From Gammaproteobacteria bacterium (GTDB taxonomy: Bacteria > Pseudomonadota > Gammaproteobacteria > Enterobacterales > Alteromonadaceae): a DNA stretch of 64,000 bases. Of the stretch, positions 1 to 64,000 are shown in pieces (position 1 is the first letter of the stretch; each line of letters starts with the position of its first letter). Under the pieces are notes generated by a model, which was not told where the DNA came from, searched no databases, and saw only the letters and a list, made by a program, of their open reading frames with translations. The position numbers and the translations under genes are program-made. Where the stretch lies: NCBI GenBank assembly GCA_018825965.1, contig JAHKAA010000026.1, positions 62,001 to 126,000 of the forward strand, in the 5' to 3' direction.

Positions 1-252
1 CATTTCTTGCTTGTCGCTGTTCTTGCTATCCCGAATGAAATAAAACTCATTGAGCTCAGGCGTGAACACCCCACTAACTTCCCAACCTTCAGTAGAAACA
101 ATACCAGGTGCAAAAATTTCTGGTGTTGAACCTGGTAGCTTTTGCCCAAGGTAAGGGCCTGTTAGCACTGGAGATCCGTTTTCTGCATAACTTTCGCCAA
201 CGACAACTAAAGCTGAAAACACCAGAGCCGCTGACATATAAATACGCTTCAT
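1..252 (-). CDS. Secreted PD40/TolB-like beta-propeller protein, N-terminal part only
   Basis: This is the beginning of a minus-strand gene that runs off the left edge; 84 codons are visible from an ATG at 252. The first 23 residues form a clear Sec signal peptide (MKR, hydrophobic stretch, then ESYA before the cut), so the product is probably periplasmic or surface exposed. The mature part contains GPYLGQK, a proline-rich turn, APGIVSTEGWEVSGVF and FYFIRD. From memory this resembles the first blade of PD40/TolB-like propeller proteins common in Alteromonadales. The function cannot be told from this fragment. A GTTGAGC motif about 35 bp upstream could be another cassette boundary but is not supported by a matching end in view. 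Confidence 0.6.
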   Translation of the reverse strand, partial: MKRIYMSAALVFSALVVVGESYAENGSPVLTGPYLGQKLPGSTPEIFAPGIVSTEGWEVSGVFTPELNEFYFIRDSKNSDKQEM

Positions 253-781
253 AATATATCCTTATTAAAATGTGGTAGATATAGCGCTCAACTTAATTAA
301 ACAGGCTTTAACGTAGTACACATATCGCCACCGTATTGAAGCTTGTTTTCATACTGAGAGTTTCGTTATGGTTGCCCTGATTAAGATGAGCCGAGCTTGG
401 GCCGCTGATGCTTGTGTCTCCAACCTGTTGTGACCAGAGGGTGGGCATTCGGGATAAAGCATTTCTTCCGGCTTGATGCCGTGCGACTATAGCGCGCAAT
501 AAATCCGCTTATCTCGTATTATCATCCCAGGTCTGGGGGGACACCCGAAAGCATTTTATAGTGGCACCGCCAAGCATCCCGATAAATTTTGTTGCCAGAA
601 AACAGCCTTTAGAGTCAAGTCTTGCCCTGTGCCCCGTCAAATCAGAACCAAACAAAAATGTTCATAAAATCAAAAAATAAGAGAAAAACATCACCAATTC
701 ATTCACAACTAATGATGTCCCCCTTAAAAAATCGGAGCATGGGGCAAGACTGGTTCGTTTGATACACCTATCGTTAGTGCG
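253..781. other. Non-coding accessory DNA with an IS110-like remnant
   Basis: No convincing gene is present here; the short open frames lack ribosome binding sites and protein-like composition. The stretch from about 366 to 505 (around GACCAGAGGGTGGGCATTC and CGGCTTGATGCCGTGCGAC) resembles, from memory, the conserved non-coding flank of IS110/IS1111-family insertion sequences, but no transposase follows it. The rest is low-complexity AT-rich sequence. Two copies of a GGGGCAAGAC-type motif occur (near 616 on the minus strand, near 740 on the plus strand); related copies lie near 1487 and 1611. Confidence 0.35.
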
Positions 782-807
782 TCATATACCGCATCTAACT
801 CTATGCA
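772..807. repeat. Direct repeat, copy 1 (contains GTTAGAT on the minus strand)
   Basis: About 34 bp here recur at 1572-1605 with two substitutions and one 2-bp indel (core CCGCATCTAACTCTATGCA). On the minus strand the core reads GTTAGAT, which fits the GTTRRRY right end of an integron attC site. The two copies flank the cassette that holds the gene at 921-1409. Confidence 0.7.
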
Positions 808-877
808 GCCCGGGTTTAGAGCAACCGGAAATGAATAAAGCAAGGCTTACAGAGAAAACATTTATAAGCTTAAACAT
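782..877 (-). pseudogene. Truncated lipoprotein leader (31 codons)
   Basis: An AAGGAG ribosome binding site lies 5-6 bases before an ATG at 877. It is followed by a textbook lipoprotein signal peptide: basic start (MFKL), hydrophobic core and lipobox FISGC with the lipidation Cys at residue 19. After only three more residues the frame enters the direct repeat at 772-807 and stops. The most likely reading is the 5' end of a lipoprotein gene cut off by a recombination event at the repeat. A genuine mini-lipoprotein is possible but less likely, because the last nine residues are simply the translated repeat. Confidence 0.45.
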
Positions 878-911
878 GATGTCTCCTTATATAGTCCTGA
901 TTTATGTGCTT

Positions 912-918
912 GTTATGT
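912..918 (-). other. Cassette 3 distal end, attC R''-like motif ACATAAC
   Basis: On the minus strand ACATAAC begins two bases after the TAG of the gene at 921-1409. It is the reverse complement, with one mismatch, of the GTTATAT found 16 bases upstream of that gene's GTG start. No matching bulged stem follows, so the rest of this attC seems lost or rearranged. Confidence 0.4.
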
Positions 919-920
919 TA

Positions 921-1409
921 CTAGGCCAAAAATTTAGATGTAATTACAAGTAAATACCCTAAAAGTAAAAAAGCATCTCTCAAGTATTGGCAAACCTTTA
1001 TACCTGTAGATATTTTTCCAATTAAGTCAGCAAACATATTCTGCACATTCGAAAATTTTTGTGCCTCTGTGAGGTGCCACGACTTCTTACCTGGATCAAT
1101 ACCCTCTAATTCACTTTTGCTGAAATGCTCTTTAGCTGTGTCTTCGCATTCAACAAGTTTATAATTTTTTTCATGCTTTATATTGGATATAAATATTTTT
1201 GCTAGGCCAAATACAACCGAAAACATTAATGAGGTAATTGCCAATAACATCATTGATTCAGTATTAAACGTAAAAGAAGTATTAAAAGTAAAAGGTTTCG
1301 CAAAGTAAGCAAAAGTCGCTGCGGATATTCCTACTACAAAGTAATCAAATTTTTCAACAGTCTGTAAGTAATGCTTTATCAATGCATTTCGTACTTCGGA
1401 CATGCTCAC
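921..1409 (-). CDS. Cassette-borne membrane protein of unknown function
   Basis: 162 residues from a GTG at 1409 (alternative ATG two codons later, at 1403). GAGGTGAGC around the start gives a ribosome binding site. I do not recognise the family. Hydrophobic segments at roughly residues 24-40, 52-74 and 142-160 suggest two or three membrane passes. Between the second and third lies a charged, mostly helical stretch of about 65 residues (KHEKNYKLVECEDTAKEHF and following). The gene sits alone between cassette-type ends and has higher AT content than the core genes, in keeping with horizontal acquisition. No partner gene suggests a role. Confidence 0.7.
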   Translation of the reverse strand: MSMSEVRNALIKHYLQTVEKFDYFVVGISAATFAYFAKPFTFNTSFTFNTESMMLLAITSLMFSVVFGLAKIFISNIKHEKNYKLVECEDTAKEHFSKSELEGIDPGKKSWHLTEAQKFSNVQNMFADLIGKISTGIKVCQYLRDAFLLLGYLLVITSKFLA

Positions 1410-1418
1410 CTCAAATTG

Positions 1419-1456
1419 ATATAACGCTCTAGTCAGAGACGCCGTTGTTTGGCGTC
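1419..1456 (-). other. Cassette 3 proximal end with attC-like hairpin
   Basis: GTTATAT on the minus strand (1425-1419) is preceded by TAGAGC and by a perfect hairpin GACGCC-7 nt-GGCGTC (1438-1456). A short GC-rich stem next to a GTTRRRY core is attC-like, but I could not find a clean left arm, so it may be a decayed site. Confidence 0.35.
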
Positions 1457-1571
1457 GGTTTAATTCGCTCCTAATCGTAGGAAGGTCTTGCCCTGCCCCC
1501 CAGTAATGCCGTAAACCGCATGTTCCAAAAATACAGTCGCCCCCAGAAAGTCAGGGCAGTCTCACCGCCCC

Positions 1572-1605
1572 CGCTAGTACGTCATACCGCATCTAACTCT
1601 ATGCA
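1572..1605. repeat. Direct repeat, copy 2
   Basis: Second copy of the repeat at 772-807, about 800 bp away and in the same orientation. It is followed on the plus strand by GCAAGACTTGACC, a motif related to those near 616 and 740. It lies where the right half of the attC after the gene at 1677-2246 would be expected. Confidence 0.7.
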
Positions 1606-1682
1606 CGAAGCAAGACTTGACCTCGTTGGCAGCCGGGTGAACAACTGTTGCGCGTCGATCCGTGAAGTGGCGCTTGTTAGAC
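1591..1682 (-). other. Chimeric attC-like site after cassette 2
   Basis: On the minus strand GTCTAAC (1682-1676) overlaps the TAA stop of the gene at 1677-2246 and is followed by AAGCGCCACTTCACGG, a typical left attC arm. The expected complementary right arm is absent. Instead the sequence runs into the direct repeat and ends with GTTAGAT (1597-1591). It looks like half an attC joined to foreign sequence. Confidence 0.4.
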
Positions 1683-2246
1683 GCTTCCCTGATAAGTGCA
1701 TGTGCCGCTTTCATTAGATAAAATTCCAAAACCGTTTTGCACATGAATTTTGAAAACTGAACGAACAACCTCAACTGGAATATTTAGTGATTCAGCTAAT
1801 TGAATTCCGTCAATCCACACACCAATTTCGCAGTTTTCGACAAGATCATATAGATCAGCCATATTTTTCTGATTTTCAAACAATCTCGCTAAGTAAAGAG
1901 TAAATGAAGGATCAACTAATTCAATTCCTTGTGCGTATTTATTGCCACTATACATGTCACGTTTTAAATATCCCTTTGACTCAAAAAGAGCAAGTGGACG
2001 AGAAAATTGTTTATATGCTTCATTGCTGAGAGATACACCATGAATATCAAAGCTTTCATATATTGATCTGCATAACTCCTGCGAGTTTTCACAGATTGAA
2101 CCTATCGGATCTTCTAAGTTATCAATTCTGCGATTTAATTCTATGCCATCTACTTCAGATTGAAGTTGAAGAAAGACAGCGGCTACAGGATTGAATGCAC
2201 TCCCTACTCTTACTGCTTTCATAAACCAATCAGCTAAACTCGTCAT
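1677..2246 (-). CDS. Cassette-borne protein of unknown function
   Basis: 189 residues from an ATG at 2246, 13 bases after the end of the attC core GTTAGGC, with CAGGAG as ribosome binding site; such a short leader is normal for a cassette gene. I do not recognise the family. The protein has no signal peptide or membrane segment. Residues about 25-45 (LQLQSEVDGIELNRRIDNLE) look like a short coiled coil. The C-terminal part (LAESLNIPVEVVRSVFKIHVQNGF) resembles a winged helix-turn-helix, with the preceding YLKRD..SGNKYAQGIELVDPSF also wing-like. DNA binding is only a possibility. Confidence 0.7.
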   Translation of the reverse strand: MTSLADWFMKAVRVGSAFNPVAAVFLQLQSEVDGIELNRRIDNLEDPIGSICENSQELCRSIYESFDIHGVSLSNEAYKQFSRPLALFESKGYLKRDMYSGNKYAQGIELVDPSFTLYLARLFENQKNMADLYDLVENCEIGVWIDGIQLAESLNIPVEVVRSVFKIHVQNGFGILSNESGTCTYQGSV

Positions 2247-2259
2247 TTAAACTCCTGTC

Positions 2260-2331
2260 GCCTAACGCCCGCAGCACGGGAAAAATTGTAGCGCAGCGAA
2301 AACTTTGTCCCCGTGACTGCGTCTATTATGT
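2260..2331 (-). other. attC recombination site between cassettes 1 and 2
   Basis: This 72-bp site read on the minus strand has all the parts of an attC: left core ACATAAT overlapping the stop codon of the upstream gene, arm GCAGTCACGGG, a central loop, arm CCCGTGCTGC and right core GTTAGGC. The two arms pair perfectly except for one unpaired T, which matches the bulged extrahelical base that integrases use to choose the strand. The left core departs from consensus at one base (AAT instead of AAC). Confidence 0.7.
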
Positions 2332-3303
2332 TTTGTTGATGCCGAGATTAAGTTCATACCCTTTCTTATACTCAAAATGCAAAGCGGTTGTAATGCTCTT
2401 TAGATATGAGTATATGCAAATTGCTTTATCAACAATTCCTTTATCTGCCGAAACCAGTGCATTGCAATAGGAAGCCATACCAATATGCTGACCGTCAGAC
2501 ATAATGTTCTTAATCTTTTCCCGCTTAGCTAATCCCCTGTCAGGACTTATACCAATCATATTTAGAACTATATGTGCACCTGATATTGCCCCATGTTGGG
2601 TGTGCTGTACCCCCTCAACTCCAGGAATTGGCTCAAACCCAAAAAACTGATTTTTTGTGACATTAGGAATTGATGAAGAAATTAAATCCCAAACTTCATC
2701 TATTGCAGAACTAGATTTCTCGATATTTTTTCGAGCTTCACTGGTGACGCCGAAAGCTCTTCTTGTTTTGTCTATTGGCATTCGCTCTTTCAGGTGCACC
2801 TCAATCGAAGCCTTCAGATCGCCAGAAACAATAGACGCATTTTCAATTATCTTTTGACGCAGCTCATCGTCGATAATGCTTGTGATTCTCTCGATTTCTT
2901 CCCGCATTTGGTCTGGCGTTTCACTAAGCTCTTTGAAGTTATTCGCACCAAAAGATCGAATAAGATGCTCGACTATATGGTCTGCAACATCCTCATACCC
3001 AGCTATTGCTTCTAAGTGCTGTTTGTACCTCATGCAGGGATCAATGTAGTCGCGAAGAACGATATTGCTTACAGACTGGAACTCTTCATTCAGAACATCA
3101 CTAATCTCTCTAGCTCTCAGTAATCGCATGCCCTCAAGAGCGTCAGTATTCCCATTCCTATGTATTTCATCTAAATGAACGTGGGAATAAACCCAAATAA
3201 ACCGCTCCGGTTCACGAATAGATATATCTCCGCATGCCAAGTATCTGTAGACATTCATGTCAGCGTATATTATCGGATTGTCCGACACCAAATACGAATT
3301 CAT
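2326..3303 (-). CDS. Cassette-borne PIN-like domain protein, putative nuclease
   Basis: 325 residues from an ATG at 3303. The N-terminus PIIYADMNVYRYLA (residues 10-23) matches the opening strand and first acidic residue of PIN-fold nucleases (usually DxN). WVYSHVHLDEI at about 37-47 fits the next strand and helix with an acidic residue. Near the C-terminus GQHIGMASYCNALVSADKGI fits the last PIN block (histidine, then a strand ending in an acidic residue followed by K). The middle is long and helical, about 200 residues, so this is not a small VapC-type toxin. Ribonuclease or toxin activity is inference from the motif pattern only. No antitoxin gene adjoins it. Confidence 0.6.
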   Translation of the reverse strand: MNSYLVSDNPIIYADMNVYRYLACGDISIREPERFIWVYSHVHLDEIHRNGNTDALEGMRLLRAREISDVLNEEFQSVSNIVLRDYIDPCMRYKQHLEAIAGYEDVADHIVEHLIRSFGANNFKELSETPDQMREEIERITSIIDDELRQKIIENASIVSGDLKASIEVHLKERMPIDKTRRAFGVTSEARKNIEKSSSAIDEVWDLISSSIPNVTKNQFFGFEPIPGVEGVQHTQHGAISGAHIVLNMIGISPDRGLAKREKIKNIMSDGQHIGMASYCNALVSADKGIVDKAICIYSYLKSITTALHFEYKKGYELNLGINKT

Positions 3304-3567
3304 CCTAGTTCACTCAATTTCCCGGAAACATAACAACGTGCTTCCATAAACAGACTGCCCGCAAGTCGAACATTTTTCTGCCTTCTTTCCCGATTTTTAC
3401 TCATCCCAAATTAACGCTGATGTATCTCTATTTCAACAGTTTTTTCTGAAATCACTAAAATCCTGGCGGACAAAATCTGTACAAGCTTTACGCTAGTTGT
3501 TCATCGTTTTACTCAAGGCACACCGCTGTGTTTTTTAACAGTGCTACCGCTGTAATCCCAAGCCAAT
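3304..3567. other. Non-coding junction between the cassette cluster and the core genome
   Basis: Apart from the cassette core GTTATGT (minus strand, 3334-3328), I see no gene in this stretch, which ends at the eda terminator. The change from AT-rich orphan genes to core metabolic genes occurs here. Confidence 0.5.
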
Positions 3568-3593
3568 AAAAAACCCGACCAAAGCCGGGTTTC
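3568..3593 (-). terminator. Terminator of the Entner-Doudoroff operon
   Basis: On the minus strand AAACCCGGC-TTTG-GTCGGGTTTTTT forms a strong stem followed by a run of T, about 30 bases after the eda stop codon. Confidence 0.85.
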
Positions 3594-3622
3594 TCGTATC
3601 AAACTAAACAACACAAAAGCTC

Positions 3623-4279
3623 TTACTTCTGTACTGTCTTCGCTTCTTCCACTGCTGCTAAACATAGCTCGGTGATTTTATGCCATTCTTTGTTTTTAAT
3701 GGCGTCATCCGGCACTATCCAGCTGCCACCTACGCAACGTACGTTGGGTAAGGCTAGGTATTCTTTGAAGTTTTTCTCGTTAATGCCGCCTGTTGGGCAA
3801 AAACGTATATCAGAGAATGGGCCGTGGATCGACTTTAAGGTTTTTACGCCGCCTGCTGCTTCTGCCGGGAAAAATTTAAAGTGGGTGTAGCCTACTGCTG
3901 TGCCTTCCATTAATTCAGAAATACTGGCGATGCCAGGAATTAATGGGATCACACTGTCTTTGCCTGCTTGCAGCAGCTCGCGGGTCGAACCCGGGCTGAT
4001 GGCAAAACGGGCGCCTGCCGCTATCACTTCTTCCAATTGTTTGGCTGTAGTGACAGTACCTGCGCCTACTATGGCGTCCGGTACTTCAGTCGCTAATAAA
4101 CGTATTGCATCCAAAGCCACAGGAGTACGTAAGGTCACTTCCAGTACTTTAATGCCACCTGCTACTAAGGCTTTTGCCATAGGAACAGCGTCTGCTAAAT
4201 CTTTGATCACAATGACGGGCACCACAGGGCCTTGTGCGAACAAAACGTCAGGTTGTAGTTGCCAATTTTCAAATGCCAT
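3623..4279 (-). CDS. eda: KDPG/KHG aldolase (Entner-Doudoroff aldolase)
   Basis: 218 residues, normal length for the class I aldolase that splits 2-keto-3-deoxy-6-phosphogluconate into pyruvate and glyceraldehyde 3-phosphate. The Schiff-base lysine is K135 in HFKFFPAE and the catalytic acid is E47 in LEVTLRT. GAGTV (72-76), SPG (95-97) and PTGGI in the C-terminal third form the phosphate and substrate pocket of the TIM barrel. It is the last gene of zwf-pgl-edd-glk-eda, four bases after glk, and is followed by a terminator. It is therefore expected to follow HexR control from the zwf promoter. Cytoplasmic, a homotrimer in the family. Confidence 0.97.
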
Positions 4280-4283
4280 AGTG

Positions 4284-5252
4284 TTAACTCGCCATATGTT
4301 GTTTTAAGTAGACTGCACAGCCGGTTAAACCTGGTTGCTCTGCAGTGACGACAAAAGTTGCAATACGGCGGTTGAAGTCTTGAAACCGGCCTTTTGCTTC
4401 GAATCGGGTTCTGAATTCGCTTTGATTAATCAGCCCCAGTAATTTGGGCGTAATACCACCAGCGACAAAAACGCCACCAAAGGTACTTAGTGTCAGGGCT
4501 AAATCCCCTGCCAAACCACCTAAACTGGCAAAAAACTGTTCGATAACGGCTTTGCATAAAACACAGCTGCCATCTAAAGCTTTACCTGCAATCTGAGCAG
4601 CGTTTAATGGCTCCACCACTTTGTTATTAAAAGCGGCTATTGCCAGATACAAATCTTCCAAACCAGGACCTGATAACAAACGTTCAGGGCTGACATGGCC
4701 GTATTTGTTGGCTAAAAACTTCTGGATGAACCATTCCTGTTCGGTCTGAGCGGTAAAATCTATATGACCGCCCTCGCCAGGTAATGGCAGATAACCTAAA
4801 GCGGTCGGAATTAAATGCGCTACACCTAAACCTGTGCCAGCGCCTAACACGGCCATAGGTTTGAACTGATCAGCATGGCCTTCACCAATTTGCACCAGTT
4901 CAGTAGATTTCAGCGCAGGTAAGCTCATGGCCACAGCGGTAAAGTCGTTCAGCACTATAAATTCAGCTAAATCTAAATCCGCTTTCATTTGGCTGACTGA
5001 GAACTGCCAGTGAAAGTTAGTCATTTTGACAAAATCACCTGTCACAGGGCAGGCAATGGCCAAAGCCACATGACGGATAGCCGTCAGGCCCTGCTCTGCG
5101 CGGTAAAACTGCAACGCATCAGCCAGGGTGTCAAAATCAGCACAAGGATAAACAGCAACCTTGTCCAGGTGCAGAGTTTCTAAATCCACACGGCTAAAAC
5201 GTGCGTTAGTGCCACCTATGTCAGCAACAATAGCAAACTGGATCTCAGCCAT
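4284..5252 (-). CDS. glk: Glucokinase
   Basis: 322 residues; phosphorylates glucose with ATP to give glucose 6-phosphate for Zwf. The ATP-binding start [11 protein letters not shown] is at 10-20, the catalytic aspartate is D103 in LNDF, GAGTGLG is at 137-143 and the glucose-binding [10 protein letters not shown] is at 157-166, all as in E. coli Glk. The start codon overlaps the end of edd by 8 bases and the stop is 4 bases before eda, so translation is probably coupled. Its place in the operon implies that free glucose enters the Entner-Doudoroff route without relying on a sugar PTS; that last point is inference. Confidence 0.96.
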
Positions 5253-7077
5253 GGTACTGGTCCTCTGTGTTAAACAGACTGCAAGCCCCTTGTTCTGCGC
5301 CAGTGATCACCATACGCATACCACCAAACATCTCGCGGCCCATGCCCCAATGACTATCGCTCATATCACGGGTAGCCACTTCACGTTTAGCCAGCTCTTC
5401 ATCAGACACCAGCACTTTTAATACGCCATTAATACCGTCCACCAGCATCATATCGCCGGTCTGGATTTTGGCTATTACGCCACCGTCTACCGCTTCCGGT
5501 GTGACGTGGATAGCTGCAGGCACCTTACCTGAAGCGCCCGACATACGACCGTCTGTGACTAAAGCCACATGGAAACCCCGGTCTTGTAATACACCCAATG
5601 GTGGCGTCAGTTTATGCAGCTCTGGCATACCACAGGCACGAGGGCCCTGGAAACGCACGACCACTACACAATCTTTATTTAAATCACCGGCTTTAAAAGC
5701 GGCGTCTAGTTCATGCTGGCTGGAGAATACAACAGCAGGAGCCTGCACTATTTCAGTACCTTCACGCAGCGCTGAAGTTTTAATTACACCCCGGCCTACG
5801 TTGCCGGATAACACCTGCAAACCACCGTGATCTTTAAATGGTTTAGCGGCATCAGCCAACACTGTTAAATCAGAAGACTCTGTCGGGCCATCAACCCATA
5901 CTAATTTGCCGTCCTGCAGTACAGGAGTTTGGGTGTAACGGCGTAAACCAGGGCCAGCCACTGTATGTACATCTTCATGCAGCAAACCGTTGTCTAATAA
6001 AGTACGGATTAAATACGCCATACCACCAGCCTGCTGGAAGTGGTTAATATCAGCCTGGCCATTCGGATAAATTCTGGTGATCAGTGGTGTTGCATGCGAA
6101 AGTTCAGCAAAGTCATCCCAGTTCACAATAAAACCGGCTGAACGGGCTACAGCTATTAAGTGCATAGTGTGGTTGGTCGACCCACCAGTGGCTAACAAAC
6201 CAACAATACCGTTCACTACAGCTTTGACATCAACAATTTTGGAGATAGGTAAATAATCAGTGCCGAGATCAGTTAAACGGGTGATCTGACGGGCTGCAGC
6301 TTTAGTTAATTCATCACGCAGCGCTGTACCTGGATTGACAAAAGAAGAACCAGGTAAATGCAGGCCCATCACTTCAACCACGAGCTGGTTTGAGTTGGCC
6401 GTACCATAAAAGGTGCAAGTACCAGCGCTGTGGTAGGACGCAGATTCAGAATCTAATAACTCTTCATTACCTACTTTGCCTTCAGCATACAACTGACGAA
6501 CACGGGCTTTTTCTTTGTTTGGAATACCAGATGGCATTGGGCCTGCTGGCACAAAGACAAAAGGCAGATGACCAAAACTTAAAGCCGCCATCAATAAACC
6601 CGGCACTATCTTGTCACAAATGCCCAGCATCATGCCGCCGTCAAACATATTGTGCGACAGGCCAACAGCTGCAGACATGGCAATAATATCGCGGCTTAAT
6701 AAACTAAGCTCCATGCCTGGCTGACCCTGAGTCACACCATCACACATAGCAGGAACGCCACCGGCAAACTGAGCAACACTGCCCACTTCAGCAGCAGCAG
6801 CTTTGATCAGCGCAGGATAAGCTTCGTAAGGCTGGTGTGCAGAAAGCATGTCGTTGTACGAAGAAATAATACCGATGTTCGCTTTGGTTAAGCTGCGTAA
6901 ATCAGTTTTTTCCTGAGCGGAACAAGCTGCAAAACCATGAGCCAGATTGCCACAGGCCAAAGCTCCGCGGTGCGGCCCTTTGGCACGGGCCTGTTCCATC
7001 CGCTGCAGATAAAGCGCACGGCTTTTTTCGCTGCGTGCCGCTATTCTGTCTGTGACCTGTTGTATAACCGGATTCAT
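5245..7077 (-). CDS. edd: 6-Phosphogluconate dehydratase
   Basis: 610 residues from the ATG at 7077, which has AGGTG just upstream (a GTG two codons earlier is possible). It removes water from 6-phosphogluconate to give KDPG. It belongs to the IlvD/Edd family; Fe-S cluster cysteines include C154 in GICDKIVPG and C221 in [12 protein letters not shown], and a further cysteine is in MCDGVTQG near 112. The C-terminal half has the family signatures [14 protein letters not shown] and [12 protein letters not shown]. The cluster makes such enzymes oxygen sensitive. It lies between pgl and glk and overlaps glk by 8 bases. Confidence 0.97.
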
Positions 7078-7096
7078 GTTCACCTCGTCTTGTCGA

Positions 7097-7792
7097 TTAG
7101 TTAGCTGTAAACATTACATGCACAGGGACCTGCTGCTGTTGCAAAAAGGCCCGTACAGGCATTTGCAAAGGGTCCTGACCTGCCATGGCCTGTTCCAGAA
7201 CGGTTAGCTTCTTGGGGCCAACCAAATGTAAATAAATCACAGCGCTATTGAGTAAGCGTGTTTTGCTTAAACTCAAACGCTGGTAAGGCGCAGTAGCTGG
7301 TGTTACCGCTAAAGCCACTGGTGCATCTGCAGCTAAACCCGCCTGAATTTCTGTGCTGCATGGAAATAAAGAGGCGGTATGACCGTCTTCACCCATGCCC
7401 AGGATCAAGACATCAAACTGTGGTAAAGCTTCTATGCGCTGTGCCACTGTCGCCGCACCTTTGTAGGCGTCGTCCGGTGAAACACTGTCAAATAAGCTGA
7501 TAAAAGATGCAGTTGCTGCTTTGCCTTGCAATAAGTTGGCTTTGACTAAGCCTTCATTGCTATCAGCATGAGTTTCAGGCAACCAGCGGTCATCTGCCAG
7601 AGTGATAGTCACGCGTGACCAGTCCAAATCAGTTTCTGACAGGGTTTTAAATAAAGGCAAAGGAGTTTTACCACCGGACACTACTAAAGTGGCTGCACCT
7701 TTTTGGGCTATAGCCGCAGCCAAACGGCTGCTGATCTCGCTGGCAAACTGCTGATTTAACGCTGCGCTTGACTCAAAAGTATGAAGTTGCAT
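7097..7792 (-). CDS. pgl: 6-Phosphogluconolactonase
   Basis: 231 residues from the ATG at 7792, one base after the zwf stop; a GTG at 7819 inside zwf would add nine residues but gives a less family-like start. The enzyme hydrolyses 6-phosphogluconolactone, the product of Zwf. Family blocks are SGGKTP (39-44), [15 protein letters not shown] (67-81) and [13 protein letters not shown] (132-144), the last carrying the catalytic GxDGHxASLFP pattern. Length is typical of the DevB type. Tight spacing to zwf and edd (19 bases) fits one transcript. Confidence 0.95.
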
Positions 7793-7793
7793 G

Positions 7794-9266
7794 TTATTCG
7801 TCCCAGTTTCTGTCTTCACGCGCCAATAACGAGATGGCGGCCACGGGGCCCCAGGTACCAGCCTGATAAGGTTTTGGTGGCTCGTTCGTCACTTTCCATG
7901 CGTCCAGAATACCGTCGACCCATTTCCAGGCTTGTTCCACTTCATCCCGGCGCACAAACAGATACTGATTGCCTAACATGGCTTCCAGTAATAAACGCTC
8001 GTAGGCATCAGCAATACGCTGCGATTTAAAGGTTTCGTCGAAACTTAAATCCAGCTTGGTTTGTTGCAGCTGCATGGTTTCACCCAGACCAGGAATTTTG
8101 TTCATGATCTGAATTTCAACACCTTCGTCCGGTTGCAGACGAATAATCAGCTTATTGGCTGGTAACTGTTTGTAGGTTTCGAAGAAAATATTGTGTGGCT
8201 GCGGCTTAAAGCAAATGACTAATTCGCTCATTTTTTTCGGCATACGTTTGCCAGTTCTTAAATAGAACGGCACACCAGCCCAACGCCAGTTGTCGATATC
8301 CACTTTAATAGCCACAAAAGTTTCGGTTTTGCTGTTTGGACGCGCGTCTTCTTCATCCAGATAACCAGGCACCGGAGTACCGGCCACATAACCGCCCGCG
8401 TATTGACCACGAACCGTTTTTTCCTGCACGTTCGACACATTAATAGGACGCAGCGCTTTTAACACTTTTAACTTTTCATCACGAATACTGTCGGCATCCA
8501 GACGAGCCGGAGGCTCCATCGCAATCAGCGACAACACCTGTAATAAGTGGTTTTGTACCATGTCACGCATTTGACCTGCGTCGTCGTAATAACCCCAACG
8601 CCCTTCTACCCCAACTTCTTCGGCCACAGTAATTTGCACATGATCAATGGCATTGTGGTCCCAGTTGGCGGCAAAGATAGAGTTGGCAAAACGCAGCGCT
8701 AACAGGTTCAGTACTGTTTCTTTACCTAAGTAATGGTCAATACGGTAGATTTGGCACTCGCCAAAGTATTTGGCCACTTCATCGTTGATCACTTTAGAGG
8801 AAGCTAAATCGTGACCAATAGGTTTTTCCAGCACCACACGGGCCGGCTCTGCCGACAAACCCGCAGCTGATAATCCCTTACAGATATTGCCGAATAAAGA
8901 AGGAGCAGTTGCAAAATAACTGACCGGAATACGTTTTTTCGGATCAGTCACAGACTTTAAGGCCTGATAATCGCCTTCTTTACTTAAGTCGACCTGCACA
9001 TACTGCAGCTTGGCTTTTAAGCGCGCTAAGACGTCAGCGTCCAGCGGCTCTTTAATAAATTTCTGTAAGTTGATTTCAACCAACTCTTTATAGCCATCCA
9101 AATCCATTTCATCACGGGCTACGCCTATGACTTTGCTGTCGGCATGCAACAGGCCGGATTTTTCTAATTGATATAAGGCTGGCAATAGTTTACGGCGCGC
9201 AAGGTCGCCCTTAGTACCAAAGAGAATCAGATCACAGGCTTTGTTCAGTGGTGCTGTTGTTGTCAT
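7794..9266 (-). CDS. zwf: Glucose-6-phosphate 1-dehydrogenase
   Basis: 490 residues, as in E. coli (491). It oxidises glucose 6-phosphate to 6-phosphogluconolactone with NADP+. Visible signatures are the nucleotide-binding GTKGDLARRKL (17-27), the substrate lysine block EKPIGHD (147-153) and the active-site RIDHYLGKE (175-183). First gene of the operon zwf-pgl-edd-glk-eda, divergent from hexR. A perfect HexR palindrome lies 82 bp upstream of the start codon, so repression by HexR, relieved by KDPG, is the expected control. Confidence 0.98.
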   Translation of the reverse strand: MTTTAPLNKACDLILFGTKGDLARRKLLPALYQLEKSGLLHADSKVIGVARDEMDLDGYKELVEINLQKFIKEPLDADVLARLKAKLQYVQVDLSKEGDYQALKSVTDPKKRIPVSYFATAPSLFGNICKGLSAAGLSAEPARVVLEKPIGHDLASSKVINDEVAKYFGECQIYRIDHYLGKETVLNLLALRFANSIFAANWDHNAIDHVQITVAEEVGVEGRWGYYDDAGQMRDMVQNHLLQVLSLIAMEPPARLDADSIRDEKLKVLKALRPINVSNVQEKTVRGQYAGGYVAGTPVPGYLDEEDARPNSKTETFVAIKVDIDNWRWAGVPFYLRTGKRMPKKMSELVICFKPQPHNIFFETYKQLPANKLIIRLQPDEGVEIQIMNKIPGLGETMQLQQTKLDLSFDETFKSQRIADAYERLLLEAMLGNQYLFVRRDEVEQAWKWVDGILDAWKVTNEPPKPYQAGTWGPVAAISLLAREDRNWDE

Positions 9267-9347
9267 GAATGACCCTTGATTAGATGTAATTTTACAACAC
9301 TTAGCCGCATACTAGCCGAGCAAAAGCCAGATGTAAACCAGATAAGT

Positions 9348-9362
9348 TGTAATTAAATTACA
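9348..9362. promoter_or_regulatory. HexR operator between zwf and hexR
   Basis: TGTAATTAAATTACA is a perfect palindrome and a full match to the HexR consensus TGTARTWWWATTACA. Its position in the divergent region allows control of both the zwf operon and hexR itself. A shorter related palindrome, TGTAATTTTACA, lies at 9285-9296 close to the zwf start. Confidence 0.88.
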
Positions 9363-9530
9363 GAGACGCTAAAGTTTTGACTATTCTCATATAATAAGGC
9401 AGCCTAGGCAATGAATCAGCTGCTTTGTCGTAACTTTATCACTATTTTGCAGTGGCACCAGGTTGTATAACAAAGCGAGTTACAACATTTTGCACTGTGT
9501 TGTTCAGTGTTTTTCAGTCAGGAAAATCCG

Positions 9531-10388
9531 ATGAATGTGTTGGAAAAAATAATTAATAGCGTCAACAGCTTCAGTAAATCAGAGCGCAAAGTCGCCGACG
9601 TGATCCTGGCCAATCCGCAAACCACTATTCACAGTAGTATAGCGGCTCTCGCCAAAATGGCGGATGTCAGCGAACCTACGGTGAACAGGTTTTGCCGTCG
9701 TCTGGACACCAAAGGTTTCCCGGATTTTAAACTGCATTTGGCGCAAAGTCTGGCCAACGGTACACCTTATGTAAACCGTCATGTGGAAGAAGATGACGGC
9801 CCTGAGGCTTATACAGCCAAGATTTTCGAATCTACTATGGCTGCTTTAGATGCTGCACGCCAAAACGTTGATATTCTTACCATTAATCGCGCCGTCGATG
9901 TTTTAACTCAGGCCAAAAAAATCTCCTTTTTTGGCTTAGGCGCTTCAGCTTCTGTGGCTCATGATGCACAAAACAAGTTTTTCCGTTTTAACGTCCCTGT
10001 GGTTTGTTTTGACGATATTGTGATGCAGCGTATGAGTGCTATTAATAGCGCAGAAGGTGATGTGGTGGTGTGTATCAGCCATACAGGCCGCACGAAAAAC
10101 TTATGTGATATCGCCGCTATTGCCCGTGAAAACGATGCAACTGTCATTGGTATCACAGCCTACGACAGCCCTTTAGCTAAAGAATGTACTCTGGTGTTGT
10201 CGCTGGATGTGCCTGAAGATACTGATATGTATATGCCGATGGCGTCCCGTGTGGCGCAACTGGTGCTGATCGATATTCTGGCAACAGGCTTTACTTTGCG
10301 CCGTGGCACTAAATTCCGTGAAAACCTGAAAAAGGTCAAAGACAGTTTACGTGGCTCACGTTTTGATAAAAAAGACTTTCAAAACTAA
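9531..10388 (+). CDS. hexR: HexR, RpiR-family transcriptional regulator of central carbon metabolism
   Basis: 285 residues from the ATG at 9531, with AGGA eight bases upstream; an upstream in-frame GTG (9507) would add eight atypical residues. Residues 1-77 are the RpiR-type helix-turn-helix (SEPTVNRFCRRLDTKGFPDFK as recognition region). A sugar-isomerase (SIS) domain follows from about 128 to 250, beginning ISFFGLGASASVA and containing CISHTGRTK. In this family the SIS domain binds KDPG, which releases the repressor from DNA. HexR sites in this window lie at zwf/hexR, pyk, glgP and probably ppsA/ppsR. Followed by a strong terminator. Confidence 0.95.
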   Translation: MNVLEKIINSVNSFSKSERKVADVILANPQTTIHSSIAALAKMADVSEPTVNRFCRRLDTKGFPDFKLHLAQSLANGTPYVNRHVEEDDGPEAYTAKIFESTMAALDAARQNVDILTINRAVDVLTQAKKISFFGLGASASVAHDAQNKFFRFNVPVVCFDDIVMQRMSAINSAEGDVVVCISHTGRTKNLCDIAAIARENDATVIGITAYDSPLAKECTLVLSLDVPEDTDMYMPMASRVAQLVLIDILATGFTLRRGTKFRENLKKVKDSLRGSRFDKKDFQN

Positions 10389-10407
10389 TGACTTCAACTG
10401 TAAGAAC

Positions 10408-10441
10408 GAGGGGTTTCCTGTAAGAAACCCCTCTTTTTTTC
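10408..10441 (+). terminator. Terminator after hexR
   Basis: GAGGGGTTTC-6 nt-GAAACCCCTC followed by seven or more T, a strong intrinsic terminator 20 bases after the hexR stop. Confidence 0.9.
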
Positions 10442-10512
10442 GCCATAAACAGACTAAACAGGTCGGACAACCGACAAAAGCTGAAAGTTTTATTCAAACT
10501 GCAGCTATATTC

Positions 10513-10527
10513 TGTAATAAAATTACA
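10513..10527. promoter_or_regulatory. HexR operator in front of pyk
   Basis: TGTAATAAAATTACA matches the HexR consensus at every position and lies 48 bases before the pyk start. A possible -10 box (TATATT, 10507-10512) touches the site, so binding would block the promoter. Confidence 0.85.
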
Positions 10528-10574
10528 TTACACTAAAACAGACCCATCCATAGATAAGCTTTCAGGAGCTCTTG

Positions 10575-12014
10575 ATGCCCAGAAGAACTAAAATAGTCGC
10601 CACCCTTGGACCAGCAACGAATTCACAAGCCGCTATAGAGAAATTGATCCTGGCCGGTGCCAGCGTATTTCGGTTTAACTTTTCCCATGGCAGCGCCGAA
10701 GATCATAAACAACGTGCTGAAATGGTGCGTGCTGCAGCAGCCAAAACCGGCGTTCATGTAGCCATTCTGGGTGATTTACAAGGCCCTAAGATCCGTGTCT
10801 CTACTTTTAAAAACAGCTCAGTGATTTTAGAAGAAGACCAACACTTTGTATTAGACGCTGATTTGCCAAAAGGCGAAGGCGACGAAACTCAGGTGGGTAT
10901 CGACTATAAAGAATTGCCTGCCGACGTGCAGCCAGGTGATGTGCTGTTATTAGACGATGGCCGCATCCAGATGGTAGTTGAGCATGTGGTTGGCCAGCGT
11001 ATTCATACCAAAGTCTCTGTGGCTGGAAAACTCAGCAACAATAAAGGTATTAACCGTTTAGGCGGTGGCTTGTCAGCCCCAGCCCTGACCGAAAAAGACA
11101 AAACCGACATCTCCTTAGCTGCTTACATAGATGTAGATTATCTGGCGGTGTCTTTCCCACGTTGTGGTGATGATTTACGTATCGCCCGCGAATTAGCCCG
11201 TGCTGCTGGTTCTGAAGCCTTAATCGTTTCTAAAGTAGAACGTGCTGAAGCTGTAGCTGATGACGAAACTCTGGATGATATTATCCGCGCTTCAGACGCT
11301 GTCATGGTGGCCCGTGGTGATTTAGGTGTAGAAATTGGTGATGCCGAGTTAGTTGGCCAGCAAAAACGTATTATCGCCCGCTCTCGTCAATTGAATCGTG
11401 TGGTGATCACTGCGACTCAGATGATGGAGTCGATGATCGAAAGCCCAATGCCAACCCGTGCTGAAGTGATGGATGTGGCCAACGCTGTGCTTGATGGTAC
11501 AGATGCGGTAATGTTATCAGGTGAAACTGCTGCAGGCAGATATCCAACTGAAACCGTCAAGGCTATGGCCCGTGTTTGTGATGGCGCTGAGAAACACCCA
11601 CGGGTGCAAATCTCCAAGCACCGTATGGATGTGGCTTTTACTGAAATCAGTGAAACTATTGCGTTGTCCGCTATGTATGCAGCGAACCACTTAACGGGTA
11701 TTAAAGCCATTATCTCGTTAACTGAATCAGGTTATACCGCTAAGCTGATGTCGCGTATCACCTCGTCTCAACCCATTTATGCCTTATCACGTCACCAGAA
11801 AACCTTAAACAAAATGGCGCTGTACCGTGGTGTGTATCCGGTATTTTTTGACAGCACTCAGAATCTGGGTCAACAAAAAGTATCAGCAGCTGCTATTGAA
11901 GCTGTGCAGGAAATTGCACACTTAAAAAGTGGCGATTTAGTGATTTTGACCTACGGCGATATGATGGAAACTGTAGGCGCGTCGAACACCTGTAAGATTG
12001 TGCAAATTAGTTAA
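10575..12014 (+). CDS. pyk: Pyruvate kinase
   Basis: 479 residues from the ATG at 10575 with AGGAG seven bases upstream; a TTG directly before is unlikely to be used. Converts PEP and ADP to pyruvate and ATP. Signatures: TLGPAT (10-15), RFNFSHG (33-39), GDLQGPKIR (66-74), [21 protein letters not shown] and [11 protein letters not shown] with the metal and catalytic residues. Length and sequence fit the PykA type rather than the fructose-bisphosphate-activated PykF, though I cannot prove the subtype. Own terminator follows, so it is a single-gene unit under the HexR site at 10513. Confidence 0.97.
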
Positions 12015-12030
12015 GTGATTGCTTAAATGT

Positions 12031-12062
12031 AAAAGGCGCCTATTTATTAAGGCGCCTTTTTT
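12031..12062 (+). terminator. Terminator after pyk
   Basis: AAAAGGCGCC-10 nt-GGCGCCTTTTTT. The symmetrical A and T tracts allow it to serve the converging transporter gene at 12082 as well. Confidence 0.88.
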
Positions 12063-12081
12063 GTTTCTCAGCAACAGAAGT

Positions 12082-13008
12082 TCAAAGTCGTTGCCGTAAC
12101 ATAGGCGCTAAGGCCGTCAGCATTGAACCCACCACCACCAATAAAGCGCCTACCCAAGCCCAAACATTCAGTGACTCACTGGGAAACTGCGGATAAAAAG
12201 AAGCCAGTAACTGGGCAAAACCTATAGTCAACAGTGGCGTAATGGCCAATACAGCGCTGACATTGGCCGCTTGCCAATGCTGTAAAGCCTCAGCAAAAGC
12301 GCCATAAGCCACAATAGTATTCAGACAACAAAATGCCACTATGACCCACTGCCAGGCAGATAACTCAACCACAGGCGCAAGATCAGCTGCAGGCATAAAA
12401 CACAAAGCACCGGCCATATAAATCAGCCACATAATTTGTTGGGAATTAAAACTCATCAACAACTGCTTTTGCGCTAAGGCATAACAAGCCCAGGCTACAG
12501 CAGCTACTATCACCAGCAATACACCAACAGCTTCAGAACCAAACTGAGTTAATAACAAAGCCAGCCTGTCGTTAAAAAACAGCAACAAGCCAAAGACCAG
12601 TAACCAGGCACCGATTTTTTGCCACAGTAATAAACGTTCTTTAAACAAATAAACTGCACCCAACATCATCAAAAATGGCGCCAGTTGGATCACCACCTGA
12701 GCCGTTTCTGCTGTCAGCAAAAACAAACCATTCAGATACAAAATGTAATTCAGTAACAAACCTGCAACGGCTATCAGGATCAGCAGTTTCTTTCTTTTAG
12801 TTAAACCACGAAGCGACGGAATTTGTTTGCGTATCAGCAACACCAGTCCTACCAGCACAGCGGCCACCAAAAAACGTATCCAGGTGATAGTTGCTGCCGA
12901 CATCGAATTTAATAACCATTTCAACGCTATAGGCAATAATCCCCATAATACAGCTGTTAATAACGCCAGACTAAAACCCAGACCAACACGGCCAGACGAC
13001 TGATGCAT
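12082..13008 (-). CDS. EamA-family (DMT superfamily) transporter
   Basis: 308 residues with ten hydrophobic segments arranged as two repeats of five, as in EamA-type drug/metabolite exporters of the inner membrane. Repeat one starts at about residue 10 (FSLALLTAVLWGLLPIALKW) and repeat two at about 158 (VGVLLVIVAAVAWACYALAQK); both begin with the small-residue/tryptophan pattern of the family. The substrate cannot be read from sequence. It stands alone, converging with pyk and diverging from pfkA. Confidence 0.88.
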   Translation of the reverse strand: MHQSSGRVGLGFSLALLTAVLWGLLPIALKWLLNSMSAATITWIRFLVAAVLVGLVLLIRKQIPSLRGLTKRKKLLILIAVAGLLLNYILYLNGLFLLTAETAQVVIQLAPFLMMLGAVYLFKERLLLWQKIGAWLLVFGLLLFFNDRLALLLTQFGSEAVGVLLVIVAAVAWACYALAQKQLLMSFNSQQIMWLIYMAGALCFMPAADLAPVVELSAWQWVIVAFCCLNTIVAYGAFAEALQHWQAANVSAVLAITPLLTIGFAQLLASFYPQFPSESLNVWAWVGALLVVVGSMLTALAPMLRQRL

Positions 13009-13178
13009 ACCCTCTCCTTTTCCTAAGCCTTATTATCCTCCAGAAGCTTTCGTCTTGTCTCTGCACTTCGGCCTGCAGCGGAGAAAATAAGCCAGAATGC
13101 GCTGTTCTTGCAGCAGATCAATACGCGGCTCTTTTTATAGGTTAGGATAAATCCATCTAAAGCTTCAGAGATCTTAAG

Positions 13179-14156
13179 ATGAAACGAATTGGAGTTCTCA
13201 CCTCTGGGGGTGATGCACCTGGTATGAATGCCTGTTTACGGGCTATAGCGCTGACCGCACATGCCAATGAGCTTGAGTTGATTGGTTTTCAGCGTGGCTT
13301 TAATGGTGTAATGGAGCAGCAGTATCAAACCTTATCGCCTTACCATGTTAGCGGCATTATTCAAAATGGCGGCACTATTTTAAAAAGCGCACGTTGTGAA
13401 GCCATGCATACCGAAGATGGCCTGAAGCTGGCAGCAGCTAACCTGCATGATTTGAATTTGGATGGGCTGCTGGTCATAGGTGGTGATGGCAGTTTTCGTG
13501 GCACAGTTGAACTGGCGAAGCATTACAAAGGCCAATTAGTGGGTATACCTGGCACTATAGACAATGATGTAGATGGATCAGATTTTAGTATTGGTTTTGC
13601 CACAGCTTTGGATACCGCCCTGGATGCGATAGATAAAATCCGTGATACAGCGGATGCCTTTGAACGGATTTTTTTAGTTGAAGTGATGGGACGCCACACC
13701 GGCTATTTAGCCGTTGCTGCGGGCATAGCCGCAGGTGCTGAGCAAATTATCTGCCCTGAACTTGCGTCTGAACTGGATTTGGACAAAATAGCCGAACATG
13801 TGGAACAAGCCCGCAAACACAGAGGCAATTGCAGTTATATCATTGTGATAGCCGAAACTATGTATCCGGGCGGCGCTACGGTTTTAGCTGCAGATCTGGA
13901 ACAACGAGGCATCGAATGCCGGGCTTCAATTTTGGGTCATATTCAGCGTGGCGGCCGTCCTGTGGGGGCCGATCGTATTCTGGCCACTAAATTAGGTGCT
14001 TATGCAGTGGAACAGTTAGTACAAGGCGCGCATTTAATGATGGCAGGCGAAATCAACGGCAAAGCGGGTTTGTATCCTTTGGCATTAACAGGGGATAAGA
14101 AAAAACAGGTCGACAGTTATTTATTACGCTGGCAACAACAGGTTGCACAGTACTGA
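13179..14156 (+). CDS. pfkA: ATP-dependent 6-phosphofructokinase
   Basis: 325 residues. Phosphorylates fructose 6-phosphate in glycolysis. TSGGDAPGMN is at 8-17, and GGDGS at 101-105 carries the glycine that marks ATP rather than pyrophosphate use. The catalytic loop PGTIDNDVDGSD is at 124-135 with D128 as the expected base, followed by EVMGRHTGYLA (168-178). Its presence beside a complete Entner-Doudoroff operon means the cell can use both upper glycolytic routes, unlike Shewanella relatives that lack this enzyme (general knowledge). No HexR-like site was seen upstream. Confidence 0.96.
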   Translation: MKRIGVLTSGGDAPGMNACLRAIALTAHANELELIGFQRGFNGVMEQQYQTLSPYHVSGIIQNGGTILKSARCEAMHTEDGLKLAAANLHDLNLDGLLVIGGDGSFRGTVELAKHYKGQLVGIPGTIDNDVDGSDFSIGFATALDTALDAIDKIRDTADAFERIFLVEVMGRHTGYLAVAAGIAAGAEQIICPELASELDLDKIAEHVEQARKHRGNCSYIIVIAETMYPGGATVLAADLEQRGIECRASILGHIQRGGRPVGADRILATKLGAYAVEQLVQGAHLMMAGEINGKAGLYPLALTGDKKKQVDSYLLRWQQQVAQY

Positions 14157-14167
14157 TTGAATGGCCG

Positions 14168-14197
14168 AAAAAAAACCTCCGCAAGGAGGTTTTTTAT
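14168..14197. terminator. Bidirectional terminator between pfkA and the LytTR regulator
   Basis: AAAAACCTCC-GCAA-GGAGGTTTTTT, with A and T tracts on both sides, placed between two converging genes. Confidence 0.88.
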
Positions 14198-14216
14198 ACA
14201 AAGTAGCTTAAGCGAC

Positions 14217-15044
14217 TTAAGAGTTAAATACCATTTTGACGCGGTCTTTATAGCTTCGGCTGACTTTGACCGCCTGACCATTGGTTAGCATCAGTTGATG
14301 TTCGCCATTGGCCAGCATTTGCAACTTGGCTATGGTATTTACATTCACTATGGCGCTGCGGTGCACCCGGACAAATAATTTAGGATCCAGCTCTTGCTCC
14401 AGCTCTTTCATAGTGCGGCGCAAAATATGGGTTTGACCATCGCGGGTATGAATACACATATAATCACCTGCTGCATCCACCCAGTCGATAGCGCTGACTG
14501 GGACACGAGTGATTTCGCCACTGTCTTTGATGCTGATCGCTTCAGGGAAACGTTCGTTCATTACTGGTTGCGACTGATCCAGACGCTGTAAAATCTGATC
14601 AGTTTTTTCACCTGTCAGCTGCGCCACTACAGCAGCCAATTGGCCTTTATGACGCTGGTCATCTTTGGCTTCAAAGTTTTTCGTCAGCTTACTGACAGCA
14701 GCAGCTAAACGCTCTTTTTCCACAGGTTTGAGTACATAATCCAGCGCCTGCACTTCAAAGGCATTTAACGCATAGTGATCGTAAGCCGTCACAAAAACTA
14801 CATAAGGCAACTCAATCTGTTGTTGCTGCAGTTGCTTTAATACACCAAAACCATCCAAACCCGGCATTTCGACATCTAAAAACACCGCATCTGGCTGATG
14901 TTCGCGGATAGCAGCTACAGCTTCATCACCGTTGCTGCATTCAGCCACAATCTCCAGTTCAGGAAAGTCAGCTAAACGCACCAGCATACCGCGGCGGGCT
15001 AACGGTTCATCGTCGACCACTATGACCTTAAGCATTTGTTTCAT
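14217..15044 (-). CDS. LytTR-type response regulator
   Basis: 275 residues from the ATG at 15044 (an ATG at 15035 is an alternative); the start overlaps the end of the kinase gene. Receiver domain 4-120: acidic pair D11-D12, phosphoacceptor D57 in FLDVEMPGLDG, and K106 in VLKP. The C-terminal 100 residues are a LytTR DNA-binding domain (AIDWVDAAGDYMCIHTRDG, LRRTMKELE, FVRVHRSAIVN, VKVSRSYKDRVK). It should be the partner of the histidine kinase just upstream. The target genes are not evident. Confidence 0.93.
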   Translation of the reverse strand: MKQMLKVIVVDDEPLARRGMLVRLADFPELEIVAECSNGDEAVAAIREHQPDAVFLDVEMPGLDGFGVLKQLQQQQIELPYVVFVTAYDHYALNAFEVQALDYVLKPVEKERLAAAVSKLTKNFEAKDDQRHKGQLAAVVAQLTGEKTDQILQRLDQSQPVMNERFPEAISIKDSGEITRVPVSAIDWVDAAGDYMCIHTRDGQTHILRRTMKELEQELDPKLFVRVHRSAIVNVNTIAKLQMLANGEHQLMLTNGQAVKVSRSYKDRVKMVFNS

Positions 15045-16110
15045 CTGTACTCTCTGTTTCAAATGGTATTCTGATATTTACTTTCAAACCCCGAGGATGG
15101 TTGTGTGTTAAGACCAAAGAAAAATTGCGATCGTACAATGCCGCTAATCGCTCTTTGGTATTAACCAAACCTACTCCGCCAGATTCCCCTTTTGGCAGAC
15201 CATCGGAAATCACCATTCCAGGCCCGTCATCTGCCACTTCCATCAGTAAGTCATGGCCAAATTTTTGTGCTGTGATCATTATCTTGCCGCCACTGGTCTG
15301 GCTGGCAACCGCATATTTAATAGCGTTTTCAACCAAAGGCTGCAAAATCAGACTAGGAACCAAAGCCTGATCGGCCGCTTCATCAATGTCATAAATAATA
15401 GTCAGACGTTCTGAAAACCGAACCTTTTCTATTTCCAGATACAGATTGGCAGCATACAACTCCTGTTGCAGCGGTACTTTTTTAATTGGATCTTTATAGA
15501 GTGAATAACGTAAGAAATCACTGAGCCGAACCAGCATCTTATTCGCTGTGTCCGATTCTTTTAATAAGACCAAAGTCGATATTGCATTTAAGGTATTAAA
15601 CAAAAAGTGTGGATTAAGCTGATAACGCAGCATTTTCAGCTGAGCTTCATGGGCTTTATTACTGGCCGTCAGCGACTTTTGTTTTTCCTGCTGCAGCGTC
15701 TGATAGTACTTAATACCAAAATACAAGCCGCTCCAGCTTAACAATACATAAAAGCCCACAGTGGTCTGACGGAAATACTGAGTCCAGCTATCAGGTTTAA
15801 AACCGTGGCGGTAAATTTCCCAGTAGTTAAAGTTGCGAAACACAGTCCAGATTGCGGCTATCAATATAGCCACCGCCAGTACACTGAGCATCATTCTCCA
15901 GGGTTCCCAGTGCCATACGCGCTGAAAAGCGTAACGCAGCGGAATTGTCAGCAACCAGCCAGCATAGGCATCCAGCGTAACTACTATCCAGTAGGCACTG
16001 CGCATTTCCTGAAACAAGGAACCTAAATAGCTGATTAAGGCAAAGCCCACCCAACCCAGAGTGTGCAGTAACCAAAACAGGCGATGACGGTCTTCAAAAA
16101 ATTTTTGCAA
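15028..16110 (-). CDS. LytS/YehU-type membrane sensor histidine kinase
   Basis: 360 residues. Four hydrophobic segments (about 12-32, 38-60, 74-92 and 116-134) anchor it in the inner membrane, followed by a short coiled linker. The His_kinase domain has H168 in YQLNPHFLFNTLNAIS as phosphorylated residue. The ATPase part follows with LVENAIKYAV (N box), DDGPGM (G1) and GVGLVNTKERL (G2). No periplasmic or PAS sensor domain is seen, so the signal is probably sensed in the membrane segments. Forms an overlapping operon with the LytTR regulator. Confidence 0.93.
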   Translation of the reverse strand: MQKFFEDRHRLFWLLHTLGWVGFALISYLGSLFQEMRSAYWIVVTLDAYAGWLLTIPLRYAFQRVWHWEPWRMMLSVLAVAILIAAIWTVFRNFNYWEIYRHGFKPDSWTQYFRQTTVGFYVLLSWSGLYFGIKYYQTLQQEKQKSLTASNKAHEAQLKMLRYQLNPHFLFNTLNAISTLVLLKESDTANKMLVRLSDFLRYSLYKDPIKKVPLQQELYAANLYLEIEKVRFSERLTIIYDIDEAADQALVPSLILQPLVENAIKYAVASQTSGGKIMITAQKFGHDLLMEVADDGPGMVISDGLPKGESGGVGLVNTKERLAALYDRNFSLVLTHNHPRGLKVNIRIPFETESTDETNA

Positions 16111-16213
16111 AATAGATACAACTAAATTAAAGCTTAGCCCTATTGTATCTCAGCAACAGGAGCTTGGAGAGCCTCATGTCGGGGATTAGACTCGGTTAGC
16201 TCTCCGTTAGTCG

Positions 16214-16340
16214 CAATACCCTTCGTACTTGAAGCTGCAGCGTTGTTGACTGCGCTGCTCGCCCCAGTCACATAGGACTACTATGCTCCTGGGGTCTCAC
16301 TCACTTGTCGCCTAGCTGCAACATCAATCACTTTGGCTAT
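16214..16340. repeat. Palindromic intergenic repeat of about 100-125 bp
   Basis: Between the kinase gene and the Mpo1-like gene lies a long imperfect inverted repeat. The left arm begins TTGAAGCTGCAGC at 16229 and the right arm, read on the minus strand, begins TTGATGTTGCAGCT at 16327. Both arms carry CCCAG followed a few bases on by CATAG close to the centre (about 16280). From memory, closely similar elements recur between genes in Alteromonadales genomes. It encodes nothing. Confidence 0.65.
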
Positions 16341-16354
16341 ACAGGTAGGATCAG

Positions 16355-16837
16355 TTAATAATGGATCTTCAATTTTTGCAGGATAAAACCCATCAGCCAG
16401 GCTGGCCCAATGAGTAAAAACTGCAGATCCTGAAAAAATGACGGCTTTTTGCCTTCAATTTTATGACCAATAAACTGCACTACCCACATCAGAATAAATA
16501 ACAGCAAGGAAAGCAGCCAGATATCTACACTGAAGTGTTGTTCGTAAAGACGAATAAGCATCACCACCACAGCGGTAAACAAGGTCATTGCTACCCCTAT
16601 GGCAAAAGACAAGCTGAAGTAAAAACCAAGCACAGGCATGGCAAGTACTAAAGGCCAGGTAATTTGTTGTTCTGCAAACAAGCTAAAAGGCATTGGGATT
16701 TGCCACAGCAGGCCAAACACAGTGAAATAAATAGTGGGTACAGCAAACCAGTGGATCAGTTTGTTGGTGGGGTTTTGATGGCTGACGCCATATTCAGCAA
16801 ACCATTGGTGGATAGTTTTCATATAGTGCTGGCTCAT
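16355..16837 (-). CDS. Mpo1-like (DUF962) membrane protein
   Basis: 160 residues; an ATG five codons later (16822) gives a more usual family start (MKTIHQWFAEYG). The N-terminus YGVSHQNPTNKLIHWFAVP carries the conserved histidines and asparagine of the DUF962/Mpo1 family. Four hydrophobic segments follow. The yeast member is a dioxygenase in alpha-oxidation of 2-hydroxy fatty acids; whether the bacterial protein does the same is not known to me. GHKIEGKKPSFFQDLQFLLIGP near the C-terminus is also typical of the family. Confidence 0.87.
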   Translation of the reverse strand: MSQHYMKTIHQWFAEYGVSHQNPTNKLIHWFAVPTIYFTVFGLLWQIPMPFSLFAEQQITWPLVLAMPVLGFYFSLSFAIGVAMTLFTAVVVMLIRLYEQHFSVDIWLLSLLLFILMWVVQFIGHKIEGKKPSFFQDLQFLLIGPAWLMGFILQKLKIHY

Positions 16838-16887
16838 AGCCGGTACAGGATAACCCTATTCTACTGCTGAGCCAGCACCCTGGCAAA

Positions 16888-17286
16888 TCAACCTAACACA
16901 GGTACTGGCTTGCGATCCGGGCCTAAAGCCACAAAAGTGAAGTTACCTGAGATGGCTTTATGCTGATCGTCGTCATACATATTTTCGACAAAAATATCGA
17001 CGTTCACCTTAATACTGGTGCGGCCTACATGCTCAATGCGGGCAACCAGCTCTATAATGGAGCCCGCAGGAATAGATTCTTTAAAATCCACTCTGTCTGA
17101 ACACACAGTCACCAAAGGCTTACGGCAAAAACGGGTGGCTGCTATAAAAGCTGCTTCATCCATCCAGGCTAAGGCTTCACCACCAAATAAGGTATTGTGA
17201 TGGTTAGTGCGACCAGGAAATACCGTTTTTGTGACACGGGTCACAGCGTATTCGATACGTTTGGCAAGTAAAGCGTCGTCAGTCAT
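16888..17286 (-). CDS. Acyl-CoA thioesterase, YciA-type hotdog protein
   Basis: 132 residues, one hotdog domain. NHHNTLFGGEALAWMDEAA (28-46) is the family's signature helix region with the catalytic-type N/H and D43. VDFKESIPAGSIIELVARIEHVGRTSIKVNVDI follows as the central sheet. Family members hydrolyse acyl-CoA, forming hexamers in the cytoplasm. Located between the Mpo1-like gene and hinT, all on the minus strand but with gaps that suggest separate promoters. Confidence 0.9.
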   Translation of the reverse strand: MTDDALLAKRIEYAVTRVTKTVFPGRTNHHNTLFGGEALAWMDEAAFIAATRFCRKPLVTVCSDRVDFKESIPAGSIIELVARIEHVGRTSIKVNVDIFVENMYDDDQHKAISGNFTFVALGPDRKPVPVLG

Positions 17287-17377
17287 AAGGTTCTCCGGCA
17301 GAAATAAGGCGCGAATTTTAGAAGCTTTCCCGGCAATTGCAAGACAATGACCGGGTTTTATCCGACAAAAAAATCGC

Positions 17378-17728
17378 TTAGCGCGCCACCATAGCCCCTA
17401 AGTTTTTCCCACCGACCAGATGCATATGAATATGATAGACTTCCTGACCGCCATGCTGATTGCAGTTCATAATCAAACGGTAACCATCTTCGGCAATACC
17501 CGCTTCAGCGGCCAGTTTACGGGCTACGGTAAATAAACGGCCTAAAGCCAGCTCGTGTTGTGCTTCCACATCGTTTACCGTAGGTATCAATACGTTAGGT
17601 ACAATCAGGATATGAGTAGGTGCCCGTGGGTTAATATCACGAAAGGCAGTAACTAAGTCGTCCTGGTATAAAATGTCGGCCGGAATTTCGCGGCGAATAA
17701 TTTTGCTGAAAATAGTTTCTTGAGCCAT
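17378..17728 (-). CDS. hinT: HIT-family purine nucleoside phosphoramidase
   Basis: 116 residues from the ATG at 17728, which has AAGGA nine bases upstream; a longer frame would add 20 unrelated residues. [16 protein letters not shown] (4-19), [17 protein letters not shown] and the histidine triad HIHMH (99-103, catalytic H101) followed by LVGG identify it. It hydrolyses adenosine phosphoramidates. Divergent from the M61 peptidase gene. Confidence 0.94.
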
Positions 17729-17778
17729 CAGAAGATCCTTATAAAATAATGCACAGATAACGTTCGGGAGTATAGGGT

Positions 17779-19560
17779 ATGACGCCATTGGCTTACCAGC
17801 TTAGCATTGCTGACATTACAGCACATCTGGTTGCGGTTGAACTGCATTTTACACCACAAAATAAAGAGGTGATCACCCTAAGCCTGCCCTGTTGGATCCC
17901 GGGCAGCTATATGGTAAGGGATTTTGCCAAACATCTGCACTCTGTTGAAGCTTTTGATGATTCAGGTGATTTGCCCCTGACTCAGCTGGATAAACAAAGC
18001 TGGCAATTGAGTCACCATCAGAAACAGCTGACAGTGCGTTATCAAGTCTATGCCTTTGATCTGTCGGTGCGCGGTTGTTATCTGGACGATCAACTGGCTA
18101 TTTTAAATCCGGCGGCTCTTTGTCTTGAAGTCAAAGGCATGGAAGCTGCGCCAGTCAGTTTAACTATTCTGGCGCCTGAGTTTTTAGACTGGCAGGTGGC
18201 TACAGGCTTAACCCCAGCCCGCTCCACCCAACCACTGCACTGTGGTTTGTATCAGGCCGATAACTATCAGCAACTTATAGATACTCCCTTAATGCTGGGC
18301 AAATTGGATATTGCCGAATTTGATGTCTGTGGAGTACCACATTATCTGGTGCTGGCAGGCCATGAGCAGGTGGATCTCGAACGTTTTAAAACAGAGCTGC
18401 AACGCATATGCCTGCAACAACAGCAGGTATTTGCTGACCTGCCGGCAGATTTAACCCAGTACTGGTTTTTATGTTGGGTCACAGATTCAGGTTATGGCGG
18501 CCTGGAGCACCATAATTCCACTTTATTGCTGCTGACGCATCAGGATCTTCCGAATGCAGAACGTCCTGACGAAAGCACAGCCGATTACCAGAACTTGCTT
18601 GGCCTTTGCAGCCACGAGTACTTTCATACCTGGTGGGTAAAACGCGCTAAACCAGCCCGGTTTTTGCCTTATCGGTTAAACACAGAGCAATACACCAGCC
18701 AGCTTTGGTTATACGAGGGCTTTACCTCCTACTATGATGATTTGGCTTTGGTACGTTGTGGTTTGTTGACACAGGAACAGTATTTTTCGGCACTGGAAAA
18801 AACCATCAACAGAGTGCAGCTTAGCCCTTCAGAGCAAGTGCAATCTGTGGCCGAAAGCAGCTTCAATGCCTGGACTAAGTATTACAAGCAGGATGAAAAC
18901 GCCGTCAATGCCGTGGTCAGCTATTACACCAAAGGCAGTCTGATTGCGTTGTGTCTGGATGCTTTATTACGCAGTAAAGGCCTGACGCTGGATCTTTTAA
19001 TGCAATTCGCCTGGAAAACCTATGGCGAACCGGCTTCAGGCAGCACTGAACAGCAGTTTATTCAGCTTTGCTCAGACTATGCAGGGAAAGACATAGCAAG
19101 CCGATTATACACTTGGGTTTATGGCAACACTGCTTTGCCTTTGGCTGAGCTTTTGCCCCATCTTGGGTTAAGCACTGCACTGCGCCAACAAGAACACAAC
19201 AAAGATTTATCCGGCAGTAAAGCGCCTGCTTATCCGGTGCGCGCCTTTGGTGCTGCATTTAACGCCAGTTCTGAAGGCTTAAAAATCACCAATGTGCCTC
19301 TGGGGTCTGTGGCCTACAAAGCAGGCTTGATGGCGCAGGATCAGTTAATTGCTGTGAATGCAGTCAAAGCCACAGAGCAAAATTTCTGGCGTCAGCTCAA
19401 CCAAAGCCAGATTGGCAGCGTACTGACTTTGCATTTGTTCCGCAAACAACGCTTAGTGCAGTTATCGATGACGGTTGAACTTGCGCCTGCTACTTTGACC
19501 TATTTACAGCTGGTTGATCAGGAAAAAGCCGGGCAGTGGCTTGGGGTAACACAGGACTAA
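17779..19560 (+). CDS. M61-family metallopeptidase with PDZ domain
   Basis: 593 residues. An N-terminal beta domain (about 1-165) is followed by the thermolysin-like catalytic domain. GGLEHHNST is at 240-248, the zinc site HEYFH at 279-283, and the third zinc ligand E313 in LYEGFTSYY. Residues of about 490-575 form a PDZ domain ([26 protein letters not shown]). Family members are glycyl aminopeptidases. No signal peptide is visible, so it is probably cytoplasmic. GGGAG eight bases before the ATG supports the start. The next gene begins one base after its stop, so they are co-transcribed. Confidence 0.93.
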
Positions 19561-19561
19561 T

Positions 19562-20572
19562 ATGGATTCTTTATCACAAATAGCTTTAGGTGCCGCTGTC
19601 AGTGTCGCGGCTTTTCATAAACCCATCCGTAATAAACAAATGAAAGTCTGGCATGCAGCTGCTGCGGGCGCTGTATTTGGCACCCTGCCCGATTTGGATG
19701 TATTGATATCCCATGGCGATCCGATCAGCGACATGACGATGCACCGCACAGAAAGCCATTCGTTGTTTTATTTAACTTTAGTTTCGCCACTTTTTGCCTG
19801 GCTGGTGGTGAAGTTATCAGGTCGCCCTCAACTGTTTAAACAGACTGTGCTGGCGGTATTACTGGTGCTGCTGACCCATGCACTGCTGGACACTATGACT
19901 ATTTATGGCACCCAGCTTGCGCTGCCTTTTAGCGACTATCCTTTTGGAGTGGGCAGCATTTTTATCATAGACCCGCTTTATACTCTGCCCTTGCTACTGG
20001 GGCTTCTGCCGGCGTTTTGGTCTAAAACCTACTGGAATACTGCTGGCCTGATCCTCAGCACTGCTTATTTGATGTTTGGTGTAGTAGCGCAACAACTGGC
20101 TTATGCAGAAGTGAAACAACAGCTGGCTGATTCAGGCCAACAAGCGGACAAACTGCTGGTAACTGCAACTCCTTTTAATACCTTGTTGTGGCGCGCTGTG
20201 GTAGTGAACGACGATCAGTACCTTGAGGGCTATTACTCTTTGCTTGATGGATCAACACAGATGCAATGGCGAAGTTTCCCCAGGGATACAGCCTTGATTA
20301 AACAATGGCAAGATAACCCTGCTGTGGCACGTTTAGCCTGGTTTAGTCACGGTTTTTATCAACTGGAACAAAAGGACGAGCAGTTGCTGGTGACGGATCT
20401 GCGGATGGGCCTGGCGCCTTTTTACAGCTTTAGTTTTGTCGTGGCAACGAATGGACAACCTCAAGCTCCGGTGCAGCTGGAGTTTCCACGTGACAATGCG
20501 GCAAGTTTTGCCTGGTTGTATCAACGGGTTCTGGCTAAAACTCAAACTCCGTTGTCTGATTTGGTAAAGTAA
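19562..20572 (+). CDS. YdjM/DUF457-type membrane-bound metal-dependent hydrolase
   Basis: 336 residues. MDSLSQIALGAAVS, GTLPDLDVLI, HRTESHS and LTHALLDTMTIYGT place it in the YdjM (PF04307) family. The conserved Asp and His residues lie in and near membrane segments and are thought to bind metal. Four to five hydrophobic segments cover residues 60-185; the C-terminal 140 residues form a soluble beta-rich tail. The natural substrate is unknown. Starts one base after the M61 peptidase stop. Confidence 0.85.
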   Translation: MDSLSQIALGAAVSVAAFHKPIRNKQMKVWHAAAAGAVFGTLPDLDVLISHGDPISDMTMHRTESHSLFYLTLVSPLFAWLVVKLSGRPQLFKQTVLAVLLVLLTHALLDTMTIYGTQLALPFSDYPFGVGSIFIIDPLYTLPLLLGLLPAFWSKTYWNTAGLILSTAYLMFGVVAQQLAYAEVKQQLADSGQQADKLLVTATPFNTLLWRAVVVNDDQYLEGYYSLLDGSTQMQWRSFPRDTALIKQWQDNPAVARLAWFSHGFYQLEQKDEQLLVTDLRMGLAPFYSFSFVVATNGQPQAPVQLEFPRDNAASFAWLYQRVLAKTQTPLSDLVK

Positions 20573-20610
20573 AATTCGGGTCAGAACTCAGACTCTGACC
20601 CGGAATTTTT
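20573..20610. terminator. Bidirectional terminator
   Basis: AATTCGGGTCAGA-7 nt-TCTGACCCGGAATTTTT between converging genes; it touches the stop codon of the gene at 20609. Confidence 0.85.
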
Positions 20611-21463
20611 AAGCAAAAGCTATGGCGCCTTTGCCAACCCCTTCAAAAGCAATCACTTTTACGGCACTAAGCTGATGTAATTCTTTCACTGTAGTGGCTA
20701 TATACTCAGCCAAACATTCTACTGTGGTATCGCAAGGCACCACTTCACAGGTGCTGGCTGGTAACGAAATTTCAAAATAACCCTGGGCAGAGCTGTAAGC
20801 AAAATTCAGCGCATCAGTTTCAGCCTTGAGAAAACGCAAAGCTGAAGCGTCAATTTGATCTTCAGCTGTTGCCAGATAAATATCTTCCCAGCGCTCACTC
20901 CAGTATTTGCCTAACTTAGGCGACAACATACCGTTGTCAAAAATCTGAATGGTGGATCTATGACCATGAGCAATACGCTGGCAGTTGCCATCATGTTTTT
21001 TCAGGCCATGGGTGTAATGGTAAGAAAAGCCGCTGACTTGTTCAGTGCGTAGCTGTAACACCAGTTTGGCCACGTTATCCGGCAGCAGAGGTTTAATTTG
21101 TTCAGTTAAGAATTCGGTAACTGAAGCCATATCAATTTTTTCGGCCTGAATAACCGCAAAAGCTTCAGCAGGTGATGCGACTTGTAGCAGACCTTTTGCT
21201 GAACTGAAGAATACCTGCTGCACTTCGCCTTCAGTCAGCTTCGTAGCAGGACTCAAGGCTGGAATAGCCAGCTTATGGTCCACCAACTGGTCAATGGCTT
21301 TTTTAATGACTTTTTTTACCAGACCAAAATCAAACACCATAGAGGTTTGATCCAAGTCCCCATGCAACTCCACATCAACAATATAACTTTCACCGAGCAA
21401 ACCACGCTGCTGGCAAAGGTAGGAAAAATCGATGACGGTTAAGTCGCGGACAAATAAAATCAT
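20609..21463 (-). CDS. Large QueD/PTPS-family protein (6-carboxytetrahydropterin synthase-like)
   Basis: 284 residues from the ATG at 21463 (MILFVRDLTVIDFSYLC); upstream residues in the longer frame are not family-like. Two PTPS-type regions are visible. Residues 1-70 carry GESYIVDVELHGDLD and the MVFDFGLVKKVIK block. Residues 140-284 carry FSYHYTH and the catalytic/zinc motif CQRIAHGH (C161, H166, H168). Ordinary QueD is about 120 residues, so this is a duplicated or extended version. QueD makes 6-carboxytetrahydropterin for queuosine; that this enzyme does so is inference. No other queuosine genes are adjacent. Confidence 0.78.
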   Translation of the reverse strand: MILFVRDLTVIDFSYLCQQRGLLGESYIVDVELHGDLDQTSMVFDFGLVKKVIKKAIDQLVDHKLAIPALSPATKLTEGEVQQVFFSSAKGLLQVASPAEAFAVIQAEKIDMASVTEFLTEQIKPLLPDNVAKLVLQLRTEQVSGFSYHYTHGLKKHDGNCQRIAHGHRSTIQIFDNGMLSPKLGKYWSERWEDIYLATAEDQIDASALRFLKAETDALNFAYSSAQGYFEISLPASTCEVVPCDTTVECLAEYIATTVKELHQLSAVKVIAFEGVGKGAIAFA

Positions 21464-21541
21464 AAAATACTTCCGGATGGCGCTGTAACAGCAAAAAGTG
21501 GCGGCATTATAAAGCAATACGTTGCGCCCGTTAAGCAGACC

Positions 21542-21799
21542 TTATTTTTTATGTTCAGTCAGCCAGCCATTCAGTAAACCTATTTGTCCAAGCTTATGGG
21601 CTGCATACATTAAACGAATGGCATTGCTGAGCAAAACACTGTCGTTCCATTCGGTTTTTTGCTGAATTTCCTGATAACAGGCTAAAGCTTCTGGTGTTAA
21701 ATAACCGCGCAACTCTTTTTTGCCAGAGCCTTTTTGCCGCTCTCTGTAACGCTGTTGTTTTTCAGCATTAGAAATTCGTTTTTTTTCCTGTTCCGTCAT
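21542..21799 (-). CDS. Small basic protein of unknown function
   Basis: 85 residues. The first 30 are highly charged and helical (KKRISNAEKQQRYRERQKGSGKKE). The remainder, LRGYLTPEALACYQEIQQKTEWNDSVLLSNAIRLMYAA, has the strand-helix-helix look of a ribbon-helix-helix protein. DNA or RNA binding is plausible but unproven. It lies alone upstream of the QueD-like gene with a gap of 78 bases. Confidence 0.7.
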   Translation of the reverse strand: MTEQEKKRISNAEKQQRYRERQKGSGKKELRGYLTPEALACYQEIQQKTEWNDSVLLSNAIRLMYAAHKLGQIGLLNGWLTEHKK

Positions 21800-21845
21800 A
21801 ATGCTTCTATCTTATGCTGTTAATTTGATTTCGGAAGGTCAGCTT

Positions 21846-21862
21846 GACTAATCGGACTTGTT
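21846..21862. promoter_or_regulatory. FadR-type operator in front of fabA
   Basis: GACTAATCGGACTTGTT resembles the FadR operator (AGCTGGTCCGACNTGTT type); the right half TCGGACTTGTT is nearly ideal. As I recall, it closely matches the FadR site of E. coli fabA. It ends 54 bases before the fabA start, where FadR would act as an activator. Confidence 0.68.
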
Positions 21863-21916
21863 TAGCTTACAAGTGTTCGCTAAAGTGGCCCAGCCTTGAT
21901 GATGGATCTAACATAC

Positions 21917-22429
21917 ATGACTAAGAATAGCTTTACAAAACAAGATTTAGTGGCCTGTGGCCGTGGGGAATTATTTGGCGAAGGCAACAGCCAGTTGCCG
22001 GTAGACAATATGCTGATGATTGACCGTATAGTGCACATTTCGGAAGAAGGTGGCAAATACGGCAAAGGGGAAATTATCGCTGAATTTGATATCAACCCTG
22101 AACTTTGGTTTTTTGATTGCCACTTTAAAGGGGATCCGGTGATGCCTGGTTGCTTAGGCTTAGATGCCATGTGGCAACTGGTCGGTTTCTTTCTGGGTTG
22201 GGCTGGTGGTCCTGGTAAAGGTCGTGCTTTAGGTGTAGGTGAAGTGAAATTCACGGGTCAAATCCTGCCTACAGCAAAAAAAGTAACCTACCGTATCGAT
22301 ATGACCCGTGTGATTAAACGTAAATTGTTTATGGGCATAGCTGAAGGATCTGTCAGTGTCGACGGTCGTGAGATCTATACGGCTAAAGAGCTGAAAGTAG
22401 GTTTATTTCAGGATACCTCTTCCTTCTGA
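21917..22429 (+). CDS. fabA: 3-Hydroxydecanoyl-ACP dehydratase/isomerase
   Basis: 170 residues from the ATG at 21917, giving the family start [21 protein letters not shown]; earlier ATGs at 21899 and 21902 are possible. It dehydrates 3-hydroxydecanoyl-ACP and isomerises the trans-2 product to cis-3, the entry to unsaturated fatty acids. Catalytic H69 in [17 protein letters not shown] and D83 are in place. A FadR-like site lies upstream and a strong terminator downstream, so it is a one-gene unit. Confidence 0.96.
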
Positions 22430-22444
22430 GGATCATTTCTACTT

Positions 22445-22475
22445 AAAAAAACGGAGCTTTTTGCTCCGTTTTTTG
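22445..22475 (+). terminator. Terminator after fabA
   Basis: AAAAAACGGAGC-5 nt-GCTCCGTTTTTT, 16 bases after the stop codon. Confidence 0.9.
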
Positions 22476-22570
22476 TTCCTGAACTTTACCTGTTTTCATT
22501 ACAGCCGTTTCTTCATGCTTGCGCTACACTCTTTGCATTTAAATTATGTTTTACAACAAGGAGATCTGTT

Positions 22571-22945
22571 ATGTCTGCAATAAACCCTGTAGGTTGGTTT
22601 GAAATTCCGGTGCTGGATATGGACCGTGCCTGTGCCTTTTACACCGCTGTTTTAGGCGCTGAATTTGAAATGATGGAGATGGGCCCCAGTCTGATGGCGA
22701 TGTTTAGTTACGATCAGGCGGCACCCGGTTGTGCCGGAGCTTTAGTCAAAGATCCTGATTGTCAGCCCTCCACTACTGGTACTTTGGTGTATTTTGTGGC
22801 CGATGATGTCAATCAGCCTCTCTCCAAAGTAGTTGCTGCCGGAGGTCGTCTGGTGATGGAAAAAATGCCGATAGGTGAACATGGTTTTATCGGCAGTTTT
22901 ATTGATACGGAAGGCAATAAAGTCGCAGTGCATTCCATGCAGTAA
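22571..22945 (+). CDS. VOC-family (glyoxalase/bleomycin-resistance fold) protein
   Basis: 124 residues, one pair of beta-alpha-beta-beta-beta units. VGWFEIPVLDMDRACAFYTAVLG opens the first unit and VYFVADDVNQPLSKVVAAGGRLV the second. The end, GSFIDTEGNKVAVHS, carries the usual metal-binding acidic position. Substrate unknown; such stand-alone proteins are often annotated as lactoylglutathione-lyase-like without evidence. AAGGAG lies seven bases before the ATG. Confidence 0.88.
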   Translation: MSAINPVGWFEIPVLDMDRACAFYTAVLGAEFEMMEMGPSLMAMFSYDQAAPGCAGALVKDPDCQPSTTGTLVYFVADDVNQPLSKVVAAGGRLVMEKMPIGEHGFIGSFIDTEGNKVAVHSMQ

Positions 22946-22964
22946 CAACAGCTTAAAACAAATA

Positions 22965-22984
22965 CAGGGGCTGCTATGCCCCTG
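22965..22984. terminator. Probable terminator hairpin between converging genes
   Basis: CAGGGGC-6 nt-GCCCCTG; the T run after it is short, so termination strength is doubtful. Confidence 0.5.
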
Positions 22985-23012
22985 CTTTGTGATCTGATTT
23001 AGTTAAAACCTT

Positions 23013-24794
23013 TTAAAGCCCGCCAAGTTTTTCCAGCAGTTTGTTTTTAAGTTTGTCTTTTTGCGTTTCAACTTTGTCTTTCAGCTGTGTTTCAAATAAT
23101 GCTTTGGTATCCAGTGAATACTTCGGCTCTTGCATAGTACCGCTGATTTTCAGTGGTATTTCCACACCAGCCAGATCATCTTTTTCTTTGCCGCCCTGGC
23201 CCTTAGAGGTGTTCACCAGCGCCGTACTTAACTGATAATCCAAGGCTTCTGTCAGCAGATTGGCAGACCCTTTACCAGCAAGACGTAATAAAGGCGCCGC
23301 CATTTTTAGATCCGGATTGGTCAGTACCCCGTCCGTCAGGTGAAAGTTGCCTGTTAAACTGGAGAAGTCGGTTTTTTGTTCAGTATTGTCCGTGCTTTGT
23401 GCTTCATTTTTTAAAGTGGCTTTAGCGTTTCGGATCATTTGTGCAATATTGACGCCATACAAAGAACCATCTGTGATTTCAAAACGGCCATTGGCCAGCA
23501 GGTTTTTCTTCAGTTGCTCTGGCAATAAGCTGTGGCCTTTGCCTTCAATACTGAGTTTTGCTGTGCCACTTAATAAATCAATATCAGCGCCATCTATCAG
23601 CATAGGTCGCAGCGCCAGGCCGGACAGCTGTTTATTGAAGCTATAGCTGACAGGCGTTTTGCGAGCATCCAGTGTGGCTTTGGCCACTACTTTGCCATCG
23701 TATAAATCTGCGCTGGCGTTCTGAATTTGAACCAGCCCTGCTTTATTGGTCAACACCAATTGCAGATTTTCCGTATGCAGGCCTGCGGCTTTTAACGTCT
23801 TTACCGCCAGTTTTAAATCCAGATCAAACTGGCGCAACGCTGCTAAATCAGGTTCAGTGCTGGCCGCAGCTTCAGTTTCTGCTGTCGTGGTATTTTCCGC
23901 CATATAAGCTGCTGTATCCACTTCGTCCAGTTTTAAGTCGAGTTTAATCACAGCTTGTTTGGCGTAATTCACTGCCAGTTGGCCTGAACCTTTGATGTCA
24001 TCCAGCTCAAGTTTCTGCCATTGCCAATCCAGTTGTTTTTTATCCAGCGCTAGTTTCAAATCTGTCTCTAACACTAACTGTTTCAATGGCAGGCCCTGAA
24101 ACTCAGTATCCAGCACAAAGTCTTTCAGCTGCACTAATTGATTGTTGTTACTCAGTTGCAACTGCGCTGAACCTTTGACTTCTAACTGGGTTGGATCGGA
24201 TTTCACCAGCAGTTCAAAATCCAGTGGTGCCCATTCACTGGCTTTAAAATCAGTTAAATTGAATGATTTCAGCGTCAGGCTTTGAGTCGGGCTGCCTTCG
24301 GTGATCCTATTTAATTGCAGATTGCGAATGGACACATCTTCCAGTTGCAGTTGCTGCGAACCTGGAGCCGTTGTTTCAGGCTGATCGGAAGCGGCAGCTT
24401 TGTCTGAAGTCAGTCCATCCATACTGGTTTTGCCATTTTTAGCAGTCACCAGATTAACTGTCACGCCGTCCAGATGCAGTTGCTGAATTTGCAGATCTTT
24501 ATTCAGCAATGGCATCAAGGCCACTGCGGCCACCAGTGTTGACACTTCCAGCATTTGTTCAGGCACAAAACCTTCAGGATTGGATAAGGTGACATCAGAA
24601 AGCGACACACCCAGACTTGGGTAGACAGTCCAGCCTATATCCCCTGCGATCTGCAGTTGTCGTCCGGTTTGTTGTTCAACCTTTTGAGTGATTTCTGCTT
24701 TAAAGTCATTTAAATCAAAAATAACCAACAGATAAAATACCGTTACTGCAATAAGACCAACAACGGCAGCCAGCAGCCATTTTAACCAATTCAT
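23013..24794 (-). CDS. AsmA-family envelope protein
   Basis: 593 residues from the ATG at 24794, chosen because AAGGA lies at the right distance; ATGs at 24800 and 24815 are alternatives. One N-terminal membrane anchor (WLKWLLAAVVGLIAVTVFYLLVIF) is followed by DLNDFKAEITQKVEQQTGRQLQIAGDIGW, the AsmA N-terminal signature, and then a long periplasmic beta-rich region. The C-terminal third contains the AsmA repeat LTGNFHLTDGVLTNPDLKMAAPLLRLAGKG. Family members are anchored in the inner membrane and are linked to phospholipid transport to the outer membrane. Single gene. Confidence 0.88.
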   Translation of the reverse strand: MNWLKWLLAAVVGLIAVTVFYLLVIFDLNDFKAEITQKVEQQTGRQLQIAGDIGWTVYPSLGVSLSDVTLSNPEGFVPEQMLEVSTLVAAVALMPLLNKDLQIQQLHLDGVTVNLVTAKNGKTSMDGLTSDKAAASDQPETTAPGSQQLQLEDVSIRNLQLNRITEGSPTQSLTLKSFNLTDFKASEWAPLDFELLVKSDPTQLEVKGSAQLQLSNNNQLVQLKDFVLDTEFQGLPLKQLVLETDLKLALDKKQLDWQWQKLELDDIKGSGQLAVNYAKQAVIKLDLKLDEVDTAAYMAENTTTAETEAAASTEPDLAALRQFDLDLKLAVKTLKAAGLHTENLQLVLTNKAGLVQIQNASADLYDGKVVAKATLDARKTPVSYSFNKQLSGLALRPMLIDGADIDLLSGTAKLSIEGKGHSLLPEQLKKNLLANGRFEITDGSLYGVNIAQMIRNAKATLKNEAQSTDNTEQKTDFSSLTGNFHLTDGVLTNPDLKMAAPLLRLAGKGSANLLTEALDYQLSTALVNTSKGQGGKEKDDLAGVEIPLKISGTMQEPKYSLDTKALFETQLKDKVETQKDKLKNKLLEKLGGL

Positions 24795-24972
24795 ATCCAT
24801 TTTCCTTTGGGTCATTTGTACTTTAGGTCAATCAAAACTGAGCGCCCTGATAAAAAATTGAATACATAGCATAGCTCAGCGGCATAAACCTTAGCTGAAC
24901 CTGATGACGTTTAGTGGGACTGTACATCAGCCGGAGCAGGCGTTGGGCCTGCCCCACCAGCACCCGAATAAA

Positions 24973-27900
24973 CTACAGCAACAACAAGAGTTGCTGCAGC
25001 GGATGTTTAGGTTTAACGCCTTCTAAACGTTTCACCTGGCTGCGACAGGAAAACCCTGTCACCAGCACCTGATCGGCCCCGGTGTTTTGCACTGGTTGTT
25101 GCCAACTCATTTCGTACAGCGATTTGCTGTTGTCAAAATTCTGCGCTTCATGACCATAAGTACCAGCCATACCACAGCAACCGACAGACAAGGCTTTGAG
25201 TTCTAATCCGGCTTTGGCATAGATTTGTTTCCACTGATTTTCTGTCGATGGCAAGGCGGTTTTTTCGGTGCAATGAGCAAGCAAGCTAAAGCTTTGTCTG
25301 GACTTCATAGCAGGTAAGTCTTGTTTTACCAGCCATTCGTGAAACAAAGCCACCTGATAGTCACCACGTTTATCGCCTAAGGTTTTGACATATTCATCCC
25401 GATACACCAGCACTAAAGAGGCGTCCAGGCCTACCAGAGGCGCACCTAAAGCGGCCACCTGGTTTAAAAAGTCAGAGGCTGTTTTCGCAGTTTTGGCAAA
25501 ATCGCGTAAAAAGCCTTTGACATGCTGGGGTTTGCCATTGGGTAAAAATGGCAGCAATACAGGCCTGAACCCGAGTTTTTCAATCAGCTTCAGCGCATCA
25601 GCCACTAAATCAGCTTCGTAGAAGCTGGTAAAAGGATCCTGCACCAAGAGCACCAACTTTTGCTTTTCAGTCTCTGGCAAAGCTTGCAGGGCTGTTAAAT
25701 CAAAGGGGTACTGGCCCTCAACTCTTTGTTTTAAGGTGGGTACTGATAGTTGTGGTGTATCAACATAACCCACCGTCTTTTTCAGCAGTGCGGCCATCCA
25801 GCTTTGCTGCAGGAAAAAATTCACCAGCTTCGGCATACTGGCAAGCAAAGGCGCTGAGCGTTCAATGTTACCGACCAGATAATCTTTGGCGGGTCGTAAA
25901 TACCGGCTATGGTACAACTGAATAAAACGAGCCCGGAAGGATGGCACATCCACTTTGATAGGACATTGTCCGGCGCAGGCTTTACAGGCCAGGCAACCTT
26001 CCATTGCTTCCATCACTTCATGCGAAAAATCATACTGGCCTTGTTTTTTCTGCCAGCTGTTATTAATTTTGGCCACTACTCCGGACAAGCTGTTCGATTT
26101 ATTCAACAGCTCTTGTTCCTGCGCCAACACATCTACGCCCTGATTACTCATTAAGCGCAGCCATTCGCGCATTAAACCAGCCCGGCCTTTTGGACTATGG
26201 CGTCTGTCTTTGGTGACCTTACTGGACGGGCACATGGGGGAATTTTCTTCGTAGTTAAAACAAAGGCCATTGCCATTGCAGTTTAAGCTGCTGTCAAAAC
26301 TCTCTTTTACTACCACAGGAATTTGCCGATCGTAAAAACCACGTTTTGTATCATCAACGCTAACCAGCTGTTCTGTGCTGTTGATGGGCGTACAAATTTT
26401 GCCTGGGTTTACCCTGTTAAATGGGTCAAAGGCCGTTTTGATTTTCCGCAGTTCGGTAAATAAAGCCTCACCAAAAAACTCCGGGCCATATTCACTGCGA
26501 TAACCTTTGCCATGTTCGCCCCACATCAGGCCACCGTATTTAGCCGTCAGTTTGACCACTTGATCAGAGATAACGCGTAACTGTTTTTCCTGCTCCGGGT
26601 CACACATATCCAGGGCTGGCCGCACATGCAGCACTCCGGCATCGACATGACCAAACATGCCATAGGCCAAACCATGGCTATCCAATAAGGCTCTGAATTC
26701 CATAATAAAATCAGCCAGATTTTCAGGAGGAACAGCAGTGTCTTCGGTAAAAGGAATAGGCTTTTTACTGCCTTTGGCGTTGCCTAAAAGGCCCACTGCT
26801 TTTTTACGCATGGCATAAATCTGAGTGATGGCGTTGTTATCATAGGTCAACTGATAACCAATAATGCCCGACTCGCCGTTTGCAACAGAGTGCTGCAAGC
26901 GAGCTTCTAATTGCTGAACTTTTTGCGCCATATCCGCTTCGTCTTCAGCATTGTATTCGACCATATTCAGGCCCAGCATGATTTTGCCGGGCACGTCTTC
27001 AATAAAGTCTTTGACCTGATGCCAAATAATATCGTTGCGGGCTAAATCCAGCACTTTGCTGTCGACGGTTTCGACTGAGGTGGCCTGTGCCGCCACTAAA
27101 AATGGCGCATTTCTGAGGGCACTTTCAAAGCTGTCGTACTTCACATTGACCAGACATTTGTACGGAGCTATAGGCGTAATATTCAATTTAGCTTCGGTGA
27201 CAAAACCTAATGAGCCTTCAGAGCCGGTAATAACACGGGACAAATCAAACTGAGTTAAATCCTCGTTAAACACATGCTCTAAGTCATAACCAGTTAAAAA
27301 GCGGTTCAGGCGAGGAAAAGTTTTTAGAATATCAGAGCGAAAATCACGGCAGCTGGATAACACCTGACGATAGACAAGGCCAATGCTGTCCTGCCGATCT
27401 GCAAGTTGCTCTGCTTCGGCCAGAGGCATGGCATAAGTATGCAGCGCTGTGCCATCAATCAACACTGTATCAAGGGATAACACATGATCACTGGTTTTGC
27501 CGTAGACCAAAGAGCCCTGACCTGAAGCGTCTGTGTTGATCATACCGCCTATAGTGGCGCGGTTTGAGGTGGATAAATCCGGCGAGAAGAAAAAACCATA
27601 AGGTTTTAAAAAGGCATTCAGCTGATCTTTAATCACACCAGCCTGCACCCGAACCCAGCGTTCTTCGACGTTAATTTCAATAATTTCACGCATATGGCGG
27701 GACAAATCGACCACCACCGCAGAAGTTAAAGCCTGACCATTAGTGCCGGTACCACCACCACGAGGAGTAAATTTTATGGCACTAAAACTGACCGTCTGAG
27801 ACAAAGAACAAATCAGCTGCACATCAGCAGCAGATTTAGGCAATAACACAGCAGCAGGCAGTTGCTGATACACGCTGTTGTCTGTGGCTACGGCTAAACG

Positions 27901-28011
27901 GCTGGCGTAACTGACTTCAACATCGCCGGTAAAACCAGCAGCTGTTAAGGCAGTGACATAAGCCTGTACCTGGGGATTGAGTGTTTCTGTCGCAGTTAAC
28001 TTAGGGATCAT
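24973..28011 (-). CDS. ydiJ: YdiJ-type FAD and Fe-S dehydrogenase (D-2-hydroxyglutarate dehydrogenase-like)
   Basis: 1012 residues from the ATG at 28011 (MIPKL, as in E. coli YdiJ); a GTG three codons upstream is less likely. An FAD-binding PCMH domain (about 45-230; PRGGGTGTNGQ) and an FAD-oxidase C-terminal domain up to about 540 are followed by a Fe-S part with CLACKACAGQCPIKVD and, near the end, VGCCGMAGTYGHE of the CCG type. E. coli YdiJ oxidises D-2-hydroxyglutarate; the older label is D-lactate dehydrogenase. Electrons probably go to the respiratory chain. The substrate here is assigned by similarity only. Confidence 0.9.
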   Translation of the reverse strand: MIPKLTATETLNPQVQAYVTALTAAGFTGDVEVSYASRLAVATDNSVYQQLPAAVLLPKSAADVQLICSLSQTVSFSAIKFTPRGGGTGTNGQALTSAVVVDLSRHMREIIEINVEERWVRVQAGVIKDQLNAFLKPYGFFFSPDLSTSNRATIGGMINTDASGQGSLVYGKTSDHVLSLDTVLIDGTALHTYAMPLAEAEQLADRQDSIGLVYRQVLSSCRDFRSDILKTFPRLNRFLTGYDLEHVFNEDLTQFDLSRVITGSEGSLGFVTEAKLNITPIAPYKCLVNVKYDSFESALRNAPFLVAAQATSVETVDSKVLDLARNDIIWHQVKDFIEDVPGKIMLGLNMVEYNAEDEADMAQKVQQLEARLQHSVANGESGIIGYQLTYDNNAITQIYAMRKKAVGLLGNAKGSKKPIPFTEDTAVPPENLADFIMEFRALLDSHGLAYGMFGHVDAGVLHVRPALDMCDPEQEKQLRVISDQVVKLTAKYGGLMWGEHGKGYRSEYGPEFFGEALFTELRKIKTAFDPFNRVNPGKICTPINSTEQLVSVDDTKRGFYDRQIPVVVKESFDSSLNCNGNGLCFNYEENSPMCPSSKVTKDRRHSPKGRAGLMREWLRLMSNQGVDVLAQEQELLNKSNSLSGVVAKINNSWQKKQGQYDFSHEVMEAMEGCLACKACAGQCPIKVDVPSFRARFIQLYHSRYLRPAKDYLVGNIERSAPLLASMPKLVNFFLQQSWMAALLKKTVGYVDTPQLSVPTLKQRVEGQYPFDLTALQALPETEKQKLVLLVQDPFTSFYEADLVADALKLIEKLGFRPVLLPFLPNGKPQHVKGFLRDFAKTAKTASDFLNQVAALGAPLVGLDASLVLVYRDEYVKTLGDKRGDYQVALFHEWLVKQDLPAMKSRQSFSLLAHCTEKTALPSTENQWKQIYAKAGLELKALSVGCCGMAGTYGHEAQNFDNSKSLYEMSWQQPVQNTGADQVLVTGFSCRSQVKRLEGVKPKHPLQQLLLLL

Positions 28012-28134
28012 AGGACGCACCAGATTTAAAACTGGGCCGAGTATACCAAAGCACAGGATAGATGGTCAGGGCGCCAGAAAAAAATTACAGTTTTTCCAAT
28101 GCCCTGCAGTGCTTACATTGACAGGATAAGTGGG

Positions 28135-28437
28135 TTAATTATCGCTTTTACGTTCCAGCACTTCACCTTCAATCACCCGACCTGAAGCGTCTGAGCTTCT
28201 GCCTTGCTGTTGCGCCTGCTCGAAGAAAGATTTGCCCTGTTTACGCAGTTGGTGTCTTTTGTATAAAAACACCGGAATAAGTAACCAGCTCAGCATCAGT
28301 ACAAAAAGTAACACACCCATGGCAAACACCAGCATGATGCCGGCCACCAGCCAAAGCAGAACACGGCTAAGGAAACTGCCCTGCTGTTTCTGACGGAATA
28401 AGGCCTGCCATTGTTGGGCTTGCTGTTGATAATTCAT
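28135..28437 (-). CDS. Small membrane protein of unknown function
   Basis: 100 residues. A glutamine-rich N-terminus (MNYQQQAQQWQALFRQKQQG) precedes one long or two short membrane segments at about 25-60. A basic stretch (KRHQLRKQGK) and the tail VIEGEVLERKSD follow. Similar short proteins ending in an IEGE-type tail occur in related bacteria, from memory, without known function. Located alone between ydiJ and glgP on the minus strand. Confidence 0.7.
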   Translation of the reverse strand: MNYQQQAQQWQALFRQKQQGSFLSRVLLWLVAGIMLVFAMGVLLFVLMLSWLLIPVFLYKRHQLRKQGKSFFEQAQQQGRSSDASGRVIEGEVLERKSDN

Positions 28438-28605
28438 TGATTGCTCTCTTTAAAACGCCTGTTCATTGGCTCTGTAAAACTTAATGGGGATGATCAAACG
28501 AAATCCCAATGCCGGGTAAGACTGCAAAGTGTAACAAATAGTTCAGCCTGCGCTTTGAAGTGTTATCCCATCAGCTCGTCGAAACCCTGTTCCCTACAGT
28601 CTCGA

Positions 28606-28628
28606 CATACCGTACGTCCTGTATATAA
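28606..28628. repeat. Short dispersed repeat next to a terminator, copy 1
   Basis: CATACCGTACGTCCTGTA plus five more bases recur at 36673-36695 with a single difference. Both copies stand immediately before a terminator hairpin on the plus strand. The rest of 28438-28630 contains no gene. Confidence 0.7.
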
Positions 28629-28631
28629 GAC

Positions 28632-28652
28632 AAAGCCCACCTAAGTGGGCTC
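28632..28652 (-). terminator. Terminator after glgP
   Basis: On the minus strand AGCCCAC-TTAG-GTGGGCTTTGTCTT, about 20 bases after the glgP stop. Confidence 0.75.
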
Positions 28653-28670
28653 TGTCAAAAGAGGACTGAA

Positions 28671-31166
28671 TTACTGTTGGCTGATTTTACAGGCATCCAG
28701 TTTCCAGACTTTTTCTACATAGTCTTCAATAGAGCGGTCTGAGGTGAACTTGCCCATCAAGGCCGTGTTCAGTATGGCTTTTTTCGCCCAGCCTGCCTGA
28801 TCACGGTACCAGCCATCCACTTTTTCTTGTGCTTTGACATAAGACTGGAAGTCGGCCAGTACTAAGTAGGGGTCACCACCTTCCAGTAAGCTGCGTTTTA
28901 TCGCCGACAACTCACCTGGTTTACCCGGCGTGAAGTAGTCGGTTTCCAGCCAGTCCAGAATGGCTTTGATTTCAGCATCCTGATAATAATAATCCCAGCT
29001 GTGATAGCCTTTGGCTTGCAGTGCTTTCACTTCATCGACAGTTAAACCGAAGATAGAAATATTATCAGCCCCTACTTCCTCAGCAATCTCAATATTGGCA
29101 CCATCCAGCGTACCCACAGTGATAGCGCCGTTTAACGCCAGCTTCATATTACCTGTACCCGAAGCTTCTTTACCTGCGGTAGAGATTTGTTCTGACACAT
29201 CAGCCGCAGGGATCATTTTTTCTGCCAGCGTCACACGGTAATTTGGCATAAAGACCACTTTCAGACGGTTTTTAACCCGCTTGTCGTTGTTGATCTTCTC
29301 AGCCACCTTGTTGATGGCGTAAATAATTTCTTTGGCCAGCTTGTAACCTGGAGCCGCTTTAGCGCCAAACAGGAATACACGAGGCACCATGTCGTAATCC
29401 GGGTTTTGCAGAATACGACGGTACAAAGCCAGAATATGCAGCAGATTCAGATGCTGACGTTTGTACTCATGCAACCTTTTGATTTGAATATCAAAAATAG
29501 CGTGAGGGTCGATGCTGATATTAGTCAGCTTTTTTACAACAGTGGCTAAGTCAGCTTTGTTTTGCTGTTTAATCGCCATAAAGGCGTCCTGAATGGCAGG
29601 ATCATCAGCAAAAGCTGCAAATTTATTCAGTTGTTTTAAATCCCGTGGCCATTCATCGCCAATGGTTTCATCCAGCAACTTAGCTAAACGTGGGTTACAG
29701 GCTTTTAACCAGCGACGAGGCGTGACACCGTTGGTGACATTGGTGAATTTATCCGGCCACAAAGCCACCATTTCCGGGAATAAATCAGATTTCACTAAGT
29801 CGGAGTGGACTTGCGCTACACCGTTGACGCGGAATGAACCGACCACAGACAAGTGACCCATACGCACCATAGGTTCGTGGCTATCTTCGATAATAGACAG
29901 CTTACGTTTTTTGTCGTTATCGCCGGGCCATAACACATCCACCTGCTCAACCAGGAAACGACGGTTGATTTCGTAAATGATTTCTAAATGGCGTGGCAAT
30001 ACTTTTTCAAATAAACGCACTGACCATTTTTCCAGTGCTTCTGGCAGCAAAGTATGGTTGGTATAGGCAAAGACATGCTGACAAATATTCCAGGCATCGT
30101 CCCAGCTCATTTCAGCACGGTCGACCAGAATACGCATCAGTTCAGGAATAGCCACTGCAGGGTGAGTGTCATTCAACTGAATAGCCACTTGCTCCGGAAA
30201 CTTACTCCAGTCATCGCCATTGGCACGTTTGTAACGGCGGATAATGTCTTTTAGCGAGCATGAGCAGAAGAAGTACTGCTGAATTAAACGTAATTCTTTA
30301 CCTGCATCTGTTTCATCGTTTGGATACAAGACTTTAGAAATGGTTTCAGCTTCAATGTTCTGACGCGCGGCGTCAATGTAGCCGCCTGAGTTAAAGACGT
30401 CCCAGTTGAAGAAATCACTGGCACGGCTTTCCCACAAACGTAATACGTTGACTGAACTGCCCTGATAACCCACCACAGGAATATCCCAGGGCACACCCTT
30501 GATAATACGGCCAGGGTGCCAGACTTTTTTCATTTTGCCTTGCAAGTCATAGGTGGTTTCGACATAACCATAGACAGAAATTTCCTGCACGGACTCAGGG
30601 CGGCAAATTTCCCATGGGTTGCCATATTCACGCCAGCTGTCCGGACGCTCAATCTGACGGCCGTCAGAGAACTCCTGCTTAAACAAACCGTGTTCGTAAT
30701 GAATACCGTAACCGATGGCCGGATAGTTTAACGTCGCCATAGAGTCGATAAAGCAAGCAGCTAAACGGCCTAAACCGCCGTTGCCCAATGCCATATCTTC
30801 TTCCTGATCTTCCAGATCAGCAATATTTAACCCCAACTCCGCCAACGCAGTTTTGGCAGCGTCATACACCCCTATGTTATGCAGGTTGTTGCTGAATAAA
30901 CGACCCATTAAATATTCAAGACTAAAATAGTGAATGGCACGGGTATTTTGTTGATAGTGAGTGCGCTGAGTATTACGCAAACCATCGTATACATATTCGT
31001 TGACCGCAGCGCAGGTTGCACGCCACCAGGCCTGTGGACTGGCCTTGTTGACATCAGTGCCAAGGCTACCGTGTAAATGTTTAATGATGCTGTTTTTTAA
31101 CTCTTCCGTGCTCGGAAGCGCTGCAATAGCCACTGAAGCTTTTGCTTTTGAAGTCGTTTTTTTCAT
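28671..31166 (-). CDS. glgP: Glycogen/alpha-glucan phosphorylase
   Basis: 831 residues from the ATG at 31166. The frame stays open upstream to 31253, but that part contains a HexR site and no phosphorylase sequence. The enzyme releases glucose 1-phosphate from glycogen. The C-terminal half carries the pyridoxal-phosphate lysine in [28 protein letters not shown]. The N-terminal half has [10 protein letters not shown] and [14 protein letters not shown]. It is adjacent to pgm, which converts the product to glucose 6-phosphate. Two HexR-like sites upstream suggest control together with the Entner-Doudoroff genes. glgA and glgC lie 27 kb away; no glgB or glgX is in the window. Confidence 0.96.
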
Positions 31167-31217
31167 TGCCAAATCCCGGTTTGATGAGCGGTGAGCCGCT
31201 TTTTTTATCACTGTAGT

Positions 31218-31232
31218 TGTAGAAAAATTACA
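31218..31232. promoter_or_regulatory. HexR-like operator 1 in front of glgP
   Basis: TGTAGAAAAATTACA matches the HexR consensus TGTARTWWWATTACA at 14 of 15 positions. It lies 51 bases upstream of the chosen glgP start. Confidence 0.68.
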
Positions 31233-31279
31233 AAAACGGCGGGCAATAGTCAAGAATTTGCGGAAATAAAGCCTATTAT

Positions 31280-31294
31280 CGTAATTTTATTACA
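31280..31294. promoter_or_regulatory. HexR-like operator 2 in front of glgP
   Basis: CGTAATTTTATTACA (minus strand TGTAATAAAATTACG) matches the consensus at 14 of 15 positions and is the same as the pyk site but for its last base. It lies between pgm and glgP, 62 bp from the first glgP site (about six helical turns). Confidence 0.7.
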
Positions 31295-31320
31295 ACACGA
31301 TAACAGGCTGTTCCTAAGGC

Positions 31321-32967
31321 TTAAATGCTGGCGAACACCGCGTCCACAAAGGCTTTGGCGTCAGATTCAAGCTGCATTAAATGCGTTTGATCAACAAAAC
31401 TCTCCAAGTAAATTTTGTAACTGTTTTCTGTACCGGAGGGTCTTGCAGCGAACCAGCCATTTTTCGTAACGACCTTTACCCCACCAATACTGGCACTATT
31501 TCCTGGCGCTTTGGTAAGCACAGCAAGTATAGGATCACCAGCCAGCACTGTCTGTTGAACACTGCTGACATCGAGAGTTTTCAGCGCTGTTTTTTGCTCT
31601 GCTGAAGCTGCAGCATCCAGACGGCGATACAAAGGTGAACCAAATTCTTTAGTCAGTGCCTGATACTGCTGATACGGATCCACTCCGGTTTTTGCCAGCA
31701 TTTCTGCTGCCAGTAAACCTAAAATAAAACCATCTTTATCCGTTGACCAGACGGTGCCATCAAATCGCAGGAAACTGGCCCCGGCACTTTCTTCGCCACC
31801 AAAAGCCACAGTGCCTTGGTGCAAGCCCTCAACAAACCATTTAAAACCAACAGGTACTTCGTAGACTTTGCGACCACGACCTTCTGTCACTCTGTCTATT
31901 AAGGCCGAAGACACCAGGGTTTTGCCTATAGCTAAGTCGGCAGACCATAAAGGTCTGTTGCTCAATAAATAGTTAATGGCGACCGCCAGATAATGGTTTG
32001 GATTCATCAGGCCGCCACTTCGGGTCACTATACCGTGGCGGTCAAAATCAGGATCGTTGCCTATAGCCACGTCAAACTGATCTTTGAGTTGGATCAGGTT
32101 TGCCATGGCATAAGCAGAGGAGCAATCCATGCGGATTTTGCCGTCTTTATCCAAAGGCATAAAACTAAAAGCCGGGTCAACGCGTTCATTGACCACTGTG
32201 ATATTCAAACCGTAAGTTTTGGCAATCACAGGCCAAAAAGCGATGCCTGAACCACCCAGTGGGTCGACACCAATTTTTACACCGGCTTTGGCAATAGCGG
32301 CCATATCAATGACGTTCGCCAGATCATCCACATAAGGCTGGATATAGTCGATGTGCACACACAAAGGTGACGCCAGCGCTTCTTCGTAGCTAAGTTGCTG
32401 CACACCCGCTAGTTTGGCCGCCAACAGATCGTTAGCCCGTTTTTGGATCCAATCTGTCGCATCTGTATCTGCAGGACCTCCATGAGGTGGATTGTATTTA
32501 ATACCCCCATCTTCAGGTGGATTATGCGAAGGCGTAATAATCAGACCGTCGGCGACGTCCGCTGTACGACCTTTGTTATACGCCAGAATAGCGTGGGAAA
32601 TCACAGGGGTTGGCGTAAAACCGCCCTGCTGTTGGATCCGACTTTCAACACCATTAGCAATTAAGACTTGCAGCGCAGTAATAAAAGCAGCTTCAGACAA
32701 AGCGTGAGTATCTTTGCCCAGAAACAATGGCCCGCTGAAGCCTTGCTGCTGACGATATTCAGCCACAGCTTGTACTATCGCCAGAATGTGTGCCTCATTA
32801 AAGGACTTCAGTAAAGCCCCACCTCTGTGGCCTGAAGTGCCAAAACTAACCTGCTGACTGGTCACTGCCACATCAGGGCTCAGGCTATAATAAGCAGCCA
32901 TCAGTTGAGCTACATTAGGTACCATGGCGGCTGGGGCAGTCTGCCCTGCCAGCGGATGTAACGACAT
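31321..32967 (-). CDS. pgm: Phosphoglucomutase (alpha-D-glucose phosphate specific)
   Basis: 548 residues, as in E. coli Pgm (546). It interconverts glucose 1-phosphate and glucose 6-phosphate, joining glycogen turnover to glycolysis. The phosphoserine is S147 in [36 protein letters not shown] (42-50) and the metal-binding [10 protein letters not shown] follow the family pattern. [15 protein letters not shown] near the C-terminus binds phosphate. It begins nine bases after seqA, the conserved E. coli-like order seqA-pgm. Confidence 0.96.
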
Positions 32968-32976
32968 AAAAACTCC

Positions 32977-33543
32977 TTATAACAAATCGCGGATCCGTTC
33001 AACTTCAACAGAGCTGTAGCCTAATTTGCTGGCAACTTCCGTCAGCATCATTTTTTTACGAGTGGTATTGGAATTGGTAATGACCCAAAAATCTGTATTT
33101 GGAATAGGCTTTGGGTTGGTGCTGCTGCCTGCTTCCAGTAAAGAGGCTTCGGACTGACCAAAATACAGTCTGTTACGACCTTTAATTTCCAGTACCTGAG
33201 CAAAATCACCACGATGAGCGCGGGATAAGGCCGATAAAATAAACAAAAACCGGCCTACTACACTCTGCTCAGCTGATAAATCCTGCGGACTGATAAAATC
33301 AAAAACTGAACCTTTTTTTTCCACAGACACAGTACTGACTGTAGCCTTTTCTACGACAGCTTCTGGTGCAACTTCAACTGCGGCTTTAGCCACTTTTTTT
33401 GCAGCTGGTACAGCAGGAGCTTGTGCTTCTGTCAGGCTGTCAATCAGTAAACGGCGCAGAATATCAGAGGCGCTTTCACCAATCTGTTGAGTCTGACTGG
33501 CGATAAATTGATAAAGGTCGTCATCTATTTCGATGGTTTTCAT
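32977..33543 (-). CDS. seqA: SeqA, negative modulator of replication initiation
   Basis: 188 residues from the ATG at 33543, giving the canonical start MKTIEIDDDLYQFIAS. The first 35 residues form the oligomerisation domain. A 50-residue alanine/valine/lysine-rich linker (about 48-95) is followed by the C-terminal domain that binds hemimethylated GATC (RGDFAQVLEIKGRNRLYFGQS and FWVITNSNTTRKK). SeqA holds newly replicated origins inactive. Its presence implies Dam methylation in this organism. The linker is longer than I expect for E. coli SeqA. Confidence 0.95.
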   Translation of the reverse strand: MKTIEIDDDLYQFIASQTQQIGESASDILRRLLIDSLTEAQAPAVPAAKKVAKAAVEVAPEAVVEKATVSTVSVEKKGSVFDFISPQDLSAEQSVVGRFLFILSALSRAHRGDFAQVLEIKGRNRLYFGQSEASLLEAGSSTNPKPIPNTDFWVITNSNTTRKKMMLTEVASKLGYSSVEVERIRDLL

Positions 33544-33665
33544 GAAGTTAGTCCGCATTCTTATAAAGTGAAGCCATTATATAAAGGCATAGTCGCTGAC
33601 GCCAGCCAGCAGTTTTGATACCATGCCACTATGTCGTAAATAAGGTCGTTAAATCGGAAACAATA

Positions 33666-34427
33666 ATGATATTACATACCGAGATCACAGGCCAGGGTCA
33701 AGCTATCGTATTGATCCACGGCCTTTTTGGTAGTTACGAGAACCTTGGCGTGATTGCACGGGCTTTAGCCGGACAATGGCAAGTGGTCAATCTGGACATG
33801 CGTAATCATGGTCGTTCAGACTGGCACGATAGCATGTCCTATGCACTGATGGCAGAGGATATCAAAGATACTCTTGATCATTTGGCTTTGGATCAAGTGG
33901 CATTATTAGGCCATTCAATGGGCGGCAAAATTTCGATGGAGTTTGCGCTGCGCTACCCGGACAGAGTCAGTAAACTCATTTTGGCCGATATATCGCCAGT
34001 ACAAAACAGACCACGGCATCTGGAGATTTTATCTGCGCTGGATGCTATTGATCTGAACAGTTTACAAAGCAGACAAGAAGCCGATCAGCAACTGGCTTTA
34101 TCTATTTCGGAAACTGGTGTGCGGCAGTTTCTGCTAAAAAGTTTATATAAAGAGGAAAATCAGTTCCACTGGCGCTTTAACATCAAGGCCTTAATCGCCA
34201 ATTATCAGCACTTATTGGAAGCGCCCACCAGCAAAGGCCCTTACTCCGGACCTACGCTCTTTATAAAAGGCTCAGAGTCAGACTACCTGCTGCCGGAACA
34301 CCAGAGCCAAATCGCTGCACTTTTTCCCCAAAGTAAAGCAAAAGTCATTATGGGCACAGGGCATTGGCTACATGCAGAAAAACCTGTCGCTTTTGCGAAA
34401 ATAGTCACTGACTTTTTATTGAGTTAA
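33666..34427 (+). CDS. ybfF: YbfF-type alpha/beta-hydrolase (esterase)
   Basis: 253 residues from the ATG at 33666, preceded by GGAAA; a longer frame adds 17 residues with no match. HGLFGSYENLG forms the oxyanion loop, the nucleophile is S84 in GHSMGG, and the catalytic histidine lies in GTGHWLHAEKP near the C-terminus. Acidic partner candidates are in the KGSESDYL segment. E. coli YbfF hydrolyses acyl-CoA and esters in vitro; the natural substrate is unclear. Conserved neighbour of seqA, divergent here. Confidence 0.9.
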   Translation: MILHTEITGQGQAIVLIHGLFGSYENLGVIARALAGQWQVVNLDMRNHGRSDWHDSMSYALMAEDIKDTLDHLALDQVALLGHSMGGKISMEFALRYPDRVSKLILADISPVQNRPRHLEILSALDAIDLNSLQSRQEADQQLALSISETGVRQFLLKSLYKEENQFHWRFNIKALIANYQHLLEAPTSKGPYSGPTLFIKGSESDYLLPEHQSQIAALFPQSKAKVIMGTGHWLHAEKPVAFAKIVTDFLLS

Positions 34428-34490
34428 CGCAACTAATTCCCAATAAAATTGTGCTATAGTGCGCGCAATTTTTTGGGGCTATGGGTCATT

Positions 34491-34688
34491 ATGAATATTG
34501 AGCAGTTTGAGACCTTGGGTCTGTTTCTGGGTGTAGGTGCCCTCTATCTGTTTATCGTGATGGCCATCTGGGATGTACTTAAAAAAAGTAACGCCCCTCG
34601 TTTTGGCAAAATTTTTGTGTGGTTAGTGCTGTTTTTATCACCTGCGGCTTTTTTAGCTAAAGTGATTTTTGAGTATTTTGTCGAATAA
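34491..34688 (+). CDS. DUF2788 small membrane protein
   Basis: 65 residues from the ATG at 34491 (MNIEQFETLG). Two membrane segments, about 9-28 and 43-60, are joined by a short basic loop (KKSNAPRFGK). Belongs to the DUF2788 family, which keeps this position between ybfF and ybfE in related bacteria. Function unknown. It ends 14 bases before ybfE, so they probably share a transcript. Confidence 0.8.
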   Translation: MNIEQFETLGLFLGVGALYLFIVMAIWDVLKKSNAPRFGKIFVWLVLFLSPAAFLAKVIFEYFVE

Positions 34689-34702
34689 ATGAGGTGCGCG
34701 AC

Positions 34703-34975
34703 ATGGCTAAAATAGCCACAGATCGCACAACAATAGATTTGTTTGCGCATGAGAAGCGCCCTGGCCGGCCAAGGACTAATCCTTTGCCGCGGGAAGAACA
34801 GTTAAAGCTGAACAAGCGCAATCAAATCAAACGCGATCGAAGTAAAGGTTTAAAGCGTATAGAGTGCAAAGTGTCAGAACAGTTGTATCAACAACTGAGT
34901 TTGTCTGCAGAGCAGCAAAATATGACACGTAGCGCCTATATTGAATGGGTTTTAGAACAAGCGTTGACCAGGTAG
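34703..34975 (+). CDS. ybfE: YbfE family protein
   Basis: 90 residues from the ATG at 34703 (MAKIATDRTTIDLFAHEKRPGRP), which matches the E. coli YbfE start; a GTG at 34694 is possible. A basic region (KLNKRNQIKRDRSKGLKRIE) precedes a ribbon-helix-helix-like end (VSEQLYQQLSLSAEQQNMTRSAYIEWVLEQ). In E. coli the gene is LexA regulated; I saw no LexA box here. It lies 12 bases before fldA. Confidence 0.88.
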   Translation: MAKIATDRTTIDLFAHEKRPGRPRTNPLPREEQLKLNKRNQIKRDRSKGLKRIECKVSEQLYQQLSLSAEQQNMTRSAYIEWVLEQALTR

Positions 34976-34987
34976 AAGGCGAAAGTT

Positions 34988-35518
34988 ATGGCAACTGTAG
35001 GTATATTTTTTGGTAGCGATACAGGTAACACTGAACATATCGCAAAAATGATTCAAAAAGAGCTGGGCAAACATTTGTTTGATGTGATGGATATTGCCAA
35101 AAGCACTAAAGAACAAATTGCCGGTTATGATTTGTTGCTGTTAGGTATTCCAACCTGGTATTACGGCGAAGCCCAGTGTGACTGGGACGATTTTTTTCCT
35201 GAGCTGGAACATATCGACTTCAACAATAAGCTGGTCGCTATTTTTGGCTGTGGTGATCAGGAAGATTACGCCGAGTATTTCCTGGACGCTATGGGTACTC
35301 TGCGTGACATTATTGAACCTAAAGGCGCTATTCTGGTTGGTCAGTGGCCAACTAAAGGCTACAACTTTGTGGCGTCTAAAGCCCTTGCAGACAACGACCA
35401 CTTTGTTGGTTTAGGCATAGACGAAGACCGTCAGCCTGAATTAACAGAGCAACGTGTTAAACAGTGGTGTAAACAGATTTATGATGAACTGAGCTTAAAA
35501 GAGCTGGAGAATCTGTAG
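34988..35518 (+). CDS. fldA: Flavodoxin I
   Basis: 176 residues, long-chain flavodoxin. The FMN phosphate loop SDTGNTE is at 10-16. IPTWYYGEAQCDWDDF (W and Y flanking the flavin) and FGCGDQEDYAEYF complete the cofactor site. It is an electron donor for, among others, biotin synthase (BioB, encoded in this window) and radical-SAM enzymes. It is followed by a strong terminator and stands close to fur as in E. coli. Confidence 0.96.
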   Translation: MATVGIFFGSDTGNTEHIAKMIQKELGKHLFDVMDIAKSTKEQIAGYDLLLLGIPTWYYGEAQCDWDDFFPELEHIDFNNKLVAIFGCGDQEDYAEYFLDAMGTLRDIIEPKGAILVGQWPTKGYNFVASKALADNDHFVGLGIDEDRQPELTEQRVKQWCKQIYDELSLKELENL

Positions 35519-35524
35519 TATTCA

Positions 35525-35554
35525 GGGGCAGAGCTTCAGCTCTGCCCCATTTTT
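35525..35554 (+). terminator. Terminator after fldA
   Basis: GGGGCAGAGC-TTCA-GCTCTGCCCC followed by ATTTTT, a very stable stem between converging genes. Confidence 0.9.
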
Positions 35555-36031
35555 CTACTGAGATACTTCGCGGTACTTCGGTTTTTTCCGGATATAGACT
35601 TTACGTTTTACTTCACACACCAACTCACCTTTGTTGTCTTTTACATGCACGACAAAGTCAGGAAAATATTTCTCCCCTGCTTCGGTTTGTTGTTTGATAT
35701 GTTCAAGCTCGCTGTCTGTCAGCAAGAATTCAGCCGTTAATTTGCCACGGCCCGGTGTAATGTAATTAATATCCGCCTGTTTATCCCAGACCATATACTC
35801 TTTACCCAAAGTACCCATCAGCATCAAAGGGTAAATAGGATCGGTCATCGCAAACATAGAGCCACCAAATTGGCTGCTATTAATATTGCGGGTCCATGGC
35901 CTGTTTTTTAGCACAACTTTGCAGTATCTATAGTCCTGCGCTAATTCCACCACTTTAATACCACTGAAAAAAAATGGTGGCCACAAATTTAATAAATGCC
36001 GCATCACGGCAGGATTAAACGCCCAACGCAT
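35555..36031 (-). CDS. DUF4442 hotdog-fold protein
   Basis: 158 residues. WPPFFFSGIKVVELAQDYRYCKVVLKNRPWTRNINSSQFGGSMFAMTDPIYPLML has the hotdog thioesterase-like arrangement (conserved N, GG and a helix with D). FVVHVKDNKGELVCEVKRKVYIRKK forms the last strands. The family has no fixed function; acyl thioester hydrolysis or binding is a guess from fold. Convergent to fldA and divergent from fur. Confidence 0.82.
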   Translation of the reverse strand: MRWAFNPAVMRHLLNLWPPFFFSGIKVVELAQDYRYCKVVLKNRPWTRNINSSQFGGSMFAMTDPIYPLMLMGTLGKEYMVWDKQADINYITPGRGKLTAEFLLTDSELEHIKQQTEAGEKYFPDFVVHVKDNKGELVCEVKRKVYIRKKPKYREVSQ

Positions 36032-36183
36032 AACAACCTCTGGTAAGACCTGTTTAGCCGAATTCTAACCCCTTGTTTGAGCTTTGTCTGCGCTTTGCAT
36101 GCAATAAGGGGCAGATTTATAGGTTGCTTCTATTGGTAATGGCCTTATAATCATTTGAAATTCAAGAAAGAGTAGAAGAATCC

Positions 36184-36624
36184 ATGTCAGATCATAATAC
36201 CGAATTACGTAAAGCAGGCCTTAAGGTCACACTGCCACGAGTGAAAATCCTCGATATATTGCAGGACCCGAATCATCAGCATATCAGTGCCGAAGATGTG
36301 TATAAGATTTTGCTTGAATTAGGTGAAGATATTGGTCTGGCCACCGTATACCGTGTATTAAACCAATTTGATGATGCAGGTATTGTTACTCGTCACCATT
36401 TTGAGGGTGGTAAGTCCGTCTTTGAATTAAGCCGCATTGATCACCACGATCACTTAGTCTGCTTAAACTGCGGTAAAGTTATCGAGTTTGAAGATGACGA
36501 CATTGAACGTAAGCAATTAGAAATTTCTGAGAAAAATGGTATTAAGCTGACACACCACAGCTTGTATCTGTACGGCGAATGTGTGGATAAAAAGTCCTGT
36601 GAAGAAACCCGTAACAGTAAATAA
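36184..36624 (+). CDS. fur: Ferric uptake regulator Fur
   Basis: 146 residues. The winged helix is at 5-82 (KAGLKVTLPRVKILDIL, GLATVYRVLNQFDDAGIV). HHDHLVCLNCG (87-97) holds metal ligands H87-H90 and the zinc cysteines C93 and C96; a second pair (C133, C139) is near the C-terminus. Represses iron uptake genes when loaded with Fe(II). I found no clear Fur box in the 150 bases upstream. A terminator follows. Confidence 0.97.
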   Translation: MSDHNTELRKAGLKVTLPRVKILDILQDPNHQHISAEDVYKILLELGEDIGLATVYRVLNQFDDAGIVTRHHFEGGKSVFELSRIDHHDHLVCLNCGKVIEFEDDDIERKQLEISEKNGIKLTHHSLYLYGECVDKKSCEETRNSK

Positions 36625-36672
36625 GTCTCTGATTTAATTGCGTATGCCGAAAATATGCTCCTGCATTTCCGG

Positions 36673-36695
36673 CATACCGTACGTCCTGTACATAA
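36673..36695. repeat. Short dispersed repeat next to a terminator, copy 2
   Basis: Matches 28606-28628 in 22 of 23 positions. The region before it contains TGCTCCTGCATTTCCGG, forming a loose inverted repeat with TATGCCG. It sits directly in front of the fur terminator. Confidence 0.7.
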
Positions 36696-36717
36696 AACCG
36701 GCTAGTCCGGTTTTTTT
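36694..36717. terminator. Terminator between fur and the ADP-ribosylglycohydrolase homologue
   Basis: AAAACCGG-CTAG-TCCGGTTTTTTT. The loop contains the stop codon of the converging gene, so the two genes share this structure. Confidence 0.8.
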
Positions 36718-37658
36718 GTGCCTGTTAAAATTTGCTCTGTTAAATACTCCACCTCATTGGCCCAGCAACATTCAGGGCGAGGCTGATGCACACCAAACTG
36801 GCCTTTGAGTGGTCTGCAGTGGGTAATAGCATTTCGCAGTAATTCCGGTACTTCGGCCACACCATAACAGGCACCTAATAACGCGCCTGCCACTGCAGCG
36901 TTGTTGGCAGTATCTCCGCCTCTTTTCATAGTATCAAGCATGGCATCCAGATAATCCTGTGCGTATAGCAGCTGCCAGATCGCATTCTGAAAACAGACCA
37001 GCACCTGAGCATCAGGCAACTCAAAATCTGCAGGTGGCATAAATAAGGCCTGGTCAATAACCCGGATAATACCTTTGTCCACTTTCAGCTGTGATGCCCA
37101 ATCTTTGATCAGTTGATAGAGTTCATCGGCACTGCAATCATTCTCCAGCACATGACCAAGCGCCATCACATACAAACCACTGATCTGCTGACAAAGCATA
37201 GTGGGATGGGTTAATGCTGTATCGGCCATAGCCCAGGCCGCAAGCTGAGGTAAAGACTGGTAAGGTACCATCAACGCTATTGGGGCCACACGAGCTAAGG
37301 CAGTACTGGCTGCAGACTTTTCATCCTGCTTAGCCAACAAAGCTTGTTTTAACTCGTCCGGTACCGCAAAAGGTTCGGTTCTGAGCCAATATTCATAGGC
37401 TTGCCAGGCGCCCTCTTCCTGATATTCACCGTAATGAGCTAATAAGCGGCATAACAATACTGAAAGTTCACCACTGTCTGTCGCTTGTCCGGACAAGGTT
37501 TGCCAGGGGTTTTGCAGCAAGATTTCAGTGAGTCCAAAGCTCAGCCGTTCTTCCCTTTCGTTTTGCTCTAAGCCTTCAACAGCGGAGCCCACAACTTCTC
37601 CGGCCAATAAGCCATAGATCAAACCAAGCGCTTTGGATTTGAGCACCGGGTCGCTCAT
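36702..37658 (-). CDS. ADP-ribosylglycohydrolase-family protein with altered metal site
   Basis: 318 residues, all helical, DraG/ARH fold. The family frame is clear: ALGLIYGLLAGEVVGSAVEG at the start, ATDSGELSVLL (59-69), DTALTHP (146-152) and RGGDTANNAAVAGALLGACYG (246-266). In active DraG/ARH enzymes the first motif is TDD and the second DxDT. Here they read T60-D61-S62 and D249-T250-A251-N252, so two of the usual aspartate ligands and a threonine are replaced. It may bind ADP-ribose without hydrolysing it, or use a different metal arrangement. No DraT-like partner is nearby. Confidence 0.85.
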   Translation of the reverse strand: MSDPVLKSKALGLIYGLLAGEVVGSAVEGLEQNEREERLSFGLTEILLQNPWQTLSGQATDSGELSVLLCRLLAHYGEYQEEGAWQAYEYWLRTEPFAVPDELKQALLAKQDEKSAASTALARVAPIALMVPYQSLPQLAAWAMADTALTHPTMLCQQISGLYVMALGHVLENDCSADELYQLIKDWASQLKVDKGIIRVIDQALFMPPADFELPDAQVLVCFQNAIWQLLYAQDYLDAMLDTMKRGGDTANNAAVAGALLGACYGVAEVPELLRNAITHCRPLKGQFGVHQPRPECCWANEVEYLTEQILTGTKKPD

Positions 37659-37783
37659 GCTGACCTCCGTCCTGATAAAGCCATCTGAGGCTAATTTTTA
37701 TACATAGTTAATATATAAGGTATTGCTGCGAAGAAACCAAGCACTTCGCTTTAAAATCAAGTAAATAGATGTATTTTCTAACG

Positions 37784-37811
37784 AAAAAAAAGCCAGCACT
37801 CAGGCTGGCTT
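37784..37811 (-). terminator. Terminator after ppsA
   Basis: On the minus strand AAGCCAGCC-TGAG-TGCTGGCTTTTTTTT, 19 bases after the ppsA stop. Confidence 0.88.
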
Positions 37812-37829
37812 CGATACAAATCTCACAAC

Positions 37830-40205
37830 TTACTGGCCGTATTTCTCCGCCAGATACAACCAGGTTTCCAGCACTGTATCCGGGTTTAATGACACTGAGT
37901 CAATGCCCTGATCCATCAGCCATGCCGCAAAATCTTCGTGATCCGAAGGACCCTGACCACAAATACCGACGTATTTTCCTTTGGCTTTGGCGGTTTGAAT
38001 CGCCATAGACAACAGCTTTTTAATGGCCGGATTACGTTCATCAAACAGATGAGCTATTAAACCACTGTCCCTGTCCAGACCTAAAGTCAGCTGAGTTAAG
38101 TCGTTTGAGCCTATGGAGAAACCATCAAAGTACTCAAGGAACTCTTCTGCCAGTAAGCAGTTTGATGGCAATTCGCACATCATAATAACTTTTAAGCCAT
38201 TCTCACCGCGTTTCAGACCATGGGCTTCTAACAACTCAATCACAGCTTTGGCTTCTTCCAAAGTGCGGACGAATGGGATCATCACTTCAACATTGGTAAA
38301 GCCCATCTCATTACGAACCCGCTTTAAGGCTTCGCATTCCATCGCAAAACAGTCGCGGAAGTCTTCAGAGATATAACGTGATGCACCACGGAAACCAATC
38401 ATAGGGTTTTCTTCGTGTGGCTCGTACTGACGACCACCCACCAGGTTGGCGTATTCGTTCGACTTAAAGTCGGACATCCGCACTATCACCCGCTCTGGCG
38501 AGAAAGCAGCTGCAAGCGTAGAAATACCTTCCACCAGCTTGGTGGTATAAAACTCGACCGGAGAGCTGTAGCCAGCCATCATCTGGCTGATGGTCGCTTT
38601 GAGCTCATCAGTCTGAGCATCAAAGTTCAGTAAGGCTTTTGGATGCACGCCAATCATACGGTTGATAATAAATTCCAGGCGGGCTAAACCAATACCGGCA
38701 TGTGGCAGTTTGGCAAAGGAAAATGCACGTTCCGGGTTACCCACGTTCATCATGATTTTCATTTTCAGCGCAGGCATCTGGTCAACACGTGACGTCATGA
38801 CATCAAAACCTAAAATGCCATCGTAGACAAAACCTGTGTCGCCTTCGGCACAAGATACTGTGACTTCCTGACCATTTTTGATTTTTCTGGTGGCATCACC
38901 ACAACCTACTACAGCTGGAATACCTAATTCACGCGCAATAATAGCAGCGTGACAAGTACGGCCACCACGGTTAGTCACAATAGCTGAAGCGCGTTTCATG
39001 ATAGGTTCCCAGTCCGGGTCTGTCATGTCTGTGACTAATACATCACCAGGCTGAATTTGATCCATATCAGCGATGCTGGCGAGCACCTTGGCTTTGCCTG
39101 AACCAATTTTGTGACCTATGGCACGACCTTCCACAACAACAGGTGCTGTGCCTTGCAACTGGAAGCGTTCCATTTCATTGCTGTCTTCGCGGCTACGTAC
39201 TGTTTCAGGACGAGCCTGAACTATATACAGCTTACCGTCCTGACCATCTTTGGCCCATTCGATATCCATGGCGCGGCCATAGTGCTTTTCGATGATAACG
39301 GCTTGTTTCGCCAGTTCCTGCACTTCAGCATCAGTCAGTGAAAACTGTTGGCGTAACGCTTGCGGCACGTCTTCAACAATGACCTGTTTACCGTGGCTTA
39401 AGTCTTTGGAATACACCATCTGCAACAGCTTGCTGCCCAAATTGCGGCGCACTACGGAAGGGCGACCTGCCATCACTGTAGGTTTGTGCACATAAAACTC
39501 GTCAGGGTTGACAGCGCCCTGCACCACCATTTCACCTAAACCATAAGAGGACGTGATAAAGACCACATCTTCAAAACCTGATTCAGTGTCAATACTGAAC
39601 ATCACGCCTGAAGCGGATAAGTCTGAGCGCACCATACGTTGTACACCAGCGGACAAAGCCACACCACGGTGGTCATACCCCTGATGTACACGATAGGAAA
39701 TAGCGCGGTCGTTAAATAATGAAGCAAATACGTGCTTGATGGCTTCAATGACAGAAGCATAACCACGGACGTTTAAGAAGGTTTCCTGCTGACCCGCAAA
39801 AGAAGCGTCCGGCATATCTTCAGCAGTAGCCGATGAACGCACAGCAAAGGAGACATCTTCAGCGCAGCCCTGTTGCAGCTGCTGGTAAGAGGTTTGAATA
39901 GCCTGTTCGAATTCTGGTTGAAATGGCGTATCAATCACCCATTGGCGGATTTGAGCACCGGCTTTGGCCAGCGCTGTGACATCATCAACGTTGAGACCGT
40001 CCAGCACTTGATAAATACGCTCGTTCAGACCACTCTGTTCAAGAAATTGATTAAAGGCATAAGCTGTAGTGGCAAAACCACCCGGAACTTGTACCCCTGC
40101 ATTTGCCAGGTTACTGATCATTTCACCCAATGAAGCATTTTTACCACCAACGCGAGGAACGTCGTGCATGCCCAGGTCCTGGTACCAAACAACGAATTCT
40201 TGCAC
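37830..40205 (-). CDS. ppsA: Phosphoenolpyruvate synthase
   Basis: 791 residues from a GTG at 40205 with GGAGA six bases upstream. It makes PEP from pyruvate, ATP and water for gluconeogenesis. An N-terminal ATP-grasp part ([37 protein letters not shown]) is followed by the phosphohistidine domain with [21 protein letters not shown]. The C-terminal PEP/pyruvate barrel contains [18 protein letters not shown] and [12 protein letters not shown]. The product is the substrate of class II DAHP synthase encoded nearby. Divergent from ppsR with a HexR-like site between. Confidence 0.97.
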
Positions 40206-40312
40206 AATGAGTCTCCAATTTTTGTTGCAGGTTATGTAAGCTTACATGACAAGCCACATAAGCGGGCTAATTCTACACTGGCACCTAAGTTAAATAAAAC
40301 CTTAATTTATAA

Positions 40313-40327
40313 TGTAATTTAATAACG
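40313..40327. promoter_or_regulatory. Possible HexR operator between ppsA and ppsR
   Basis: TGTAATTTAATAACG matches the HexR consensus at 13 of 15 positions, with both mismatches in the right half. It ends five bases before the ppsR start and lies 107 bp from the ppsA start. HexR activates ppsA in Shewanella (known), which makes the site plausible. Confidence 0.5.
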
Positions 40328-40332
40328 ACAAA

Positions 40333-41154
40333 ATGGAGAAAACCGTGAGAACAGCCTTTTATATATCTGATGGCACAGGCATTACTTCTGAGGTGTTCGG
40401 ACACGCGCTGCTGTCACTGTTTCCGGCAGAGTTTGACCATGTCACCATCTCATTTGTTGAAACTGCCGAGATCGCATTACAAGCTAAGCAACGAATAAAC
40501 GATCGTTATAAAACTACCGGTATCCGGCCTTTAATTTTTCAGACCTTTGTTGACGAAGAGTTACGCCAGATTATTAATAGCAGCGATGGCGTCTGTTATG
40601 ACTTTTTAAACGCTTTCATCGAGCCCATGCAAAAAGAACTCGGCATAGCTGCTATGCCCAAAACGCACCGCACTCACAGCATTCATGAAAAAACTTATGA
40701 TTTTCGTATTGATGCAGTGAACTATGCACTGGCCAATGACGATGGTGTAAATTTAAAAGAGTACGCCAAAGCCGATATTATTTTGGTGGGTGTCAGCCGC
40801 TCTGGTAAAACCCCAACCAGTCTGTATCTGGCTTTGCAATACGGCATTAAGGCCGCTAACTACCCTTTTGTGCAGGAAGATATGGACATGCTGCGTTTGC
40901 CGCCTGAACTCAGAATGCAGAAGAATAAGTTGTTTGGTTTAACCATTACCCCTGAGCGTTTAAGTCAGATCCGGGAGCAACGTCGCCCAGGTAGCAAATA
41001 TGCGTCATTACGCCAATGCAAACTGGAACTCGATGAAGTAGAAGCTTTGTATCAAAAAGAAAGGATCCCTTTTTTAAATTCGACTCATTTGTCGATTGAA
41101 GAAATCTCAGCGAAAATTTTGTCGCAAACCGGTTTAAAACGTCAAAAGTATTAA
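40333..41154 (+). CDS. ppsR: PEP synthase regulatory protein (bifunctional kinase/pyrophosphorylase)
   Basis: 273 residues, DUF299 family. ISDGTGITSEVFGHALLSLF (11-30) is the N-terminal signature and GVSRSGKTPTSLYLA (153-167) contains the P-loop. RTHSIHEKTYDFRIDAVNYAL is also conserved. It inactivates PpsA by ADP-dependent phosphorylation of a threonine and reactivates it by phosphate-dependent removal. Divergent gene order with ppsA is widely conserved. Its end overlaps the panE-like gene by four bases on the opposite strand. Confidence 0.95.
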   Translation: MEKTVRTAFYISDGTGITSEVFGHALLSLFPAEFDHVTISFVETAEIALQAKQRINDRYKTTGIRPLIFQTFVDEELRQIINSSDGVCYDFLNAFIEPMQKELGIAAMPKTHRTHSIHEKTYDFRIDAVNYALANDDGVNLKEYAKADIILVGVSRSGKTPTSLYLALQYGIKAANYPFVQEDMDMLRLPPELRMQKNKLFGLTITPERLSQIREQRRPGSKYASLRQCKLELDEVEALYQKERIPFLNSTHLSIEEISAKILSQTGLKRQKY

Positions 41155-42242
41155 GCCTTTTCGCTTGTGCTGGCCTCTTGCAGCAACTGTTGTGCATGCA
41201 AGGGGCAAAGCCGGATCGGCTCCCCTCGTTCTTTACGTTTCACCAATTGCACCAGCAATCTGTTGACTGGTGCATCCAGCTTCAATTGTTCAGCCAAAGT
41301 CACAACAGCGCCATTGAGAAAGTCTATTTCAGTGGCTTTGCCTGCCTGAATATCATCCCACATGGATGAACGGGCATCAGGGGATATGGTCAGCATTTTT
41401 TTTGCCAGTCGCTTAAATAACCAATTAGGGCTCTGTAACAGCAAGGGAATATAACAGTTGGGAATACTGGTGTAAGAGTAAGTGTCTATCTGCAGACGCC
41501 TGCATAAATCCAGCAGCTCCTGCATGGCAGCTGCCAGTAAAAGCCGATAAGGACGTTGCAATAATTGTTGCTGCAACGGAATATCAGATAAAGCGTTAAT
41601 GGCGTTGTTCAGGTTGAGTAATAATTTGCCAAACTCGGCCGCTTTCATACTGTTCTGTTGTTTTGAACTGATGCCCTGACGTTGCAACTGAGTCAGGACA
41701 GCTGCAATACGTGGATCGGCAGTCTGTTGCCAGATCATGTCCGAGCCTGTAGTCCTGGCATAAAAGCCTGGTCTGATTTTTACCACATTAAAGGGCACTA
41801 TAACGCGGATCACAGTCTGAGTTAAAAATTGCTGATACAAGGGCGTGATTGCAACCCCATTTTGTAAAGCGACAACTATGCAATCGGCTGAAAGATGAAA
41901 CCCAAGTTGGGGCAATACGAATTCAAGATCCAAAGCTTTGACCGTAACCAGCACCAGCTCAGCACTACGAAGTACGTCAGGTTCGGTATACACAGCAGGT
42001 GAGGCTAACCTGTAACAGGCACCATTTAAATCCTGAGCTGTTAAGCCATAAGCTGCGGCTTCAAGCGCCATTTTTTCGCGCCCGATAAAAACCACTTCAA
42101 AATCAGAGGATTGACAAAGCATGGTGCCGAGGTAACAACCTATGGCACCGGCCCCCACTACAGCAACACGCAAAGGCGCTGAACTGCGGGCTGAAAAATC
42201 AGACAGCAGTTCAGCAGCAGTATGTTTATTTGCGGACCGCAC
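41151..42242 (-). CDS. Ketopantoate reductase family (PanE/ApbA-like) protein
   Basis: 363 residues from a GTG at 42242 overlapping the DAHP synthase gene by 17 bases. [15 protein letters not shown] (25-39) is the NAD(P) site, TVKALDLE carries the catalytic-type lysine, and [15 protein letters not shown] in the middle is the family's substrate-binding helix. The protein is about 60 residues longer than E. coli PanE (303), with an N-terminal extension of about 24 residues. It may be the true ketopantoate reductase of pantothenate synthesis or a paralogue. No pan genes are adjacent. Confidence 0.82.
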
Positions 42243-43575
42243 GAAGGGTATCTGCGATCAGGAAAGCCAGTTCCAGCACCTGATCTGAATTTAAGCGTGG
42301 ATCACACTGGGTGGTGTATCTTTTGCTTAAATCGTTTTCTGATAAACCATAAGCGCCCCCCGTACATTCGGTGACGTTATCGCCTGTCATTTCCAGGTGA
42401 ATACCACCGGCATGAGTCCCTTCGGCCTGATGCACAGCAAAGAAGTAGCGGATTTCACGCAAAATGGCTTCAAAATCACGGGTTTTGTAGTCATTGCTGG
42501 CTTTGACTGTATTGCCGTGCATTGGATCTGAACTCCAGACCACTTTGCGGCCTTCACGCTCAACCCGACGCACTAAAGCTGGTAATTTCTCAGCCAGCTT
42601 ATCCGCGCCCATCCGGGTGATTAAGGTCAGGCGGCCAGGAATGTTGTCCGGGTTTAAGGCGTCAATAAGGCGCAATAAATCCACTTCATCCATACCAGGG
42701 CCCACTTTGACACCCACTGGGTTTTTGATGCCGCGGAAAAACTCAAGATGGGCGTGATCCAACTGACGGGTACGCTCACCTATCCAGACCATATGGGCTG
42801 AACAATCGTACCACTCACCTGTTAACGAATCACGGCGGGTTAAGGCTTCTTCGTAATTCAGCAGCAAGGCTTCATGCGAGGTATACAGAGAGGTTTCACG
42901 GATAGAAGGTGAATTTTCCGCCGTGATACCACAAATCTCCATAAAACGCAGTGCTTCCTGAATGCGCTGAGCGACATCCTGATAACGGCCTTTCAGTGGA
43001 TTGGCATCAACAAACCCCAGATTCCAGCGGCTGACCTGATGCAAGTCGGCTAATCCACCTTGTGCAAAAGCACGTAACAAATTTAAGGTGGCCGCTGAAT
43101 GATGGTAAGCCGTCATTAAGCGGTTTGGATCTGGCTTGCGGGCTTCTGCTGTGAATTCAAAGCTGTTGACTATGTCACCACGGTAGCTGGGGTGAGAGAC
43201 CCCCCCTATGGTTTCTAAATCACTGGAGCGGGGCTTGGCGTATTGGCCAGCCATACGTGCTACTTTAACTACAGGACAACCGCCGGCAAAGGTGAGCACC
43301 ACAGCCATTTGCAGTAATACTTTAAAAGTGTCACGAATTTTGGGTGCATTAAAGTCACTAAAGCTTTCCGCACAATCGCCACCTTGCAGTAAAAATGCTT
43401 TGCCTTCAGCCACTTGTCCAAGCTGACTAAAGAGATCACGAGTCTCTTGCGCAAACACCAAAGGCGGATATTTGTGCAATTGTTGCTCAACAGTGCTGAG
43501 CAAAGCCTGATCATCGTAATGAGGTTGTTGTTGGATTGGAAAAGCTCGCCAACTTTGAGGCGTCCAGGTCGTCAC
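42226..43575 (-). CDS. 3-Deoxy-7-phosphoheptulonate synthase, class II
   Basis: 449 residues from a GTG at 43575. First step of the shikimate pathway, joining PEP and erythrose 4-phosphate. The plant/actinobacterial class II type is recognised by [47 protein letters not shown] and [17 protein letters not shown]. The metal site includes a Cys in GGDCAE, a His in GIHLEMTG and the acidic residue of that motif. Feedback behaviour cannot be read here. PpsA, which makes its PEP, is 2 kb away. Confidence 0.95.
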
Positions 43576-43809
43576 TTTAAGTAGTCCTATAATTCTGAGT
43601 TGATAGTTAATGTCACTAGGTTATTTATCCGCAGACAAAGTAAATTTATTGGCGACTAAATTCAATGCTTAAATGAGTATATTGCGCTGAAAAGTATAAA
43701 TAGTCCGGAATTTATCGACAAAAACACCCAGATGTCTAAACATCTGAAAATATCAAGCCTTTTTTAGCCGGGTTTTGGCGCTGAAAGCGGCATTTAAAAC
43801 GGAGCTTTT

Positions 43810-44724
43810 ATGGCAGAAATTCAGGCTTTACAGCAGTTAGAGCAGAAGCTGAATCAAGTGATCTTAGGTAAACCTCAGGCTGTGCGGCTGGCCTTGTGTT
43901 GTTTATTGTCGGAAGGTCATTTACTGATCGAAGATTTACCAGGTTTAGGCAAAACCACCCTCGCCCATGCACTGGCCTTAAGTTTGGGGGTTCACTACAA
44001 ACGCGTGCAGTTTACGAATGATATGTTGCCAGCGGACCTGCTGGGACAATCGGTATTTTTAAGAGACACTCAGGAGTTTCAATTTCGCAGTGGCCCTATT
44101 TTCAGCCAGATTTTGTTGGCCGATGAAATCAACAGGGCCAGCCCCCGCACTCAAAGTGCTTTACTTGAAGCCATGGAAGAAAAACAAGTGTCTGTTGATG
44201 GTTTGTCTTATGCGCTGCCTAAACCCTTTTTTGTGATAGCCACCCAAAACCCGTTGTTTCATGCTGGTACCAATGCCTTACCTGAATCACAACTCGACCG
44301 TTTTTTGATGCGGCTTGCTTTGGGTTTTCCGGATCTACAGACGGAAAAACTGATACTGCAGCAGGATCATGGCCAATCCCGTTTAGAAGGACTGCTCCCT
44401 TGTATTAACGAGCAGCAACTGCTGTTATTGCAACAGCAAGTGGTTCAGATCAAAGTCAGTGATGCCTTGCTTGATTATCTGCTCGCCTTGGTGACACAAA
44501 GCAGGCAACAACAGGATTGCCTGCCACTTTCACCCCGGGCAGCTAAGGCTTTGCTTCGAGCCACTAAAGCTTTTGCTTTGTTGTCCGGTCGTCATTACGC
44601 CACAGCAGAGGATGTGCAACAGGTGTTTCCAGCTGTGGCAGAACACAGGCTCAATCCGGGTTCTTCCAGAGACAACAAGAGCCTTAGTTTGCAACTACTT
44701 CGCAAGGTGCCTTGCCCTCTATGA
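43810..44724 (+). CDS. MoxR-family AAA ATPase
   Basis: 304 residues. Walker A is EDLPGLGKTT (41-50), Walker B ILLADEINRA (101-110), and sensor 1 FFVIATQNP; NALPESQLDRFLMRL gives the arginine finger. MoxR proteins act as chaperones that insert cofactors or assemble complexes, often with a VWA or DUF58 partner. It forms a tight three-gene operon with the DUF58 and transglutaminase genes (ATGA overlap). The actual client of this common operon is unknown. Confidence 0.93.
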   Translation: MAEIQALQQLEQKLNQVILGKPQAVRLALCCLLSEGHLLIEDLPGLGKTTLAHALALSLGVHYKRVQFTNDMLPADLLGQSVFLRDTQEFQFRSGPIFSQILLADEINRASPRTQSALLEAMEEKQVSVDGLSYALPKPFFVIATQNPLFHAGTNALPESQLDRFLMRLALGFPDLQTEKLILQQDHGQSRLEGLLPCINEQQLLLLQQQVVQIKVSDALLDYLLALVTQSRQQQDCLPLSPRAAKALLRATKAFALLSGRHYATAEDVQQVFPAVAEHRLNPGSSRDNKSLSLQLLRKVPCPL

Positions 44725-45668
44725 CGCTACAGATGACGATGTGGCAAACTATGAAACAAAGACTCAGGCTGCGATTTTATCGCTGGCTGGATAAACGTCA
44801 GCCTGCCTCCACAGAACTCACCTTGCGCCAGCATCTGCTTTATGTCTTCCCCAGTGCTTATGGTGCCTGGTTTGTGCTGCTGATCATTTTGTTATACATC
44901 TTTGGCAGCAACTATCAAAACAACCTGATCCTGCTTTGTGCTTATCTGCTGCTGTCGTTATTCTGTTGCTGCATTCTGGCGGCTTTTTTTAATCTGTACA
45001 GATTACAGCTAAAAACAAACCCGCCTTTATCTATGCCCTTACACACCTATGCTGGCCAAAGCCTGATGCTGAGCTTAGCTTTAAGCCATACAGGGCATAA
45101 AAAAATGCTGTCTTTTTCCGGTGATGAGTTTGCCCCCCTTTTAGTTGAAACTCTGCCAGAATTGTTACAGCTGGAGCTTTATCCACGTCAGCGGGGTTTT
45201 TATCAGCTACAACGCTTTAAGCTTGAATCCTATTTTCCCTTTGGTTTGATCCGGTGCTGGACCTATATTCAGTTGCAGCAGCCCTACTGGGTTTACCCTG
45301 CCCCCGCTGAATTTAAAAACACCAATGCAGCGCCACGCCAGCAGGTCCCGGATCAGCCGGATCAACTGGCGCCCTATCTGCCGGGAGATCAGGCTTCAAG
45401 CATCGACTGGAAACGATTAGCAAAAAATCCCTGGCAACCTGTGGTGCGGCAGAATTCAGAGTCCGGAGTGCCTGCTTTACCTAAGACGCTGATTGTCACA
45501 GCCACAGGCAAAGCTTTAGAGCTGCAACTGTCACAATTTTGCGTTTTGCTGACTCAGTATGAACAGCAAGGCGAAAGTTATAGTCTGCACACCCCACTCA
45601 ATACTATTGGCCCCGATCAGGGCCAGGTCCATTTGCATCGTTGTTTACAGGCTCTGAGCTTATGCTGA
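44721..45668 (+). CDS. DUF58 membrane protein
   Basis: 315 residues from the ATG that overlaps the MoxR stop (ATGA). Two adjacent membrane segments at about 35-80 (YGAWFVLLIILLYIFGS; LILLCAYLLLSLFCCCILAAFF) are followed by a cytoplasmic beta-rich part. The DUF58 core PYLPGDQASSIDWKRLAKNPWQPVVRQ lies at about 220-245. Thought to link the MoxR ATPase to the membrane; inferred from conserved gene order. Confidence 0.88.
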   Translation: MTLQMTMWQTMKQRLRLRFYRWLDKRQPASTELTLRQHLLYVFPSAYGAWFVLLIILLYIFGSNYQNNLILLCAYLLLSLFCCCILAAFFNLYRLQLKTNPPLSMPLHTYAGQSLMLSLALSHTGHKKMLSFSGDEFAPLLVETLPELLQLELYPRQRGFYQLQRFKLESYFPFGLIRCWTYIQLQQPYWVYPAPAEFKNTNAAPRQQVPDQPDQLAPYLPGDQASSIDWKRLAKNPWQPVVRQNSESGVPALPKTLIVTATGKALELQLSQFCVLLTQYEQQGESYSLHTPLNTIGPDQGQVHLHRCLQALSLC

Positions 45669-47560
45669 ATCCGGCATTTATTCCCACAGCCCTGCTGGTG
45701 CAGCTGATGTTATTAGCGCTGCTGCAGGAAGGTTTAAGCTGGTGGTCCAGTCTGGTGCTGATGGGCATTCTGCTGTTTAAATACATCAGCTTCAAAGTAC
45801 AGCAAAAAGTCAGGATCATGACCATCAATGCACTGGCTGTGATGTTGTGCCTGTTGTTGCTTTCGCAGCTATGGCAACAGGATATGCAGGATTCCATGCT
45901 GCAGTTGTTGTTTTTTTCAGCCGCATTGCGACTTTTTTCTATTCATTCTGAACTCCAGCACGCCAAAAAGCTGGTGTGGGTGCAGTATTTTTTAATCACC
46001 ACAGGTTTTATGCTCAATCAAAGCCTGTGGTTTGCCAGCGTGGTGTTTTTGTTATTTTTCTGCAATTTGTATCTGCATTACCTGCTTTTTGCTCCGGTGC
46101 AACAAAATAAATTTCGCTGGACCGACATTCGTTTACTGCTGTGGGTCATGCCTTTTTGTGTCGCGCTTTTTGTATTGTTTCCAAGGCTACCACCTTTATG
46201 GCAAACCGAAAGGCAGCATCAGGCCCAAACAGGTTTAGCCGATGAGCTGTCGTTGGGAGGGTTGGAAAGATTAGTGCAAAACGACAGTCTGGCGTTCAGG
46301 GTTGAATTTAAGGATGAAAAACCTGCTCAGCATGAACTCTACTGGCGGGCCAAAGTATTTGAAGCTTTTAATGGTCAGGACTGGCTACCCGATTTACAAC
46401 GTACGCCACAACAGCCTGTGGCTACACCTGGCCGCTATCAATACCAGTTGGTGGTTGAACCTCATTTTCAGCGTAGCCTCTTTAGTTTGGGCCAGGTCAA
46501 TCAATTGCAGGGGCAAGTCCAGACTGTTGCTGCTGGTTTAATAGAAAGCCGCCAGCAGATCAGCAGACGTTTTTCTTATAGCCTGACCTCCAATGGTGCG
46601 GCTGTTGCCCAACAAAACACTGAGGAAGCAAAACGCAATCTGCTATTGCGTCACAGCAACCCGCAAGCCAGTGAACTGGCGTTACAACTCAAACAACAGC
46701 ACAGAACAGCCTCAGCTTATGCCCGGGCTTTATATCAGTACTTTGAACGGGAACAATTCAGTTACAGTCTGCGCCCGCCCGTATTGAACCAGCAGTCTGA
46801 GGTGGATCAGTTTTTATTTCAGCACAAAGTGGGCTTCTGTGGCCATTATGCTTCTGCAGCAGCTTATCTGTTTCGCGCCGCCGGTATTCCTGCCCGTGTG
46901 GTTGCTGGCTATCAGGGCGGCGTCTGGCAGACTCAAGGCGATTATCTGCAGGTGTTGCAAAAAGACGCTCATGCCTGGGTTGAGTATCTGGACGACGGCT
47001 ATTGGCGACGTTTTGATGCCACTGTGATAGTTGCACCTCTGCGTCTGACCCAGGGTTTATCTGATGCATTATCTTTGTCTGAACGACAATTTTTAGACCA
47101 GTTTTTTCAGCGCGGCTTTTTAGGTAACTGGCTGCAACAACTGGAATGGCTGGATTATTACTGGTCGGTCTGGGTACTGAGTTTTGATCAGACAGAGCAG
47201 CGTTTTATCTGGCTTTATTTTAAAACCATGCCCTGGTTATGGATAAGCACAGGCATCACGACATCACTGCTTCTGGTGCTGATGATTTACCTCTGGCTAC
47301 AGCGCAGCAGCCAAAGCCAGAATGTTCTGTTACGGCAACGCATGCTGAAGGTACTAAGGCCCTATGGCGAAAAGGCGGATTATCAAAGTATGGAGTCTTA
47401 CCTGCATCAACTCATTCAACTTTATCCGCTACAGGCGACAAAGCTGAACGAACTCTTATCGGCTTATCAGCGATTTGAATTTGCAGAGCAGCAGGAGCAG
47501 TTGCAACAGTGCCGCAAACTGCTCCATCAATTGGCAAAACATCACAGTGCGGCTGGCTAA
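45662..47560 (+). CDS. DUF3488/transglutaminase-like membrane protein
   Basis: 632 residues from the ATG at 45662, overlapping the DUF58 gene by seven bases. About five N-terminal membrane segments (to residue ~165) precede a large periplasmic part containing the transglutaminase core. Catalytic Cys lies in HKVGFCGHYASAAAYLFRAAGIPARVVAGYQGG, His in KDAHAWVEYLDDG, and Asp in WRRFDAT. One more membrane segment (WISTGITTSLLLVLMIYLWL) and a cytoplasmic helical tail end the protein. Probably a periplasmic cysteine protease or amidase; substrate unknown. Confidence 0.9.
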   Translation: MLNPAFIPTALLVQLMLLALLQEGLSWWSSLVLMGILLFKYISFKVQQKVRIMTINALAVMLCLLLLSQLWQQDMQDSMLQLLFFSAALRLFSIHSELQHAKKLVWVQYFLITTGFMLNQSLWFASVVFLLFFCNLYLHYLLFAPVQQNKFRWTDIRLLLWVMPFCVALFVLFPRLPPLWQTERQHQAQTGLADELSLGGLERLVQNDSLAFRVEFKDEKPAQHELYWRAKVFEAFNGQDWLPDLQRTPQQPVATPGRYQYQLVVEPHFQRSLFSLGQVNQLQGQVQTVAAGLIESRQQISRRFSYSLTSNGAAVAQQNTEEAKRNLLLRHSNPQASELALQLKQQHRTASAYARALYQYFEREQFSYSLRPPVLNQQSEVDQFLFQHKVGFCGHYASAAAYLFRAAGIPARVVAGYQGGVWQTQGDYLQVLQKDAHAWVEYLDDGYWRRFDATVIVAPLRLTQGLSDALSLSERQFLDQFFQRGFLGNWLQQLEWLDYYWSVWVLSFDQTEQRFIWLYFKTMPWLWISTGITTSLLLVLMIYLWLQRSSQSQNVLLRQRMLKVLRPYGEKADYQSMESYLHQLIQLYPLQATKLNELLSAYQRFEFAEQQEQLQQCRKLLHQLAKHHSAAG

Positions 47561-47588
47561 AAGCACTGTCTGTTCAGAGTCTGGACTA

Positions 47589-47822
47589 TTAAGTACTGAG
47601 AATACGTAAAGCGCTTTGTAAATGCTCAGCGCAGTTACGCCCCAGATCGGTCAGATAACCGCCGTCAGCCTGAGTTAATAAGCCTTTTTTATGTAAACGT
47701 TCAATGGCTTCTTTTGCACCTGGATCGGCTGATTTATGGGCCTTAATGCCTTCCAGCGAAGTATCCAGGTTAAATAAAGTTAAAATACGAATCTCATCAT
47801 TCAATTGTGAATTTACAGGCAT
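47589..47822 (-). CDS. TIGR02647-family small protein
   Basis: 77 residues. NDEIRILTLFNLDTSLEGIKAHKSA and AIERLHKKGLLTQADGGYLTDLGRNCAEHL look like a compact winged helix. The sequence matches, from memory, the TIGR02647 family described as a putative DNA-binding protein of gammaproteobacteria. It converges with the transglutaminase gene; no partner is evident. Confidence 0.8.
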   Translation of the reverse strand: MPVNSQLNDEIRILTLFNLDTSLEGIKAHKSADPGAKEAIERLHKKGLLTQADGGYLTDLGRNCAEHLQSALRILST

Positions 47823-48009
47823 CTCGTCTTTTCCTTTGTCGTTGTTTTGCTAGAAACTAGACCCTATTTGACAATTTTTCCAGCGAAAGTGCCTGTACTC
47901 TTTATATTCCGTTCTTCGCCAACAAAAACCGACTGTTTTTAATACGCTTTGCTGTATTTTTAAGCAGATATTTCCTATAGTCAGGCAAAGGTCAAAGAGC
48001 TCGTATCCA

Positions 48010-48951
48010 GTGACAAAAGGACCATCAACACCACATAGCTTTCCTGGCTGGACGGACTTATTTCAGTCCTTGTCCACACCCTTTGCATTGCTGCAACATC
48101 AAAGCCATCAGAACATCAAACTACTGCGAAGCAATACCGCCTTTCAGCAGTTATTTAACCTACGGTTGAGATCCCGTACTCAGGGTTTCAACCAGCTTCC
48201 AGCCGACTTTATCAATCAGTTGCAGCTGCTGTGCCAGCATCAAAAGCCTGTGTTCTGGTGCCTGAGCACAGACCCGGACAACTGCCGGCACTTTAAAATG
48301 CAACTTGAGCAACCAGAGCCTTCGGATCCTGCCTGTTATTTACTGGTGATGCAGGATATCAGCGAACAGCAGAATGCTCTGCTGTTGCTGCAGCAACAAA
48401 AAGATGAGCTGCAAAAGCGGCTAACCGATATAGAGCAACTGAAGAATCGCATCAGTGAACAAGCCATCCGCGATCCCTTAACCAATTTATTTAATCGCCG
48501 TTTCCTCAATGAGTTTATGGAACGCGAGCTGGCTTTAGCCAGACGTAACCAAAAACCTTTGGCGGTAGTGATGCTGGACCTGGATCATTTTAAACAACTC
48601 AATGATCAGTTTGGTCATCAGACAGGTGACACTGTGATTGAGATGGTGGCAAAACATTTACTTCGTCAAAGCAGGCGGACTGATATTTTGTTCCGCTACG
48701 GCGGCGAGGAATTTCTGGTCATTTTACCTAATACGAACGCAGCGCAAGCCAGACATCTGGCGGAAAACTGGCGGCACCATGTACAGCAAGCTCAGGTTTT
48801 TGCGAAACATCAGAGCGTCAGTATTACCTTGTCTGCTGGCCTGGCCTGTTATCCCGAGCATGGCACCACAGCTTTTAACTTAATACAGGCCGCAGATGAA
48901 GCCTTATACCAGGCCAAAGCCGCAGGCAGAAATCAGGTGATGATGTGTTGA
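48010..48951 (+). CDS. Diguanylate cyclase (PAS-like sensor plus GGDEF)
   Basis: 313 residues from a GTG at 48010. Residues about 15-120 look like a PAS domain, with a coiled coil (QNALLLLQQQKDELQKRLTDIEQLKNRI region) at 121-150. The GGDEF domain follows from DPLTNLFNRRF. The active site is GGEEF (231-235), and RRTD (222-225) five residues before it forms the inhibitory I-site, so the enzyme should make cyclic di-GMP under product inhibition. No membrane segment or signal peptide. The ligand of the sensor part is unknown. Confidence 0.92.
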   Translation: MTKGPSTPHSFPGWTDLFQSLSTPFALLQHQSHQNIKLLRSNTAFQQLFNLRLRSRTQGFNQLPADFINQLQLLCQHQKPVFWCLSTDPDNCRHFKMQLEQPEPSDPACYLLVMQDISEQQNALLLLQQQKDELQKRLTDIEQLKNRISEQAIRDPLTNLFNRRFLNEFMERELALARRNQKPLAVVMLDLDHFKQLNDQFGHQTGDTVIEMVAKHLLRQSRRTDILFRYGGEEFLVILPNTNAAQARHLAENWRHHVQQAQVFAKHQSVSITLSAGLACYPEHGTTAFNLIQAADEALYQAKAAGRNQVMMC

Positions 48952-48967
48952 CACTGGTTTTATAAAC

Positions 48968-48992
48968 ACAAAAAGGAACCGAAGTTCCTCTT
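48968..48992. terminator. Terminator between the diguanylate cyclase gene and htpX
   Basis: AAAAGGAAC-CGAA-GTTCCTCTTT between converging genes; moderate stem with short A and T tracts on either side. Confidence 0.6.
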
Positions 48993-49017
48993 TGCACTAT
49001 GGTGTTACCATCTTGGT

Positions 49018-49884
49018 TTAAAAAGCACCACGCAAGGCTGCAATACGTTTTTCCAGCGGTGGATGACTTAAAAACAACTCTGATGCAGCAGGTTTGCTGG
49101 CTATACCAAAAGCCATCATCGAACCTTCCAACTGACTTTCGTGGTTATTTCGTAAACGCTCCAGTGCTGCAACCATTTTATTGGCTCCCACCAGTTTGGC
49201 TGCACCTGCATCAGCGCGGTATTCACGTTGGCGCGAAAACCACATGACGATAATGCTGGCCAGCACGCCAAAAGCCATTTCCAGCACAAACACAGTCATC
49301 ATATACGCAAAACCATTGCTACCGCCGCCTTCGTCATTGCGGTTGCCGCTGATAGCACCTGCAATTAAACGGGCAAAGAAGATCACAAAAGTGTTCACCA
49401 CCCCCTGAATAAGCGTCAGCGTTACCATATCGCCATTGGCAACGTGTGAGACTTCATGCGCCAATACAGCTTCCACTTCTTCTTCACGCATATTACGCAT
49501 TAAGCCTGTACTGACAGCCACCAGCGCATTGTTACGGCTGGCCCCTGTGGCAAAAGCGTTCATTTCCGGTGAGTCGTAAATGGCCACTTCAGGCATACCA
49601 ATACCAGCCTGCTGAGCCTGACGACGCACTGTATCAAATAACCACTGTTCAGTAGCATTACGTGGCTGGGTGATCACCACAGCGCCGGTAGAGCGTTTGG
49701 CCATCCATTTCGACATAAATAATGAAATGAAAGAGCCACCAAAACCAAATACTGCTGCAAACACCAACAAGCCGCCTATGCTGCGGCTATCAATGCCCAA
49801 CACTCTGAAAACAATGCTAAGTACTATACTTAACACCAACATCACGGCCAGGTTTGTGGCCAGGAACAGTATAATGCGCTTCAT
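49018..49884 (-). CDS. htpX: HtpX membrane zinc protease
   Basis: 288 residues, M48 family. Two N-terminal membrane segments (4-26, 36-57), the zinc site HEVSH (143-147), two further hydrophobic stretches (155-175, 190-215) and the third ligand E in [14 protein letters not shown]. Degrades damaged inner membrane proteins from the cytoplasmic side. GAGGTATCT before the ATG is the ribosome binding site. In E. coli it is under the Cpx system; no CpxR box was looked for in detail. Confidence 0.95.
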
Positions 49885-49998
49885 AGATACCTCGTTTATT
49901 AAGCAGTAGTGCTTACTATATGGCTTAGAAGCGTTTTTTCAATCAAAGTGCGATAAGCAATTGTAAAGAAAGATGAATGGAGCTGTTGGTGCGATCTG

Positions 49999-50664
49999 TC
50001 ACATCTGCTTGATAAAGGCTGCGGCAAGAGCAGTATTGATTTCTGGTTCGGATTGGTAAGGCAAAACGCCAAGACATGGCGCTGTCAGCTTTTGTTGCAA
50101 ATAGCGGATGTTTTCCTGCTGATAAGCCATATCCGGGTCAATACAATTAGCCACCCAGCCCAGCAGCTTCAGGCCAGAGTGTTCTATTTCGCGCACCGTC
50201 AGTAAAGCATGATTTAAACAGCCCAATTTCATCCCGACCACCAAGAGCACCGGCAATTGCTGTTGTGTCACCCAATCGGCCATAGTGCTGTGATCATCCA
50301 GTGGTAATAACCAACCACCAGCACCTTCCACTAAAGCTATATCAGCATCCATATTTTGGAGCTTTTGTAACTCGTTGCTCAGAATGATCGGGTCTATACA
50401 GAGTCCTGCTTTTGCTGCGGCTAAATGTGGGGCTACTGCGTCGTCCAGGCAATAGGGATTCACCAGCTCATAACTTAACGCCTCTGTCGCATGCTGCTGC
50501 AATTGCAGAGCATCAGTATTCAAACCTGCTGCATTCACGCCAGCTGCCACTGGTTTTTGCGCCACAGTGCGATGACCCAGAGCTTTTAAGCCTTGTAACA
50601 AGGCCACAGCCACATGAGTTTTGCCCGCATCTGTATCTGTGCCTGTGATAAAGACTGTCTGCAT
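49999..50664 (-). CDS. bioD: Dethiobiotin synthetase
   Basis: 221 residues. The P-loop GTDTDAGKT is at 8-16, QKPVAAG follows, and VEGAGGWLLPL is the substrate loop. It closes the ureido ring of dethiobiotin from diaminopelargonate, CO2 and ATP. Last gene of the bioB-bioF-bioC-bioD operon, three bases after bioC. The preceding step is BioA, encoded by the divergent gene at 53770. Confidence 0.95.
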   Translation of the reverse strand: MQTVFITGTDTDAGKTHVAVALLQGLKALGHRTVAQKPVAAGVNAAGLNTDALQLQQHATEALSYELVNPYCLDDAVAPHLAAAKAGLCIDPIILSNELQKLQNMDADIALVEGAGGWLLPLDDHSTMADWVTQQQLPVLLVVGMKLGCLNHALLTVREIEHSGLKLLGWVANCIDPDMAYQQENIRYLQQKLTAPCLGVLPYQSEPEINTALAAAFIKQM

Positions 50665-50667
50665 TTT

Positions 50668-51447
50668 TTACTCTTTGTTTTTCTTAGTAAGGACCAGATA
50701 CAACACCTGATAACTGGCGCTGATGCTTCCGTCGATGCAACGGGATGGATAAGCCTGCTGCACTTTTTGCCAGCGTTGTTTACCCGTTAAGGCTTTGTTA
50801 CGGTCTTGGGTCACGGTATTGGCCCCTAGATCTTTTAACTCCCGAGCCAACGCCAGAACATCCGGATACTCCAGTTGCACAGTTTCTGTCTGCAATTTCA
50901 AACCTAAGTCAGGACATTGACGCTCTAACTGATGATAAAAATCCAAAGGCAAAAACTGATTGATATGCTGATGGCTATCCACCTCTGACCAAGCTTGTTT
51001 AAATTCCTGCAAGGTGCCATCCAGCAAGGTACTGATAACAGCTGAACCACCAGGCTTTATCACCCGAGCTATCTCATGCAACACCAGTTGCGGCTGTTCG
51101 CACCATTGCAACATCAGGCTGGAAAAAACTCTGTCAATGCTCGCACTCGCCAGCGGTAAAGACTGAGCATCAGCCTGAACCACTAAAGTGGCATCTTGTG
51201 CTTCCCTGGCTTTTTGTAACATGTCAAAACTTAAATCCAGCGCAACTAAGTCGGTGCAATGTTGTTTTAACTTTGAATGAAACCAGCCAGGGCCAGAGCC
51301 TAGATCCAGTAACAATCCATCTGTTGGTTTTAATAAACTCAAAGCTTGAGCTGCAACCAGCCGCTGTAAACGTGCGGCCTGTTCATAACTTTCACGGGCA
51401 CGACCAAAATGACGGGCTATATGGTCCGTTAAAGCCAGCGCATTCAT
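50668..51447 (-). CDS. bioC: Malonyl-ACP O-methyltransferase
   Basis: 259 residues. The SAM-binding motif LLLDLGSGPGWF lies at about 45-56, followed by DLVALDLSFDMLQKARE and the D-rich VVQADAQSLPLASASIDRVFSSLMLQW. BioC methylates malonyl-ACP to start pimelate synthesis by fatty-acid enzymes. The start overlaps the bioF stop (ATGA). No bioH is in the window unless YbfF-like hydrolases serve. Confidence 0.93.
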   Translation of the reverse strand: MNALALTDHIARHFGRARESYEQAARLQRLVAAQALSLLKPTDGLLLDLGSGPGWFHSKLKQHCTDLVALDLSFDMLQKAREAQDATLVVQADAQSLPLASASIDRVFSSLMLQWCEQPQLVLHEIARVIKPGGSAVISTLLDGTLQEFKQAWSEVDSHQHINQFLPLDFYHQLERQCPDLGLKLQTETVQLEYPDVLALARELKDLGANTVTQDRNKALTGKQRWQKVQQAYPSRCIDGSISASYQVLYLVLTKKNKE

Positions 51448-52595
51448 ATCAGTTGCTCCAGCTTTTGTACTAAAGATCGAATATCGTCGCTCTGATGCAA
51501 AGCAGATAAAGTAATGCGTAACCTTGCACTACCCTGCGGCACTGTAGGTGGCCGTATGGCGCTCAGCCAAATCCCTTGTTTTTTAAGTGAAGCGCTCATC
51601 AGCATGGCTTTGTCTGAATCGCCAATGATCAAGGGTTGTATCGCGGTGTTGGATGGCAATAAAGAGAAACCTGCACCAGCAGCCAAAGTTTTAAACAGCT
51701 GGATATTGTCGTTCAGTTTGTCTCTGCGCCACTCTTGACTGCGGCTTAATTCAACGGAAGTTTTCATCGCCCAGCACAAAGCAGGAGATAACGCAGTGCT
51801 GTAAATGTAATGCCTTGCAAACTGGCGTAAATAATCAATCATGGTGGCTGAACCTGCTAAAAAAGCGCCCTGACCTGCTAAGGCTTTGCCAAAGTTGGCC
51901 ATCAGGCAGAGCATATCGCCAGGCTCTAGCCCTTGTGCATCCCAGCTGCCTCTGCCTTCAGTGCCGAGCACTCCCAAAGCATGAGCATCATCCAGCAGTA
52001 AATCAGCATTGTTTTTTTTACAAAGCGCAGATATAGCGCTTAGATCCGGACTATCGCCATCCATGCTAAATACGCCTTCGGTCACCACCAAAGCTGCAGG
52101 GTAAGGTTGTAACAAGATGTCAAGCGCCGCTAAATCCTGGTGAGGGAAACGTTTATAGCCCGCATCAGCATGGAGCGCCGCATCAATCAGGGACGCATGG
52201 CAAAGCTTGTCTAAAAGCAACTGATCGGTTTTATCCGTTAAATGCTGCAGCATCACCTGATTGGCAGCAAAACCAGAGGAAAACAGCAATACATCATCCA
52301 CGCCCAGCCAGTCGCATAGCTCATCGGATAAAGCACGATGGGCATAATGAAAACCTGTGACTAAAGGCGAACCTGAACTGCCGACGCCAAAACGTTCAGC
52401 GCCTTCGGCCAGCGATTTGATCAGCTGTGGTTCAGTGGCCAGACCCAGATAGTCATTGCCGGAAAAATTAACATAAGCGCCCTGCTTATTGTGCAACAAC
52501 CGGCCCTGATAGGAATCAATAGCCGGATGCTGTCGATACAAACCATCGGCTTTGCGCCTGGAGATCTGATCGGCAAAGCGCTGTAACCTGCTCAT
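51444..52595 (-). CDS. bioF: 8-Amino-7-oxononanoate synthase
   Basis: 383 residues from the ATG at 52595 (a GTG one codon earlier is possible). PLP-dependent alpha-oxoamine synthase joining pimeloyl-ACP/CoA and alanine. YVNFSGNDYLGLA, SSGSPLVTGFHYAHRALSD, LLLDDAHALGVLGTEGRGSWD and the PLP lysine in NFGKALAGQGAF are in order. Located eight bases after bioB and overlapping bioC. Confidence 0.95.
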   Translation of the reverse strand: MSRLQRFADQISRRKADGLYRQHPAIDSYQGRLLHNKQGAYVNFSGNDYLGLATEPQLIKSLAEGAERFGVGSSGSPLVTGFHYAHRALSDELCDWLGVDDVLLFSSGFAANQVMLQHLTDKTDQLLLDKLCHASLIDAALHADAGYKRFPHQDLAALDILLQPYPAALVVTEGVFSMDGDSPDLSAISALCKKNNADLLLDDAHALGVLGTEGRGSWDAQGLEPGDMLCLMANFGKALAGQGAFLAGSATMIDYLRQFARHYIYSTALSPALCWAMKTSVELSRSQEWRRDKLNDNIQLFKTLAAGAGFSLLPSNTAIQPLIIGDSDKAMLMSASLKKQGIWLSAIRPPTVPQGSARLRITLSALHQSDDIRSLVQKLEQLI

Positions 52596-52603
52596 CACTG
52601 CAC

Positions 52604-53650
52604 TTACACCGCGCTATGGAACAATGAAGGCGTATTTTGCTCTTTAATGGCGTCGGCCAAAGCCGCTTCATGGGCTTCGTCTGATACATCATGACGCTGC
52701 TCAGGCACAATGCCCAGCTTGGCGAATAACAACATATCGGCATCTGCTTCCGGGTTTTCTGTCGTCAGTAACTTATCACCGTAGAAGATTGAGTTGGCAC
52801 CTGATAGAAAACACAGCGCCTGCATTTGCTCGTTCATGCGTGAACGGCCTGCAGATAAACGCACATGGCTTTGTGGCATCATAATGCGGGCTACAGCTAT
52901 AGTGCGGATAAACTCAAAGCCATCTAAGTCTTCGACGTTTTCCATCGGTGTGCCCTGCACTTTCACCAGCATATTAATAGGCACACTTTGTGGATGCTCC
53001 GGCAAATTCGCCAATTGCATTAAAAGTGCGGATCTGTCGTTGGCCGACTCGCCCATTCCGACAATACCACCACAACAGACTTTCATACCGGCGTCACGCA
53101 CATGCTGCAGCGTATCTAATCTATCCTGGTAAGTACGGGTGGTGATAATTTCACCGTAGAACTCAGGCGAGGTATCCAGATTATGGTTGTAGTAATCTAA
53201 ACCAGCTTGTTTTAACTCCTGCGCCTGATCCGCATCGAGCTTACCCAACGTCATACAGGTTTCTAAGCCCATTTCTTTGACGCCTTTGACCATTTCCATC
53301 AAAAATGGCATATCACGTTGTTTTGGATTGCTCCAGGCAGCGCCCATACAAAAACGGCTGGCACCTTTGTCTTTCGCGGCCCTGGCCTGAGTGAGTACTT
53401 TTTCCACTTCCAGCAAACGTTCGCGCTCAAGGCCGGTATTGTAATGACCACTTTGAGGACAATATTTGCAGTCTTCAGCACAGGCACCGGTTTTAATCGA
53501 CAACAAAGTGCTGATCTGCACTTCATTAGGCTTAAAAAACTGACGATGAACTGTCTGGGCCTGAAAAACTAAGTCATTAAAAGGTAAAGCAAATAAGGCA
53601 TTTACTTCCGCCAGAGTCCAGTTGTGACGAAGTGGTAAAACTGCAGACAT
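52604..53650 (-). CDS. bioB: Biotin synthase
   Basis: 348 residues from the ATG at 53650, preceded by GGGGA; the longer frame starts with TTG and is unlikely. Radical-SAM enzyme inserting sulfur into dethiobiotin. The 4Fe-4S motif is C57-x3-C61-x2-C64 in [43 protein letters not shown] near the C-terminus holds the arginine and other residues of the 2Fe-2S region. First gene of bioBFCD. Flavodoxin (fldA, in this window) is its usual electron donor. Confidence 0.97.
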
Positions 53651-53725
53651 AAAATTCCCCGAAGACAAGCCACAGACAAATTGTGGTCTTTTAAATTTTC
53701 CGTTAGTCTATCGGCCCTTGACGCC

Positions 53726-53758
53726 ATGTCAACGCCAACCAGTTCGCAAAGTTTACTG
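53726..53758. promoter_or_regulatory. Putative BirA operator between bioB and bioA
   Basis: ATGTCAAC-17 nt-GTTTACTG has the spacing of the BirA operator TTGTAAAC-17 nt-GTTTACAA and matches six of eight positions in each arm. Its place in the divergent bioB/bioA region is the classical one. It would allow biotin-dependent repression of both operons. Confidence 0.55.
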
Positions 53759-53769
53759 CAGGTTATTTT

Positions 53770-55077
53770 ATGAGCATAGATCGTGAGTTTGACCGCCAGC
53801 ATATCTGGCATCCATACACCTCTTTAAGCAACCCTCTGCCTGTTTATCCTATCATCAGTGCCCATGGCTGTGAGTTGATGCTGGAAGATGGCCGGACTCT
53901 GATTGATGGCACTTCGTCCTGGTGGGCTGCTATTCATGGCTACAATCATCCTGAATTAAATGCAGCTCTGGTGACCCAAAGTCAGAAAATGAGCCATGTG
54001 ATGTTTGGCGGTATCACCCATCAGCCTGCTGTAGATCTGGCGAAGTTACTACTGCAGATGGCACCAGAGGGGTTAACTAAAGTCTTTTTTGCTGACAGCG
54101 GATCTATCTCAGTTGAAGTAGCGATTAAAATGGCGCTGCAATACTGGTTAGGTTTAAATCGTCCGGAAAAAAGCCGGTTGCTGACCATTCAAAAGGGTTA
54201 TCACGGCGATACCTTTGCCGCTATGTCGGTCTGCGATCCGGTGGACGGCATGCATTCGATGTTTCAAGATCAAATTATCCCGCAGCTCTTTGCGCCAGCA
54301 CCACAAAGTCATTTTGACGGCGACTTTTTAGCAGAGGATGAATTGGCTTTAACGGCTTTATTTGCACAGCATCACCAGCACTTAGCGGCTTTTATTCTGG
54401 AACCCATACTGCAAGGCGCCGGTGGTATGCGGTTTTATCATCCGGATTATTTAAAACTGGCGCGTAAGCTGTGCGATCAGTATCAGGTGCTGCTGATTGC
54501 CGATGAAATTGCCACAGGGTTTGGCCGCACCGGAAAATTGTTTGCTTGTCAGCATGCAGGCATAAGCCCGGATATTATCTGTCTGGGTAAAGCCTTAACA
54601 GGCGGTTATCTGACGCTTGCTGCGACCTTATGCAACGATAAAGTAGCGGACGGTATAGCCCAGGGTGCTGTGCCAGCGTTAATGCACGGCCCTACCTATA
54701 TGGCGAATCCACTGGCCTGTGCTGTCGCTTTGAAAAGCCTGCAACTGGTGCAGAAAAACCAATGGCCAGCACAAGTAAAAGCTATAGAGCAGCAATTAAA
54801 GCTTGAGCTGGAGCACTGCCGTAAATCGCCTTATGTGGCTGATGTAAGGGTATTGGGTGCCATTGGTGTGGTCAAGATGAAACAGAATATAGATGTGGCT
54901 GCTATGCAAAAAGCTTTTGTTGAACTTGGCGTTTGGATCCGGCCTTTTGGCAAACTGCTGTATTTAATGCCGCCTTATATCATCAGCCCAACACAGCTTG
55001 CAAAACTGACCTCTGCATTGTGCCTTTTAAGTCATCAGCCCCAGCAGCAGGATATTCAGGCTCTGCCAGGCGCTTAA
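53770..55077 (+). CDS. bioA: Adenosylmethionine-8-amino-7-oxononanoate aminotransferase
   Basis: 435 residues. Class III PLP aminotransferase that uses S-adenosylmethionine as amino donor to make 7,8-diaminopelargonate. HIWHPYTS at the start, DGTSSWWAAIHGYNHPELN, GYHGDTFAAMSVCDP, LIADEIATGFGRTGKLFAC and the lysine in CLGKALTGGYLTLAAT are the family blocks. Divergent from bioB; its stop overlaps the convergent small membrane gene by four bases. Confidence 0.96.
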   Translation: MSIDREFDRQHIWHPYTSLSNPLPVYPIISAHGCELMLEDGRTLIDGTSSWWAAIHGYNHPELNAALVTQSQKMSHVMFGGITHQPAVDLAKLLLQMAPEGLTKVFFADSGSISVEVAIKMALQYWLGLNRPEKSRLLTIQKGYHGDTFAAMSVCDPVDGMHSMFQDQIIPQLFAPAPQSHFDGDFLAEDELALTALFAQHHQHLAAFILEPILQGAGGMRFYHPDYLKLARKLCDQYQVLLIADEIATGFGRTGKLFACQHAGISPDIICLGKALTGGYLTLAATLCNDKVADGIAQGAVPALMHGPTYMANPLACAVALKSLQLVQKNQWPAQVKAIEQQLKLELEHCRKSPYVADVRVLGAIGVVKMKQNIDVAAMQKAFVELGVWIRPFGKLLYLMPPYIISPTQLAKLTSALCLLSHQPQQQDIQALPGA

Positions 55078-55448
55078 TCGATAGTCGAAAATACAAACAA
55101 CACCACGGCGCTTAGAAAAAACAGAAAAAACAAGTTTAAGCGCCAGCCATCGTCACGGCGTCTGTTGCGAAACTGATGCAAGACCAAGGTGGCTGCAGTA
55201 AATACCAAACACCAGCGCACTAAGACTTCCAGTTTCACCACCAATGCTTTATCCCATTCCTGATCAATGGCAATGCCCCAGTACTGCACCAGACCACTGT
55301 TAAACTCAGGTTTGGCCAAATGCGCCAATGCCAGACCCATAATCAATAAAAACCAGGCACTCAAATTCAGCATAGCTAACAGCAACATCAGCCAGTCTGC
55401 GCCTTTACGCCGTTCTTTTGGCTTAAGATCAGGCTCTGAAGCGCTCAT
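55074..55448 (-). CDS. Small membrane protein of unknown function
   Basis: 124 residues from the ATG at 55448, which has GAGGAA eight bases upstream. A charged N-terminus (SEPDLKPKERRKG) precedes three membrane segments (about 17-40, 70-90, 103-122). The loop between the first two is probably periplasmic (KPEFNSGLVQYWGIAIDQEWDKAL). Not recognised beyond being hypothetical in related genomes. Converges with bioA. Confidence 0.7.
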   Translation of the reverse strand: MSASEPDLKPKERRKGADWLMLLLAMLNLSAWFLLIMGLALAHLAKPEFNSGLVQYWGIAIDQEWDKALVVKLEVLVRWCLVFTAATLVLHQFRNRRRDDGWRLNLFFLFFLSAVVLFVFSTID

Positions 55449-55549
55449 TTTAGAATTCCTCACAATTTTTACTTGTGTTCAGTCTTTGCCTCAGTATGAT
55501 GTCTGCTTTTGGGTTTTTACAGTTTCTTAAGTAAGTTGGAGCAGGTTGC

Positions 55550-56950
55550 ATGACGCATGCAGTAATCAAAGATGTGCTGTCTGGCCAGTATCAGGTTGGC
55601 GATACAGTCACAGTAAAAGGGTGGATCCGTACTAAGCGTGATTCCAAAGCCGGGATTTCATTTTTAGCCGTGCACGACGGCAGCTGCTTTGATGCAGTTC
55701 AGGCCGTTGCTCCGGCTGATTTGAATAATTACGAAAACGAAATTAAACGTCTGACAACAGCGTGCTCTGTCATTGTGACTGGCACTGTGGCTAAGTCAGA
55801 AGGTCAGGGTCAGGCTTTTGAAATTCAGGCATCTACTGTTGAAGTGGTTGGCTGGGTGGAAAACCCGGACACCTACCCTATGGCTCCAAAACGCCACAGC
55901 ATGGAATACCTGCGTGAACAGGCACATTTACGTGCCCGGACTAACATGGTTGGCGCTATCACCCGTGTCCGTCACTGCTTGGCCCAGGCTATTCATCGTT
56001 TTTTCCACGAACGTGGTTTCTACTGGATCAGCACACCTATCATTACAGGTGCTGATGCTGAAGGCGCTGGTGAGATGTTCCGTGTTAGTACGCTGGATAT
56101 GGAAAACCTGCCACGTGACGACAAAGGCGCTATTGATTACAAACAGGACTTTTTCGGTAAAGAAACTTTCCTGACGGTATCGGGCCAACTGAACGTTGAA
56201 ACCTATGCCTGTGCTTTGTCTAAGGTCTATACCTTTGGCCCAACCTTCCGTGCTGAAAATTCAAACACCACCCGTCACTTAGCCGAGTTCTGGATGATTG
56301 AACCCGAAGTGGCTTACGCCGAATTAAAAGACGTGGCGCAGCTGGCTGAAGACATGTTGAAATTTGTATTTAAAGCAGTTTTAGAAGAACGTGCTGATGA
56401 TATGGCGTTTTTTGCTGAACGTGTGGACGAAAACGCGGTAAGCCGTCTGCAAAACATGATCGATTCGACCTTTGTTCGTATGGATTACACAGACGCTGTT
56501 GAAATTCTGAAAAACTGTGGTAAGAAATTTGATTACCCTGTGCAGTGGGGTGTGGATTTACAGTCTGAGCACGAACGCTACTTAGCTGAAGTGCATGTAG
56601 GTGCTCCTGTGATTCTGCAAAACTATCCAAAAGACATCAAAGCCTTTTACATGCGGATGAATGAAGATGGCAAAACTGTGGCTGCTATGGATATTCTGGC
56701 ACCTGGTATTGGTGAAATCATCGGTGGCAGTCAGCGTGAAGAGCGTTTAGAACAGCTGGATGCCCGTATGGACCAGATGGGTCTGAATAAAGAAGACTAC
56801 AGCTGGTACCGCGACCTGCGCCGTTACGGCACAGTGCCCCATGCCGGTTTTGGTTTAGGTTTTGAGCGTCTGGTGTCTTATGTCACTGGTGTGGGCAACG
56901 TACGTGATGTGATCGCCTTCCCCCGTACACCGGGTAATGCTGATTTCTAA
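55550..56950 (+). CDS. asnS: Asparaginyl-tRNA synthetase
   Basis: 466 residues, same length as E. coli AsnS. N-terminal OB-fold anticodon-binding domain ([24 protein letters not shown]) and class II catalytic core with motif 2 [22 protein letters not shown] and motif 3 [15 protein letters not shown]. Charges tRNA-Asn with asparagine. Its presence means the organism does not depend only on the transamidation route. Own terminator downstream. Confidence 0.97.
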
Positions 56951-56966
56951 GCAATAGCTGTTGAAG

Positions 56967-56995
56967 AAAAAAGGCCTCATTTGAGGCCTTTTTTC
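56967..56995 (+). terminator. Terminator after asnS
   Basis: AAAAAAGGCCTCA-TT-TGAGGCCTTTTTT, 16 bases after the stop; symmetrical tracts could also serve the converging gene at 57020. Confidence 0.88.
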
Positions 56996-57019
56996 TGAGA
57001 TTAAACTGACGAAGCAGCT

Positions 57020-57325
57020 TTAGCTACGCAGCCTGTTAAAAGCAGGCTCTTCAAAGTATTGATAAAACTCGTTTTCTAAGGCCTGCTTGCGTTCAGTCTG
57101 ATACGAGCTTGTTTTGGACAAAGCGACACCAAAAACCTCAAGGTAACTTTGCTCCATCAGTTGCTGTAACAAGGCTTTATCCACCAGTCCCAGTAACTCG
57201 CCTGCATAAAAAAAACCTTCAGCCCTGTGTTTTAATACCAGCACATTCTGACCCGCTTTTTTTGCCTGGAACAGCTGATCAAACTGCAGCCTGACCTGAG
57301 TGATAAAAATACTACGTTGATCCAT
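57020..57325 (-). CDS. Short protein of unknown function
   Basis: 101 residues, mostly helical, with LRLQFDQLFQAKKAGQN-like amphipathic start (QVRLQFDQLF at 11-20) and an acidic/aromatic end (ENEFYQYFEEPAF). No signal peptide, membrane segment or motif that I know. It lies 28 bases downstream of the nitroreductase gene on the same strand, so it is probably co-transcribed with it. Confidence 0.65.
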   Translation of the reverse strand: MDQRSIFITQVRLQFDQLFQAKKAGQNVLVLKHRAEGFFYAGELLGLVDKALLQQLMEQSYLEVFGVALSKTSSYQTERKQALENEFYQYFEEPAFNRLRS

Positions 57326-57353
57326 GGTCTGATTTTAATCCTTCAGGCTGTCA

Positions 57354-57914
57354 TTACTGGTAATCGCTAAAAAACTCTTCAACCGCCAAAGGTGCTTTGG
57401 CCGCAACTTCCTGCGCGCAAGTCCCTAAATACAGAAAACCAACAATTTCATCGTCTTCACCCAGCTCAAAAGCCTGCTTTACGAATTCATACTGAGTGTA
57501 AGCACCTGTGCGCCAGATACCACCGAATCCCTGGGCAAAAGCTGCCTGCTGCATCGCCATCACAGCACAAGCGGCCGACTGGGTTTGCTCAGACAAAGGC
57601 ACTTTAGGATGGTTGACGCATTTGGCGATACAGACAATGACCATAGGAGCACGTAAAGGCAACTGCCTGGCACGCTCAATCAGTTCATTGGCAACGGACG
57701 GATCTTCCTCAAGCGCAGCTTCTGCAAAAATATCGCCTAACTTTGCCAGAGCTTTTTTGCCATTGACCACCACAAAACGCCAGGGTCTTAAATGACCATG
57801 ATCAGGCACCTGCAAAGCAGCTTGTTTGATAATAGCCAGAGCTTCGCCACTGGGCGCAGGTTCAGTTAAACGTGCAGCAGAATAGCGGGTTGTTAATAAC
57901 GTCACAGCATCCAT
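57354..57914 (-). CDS. YdjA-type nitroreductase
   Basis: 186 residues, short nitroreductase. LTTRYSAARLTEPAPS carries the FMN-binding RxS-like start, PDHGHLRPWRFVVV is the YdjA signature, and GGIWRTGAYTQYEFVKQAF ends the FMN site. Family members are FMN flavoproteins with broad NAD(P)H-dependent reductase activity; the physiological substrate is unknown. Confidence 0.88.
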   Translation of the reverse strand: MDAVTLLTTRYSAARLTEPAPSGEALAIIKQAALQVPDHGHLRPWRFVVVNGKKALAKLGDIFAEAALEEDPSVANELIERARQLPLRAPMVIVCIAKCVNHPKVPLSEQTQSAACAVMAMQQAAFAQGFGGIWRTGAYTQYEFVKQAFELGEDDEIVGFLYLGTCAQEVAAKAPLAVEEFFSDYQ

Positions 57915-58037
57915 ATATAAACCCTTTGATTTAGCTCAGTTAAGGCTACCAAACTTTATTTTGTCCATACAACAGCTTTTGCACTTGCCGTTGTTGTTTG
58001 CTCAAGGACTGGGCGGAATGATCGAATAAAGTCCGGA

Positions 58038-59441
58038 TCAGGCCTGAAGCTGTTGATACAACAGCTGATAGTGCAAGGCTGATTCTGCCCAACCAAAACG
58101 CTGTTGCATACCCCTTTGTTGTACTTCTTTGTACCATTGAGGTTGCTGATACAACTGCAAAGCTCTGTTTAAAGCCTCCTGCAGTGCCTGTGCCGTTGGT
58201 TCAACAAAACCTATTCCTGTTGGCTCACTATCAGCCAAATCCCGTACCGTATCTTTTAAACCTCCTGTTAAACGCACCAGAGGCACAGTGCCATAACGTA
58301 AGCTGTAAATTTGATTCAAACCACAAGGCTCAAACAAAGATGGCATCAGGAAAAAATCGCCTGCAGCTTCCAGTTGATGGGATAAAGCTTCATTAAAACC
58401 TTCGACAAAAACAAAACGTCCGGGGAATTTGTCGTTTAACGCCTGCAATCGGCCAATATAAGCCTGATCCCCTGTGCCCATCATCAGCACTTGCGCGTCG
58501 GCTTCAACCAGCCATTGCTCTAAAGCAGGTAACAAATAGGCAAAACCTTTTTGTTCAGTCACCCGACTCACCAGCACAAAAAGTGGCGCCGTGGTTGGTT
58601 CAAGACCATAACGCTGCTTCAGTTCGGTTTTACAGGCCAGTTTGCCTTTGAGTTTAGTGCGGCTGTACTGAGCCGTCAGATACTGATCCGTCGCCGGATC
58701 CCACTGCTCATAATCACAGCCATTGAGAATGCCGGAGAAATCTTCACCCCGGGCCTGATACAAAGCAGCCAGCCCGTTTGCAGCAGGTTCAGACAATAAT
58801 TCAGTGGCATAACCTTTGCTGACCGTATTGACTTTATCCGCATAAGCCAAACCCAAGGCCAGCATGCTTGAACCTGCCATAGCAGTGGATGGATACACTT
58901 CAGTCTGAGCCCGGTCAGCCGCAGATAAAGCTTGCTGATAAGCGCCATTGTGAATGGTAAAGAGCATTTTGGTACCAGGCAAAGCCTGTTGATAAAACTG
59001 TTTTAGATAATAGGCCGCTATGCCTGTTTGCCAGTCATGACCATGAATGAGATCAGGTTTCCAGCCTGTCTCCACACACCACTGCAAGGCTGCTTTGCAG
59101 AAAAATGCAAAACGCAACGCATTATCCGGATAAGCATCTTGCCCGTCATCATAAGGCCGTGGCCGGCCAAAATAGTCATGATGCTCAATCAGTGCCAGCG
59201 GCACTTCTGAATTTAGAATATGACGAACAGCGCAGCCCTGAGGCTGCCCGCCCAAAGCAAAATAGACGGACTGCCAGTTCTGTTCAACCGGAACAGAATA
59301 AAGGCTACCATAACGAGGCAGCACTACCCTGACTTCATGCCCCAACTTTTGCATTTCTGTAGCTAAACCCCGGCTGGCATCAGCCAGCCCGCCGGTTTTA
59401 ATTACACCTTCAAACTCACTGCATAAAAACAACACACGCAT
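58038..59441 (-). CDS. glgA: Glycogen synthase
   Basis: 467 residues, GT5 family. ADP-glucose site KTGGL at 15-19, HGHDWQTGIAAYYLKQ in the N-terminal half, and the C-terminal active-site block MPSLFEPCGLNQIYSLRYGTVPLVRLTGGLKDTV. Adds glucose from ADP-glucose to the growing chain. It starts 55 bases after glgC on the same strand, so glgC-glgA form an operon. Branching enzyme GlgB must be encoded elsewhere. Confidence 0.96.
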   Translation of the reverse strand: MRVLFLCSEFEGVIKTGGLADASRGLATEMQKLGHEVRVVLPRYGSLYSVPVEQNWQSVYFALGGQPQGCAVRHILNSEVPLALIEHHDYFGRPRPYDDGQDAYPDNALRFAFFCKAALQWCVETGWKPDLIHGHDWQTGIAAYYLKQFYQQALPGTKMLFTIHNGAYQQALSAADRAQTEVYPSTAMAGSSMLALGLAYADKVNTVSKGYATELLSEPAANGLAALYQARGEDFSGILNGCDYEQWDPATDQYLTAQYSRTKLKGKLACKTELKQRYGLEPTTAPLFVLVSRVTEQKGFAYLLPALEQWLVEADAQVLMMGTGDQAYIGRLQALNDKFPGRFVFVEGFNEALSHQLEAAGDFFLMPSLFEPCGLNQIYSLRYGTVPLVRLTGGLKDTVRDLADSEPTGIGFVEPTAQALQEALNRALQLYQQPQWYKEVQQRGMQQRFGWAESALHYQLLYQQLQA

Positions 59442-59496
59442 TGATTATTTCCCACTAAAGGCCGCTGTTTGACCTGCAGCCTTTACGACCACAGCA

Positions 59497-60729
59497 TCAG
59501 TCAAATCCCACCAGTGCCCCTTTGGGGATCACCACAACACCGTCAGCAGATACATGGAAACGCTGACGATCCAGCACCGGATCTTCTCCAATAATGGTAT
59601 TAGGTGCTATTTTCACATCTTTGTCGATGATAGCACGGCGTATACGGCAACCCCGTCCTATATCGTTATTACCCATCAATACACATTTTTCAATGTAAGC
59701 ATGACTATGCACTACAGTGTTATATCCCAAAATAGACTGATACACGATAGCACCACTGACAATACAACCTGAGGCCACCATAGAACTGATCGCCTGCCCT
59801 GTTCTGTTGGCTTCATCATGCACAAACTTAGCAGGTGGCATAGGTGGAGTATAACTGCGTAGCGGCCAGTATTTATTGTATAAATCCAGCGGCGGCTGCA
59901 CAGAAATTAAATCCATGTTGGCTTCATAGTAAGAATCTATAGTCCCCACATCCCGCCAGTAGCCTTTGGAGTCCTCTTGCTCGCCCCGGATCATGTTCGT
60001 CGAAAAATCATAGACATACACATTACCTGCCGGGTACATCTTCGGAATAATGTTATGACCAAAATCGTGTTTTGAATCAATTTGAGCTGCATCTTCGTTC
60101 AGCACATCAACTAAGGTTTTAGCGTCAAAAATATAATTGCCCATAGAGGCCAGCACATAATCAGGCCGTCCGGGAATGGTTTTAGGATTTGATTTAGGCT
60201 TTTCTTCAAAACCGACCATTTTTCCTGTGCTGTCGACTTCTATGACACCAAATTCATGGGCCTGAGACACTGGCACAGGAATAGCGGCGACAGTCAGCAA
60301 CGCATTGTTTTGGCGATGATAGTTCAACATCTGCCGCACATCCATTTTGTAGATATGGTCGCCACCAAAGACGCAGACTTGCTCCGGATCTATGCCTTGG
60401 ATCAGATGCAGATTCTGATAGACCGCATCTGCAGTACCCAGGTACCAGTGCTTACCTGTTTGCATCTGTGCAGGAATAGGGTCGATAAATCTGTTGGTTA
60501 AACCTGTGACCCGCCATGCACGGCTTAAATGTTTCATCAGTGAATGTGATTTAAACTGAGTGATCACAAAAATCTGTAACAGATCTGAGTTCACAAAATT
60601 ATTCAGTACAAAATCGATAATCCTGTAATTGCCACCAAAGGGCACAGCAGGTTTGGCTCTGACTCCGGTCAAAGGTGCCAGTCTGGTCCCTTCGCCCCCC
60701 GCTAAAATCATGGTAAGTACACCAGACAT
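59497..60729 (-). CDS. glgC: Glucose-1-phosphate adenylyltransferase
   Basis: 410 residues. Makes ADP-glucose, the committed step of glycogen synthesis. The nucleotide-binding loop is LAGGEGTRLAPLT (9-21), RAKPAVPFGGNYRIIDF carries the activator-type lysine (K27), and FGGDHIYKMD the catalytic aspartate. FEEKPKSNPK binds glucose 1-phosphate. A left-handed beta-helix with hexapeptide repeats forms the C-terminus. First gene of glgC-glgA. Usually activated allosterically by fructose 1,6-bisphosphate or similar; the effector here is unknown. Confidence 0.96.
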   Translation of the reverse strand: MSGVLTMILAGGEGTRLAPLTGVRAKPAVPFGGNYRIIDFVLNNFVNSDLLQIFVITQFKSHSLMKHLSRAWRVTGLTNRFIDPIPAQMQTGKHWYLGTADAVYQNLHLIQGIDPEQVCVFGGDHIYKMDVRQMLNYHRQNNALLTVAAIPVPVSQAHEFGVIEVDSTGKMVGFEEKPKSNPKTIPGRPDYVLASMGNYIFDAKTLVDVLNEDAAQIDSKHDFGHNIIPKMYPAGNVYVYDFSTNMIRGEQEDSKGYWRDVGTIDSYYEANMDLISVQPPLDLYNKYWPLRSYTPPMPPAKFVHDEANRTGQAISSMVASGCIVSGAIVYQSILGYNTVVHSHAYIEKCVLMGNNDIGRGCRIRRAIIDKDVKIAPNTIIGEDPVLDRQRFHVSADGVVVIPKGALVGFD

Positions 60730-61129
60730 ATAAGTCTCCCTGTTAATAAACCCGACAATTTAACTATTACATTTTTATTCTGTTTTTGTGAAAGCAAAGC
60801 TGATACCACAACAGGCAACAGCCTGAAAAATTTGTTGTTTTCCAACTGAATCAAGGTCTCTGTGGACATTTAATTTAGGAACAACAGATGACACAGGTAT
60901 GACAAAATTCCATTTTGGTGCAGAGATTCATTATTGCACCAGAATTGAACTGCAGTTTTATGCATACGAATGCAACCACGACCTGAGTAATAGCGGGAAT
61001 TAGGTGTGCTTAGCAAGTGAAAGTTAGAAAAATATATTTCATGGGGTCGATCAGAACGGCATTCTGACCTTTATAAATAAGTTTCCACCCGACACTTATC
61101 AGGTGGAAGTTTTCACTACAGAGGTTTTA
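60730..61129. other. Intergenic region upstream of glgC
   Basis: No gene is apparent in these 400 bases. It should hold the glgC promoter, but I could not pick one with confidence. One palindrome, TGGTGCA-12 nt-TGCACCA (60916-60941), may be a protein-binding site or an RNA hairpin. TTCCACC-12 nt-GGTGGAA (about 61081-61106) may be a weak terminator for fadH. Confidence 0.4.
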
Positions 61130-63277
<2,148 letters not shown>

Positions 63278-63309
63278 TTATTACTTTGCCCAAACTATAG
63301 GTACATCAT

Positions 63310-64000
63310 ATGTCTGAGAAAAAACCTGGGATCTTAAGACGCTTTTTTGGTGGTATTTGGCGCGCTATCAGTCTGATCCGCCACATCACATTTAATTTGA
63401 TTTTTGCCATTTTATTTATCCTTGTACTGGTCTCTGTTTTCAGCGGCGACGATAAAGTGGAAGTTCCTGAAAGTGCCGCTTTAGTTCTGAACCTGTCCGG
63501 TGATTTGGTTGAAGAAAAACGTTATGTCGATCCTCTGGACCAGGTATTAAATGAGGGTATGGGTTCGCAAGAGGAAGATCCGGAAATTTTAGTGACGGAT
63601 CTGGTGAAAACCATTCAGGCCGCTACAAAAGATGAACGTATTAAAGCTATAGTGTTGGACCTGTCTTCTTTTGGCAGAGGCTCTATGGATAAATTATCCA
63701 TGGTAGGTTCTGCATTGCAGGACTTTAAAGCCGCGGGTAAAAAAATAATGGCAACAGGCGATTATTACAGCCAAAACCAGTATTTTCTTGCCTCTTATGC
63801 CGACAGCATCAACTTAAACCCTATGGGTACAGTGCTACTGGAAGGTTTTGCTAGCTTCCCTATGTATTACAAATCTGCGTTAGAAAAATTAAAAATCACC
63901 ACTCACGTATTTAAAGTGGGTACTTATAAATCTGCCGTAGAACCTTTTACCCGCGATACCATGTCGGATGAAGCCAAAGAAGCCAACAAAGCATGGTTAG
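63310..64000 (+). CDS. sppA: Signal peptide peptidase SppA (protease IV), N-terminal part
   Basis: 230 codons are visible before the window ends. After a basic start (MSEKKPGILRRFFGGIWRAI) comes one membrane anchor at about 24-45. The N-terminal SppA domain follows with LVLNLSGDLVEE, IKAIVLDLSSFGRGSMDKL and YADSINLNPMGTVLLEGFAS. The catalytic lysine lies in VFKVGTYKSAVEPFTRDTMS. The serine would be in the missing second half. It is the long 67K type, acting in the periplasm on released signal peptides. Divergent from fadH. Confidence 0.95.
   Translation, partial: MSEKKPGILRRFFGGIWRAISLIRHITFNLIFAILFILVLVSVFSGDDKVEVPESAALVLNLSGDLVEEKRYVDPLDQVLNEGMGSQEEDPEILVTDLVKTIQAATKDERIKAIVLDLSSFGRGSMDKLSMVGSALQDFKAAGKKIMATGDYYSQNQYFLASYADSINLNPMGTVLLEGFASFPMYYKSALEKLKITTHVFKVGTYKSAVEPFTRDTMSDEAKEANKAWL

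Follow-up and report, generated by a model that had tools for sequence, protein, structure and literature searches.

A gene cassette array without an integrase gene of its own lies at the left edge of the window (i.e., the whole 64,000-nucleotide stretch of contig C56 analyzed here), where it is headed by a putative orphan attI site beside a gene taken to be eda, encoding KDPG aldolase. Related attI copies recur without intI across the genus Rheinheimera, and these loci probably make up a distributed integron, in which intI-less arrays headed by orphan attIs are loaded in trans by IntI. The features of the array and its surroundings, from right to left, are as follows (gene coordinates of cassettes from the ORF list).

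3623..4279, minus strand: presumed eda (KDPG aldolase), the fixed right-hand neighbor, whose protein is present in all 22 genus genomes
3526..3541, no strand: LexA/SOS-box-like sequence CTGTGTTTTTTAACAG, at the position that the box occupies before intI in complete integrons
3331..3542, no strand: putative orphan attI with intI-leader remnant, delimited by homology and an alignment of 38 copies
2326..3303, minus strand: gene C of cassette 1, 325 aa, function unknown
2261..2330, minus strand: attC of cassette 1, the best covariance-model match of positions 1 to 3700 (E 0.018, filters off)
1677..2246, minus strand: gene B of cassette 2, 189 aa, function unknown
1592..1681, minus strand: attC-like end of cassette 2, degenerate (model E 0.027 with filters off, 0.61 with default filters)
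921..1409, minus strand: gene A of cassette 3, 162 aa, function unknown
863..917, minus strand: possible remnant attC of cassette 3, the third-best model match (8.3 bits, E 0.54)
1..252, minus strand: start of a further ORF in the variable interval, running on to the left of the window to L009:19380

Cassette genes and the attI that heads them

A sequence-only reading of this DNA had proposed three cassette genes in one orientation with paired ends, and the analysis bears this out: the three ORFs all lie on the minus strand, and for each of them a script found the cassette's own start box (GTT...) and end box (...AA.) to pair at six of seven positions. The same degree of pairing is reached by only 3 of the 59 other window ORFs of at least 100 aa and by 2.7% of random start/stop placements. 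A strict RYYYAAC/GTTRRRY hairpin scan gave no matches at threshold in window positions 1 to 6000 and few in other stretches; attCs of the genus follow the pattern TAACAAG...GCGTTA. Genes A, B, and C have no match above the cutoff in Pfam, PADLOC, or NCBIfam, and neither the Rfam nor the tRNA scan gave a match in the window. An abundant REP element was considered for positions 1480 to 1625 and was rejected, as the sequence occurs at only three places in its own genome.

A check suggested by the earlier reading, to look for the same genes as cassettes elsewhere, came out positive for two of them. A homolog of gene C (78% identity) from another genus and a homolog of gene B (38% identity) from genome G002 each have an attC at the 3' end, the latter beside an orphan attI of the type found on contig C38. 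A homolog of gene A was absent from the other 195 of the 196 family genomes searched. Fixed, non-cassette contexts for these genes in relatives, which would have spoken against cassettes, were not what the search turned up.

The recombination junction TAACA lies at 3331 to 3335, with the cassettes on its left and the attI/cassette junction at 3334. To its right, the 188 bp from 3355 to 3542 share 81% identity with the attI/intI leader that the same genome carries on contig C41; this match stops just short of the intI start codon. The left edge is sharp in nearly all of the 38 aligned attI copies. By this homology and by the junction, 3331 to 3542 would be the attI that heads the array. No intI lies next to it, the place being taken by eda, and TIGR02249 has no match on contig C56; the locus is not a complete integron with intI adjoining attI. 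The sequence-only reading had left two interpretations of the array. The distal part of a chromosomal integron is not supported, since cassette 1 abuts the attI and the array is seen at its proximal end. An integrase-less attC cluster comes closer, there being no intI by the cassettes, but that label omits the attI, the SOS-type box, and the recurrence of the arrangement across the genus.

attC sites of the array

We built an attC covariance model from 25 attCs of intI-linked arrays (on the organism's own contigs C38 and C41 and in four relatives), with no attCs from orphan loci. The arms of the model covary, with 81.7% of cells paired and a covariation score that was reached by 0 of 500 shuffles. 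Positions 1 to 3700 were scanned without filters, and 84 kb were scanned with default filters. The unfiltered scan, a check of the kind that the earlier reading had proposed, placed its three best minus-strand matches at the three gene ends, each of them individually weak, and the next match has an E value of 4.2. Default filters detect only 1592 to 1681 within the window (E 0.61), and the window attCs are thus weak or degenerate. Their position supports them, yet they are degenerate. For cassette 2, a core precedes gene A at 1422 to 1425, and the attC may span about 260 nt with an insertion; for cassette 3, the R'' box alone (about 912 to 918) is convincing. A strong attC (E 3e-6) lies at L009:18159-18255, about 1.8 kb to the left of the window, and by our own attC model the variable interval at this locus holds this one strong attC and two weak ones (2261 to 2330 and 1592 to 1681). 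Cassettes in one orientation that end in an attC are seen, with weak attCs in the window and strong ones both in L009 and at numerous orphan loci in relatives.

The eda locus across relatives

An attI copy lies at eda in all 12 near-clade genomes (G000, G001, G002, G003, G005, G006, G009, G012, G014, G017, G019, and G020; eda identity, 99 to 100%), with nine copies near full length and three partial. The remaining 10 genus genomes have no attI match beside eda. None of the eda-locus stretches of the attI copies contains intI. The far end of the interval is marked by a conserved gene, named response-regulator-like by reading, which in the eight genomes with both ends lies between 0.6 and 9.3 kb from eda. 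Comparison of 10 eda copies (45 pairs) gave a median identity of 25% in the 60 nt to the left of the junction and 93% in the 60 nt from 3355 on; one of the 45 pairs has a common left flank, and both of its members are at contig ends. The 36 ORFs within 4 kb of the eda attI (at most six per locus) include seven matching pairs between genomes, all among G001, G019, and G012 and all at least 1.6 kb from the attI. Because the left flanks and the ORFs differ, different species carry different cassettes next to an orthologous attI that lacks intI. These cassette differences might predate the loss of intI.

The box in the leader, CTGT-N8-ACAG, which we take to be a LexA site, occurs at one fixed place: all 10 intI-linked copies and 8 of the 12 eda copies have it, and of the 44 entries for other orphan copies none does. 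The looser form CTG-N10-CAG is present in 10 intI-linked, 9 eda, and 7 other orphan entries and in 3.6% of random flank 80-mers. The eda copy thus resembles a complete integron leader that lacks its intI, and most other orphans have lost the box. No promoter pointing leftward from the attI emerged from a crude consensus scan.

Dispersal of attI copies in the genus

A DNA search with the C41-type attI gave 96 matches in 17 of the 22 genus genomes, with 1 to 14 in each. We followed 63 of them into their flanks (60 fetched stretches, i.e., 59 new loci and one prior locus, together with the earlier loci), the other 33, mostly short, being outside the flank analysis. Clustering by right flank resolved 30 loci, of which one (present in 10 genomes) has intI and 29 do not; the intI-less set includes a partial copy of 78 bp. 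The junction could be located in 52 copies, as an exact TAACA in 37 and as near variants in 15. For 1,223 pairs of copies from different loci, the 60 nt on the left have a median identity of 28% and the 60 nt from query base 1 a median of 80%; identity on the left is above 60% in five of these pairs. Within locus groups (103 pairs), the medians are 25% on the left and 92% on the right, and four pairs are above 60% on the left.

All 92 attC entries considered lie on the array side and on the gene strand of an attI copy. Orphan loci account for 53 of them and intI loci for 39; the latter include training sites of the model, and six of the original 98 entries (those of L009 and L011) were set aside. 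At three loci, the attI copy concerned is a second one on the same contig. An attC lies within 3 kb in 27 of the 54 orphan entries with at least 400 bp of left-hand sequence, which corresponds to 26 of 52 distinct places (two places had been entered twice, and one orphan entry is a 39-bp fragment). The C41-type orphan places without an attC at the threshold used also number 26 of 52, the window included. In nine genomes searched for both main attI families, we counted 5 to 18 matches each that are not next to intI, fragments included. Two genomes that carry orphan attIs, G002 and G019, are single-contig assemblies, so the orphan attIs are not an assembly artifact. At locus g4, where an RND-type gene flank is present in 22 of 22 genomes and the attI in 4, the attI was either gained or lost, and intergenic rearrangement blocks a clean reading of the empty site.

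Integrase genes and other attI families

The genome under study has two integron integrases above the TIGR02249 cutoff, on C38 (open frame) and on C41. On C41, an in-frame stop breaks off IntI before its end; the only intact IntI is of the C38 type, and its native attI is unrelated to that of C41. Genomes G001, G014, and G019 carry orphan attIs and no intI at an E value of 1e-40, which means that these arrays cannot be active at present. In other Rheinheimera genomes, the relatives linked to intI are complete integrons, whose IntI reaches 96% identity to the protein of Rheinheimera sp. A13L.

A search of 10 genomes for the C38-type attI gave 49 matches spread over 9 of them, and five of these matches adjoin intI. 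We fetched 20 copies out of the 44 non-intI matches; intI is present at 0 of the 20, the junction at 19 of 20, and at least one attC at 16 of the 20 loci. Fifteen of the junctions are exact and four are variants, for which the pattern was widened after inspection of the alignment; the twentieth copy is cut by a contig end. All 46 attC entries at these orphans lie on the array side and on the gene strand. A third attI family, in the Rheinheimera texasensis lineage, has four orphan copies (two on G021 C5, one on G010 C71, and one on G016 C4), and each has attCs on its array side. In two of them the match begins at the core and in another it begins 11 nt further to the left; the remaining copy shares the intI-adjacent array.

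Some copies of both main attI families carry the same repeat at the right-hand tail. It was matched in 13 of 66 C41-type and 6 of 21 C38-type entries at up to 8 mismatches in 26, a permissive matching done without a shuffle control, and in 3 and 6 entries, respectively, at up to 4. In four genomes the repeat occurs three to five times per genome, at attIs and elsewhere.

Cassettes shared between loci

Stretches of at least 150 bp are shared between different locus groups in 26 cases, six of them within one genome. A cassette at the eda locus of G003 is identical to the one that leads the intI array of that genome (305 bp, 100% identity), and a cassette of the C38 integron of the genome under study matches the first cassette of its own orphan locus on C69 (452 bp, 96.5%). 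Further examples are its C41 array and the G003 eda locus, both at the attI (297 bp, 94.6%); the G009 eda locus and the G019 orphan locus g6 (418 bp, 99.3%); and the G017 eda locus and the G017 intI locus (218 bp, 100%, but truncated where the contig ends). Such sharing could also arise by duplication or homologous recombination.

A model for intI-less arrays

We propose that the window carries an integron array without its own intI, into which cassettes would have entered at the G|TT junction of the orphan attI at 3331 to 3542. Leftward, the order would be gene C, gene B, gene A, and then, at a distance of about 5 kb, a GNAT cassette whose attC is good. About ten orphan attIs, which fall into two unrelated sequence families, would be spread over many chromosomal loci of this genome; integrase genes would persist at one or two loci in some genomes and have been lost in others. 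IntI, under SOS control and made elsewhere, would join the bottom strand of cassette attCs to the orphan attIs, such that one SOS-regulated integrase could build many short arrays. The comparisons show attI homology, the junction, attC orientation, differing cassettes at an orthologous intI-less locus, and cassettes common to several loci; from them we infer that recombination takes place in trans, that expression starts from the attI, and that the attI unit itself moves. A broader reading, toward which we lean with less assurance, is that attIs behave as small dispersing elements, with two unrelated families in one clade and a third in another lineage, about ten loci per genome, and all copies loaded in trans by one SOS-controlled IntI; capture and storage of cassettes would then be decoupled from the integrase locus.

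The strongest rival is loss of intI in place, by which the orphan loci would be decayed complete integrons, each attI a relic and each array dead. In favor of this rival, the window copy reaches almost to the intI start and keeps its SOS-type box, and the window array looks degenerate. However, the other orphan loci lack CTGT-N8-ACAG in all 44 entries, the species differ in their cassettes at the intI-less eda locus, and decay in place would need many integrons per genome. A tblastn search with 13 IntI proteins to the right of the orphan copies, at E values up to 1, returned a single place, with 36 aa at 36% identity. This one place is unconvincing, and intI remnants beside orphan attIs were rejected on that basis. 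We consider general decay unlikely. A somewhat smaller chance still falls to a MITE-like mobile element that sits upstream of intI and in which cassettes land secondarily. The copies are dispersed, small (about 145 to 290 bp), and non-coding, as MITEs are, are intergenic where read, and sometimes share the tail repeat; yet almost every aligned copy has the recombination core as its left edge, with differing cassettes beside it, and two further attIs, unrelated to this one, show the same kind of dispersal.

Two further explanations carry very little weight compared with the distributed integron. Insertion by IntI at secondary genomic sites (attG), with no true attI, does scatter cassettes over many loci, as passages of PMC12444791 describe. 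Here, the orphan loci share about 145 to 290 bp with intI leaders, far beyond a short core, and this shared attI sequence contradicts insertion at attG sites only, which we rejected as highly improbable. Three ordinary hypothetical genes with chance motifs would fit the weak individual attC scores, but the box pairing compared with the controls, the positions of the three best attC matches, the attI homology, and the homologs that are cassettes elsewhere leave this explanation with a negligible probability, and it was likewise rejected.

Comparison with known systems and implications

A sedentary chromosomal integron shares with these loci an attI, attCs, cassette genes in one direction, and an SOS-type box; it differs in that the loci described here have no intI and that there are many attIs per genome. 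PMC9024848 describes integrons as typically having one attI close to the integrase and states that IntegronFinder 2.0 detects attI only in class 1, so that orphan attIs of the present kind would escape the program. CALINs are likewise attC-bearing arrays without intI, but their usual definition is silent on attI (its absence being implied), whereas an attI is present here. According to passages of PMC12444791, CALINs can be mobilized in trans by a functional IntI, and sections of PMC12901181 report excision with intI1 on a separate plasmid. The Delta-attI gene cassettes described in those sections resemble our loci in having attI sequence away from intI. There, however, pieces of attI form the ends of cassettes in class 1 and class 2 integrons (four of the eight types keep 14 to 18 nt, and in one array a complete 65-bp attI1 lies on both sides of a cassette; PMC12901181), whereas here whole leaders head separate arrays. 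Integration at attG sites resembles our model in that scattered cassettes are served by one IntI, but the target in our model is a conserved attI of about 145 to 290 bp and not a short core. Among the titles listed from open-license PMC full texts, none concerned dispersed or orphan attIs heading arrays or Rheinheimera integrons; the term "attI-like" occurs in PMC10127599.

The dispersal of attI raises the question of how attI itself spreads. Genomes with orphan attIs offer a natural system in which cassettes are held at several chromosomal positions. With many attIs and few or no intI genes in these bacteria, some integrase-less arrays may be live sites of cassette capture and not ruins.

Dispersed attI families and their integrases

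A second attI family, unrelated to the C41-type, is represented by L011:2369-2650 on contig C38 of the window's own genome (G000) and by the sequence stretches L311-L330. These C38-type sites are dispersed across the same genomes as the C41-type sites, and cassette arrays are present. The R. texasensis lineage has a third attI, whose orphan copies (i.e., those with no intI beside them) are accompanied by attCs (L182, L183, L179, and L185). In G019, a single-contig genome, no integron integrase was found at an E value of 1e-40, yet its 15 attI matches represent two families, and attCs are present in at least seven of its arrays. The intI of contig C41 of G000 (L012:14004-15050) is interrupted by an insertion, approximately 70 bp long as read by eye, which introduces an in-frame TGA ahead of the end of the catalytic domain. 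The profile search returned the same truncated match for the intI genes of two related genomes (G005 and G009).

Repeats and cassette contents

A tail repeat of approximately 90 to 125 bp lies to the right of some orphan attIs (L318:5484-5610; L143, L107, and L317); these attIs belong to two families that are unrelated to each other, and the repeat is also found alone. Within the degenerate attC regions of the window, a 22-bp repeat occurs in two identical copies (786-807 and 1584-1605) and belongs to a stretch with GTCTTGCCC repeats, a related copy of which is found in one more place, on contig C6. Two further loci were annotated as follows:

L009:18251-18772, left of the window: GNAT acetyltransferase cassette
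L146:4001-7228, contig C31 of G000: orphan attI, then genes for an HNH nuclease and for two TIR-domain proteins

As read by eye, the attC of the GNAT cassette closely resembles one attC in the C38 integron of the same genome. No attC was found by the search at the C31 orphan attI locus, where the two TIR-domain genes resemble those of anti-phage proteins.
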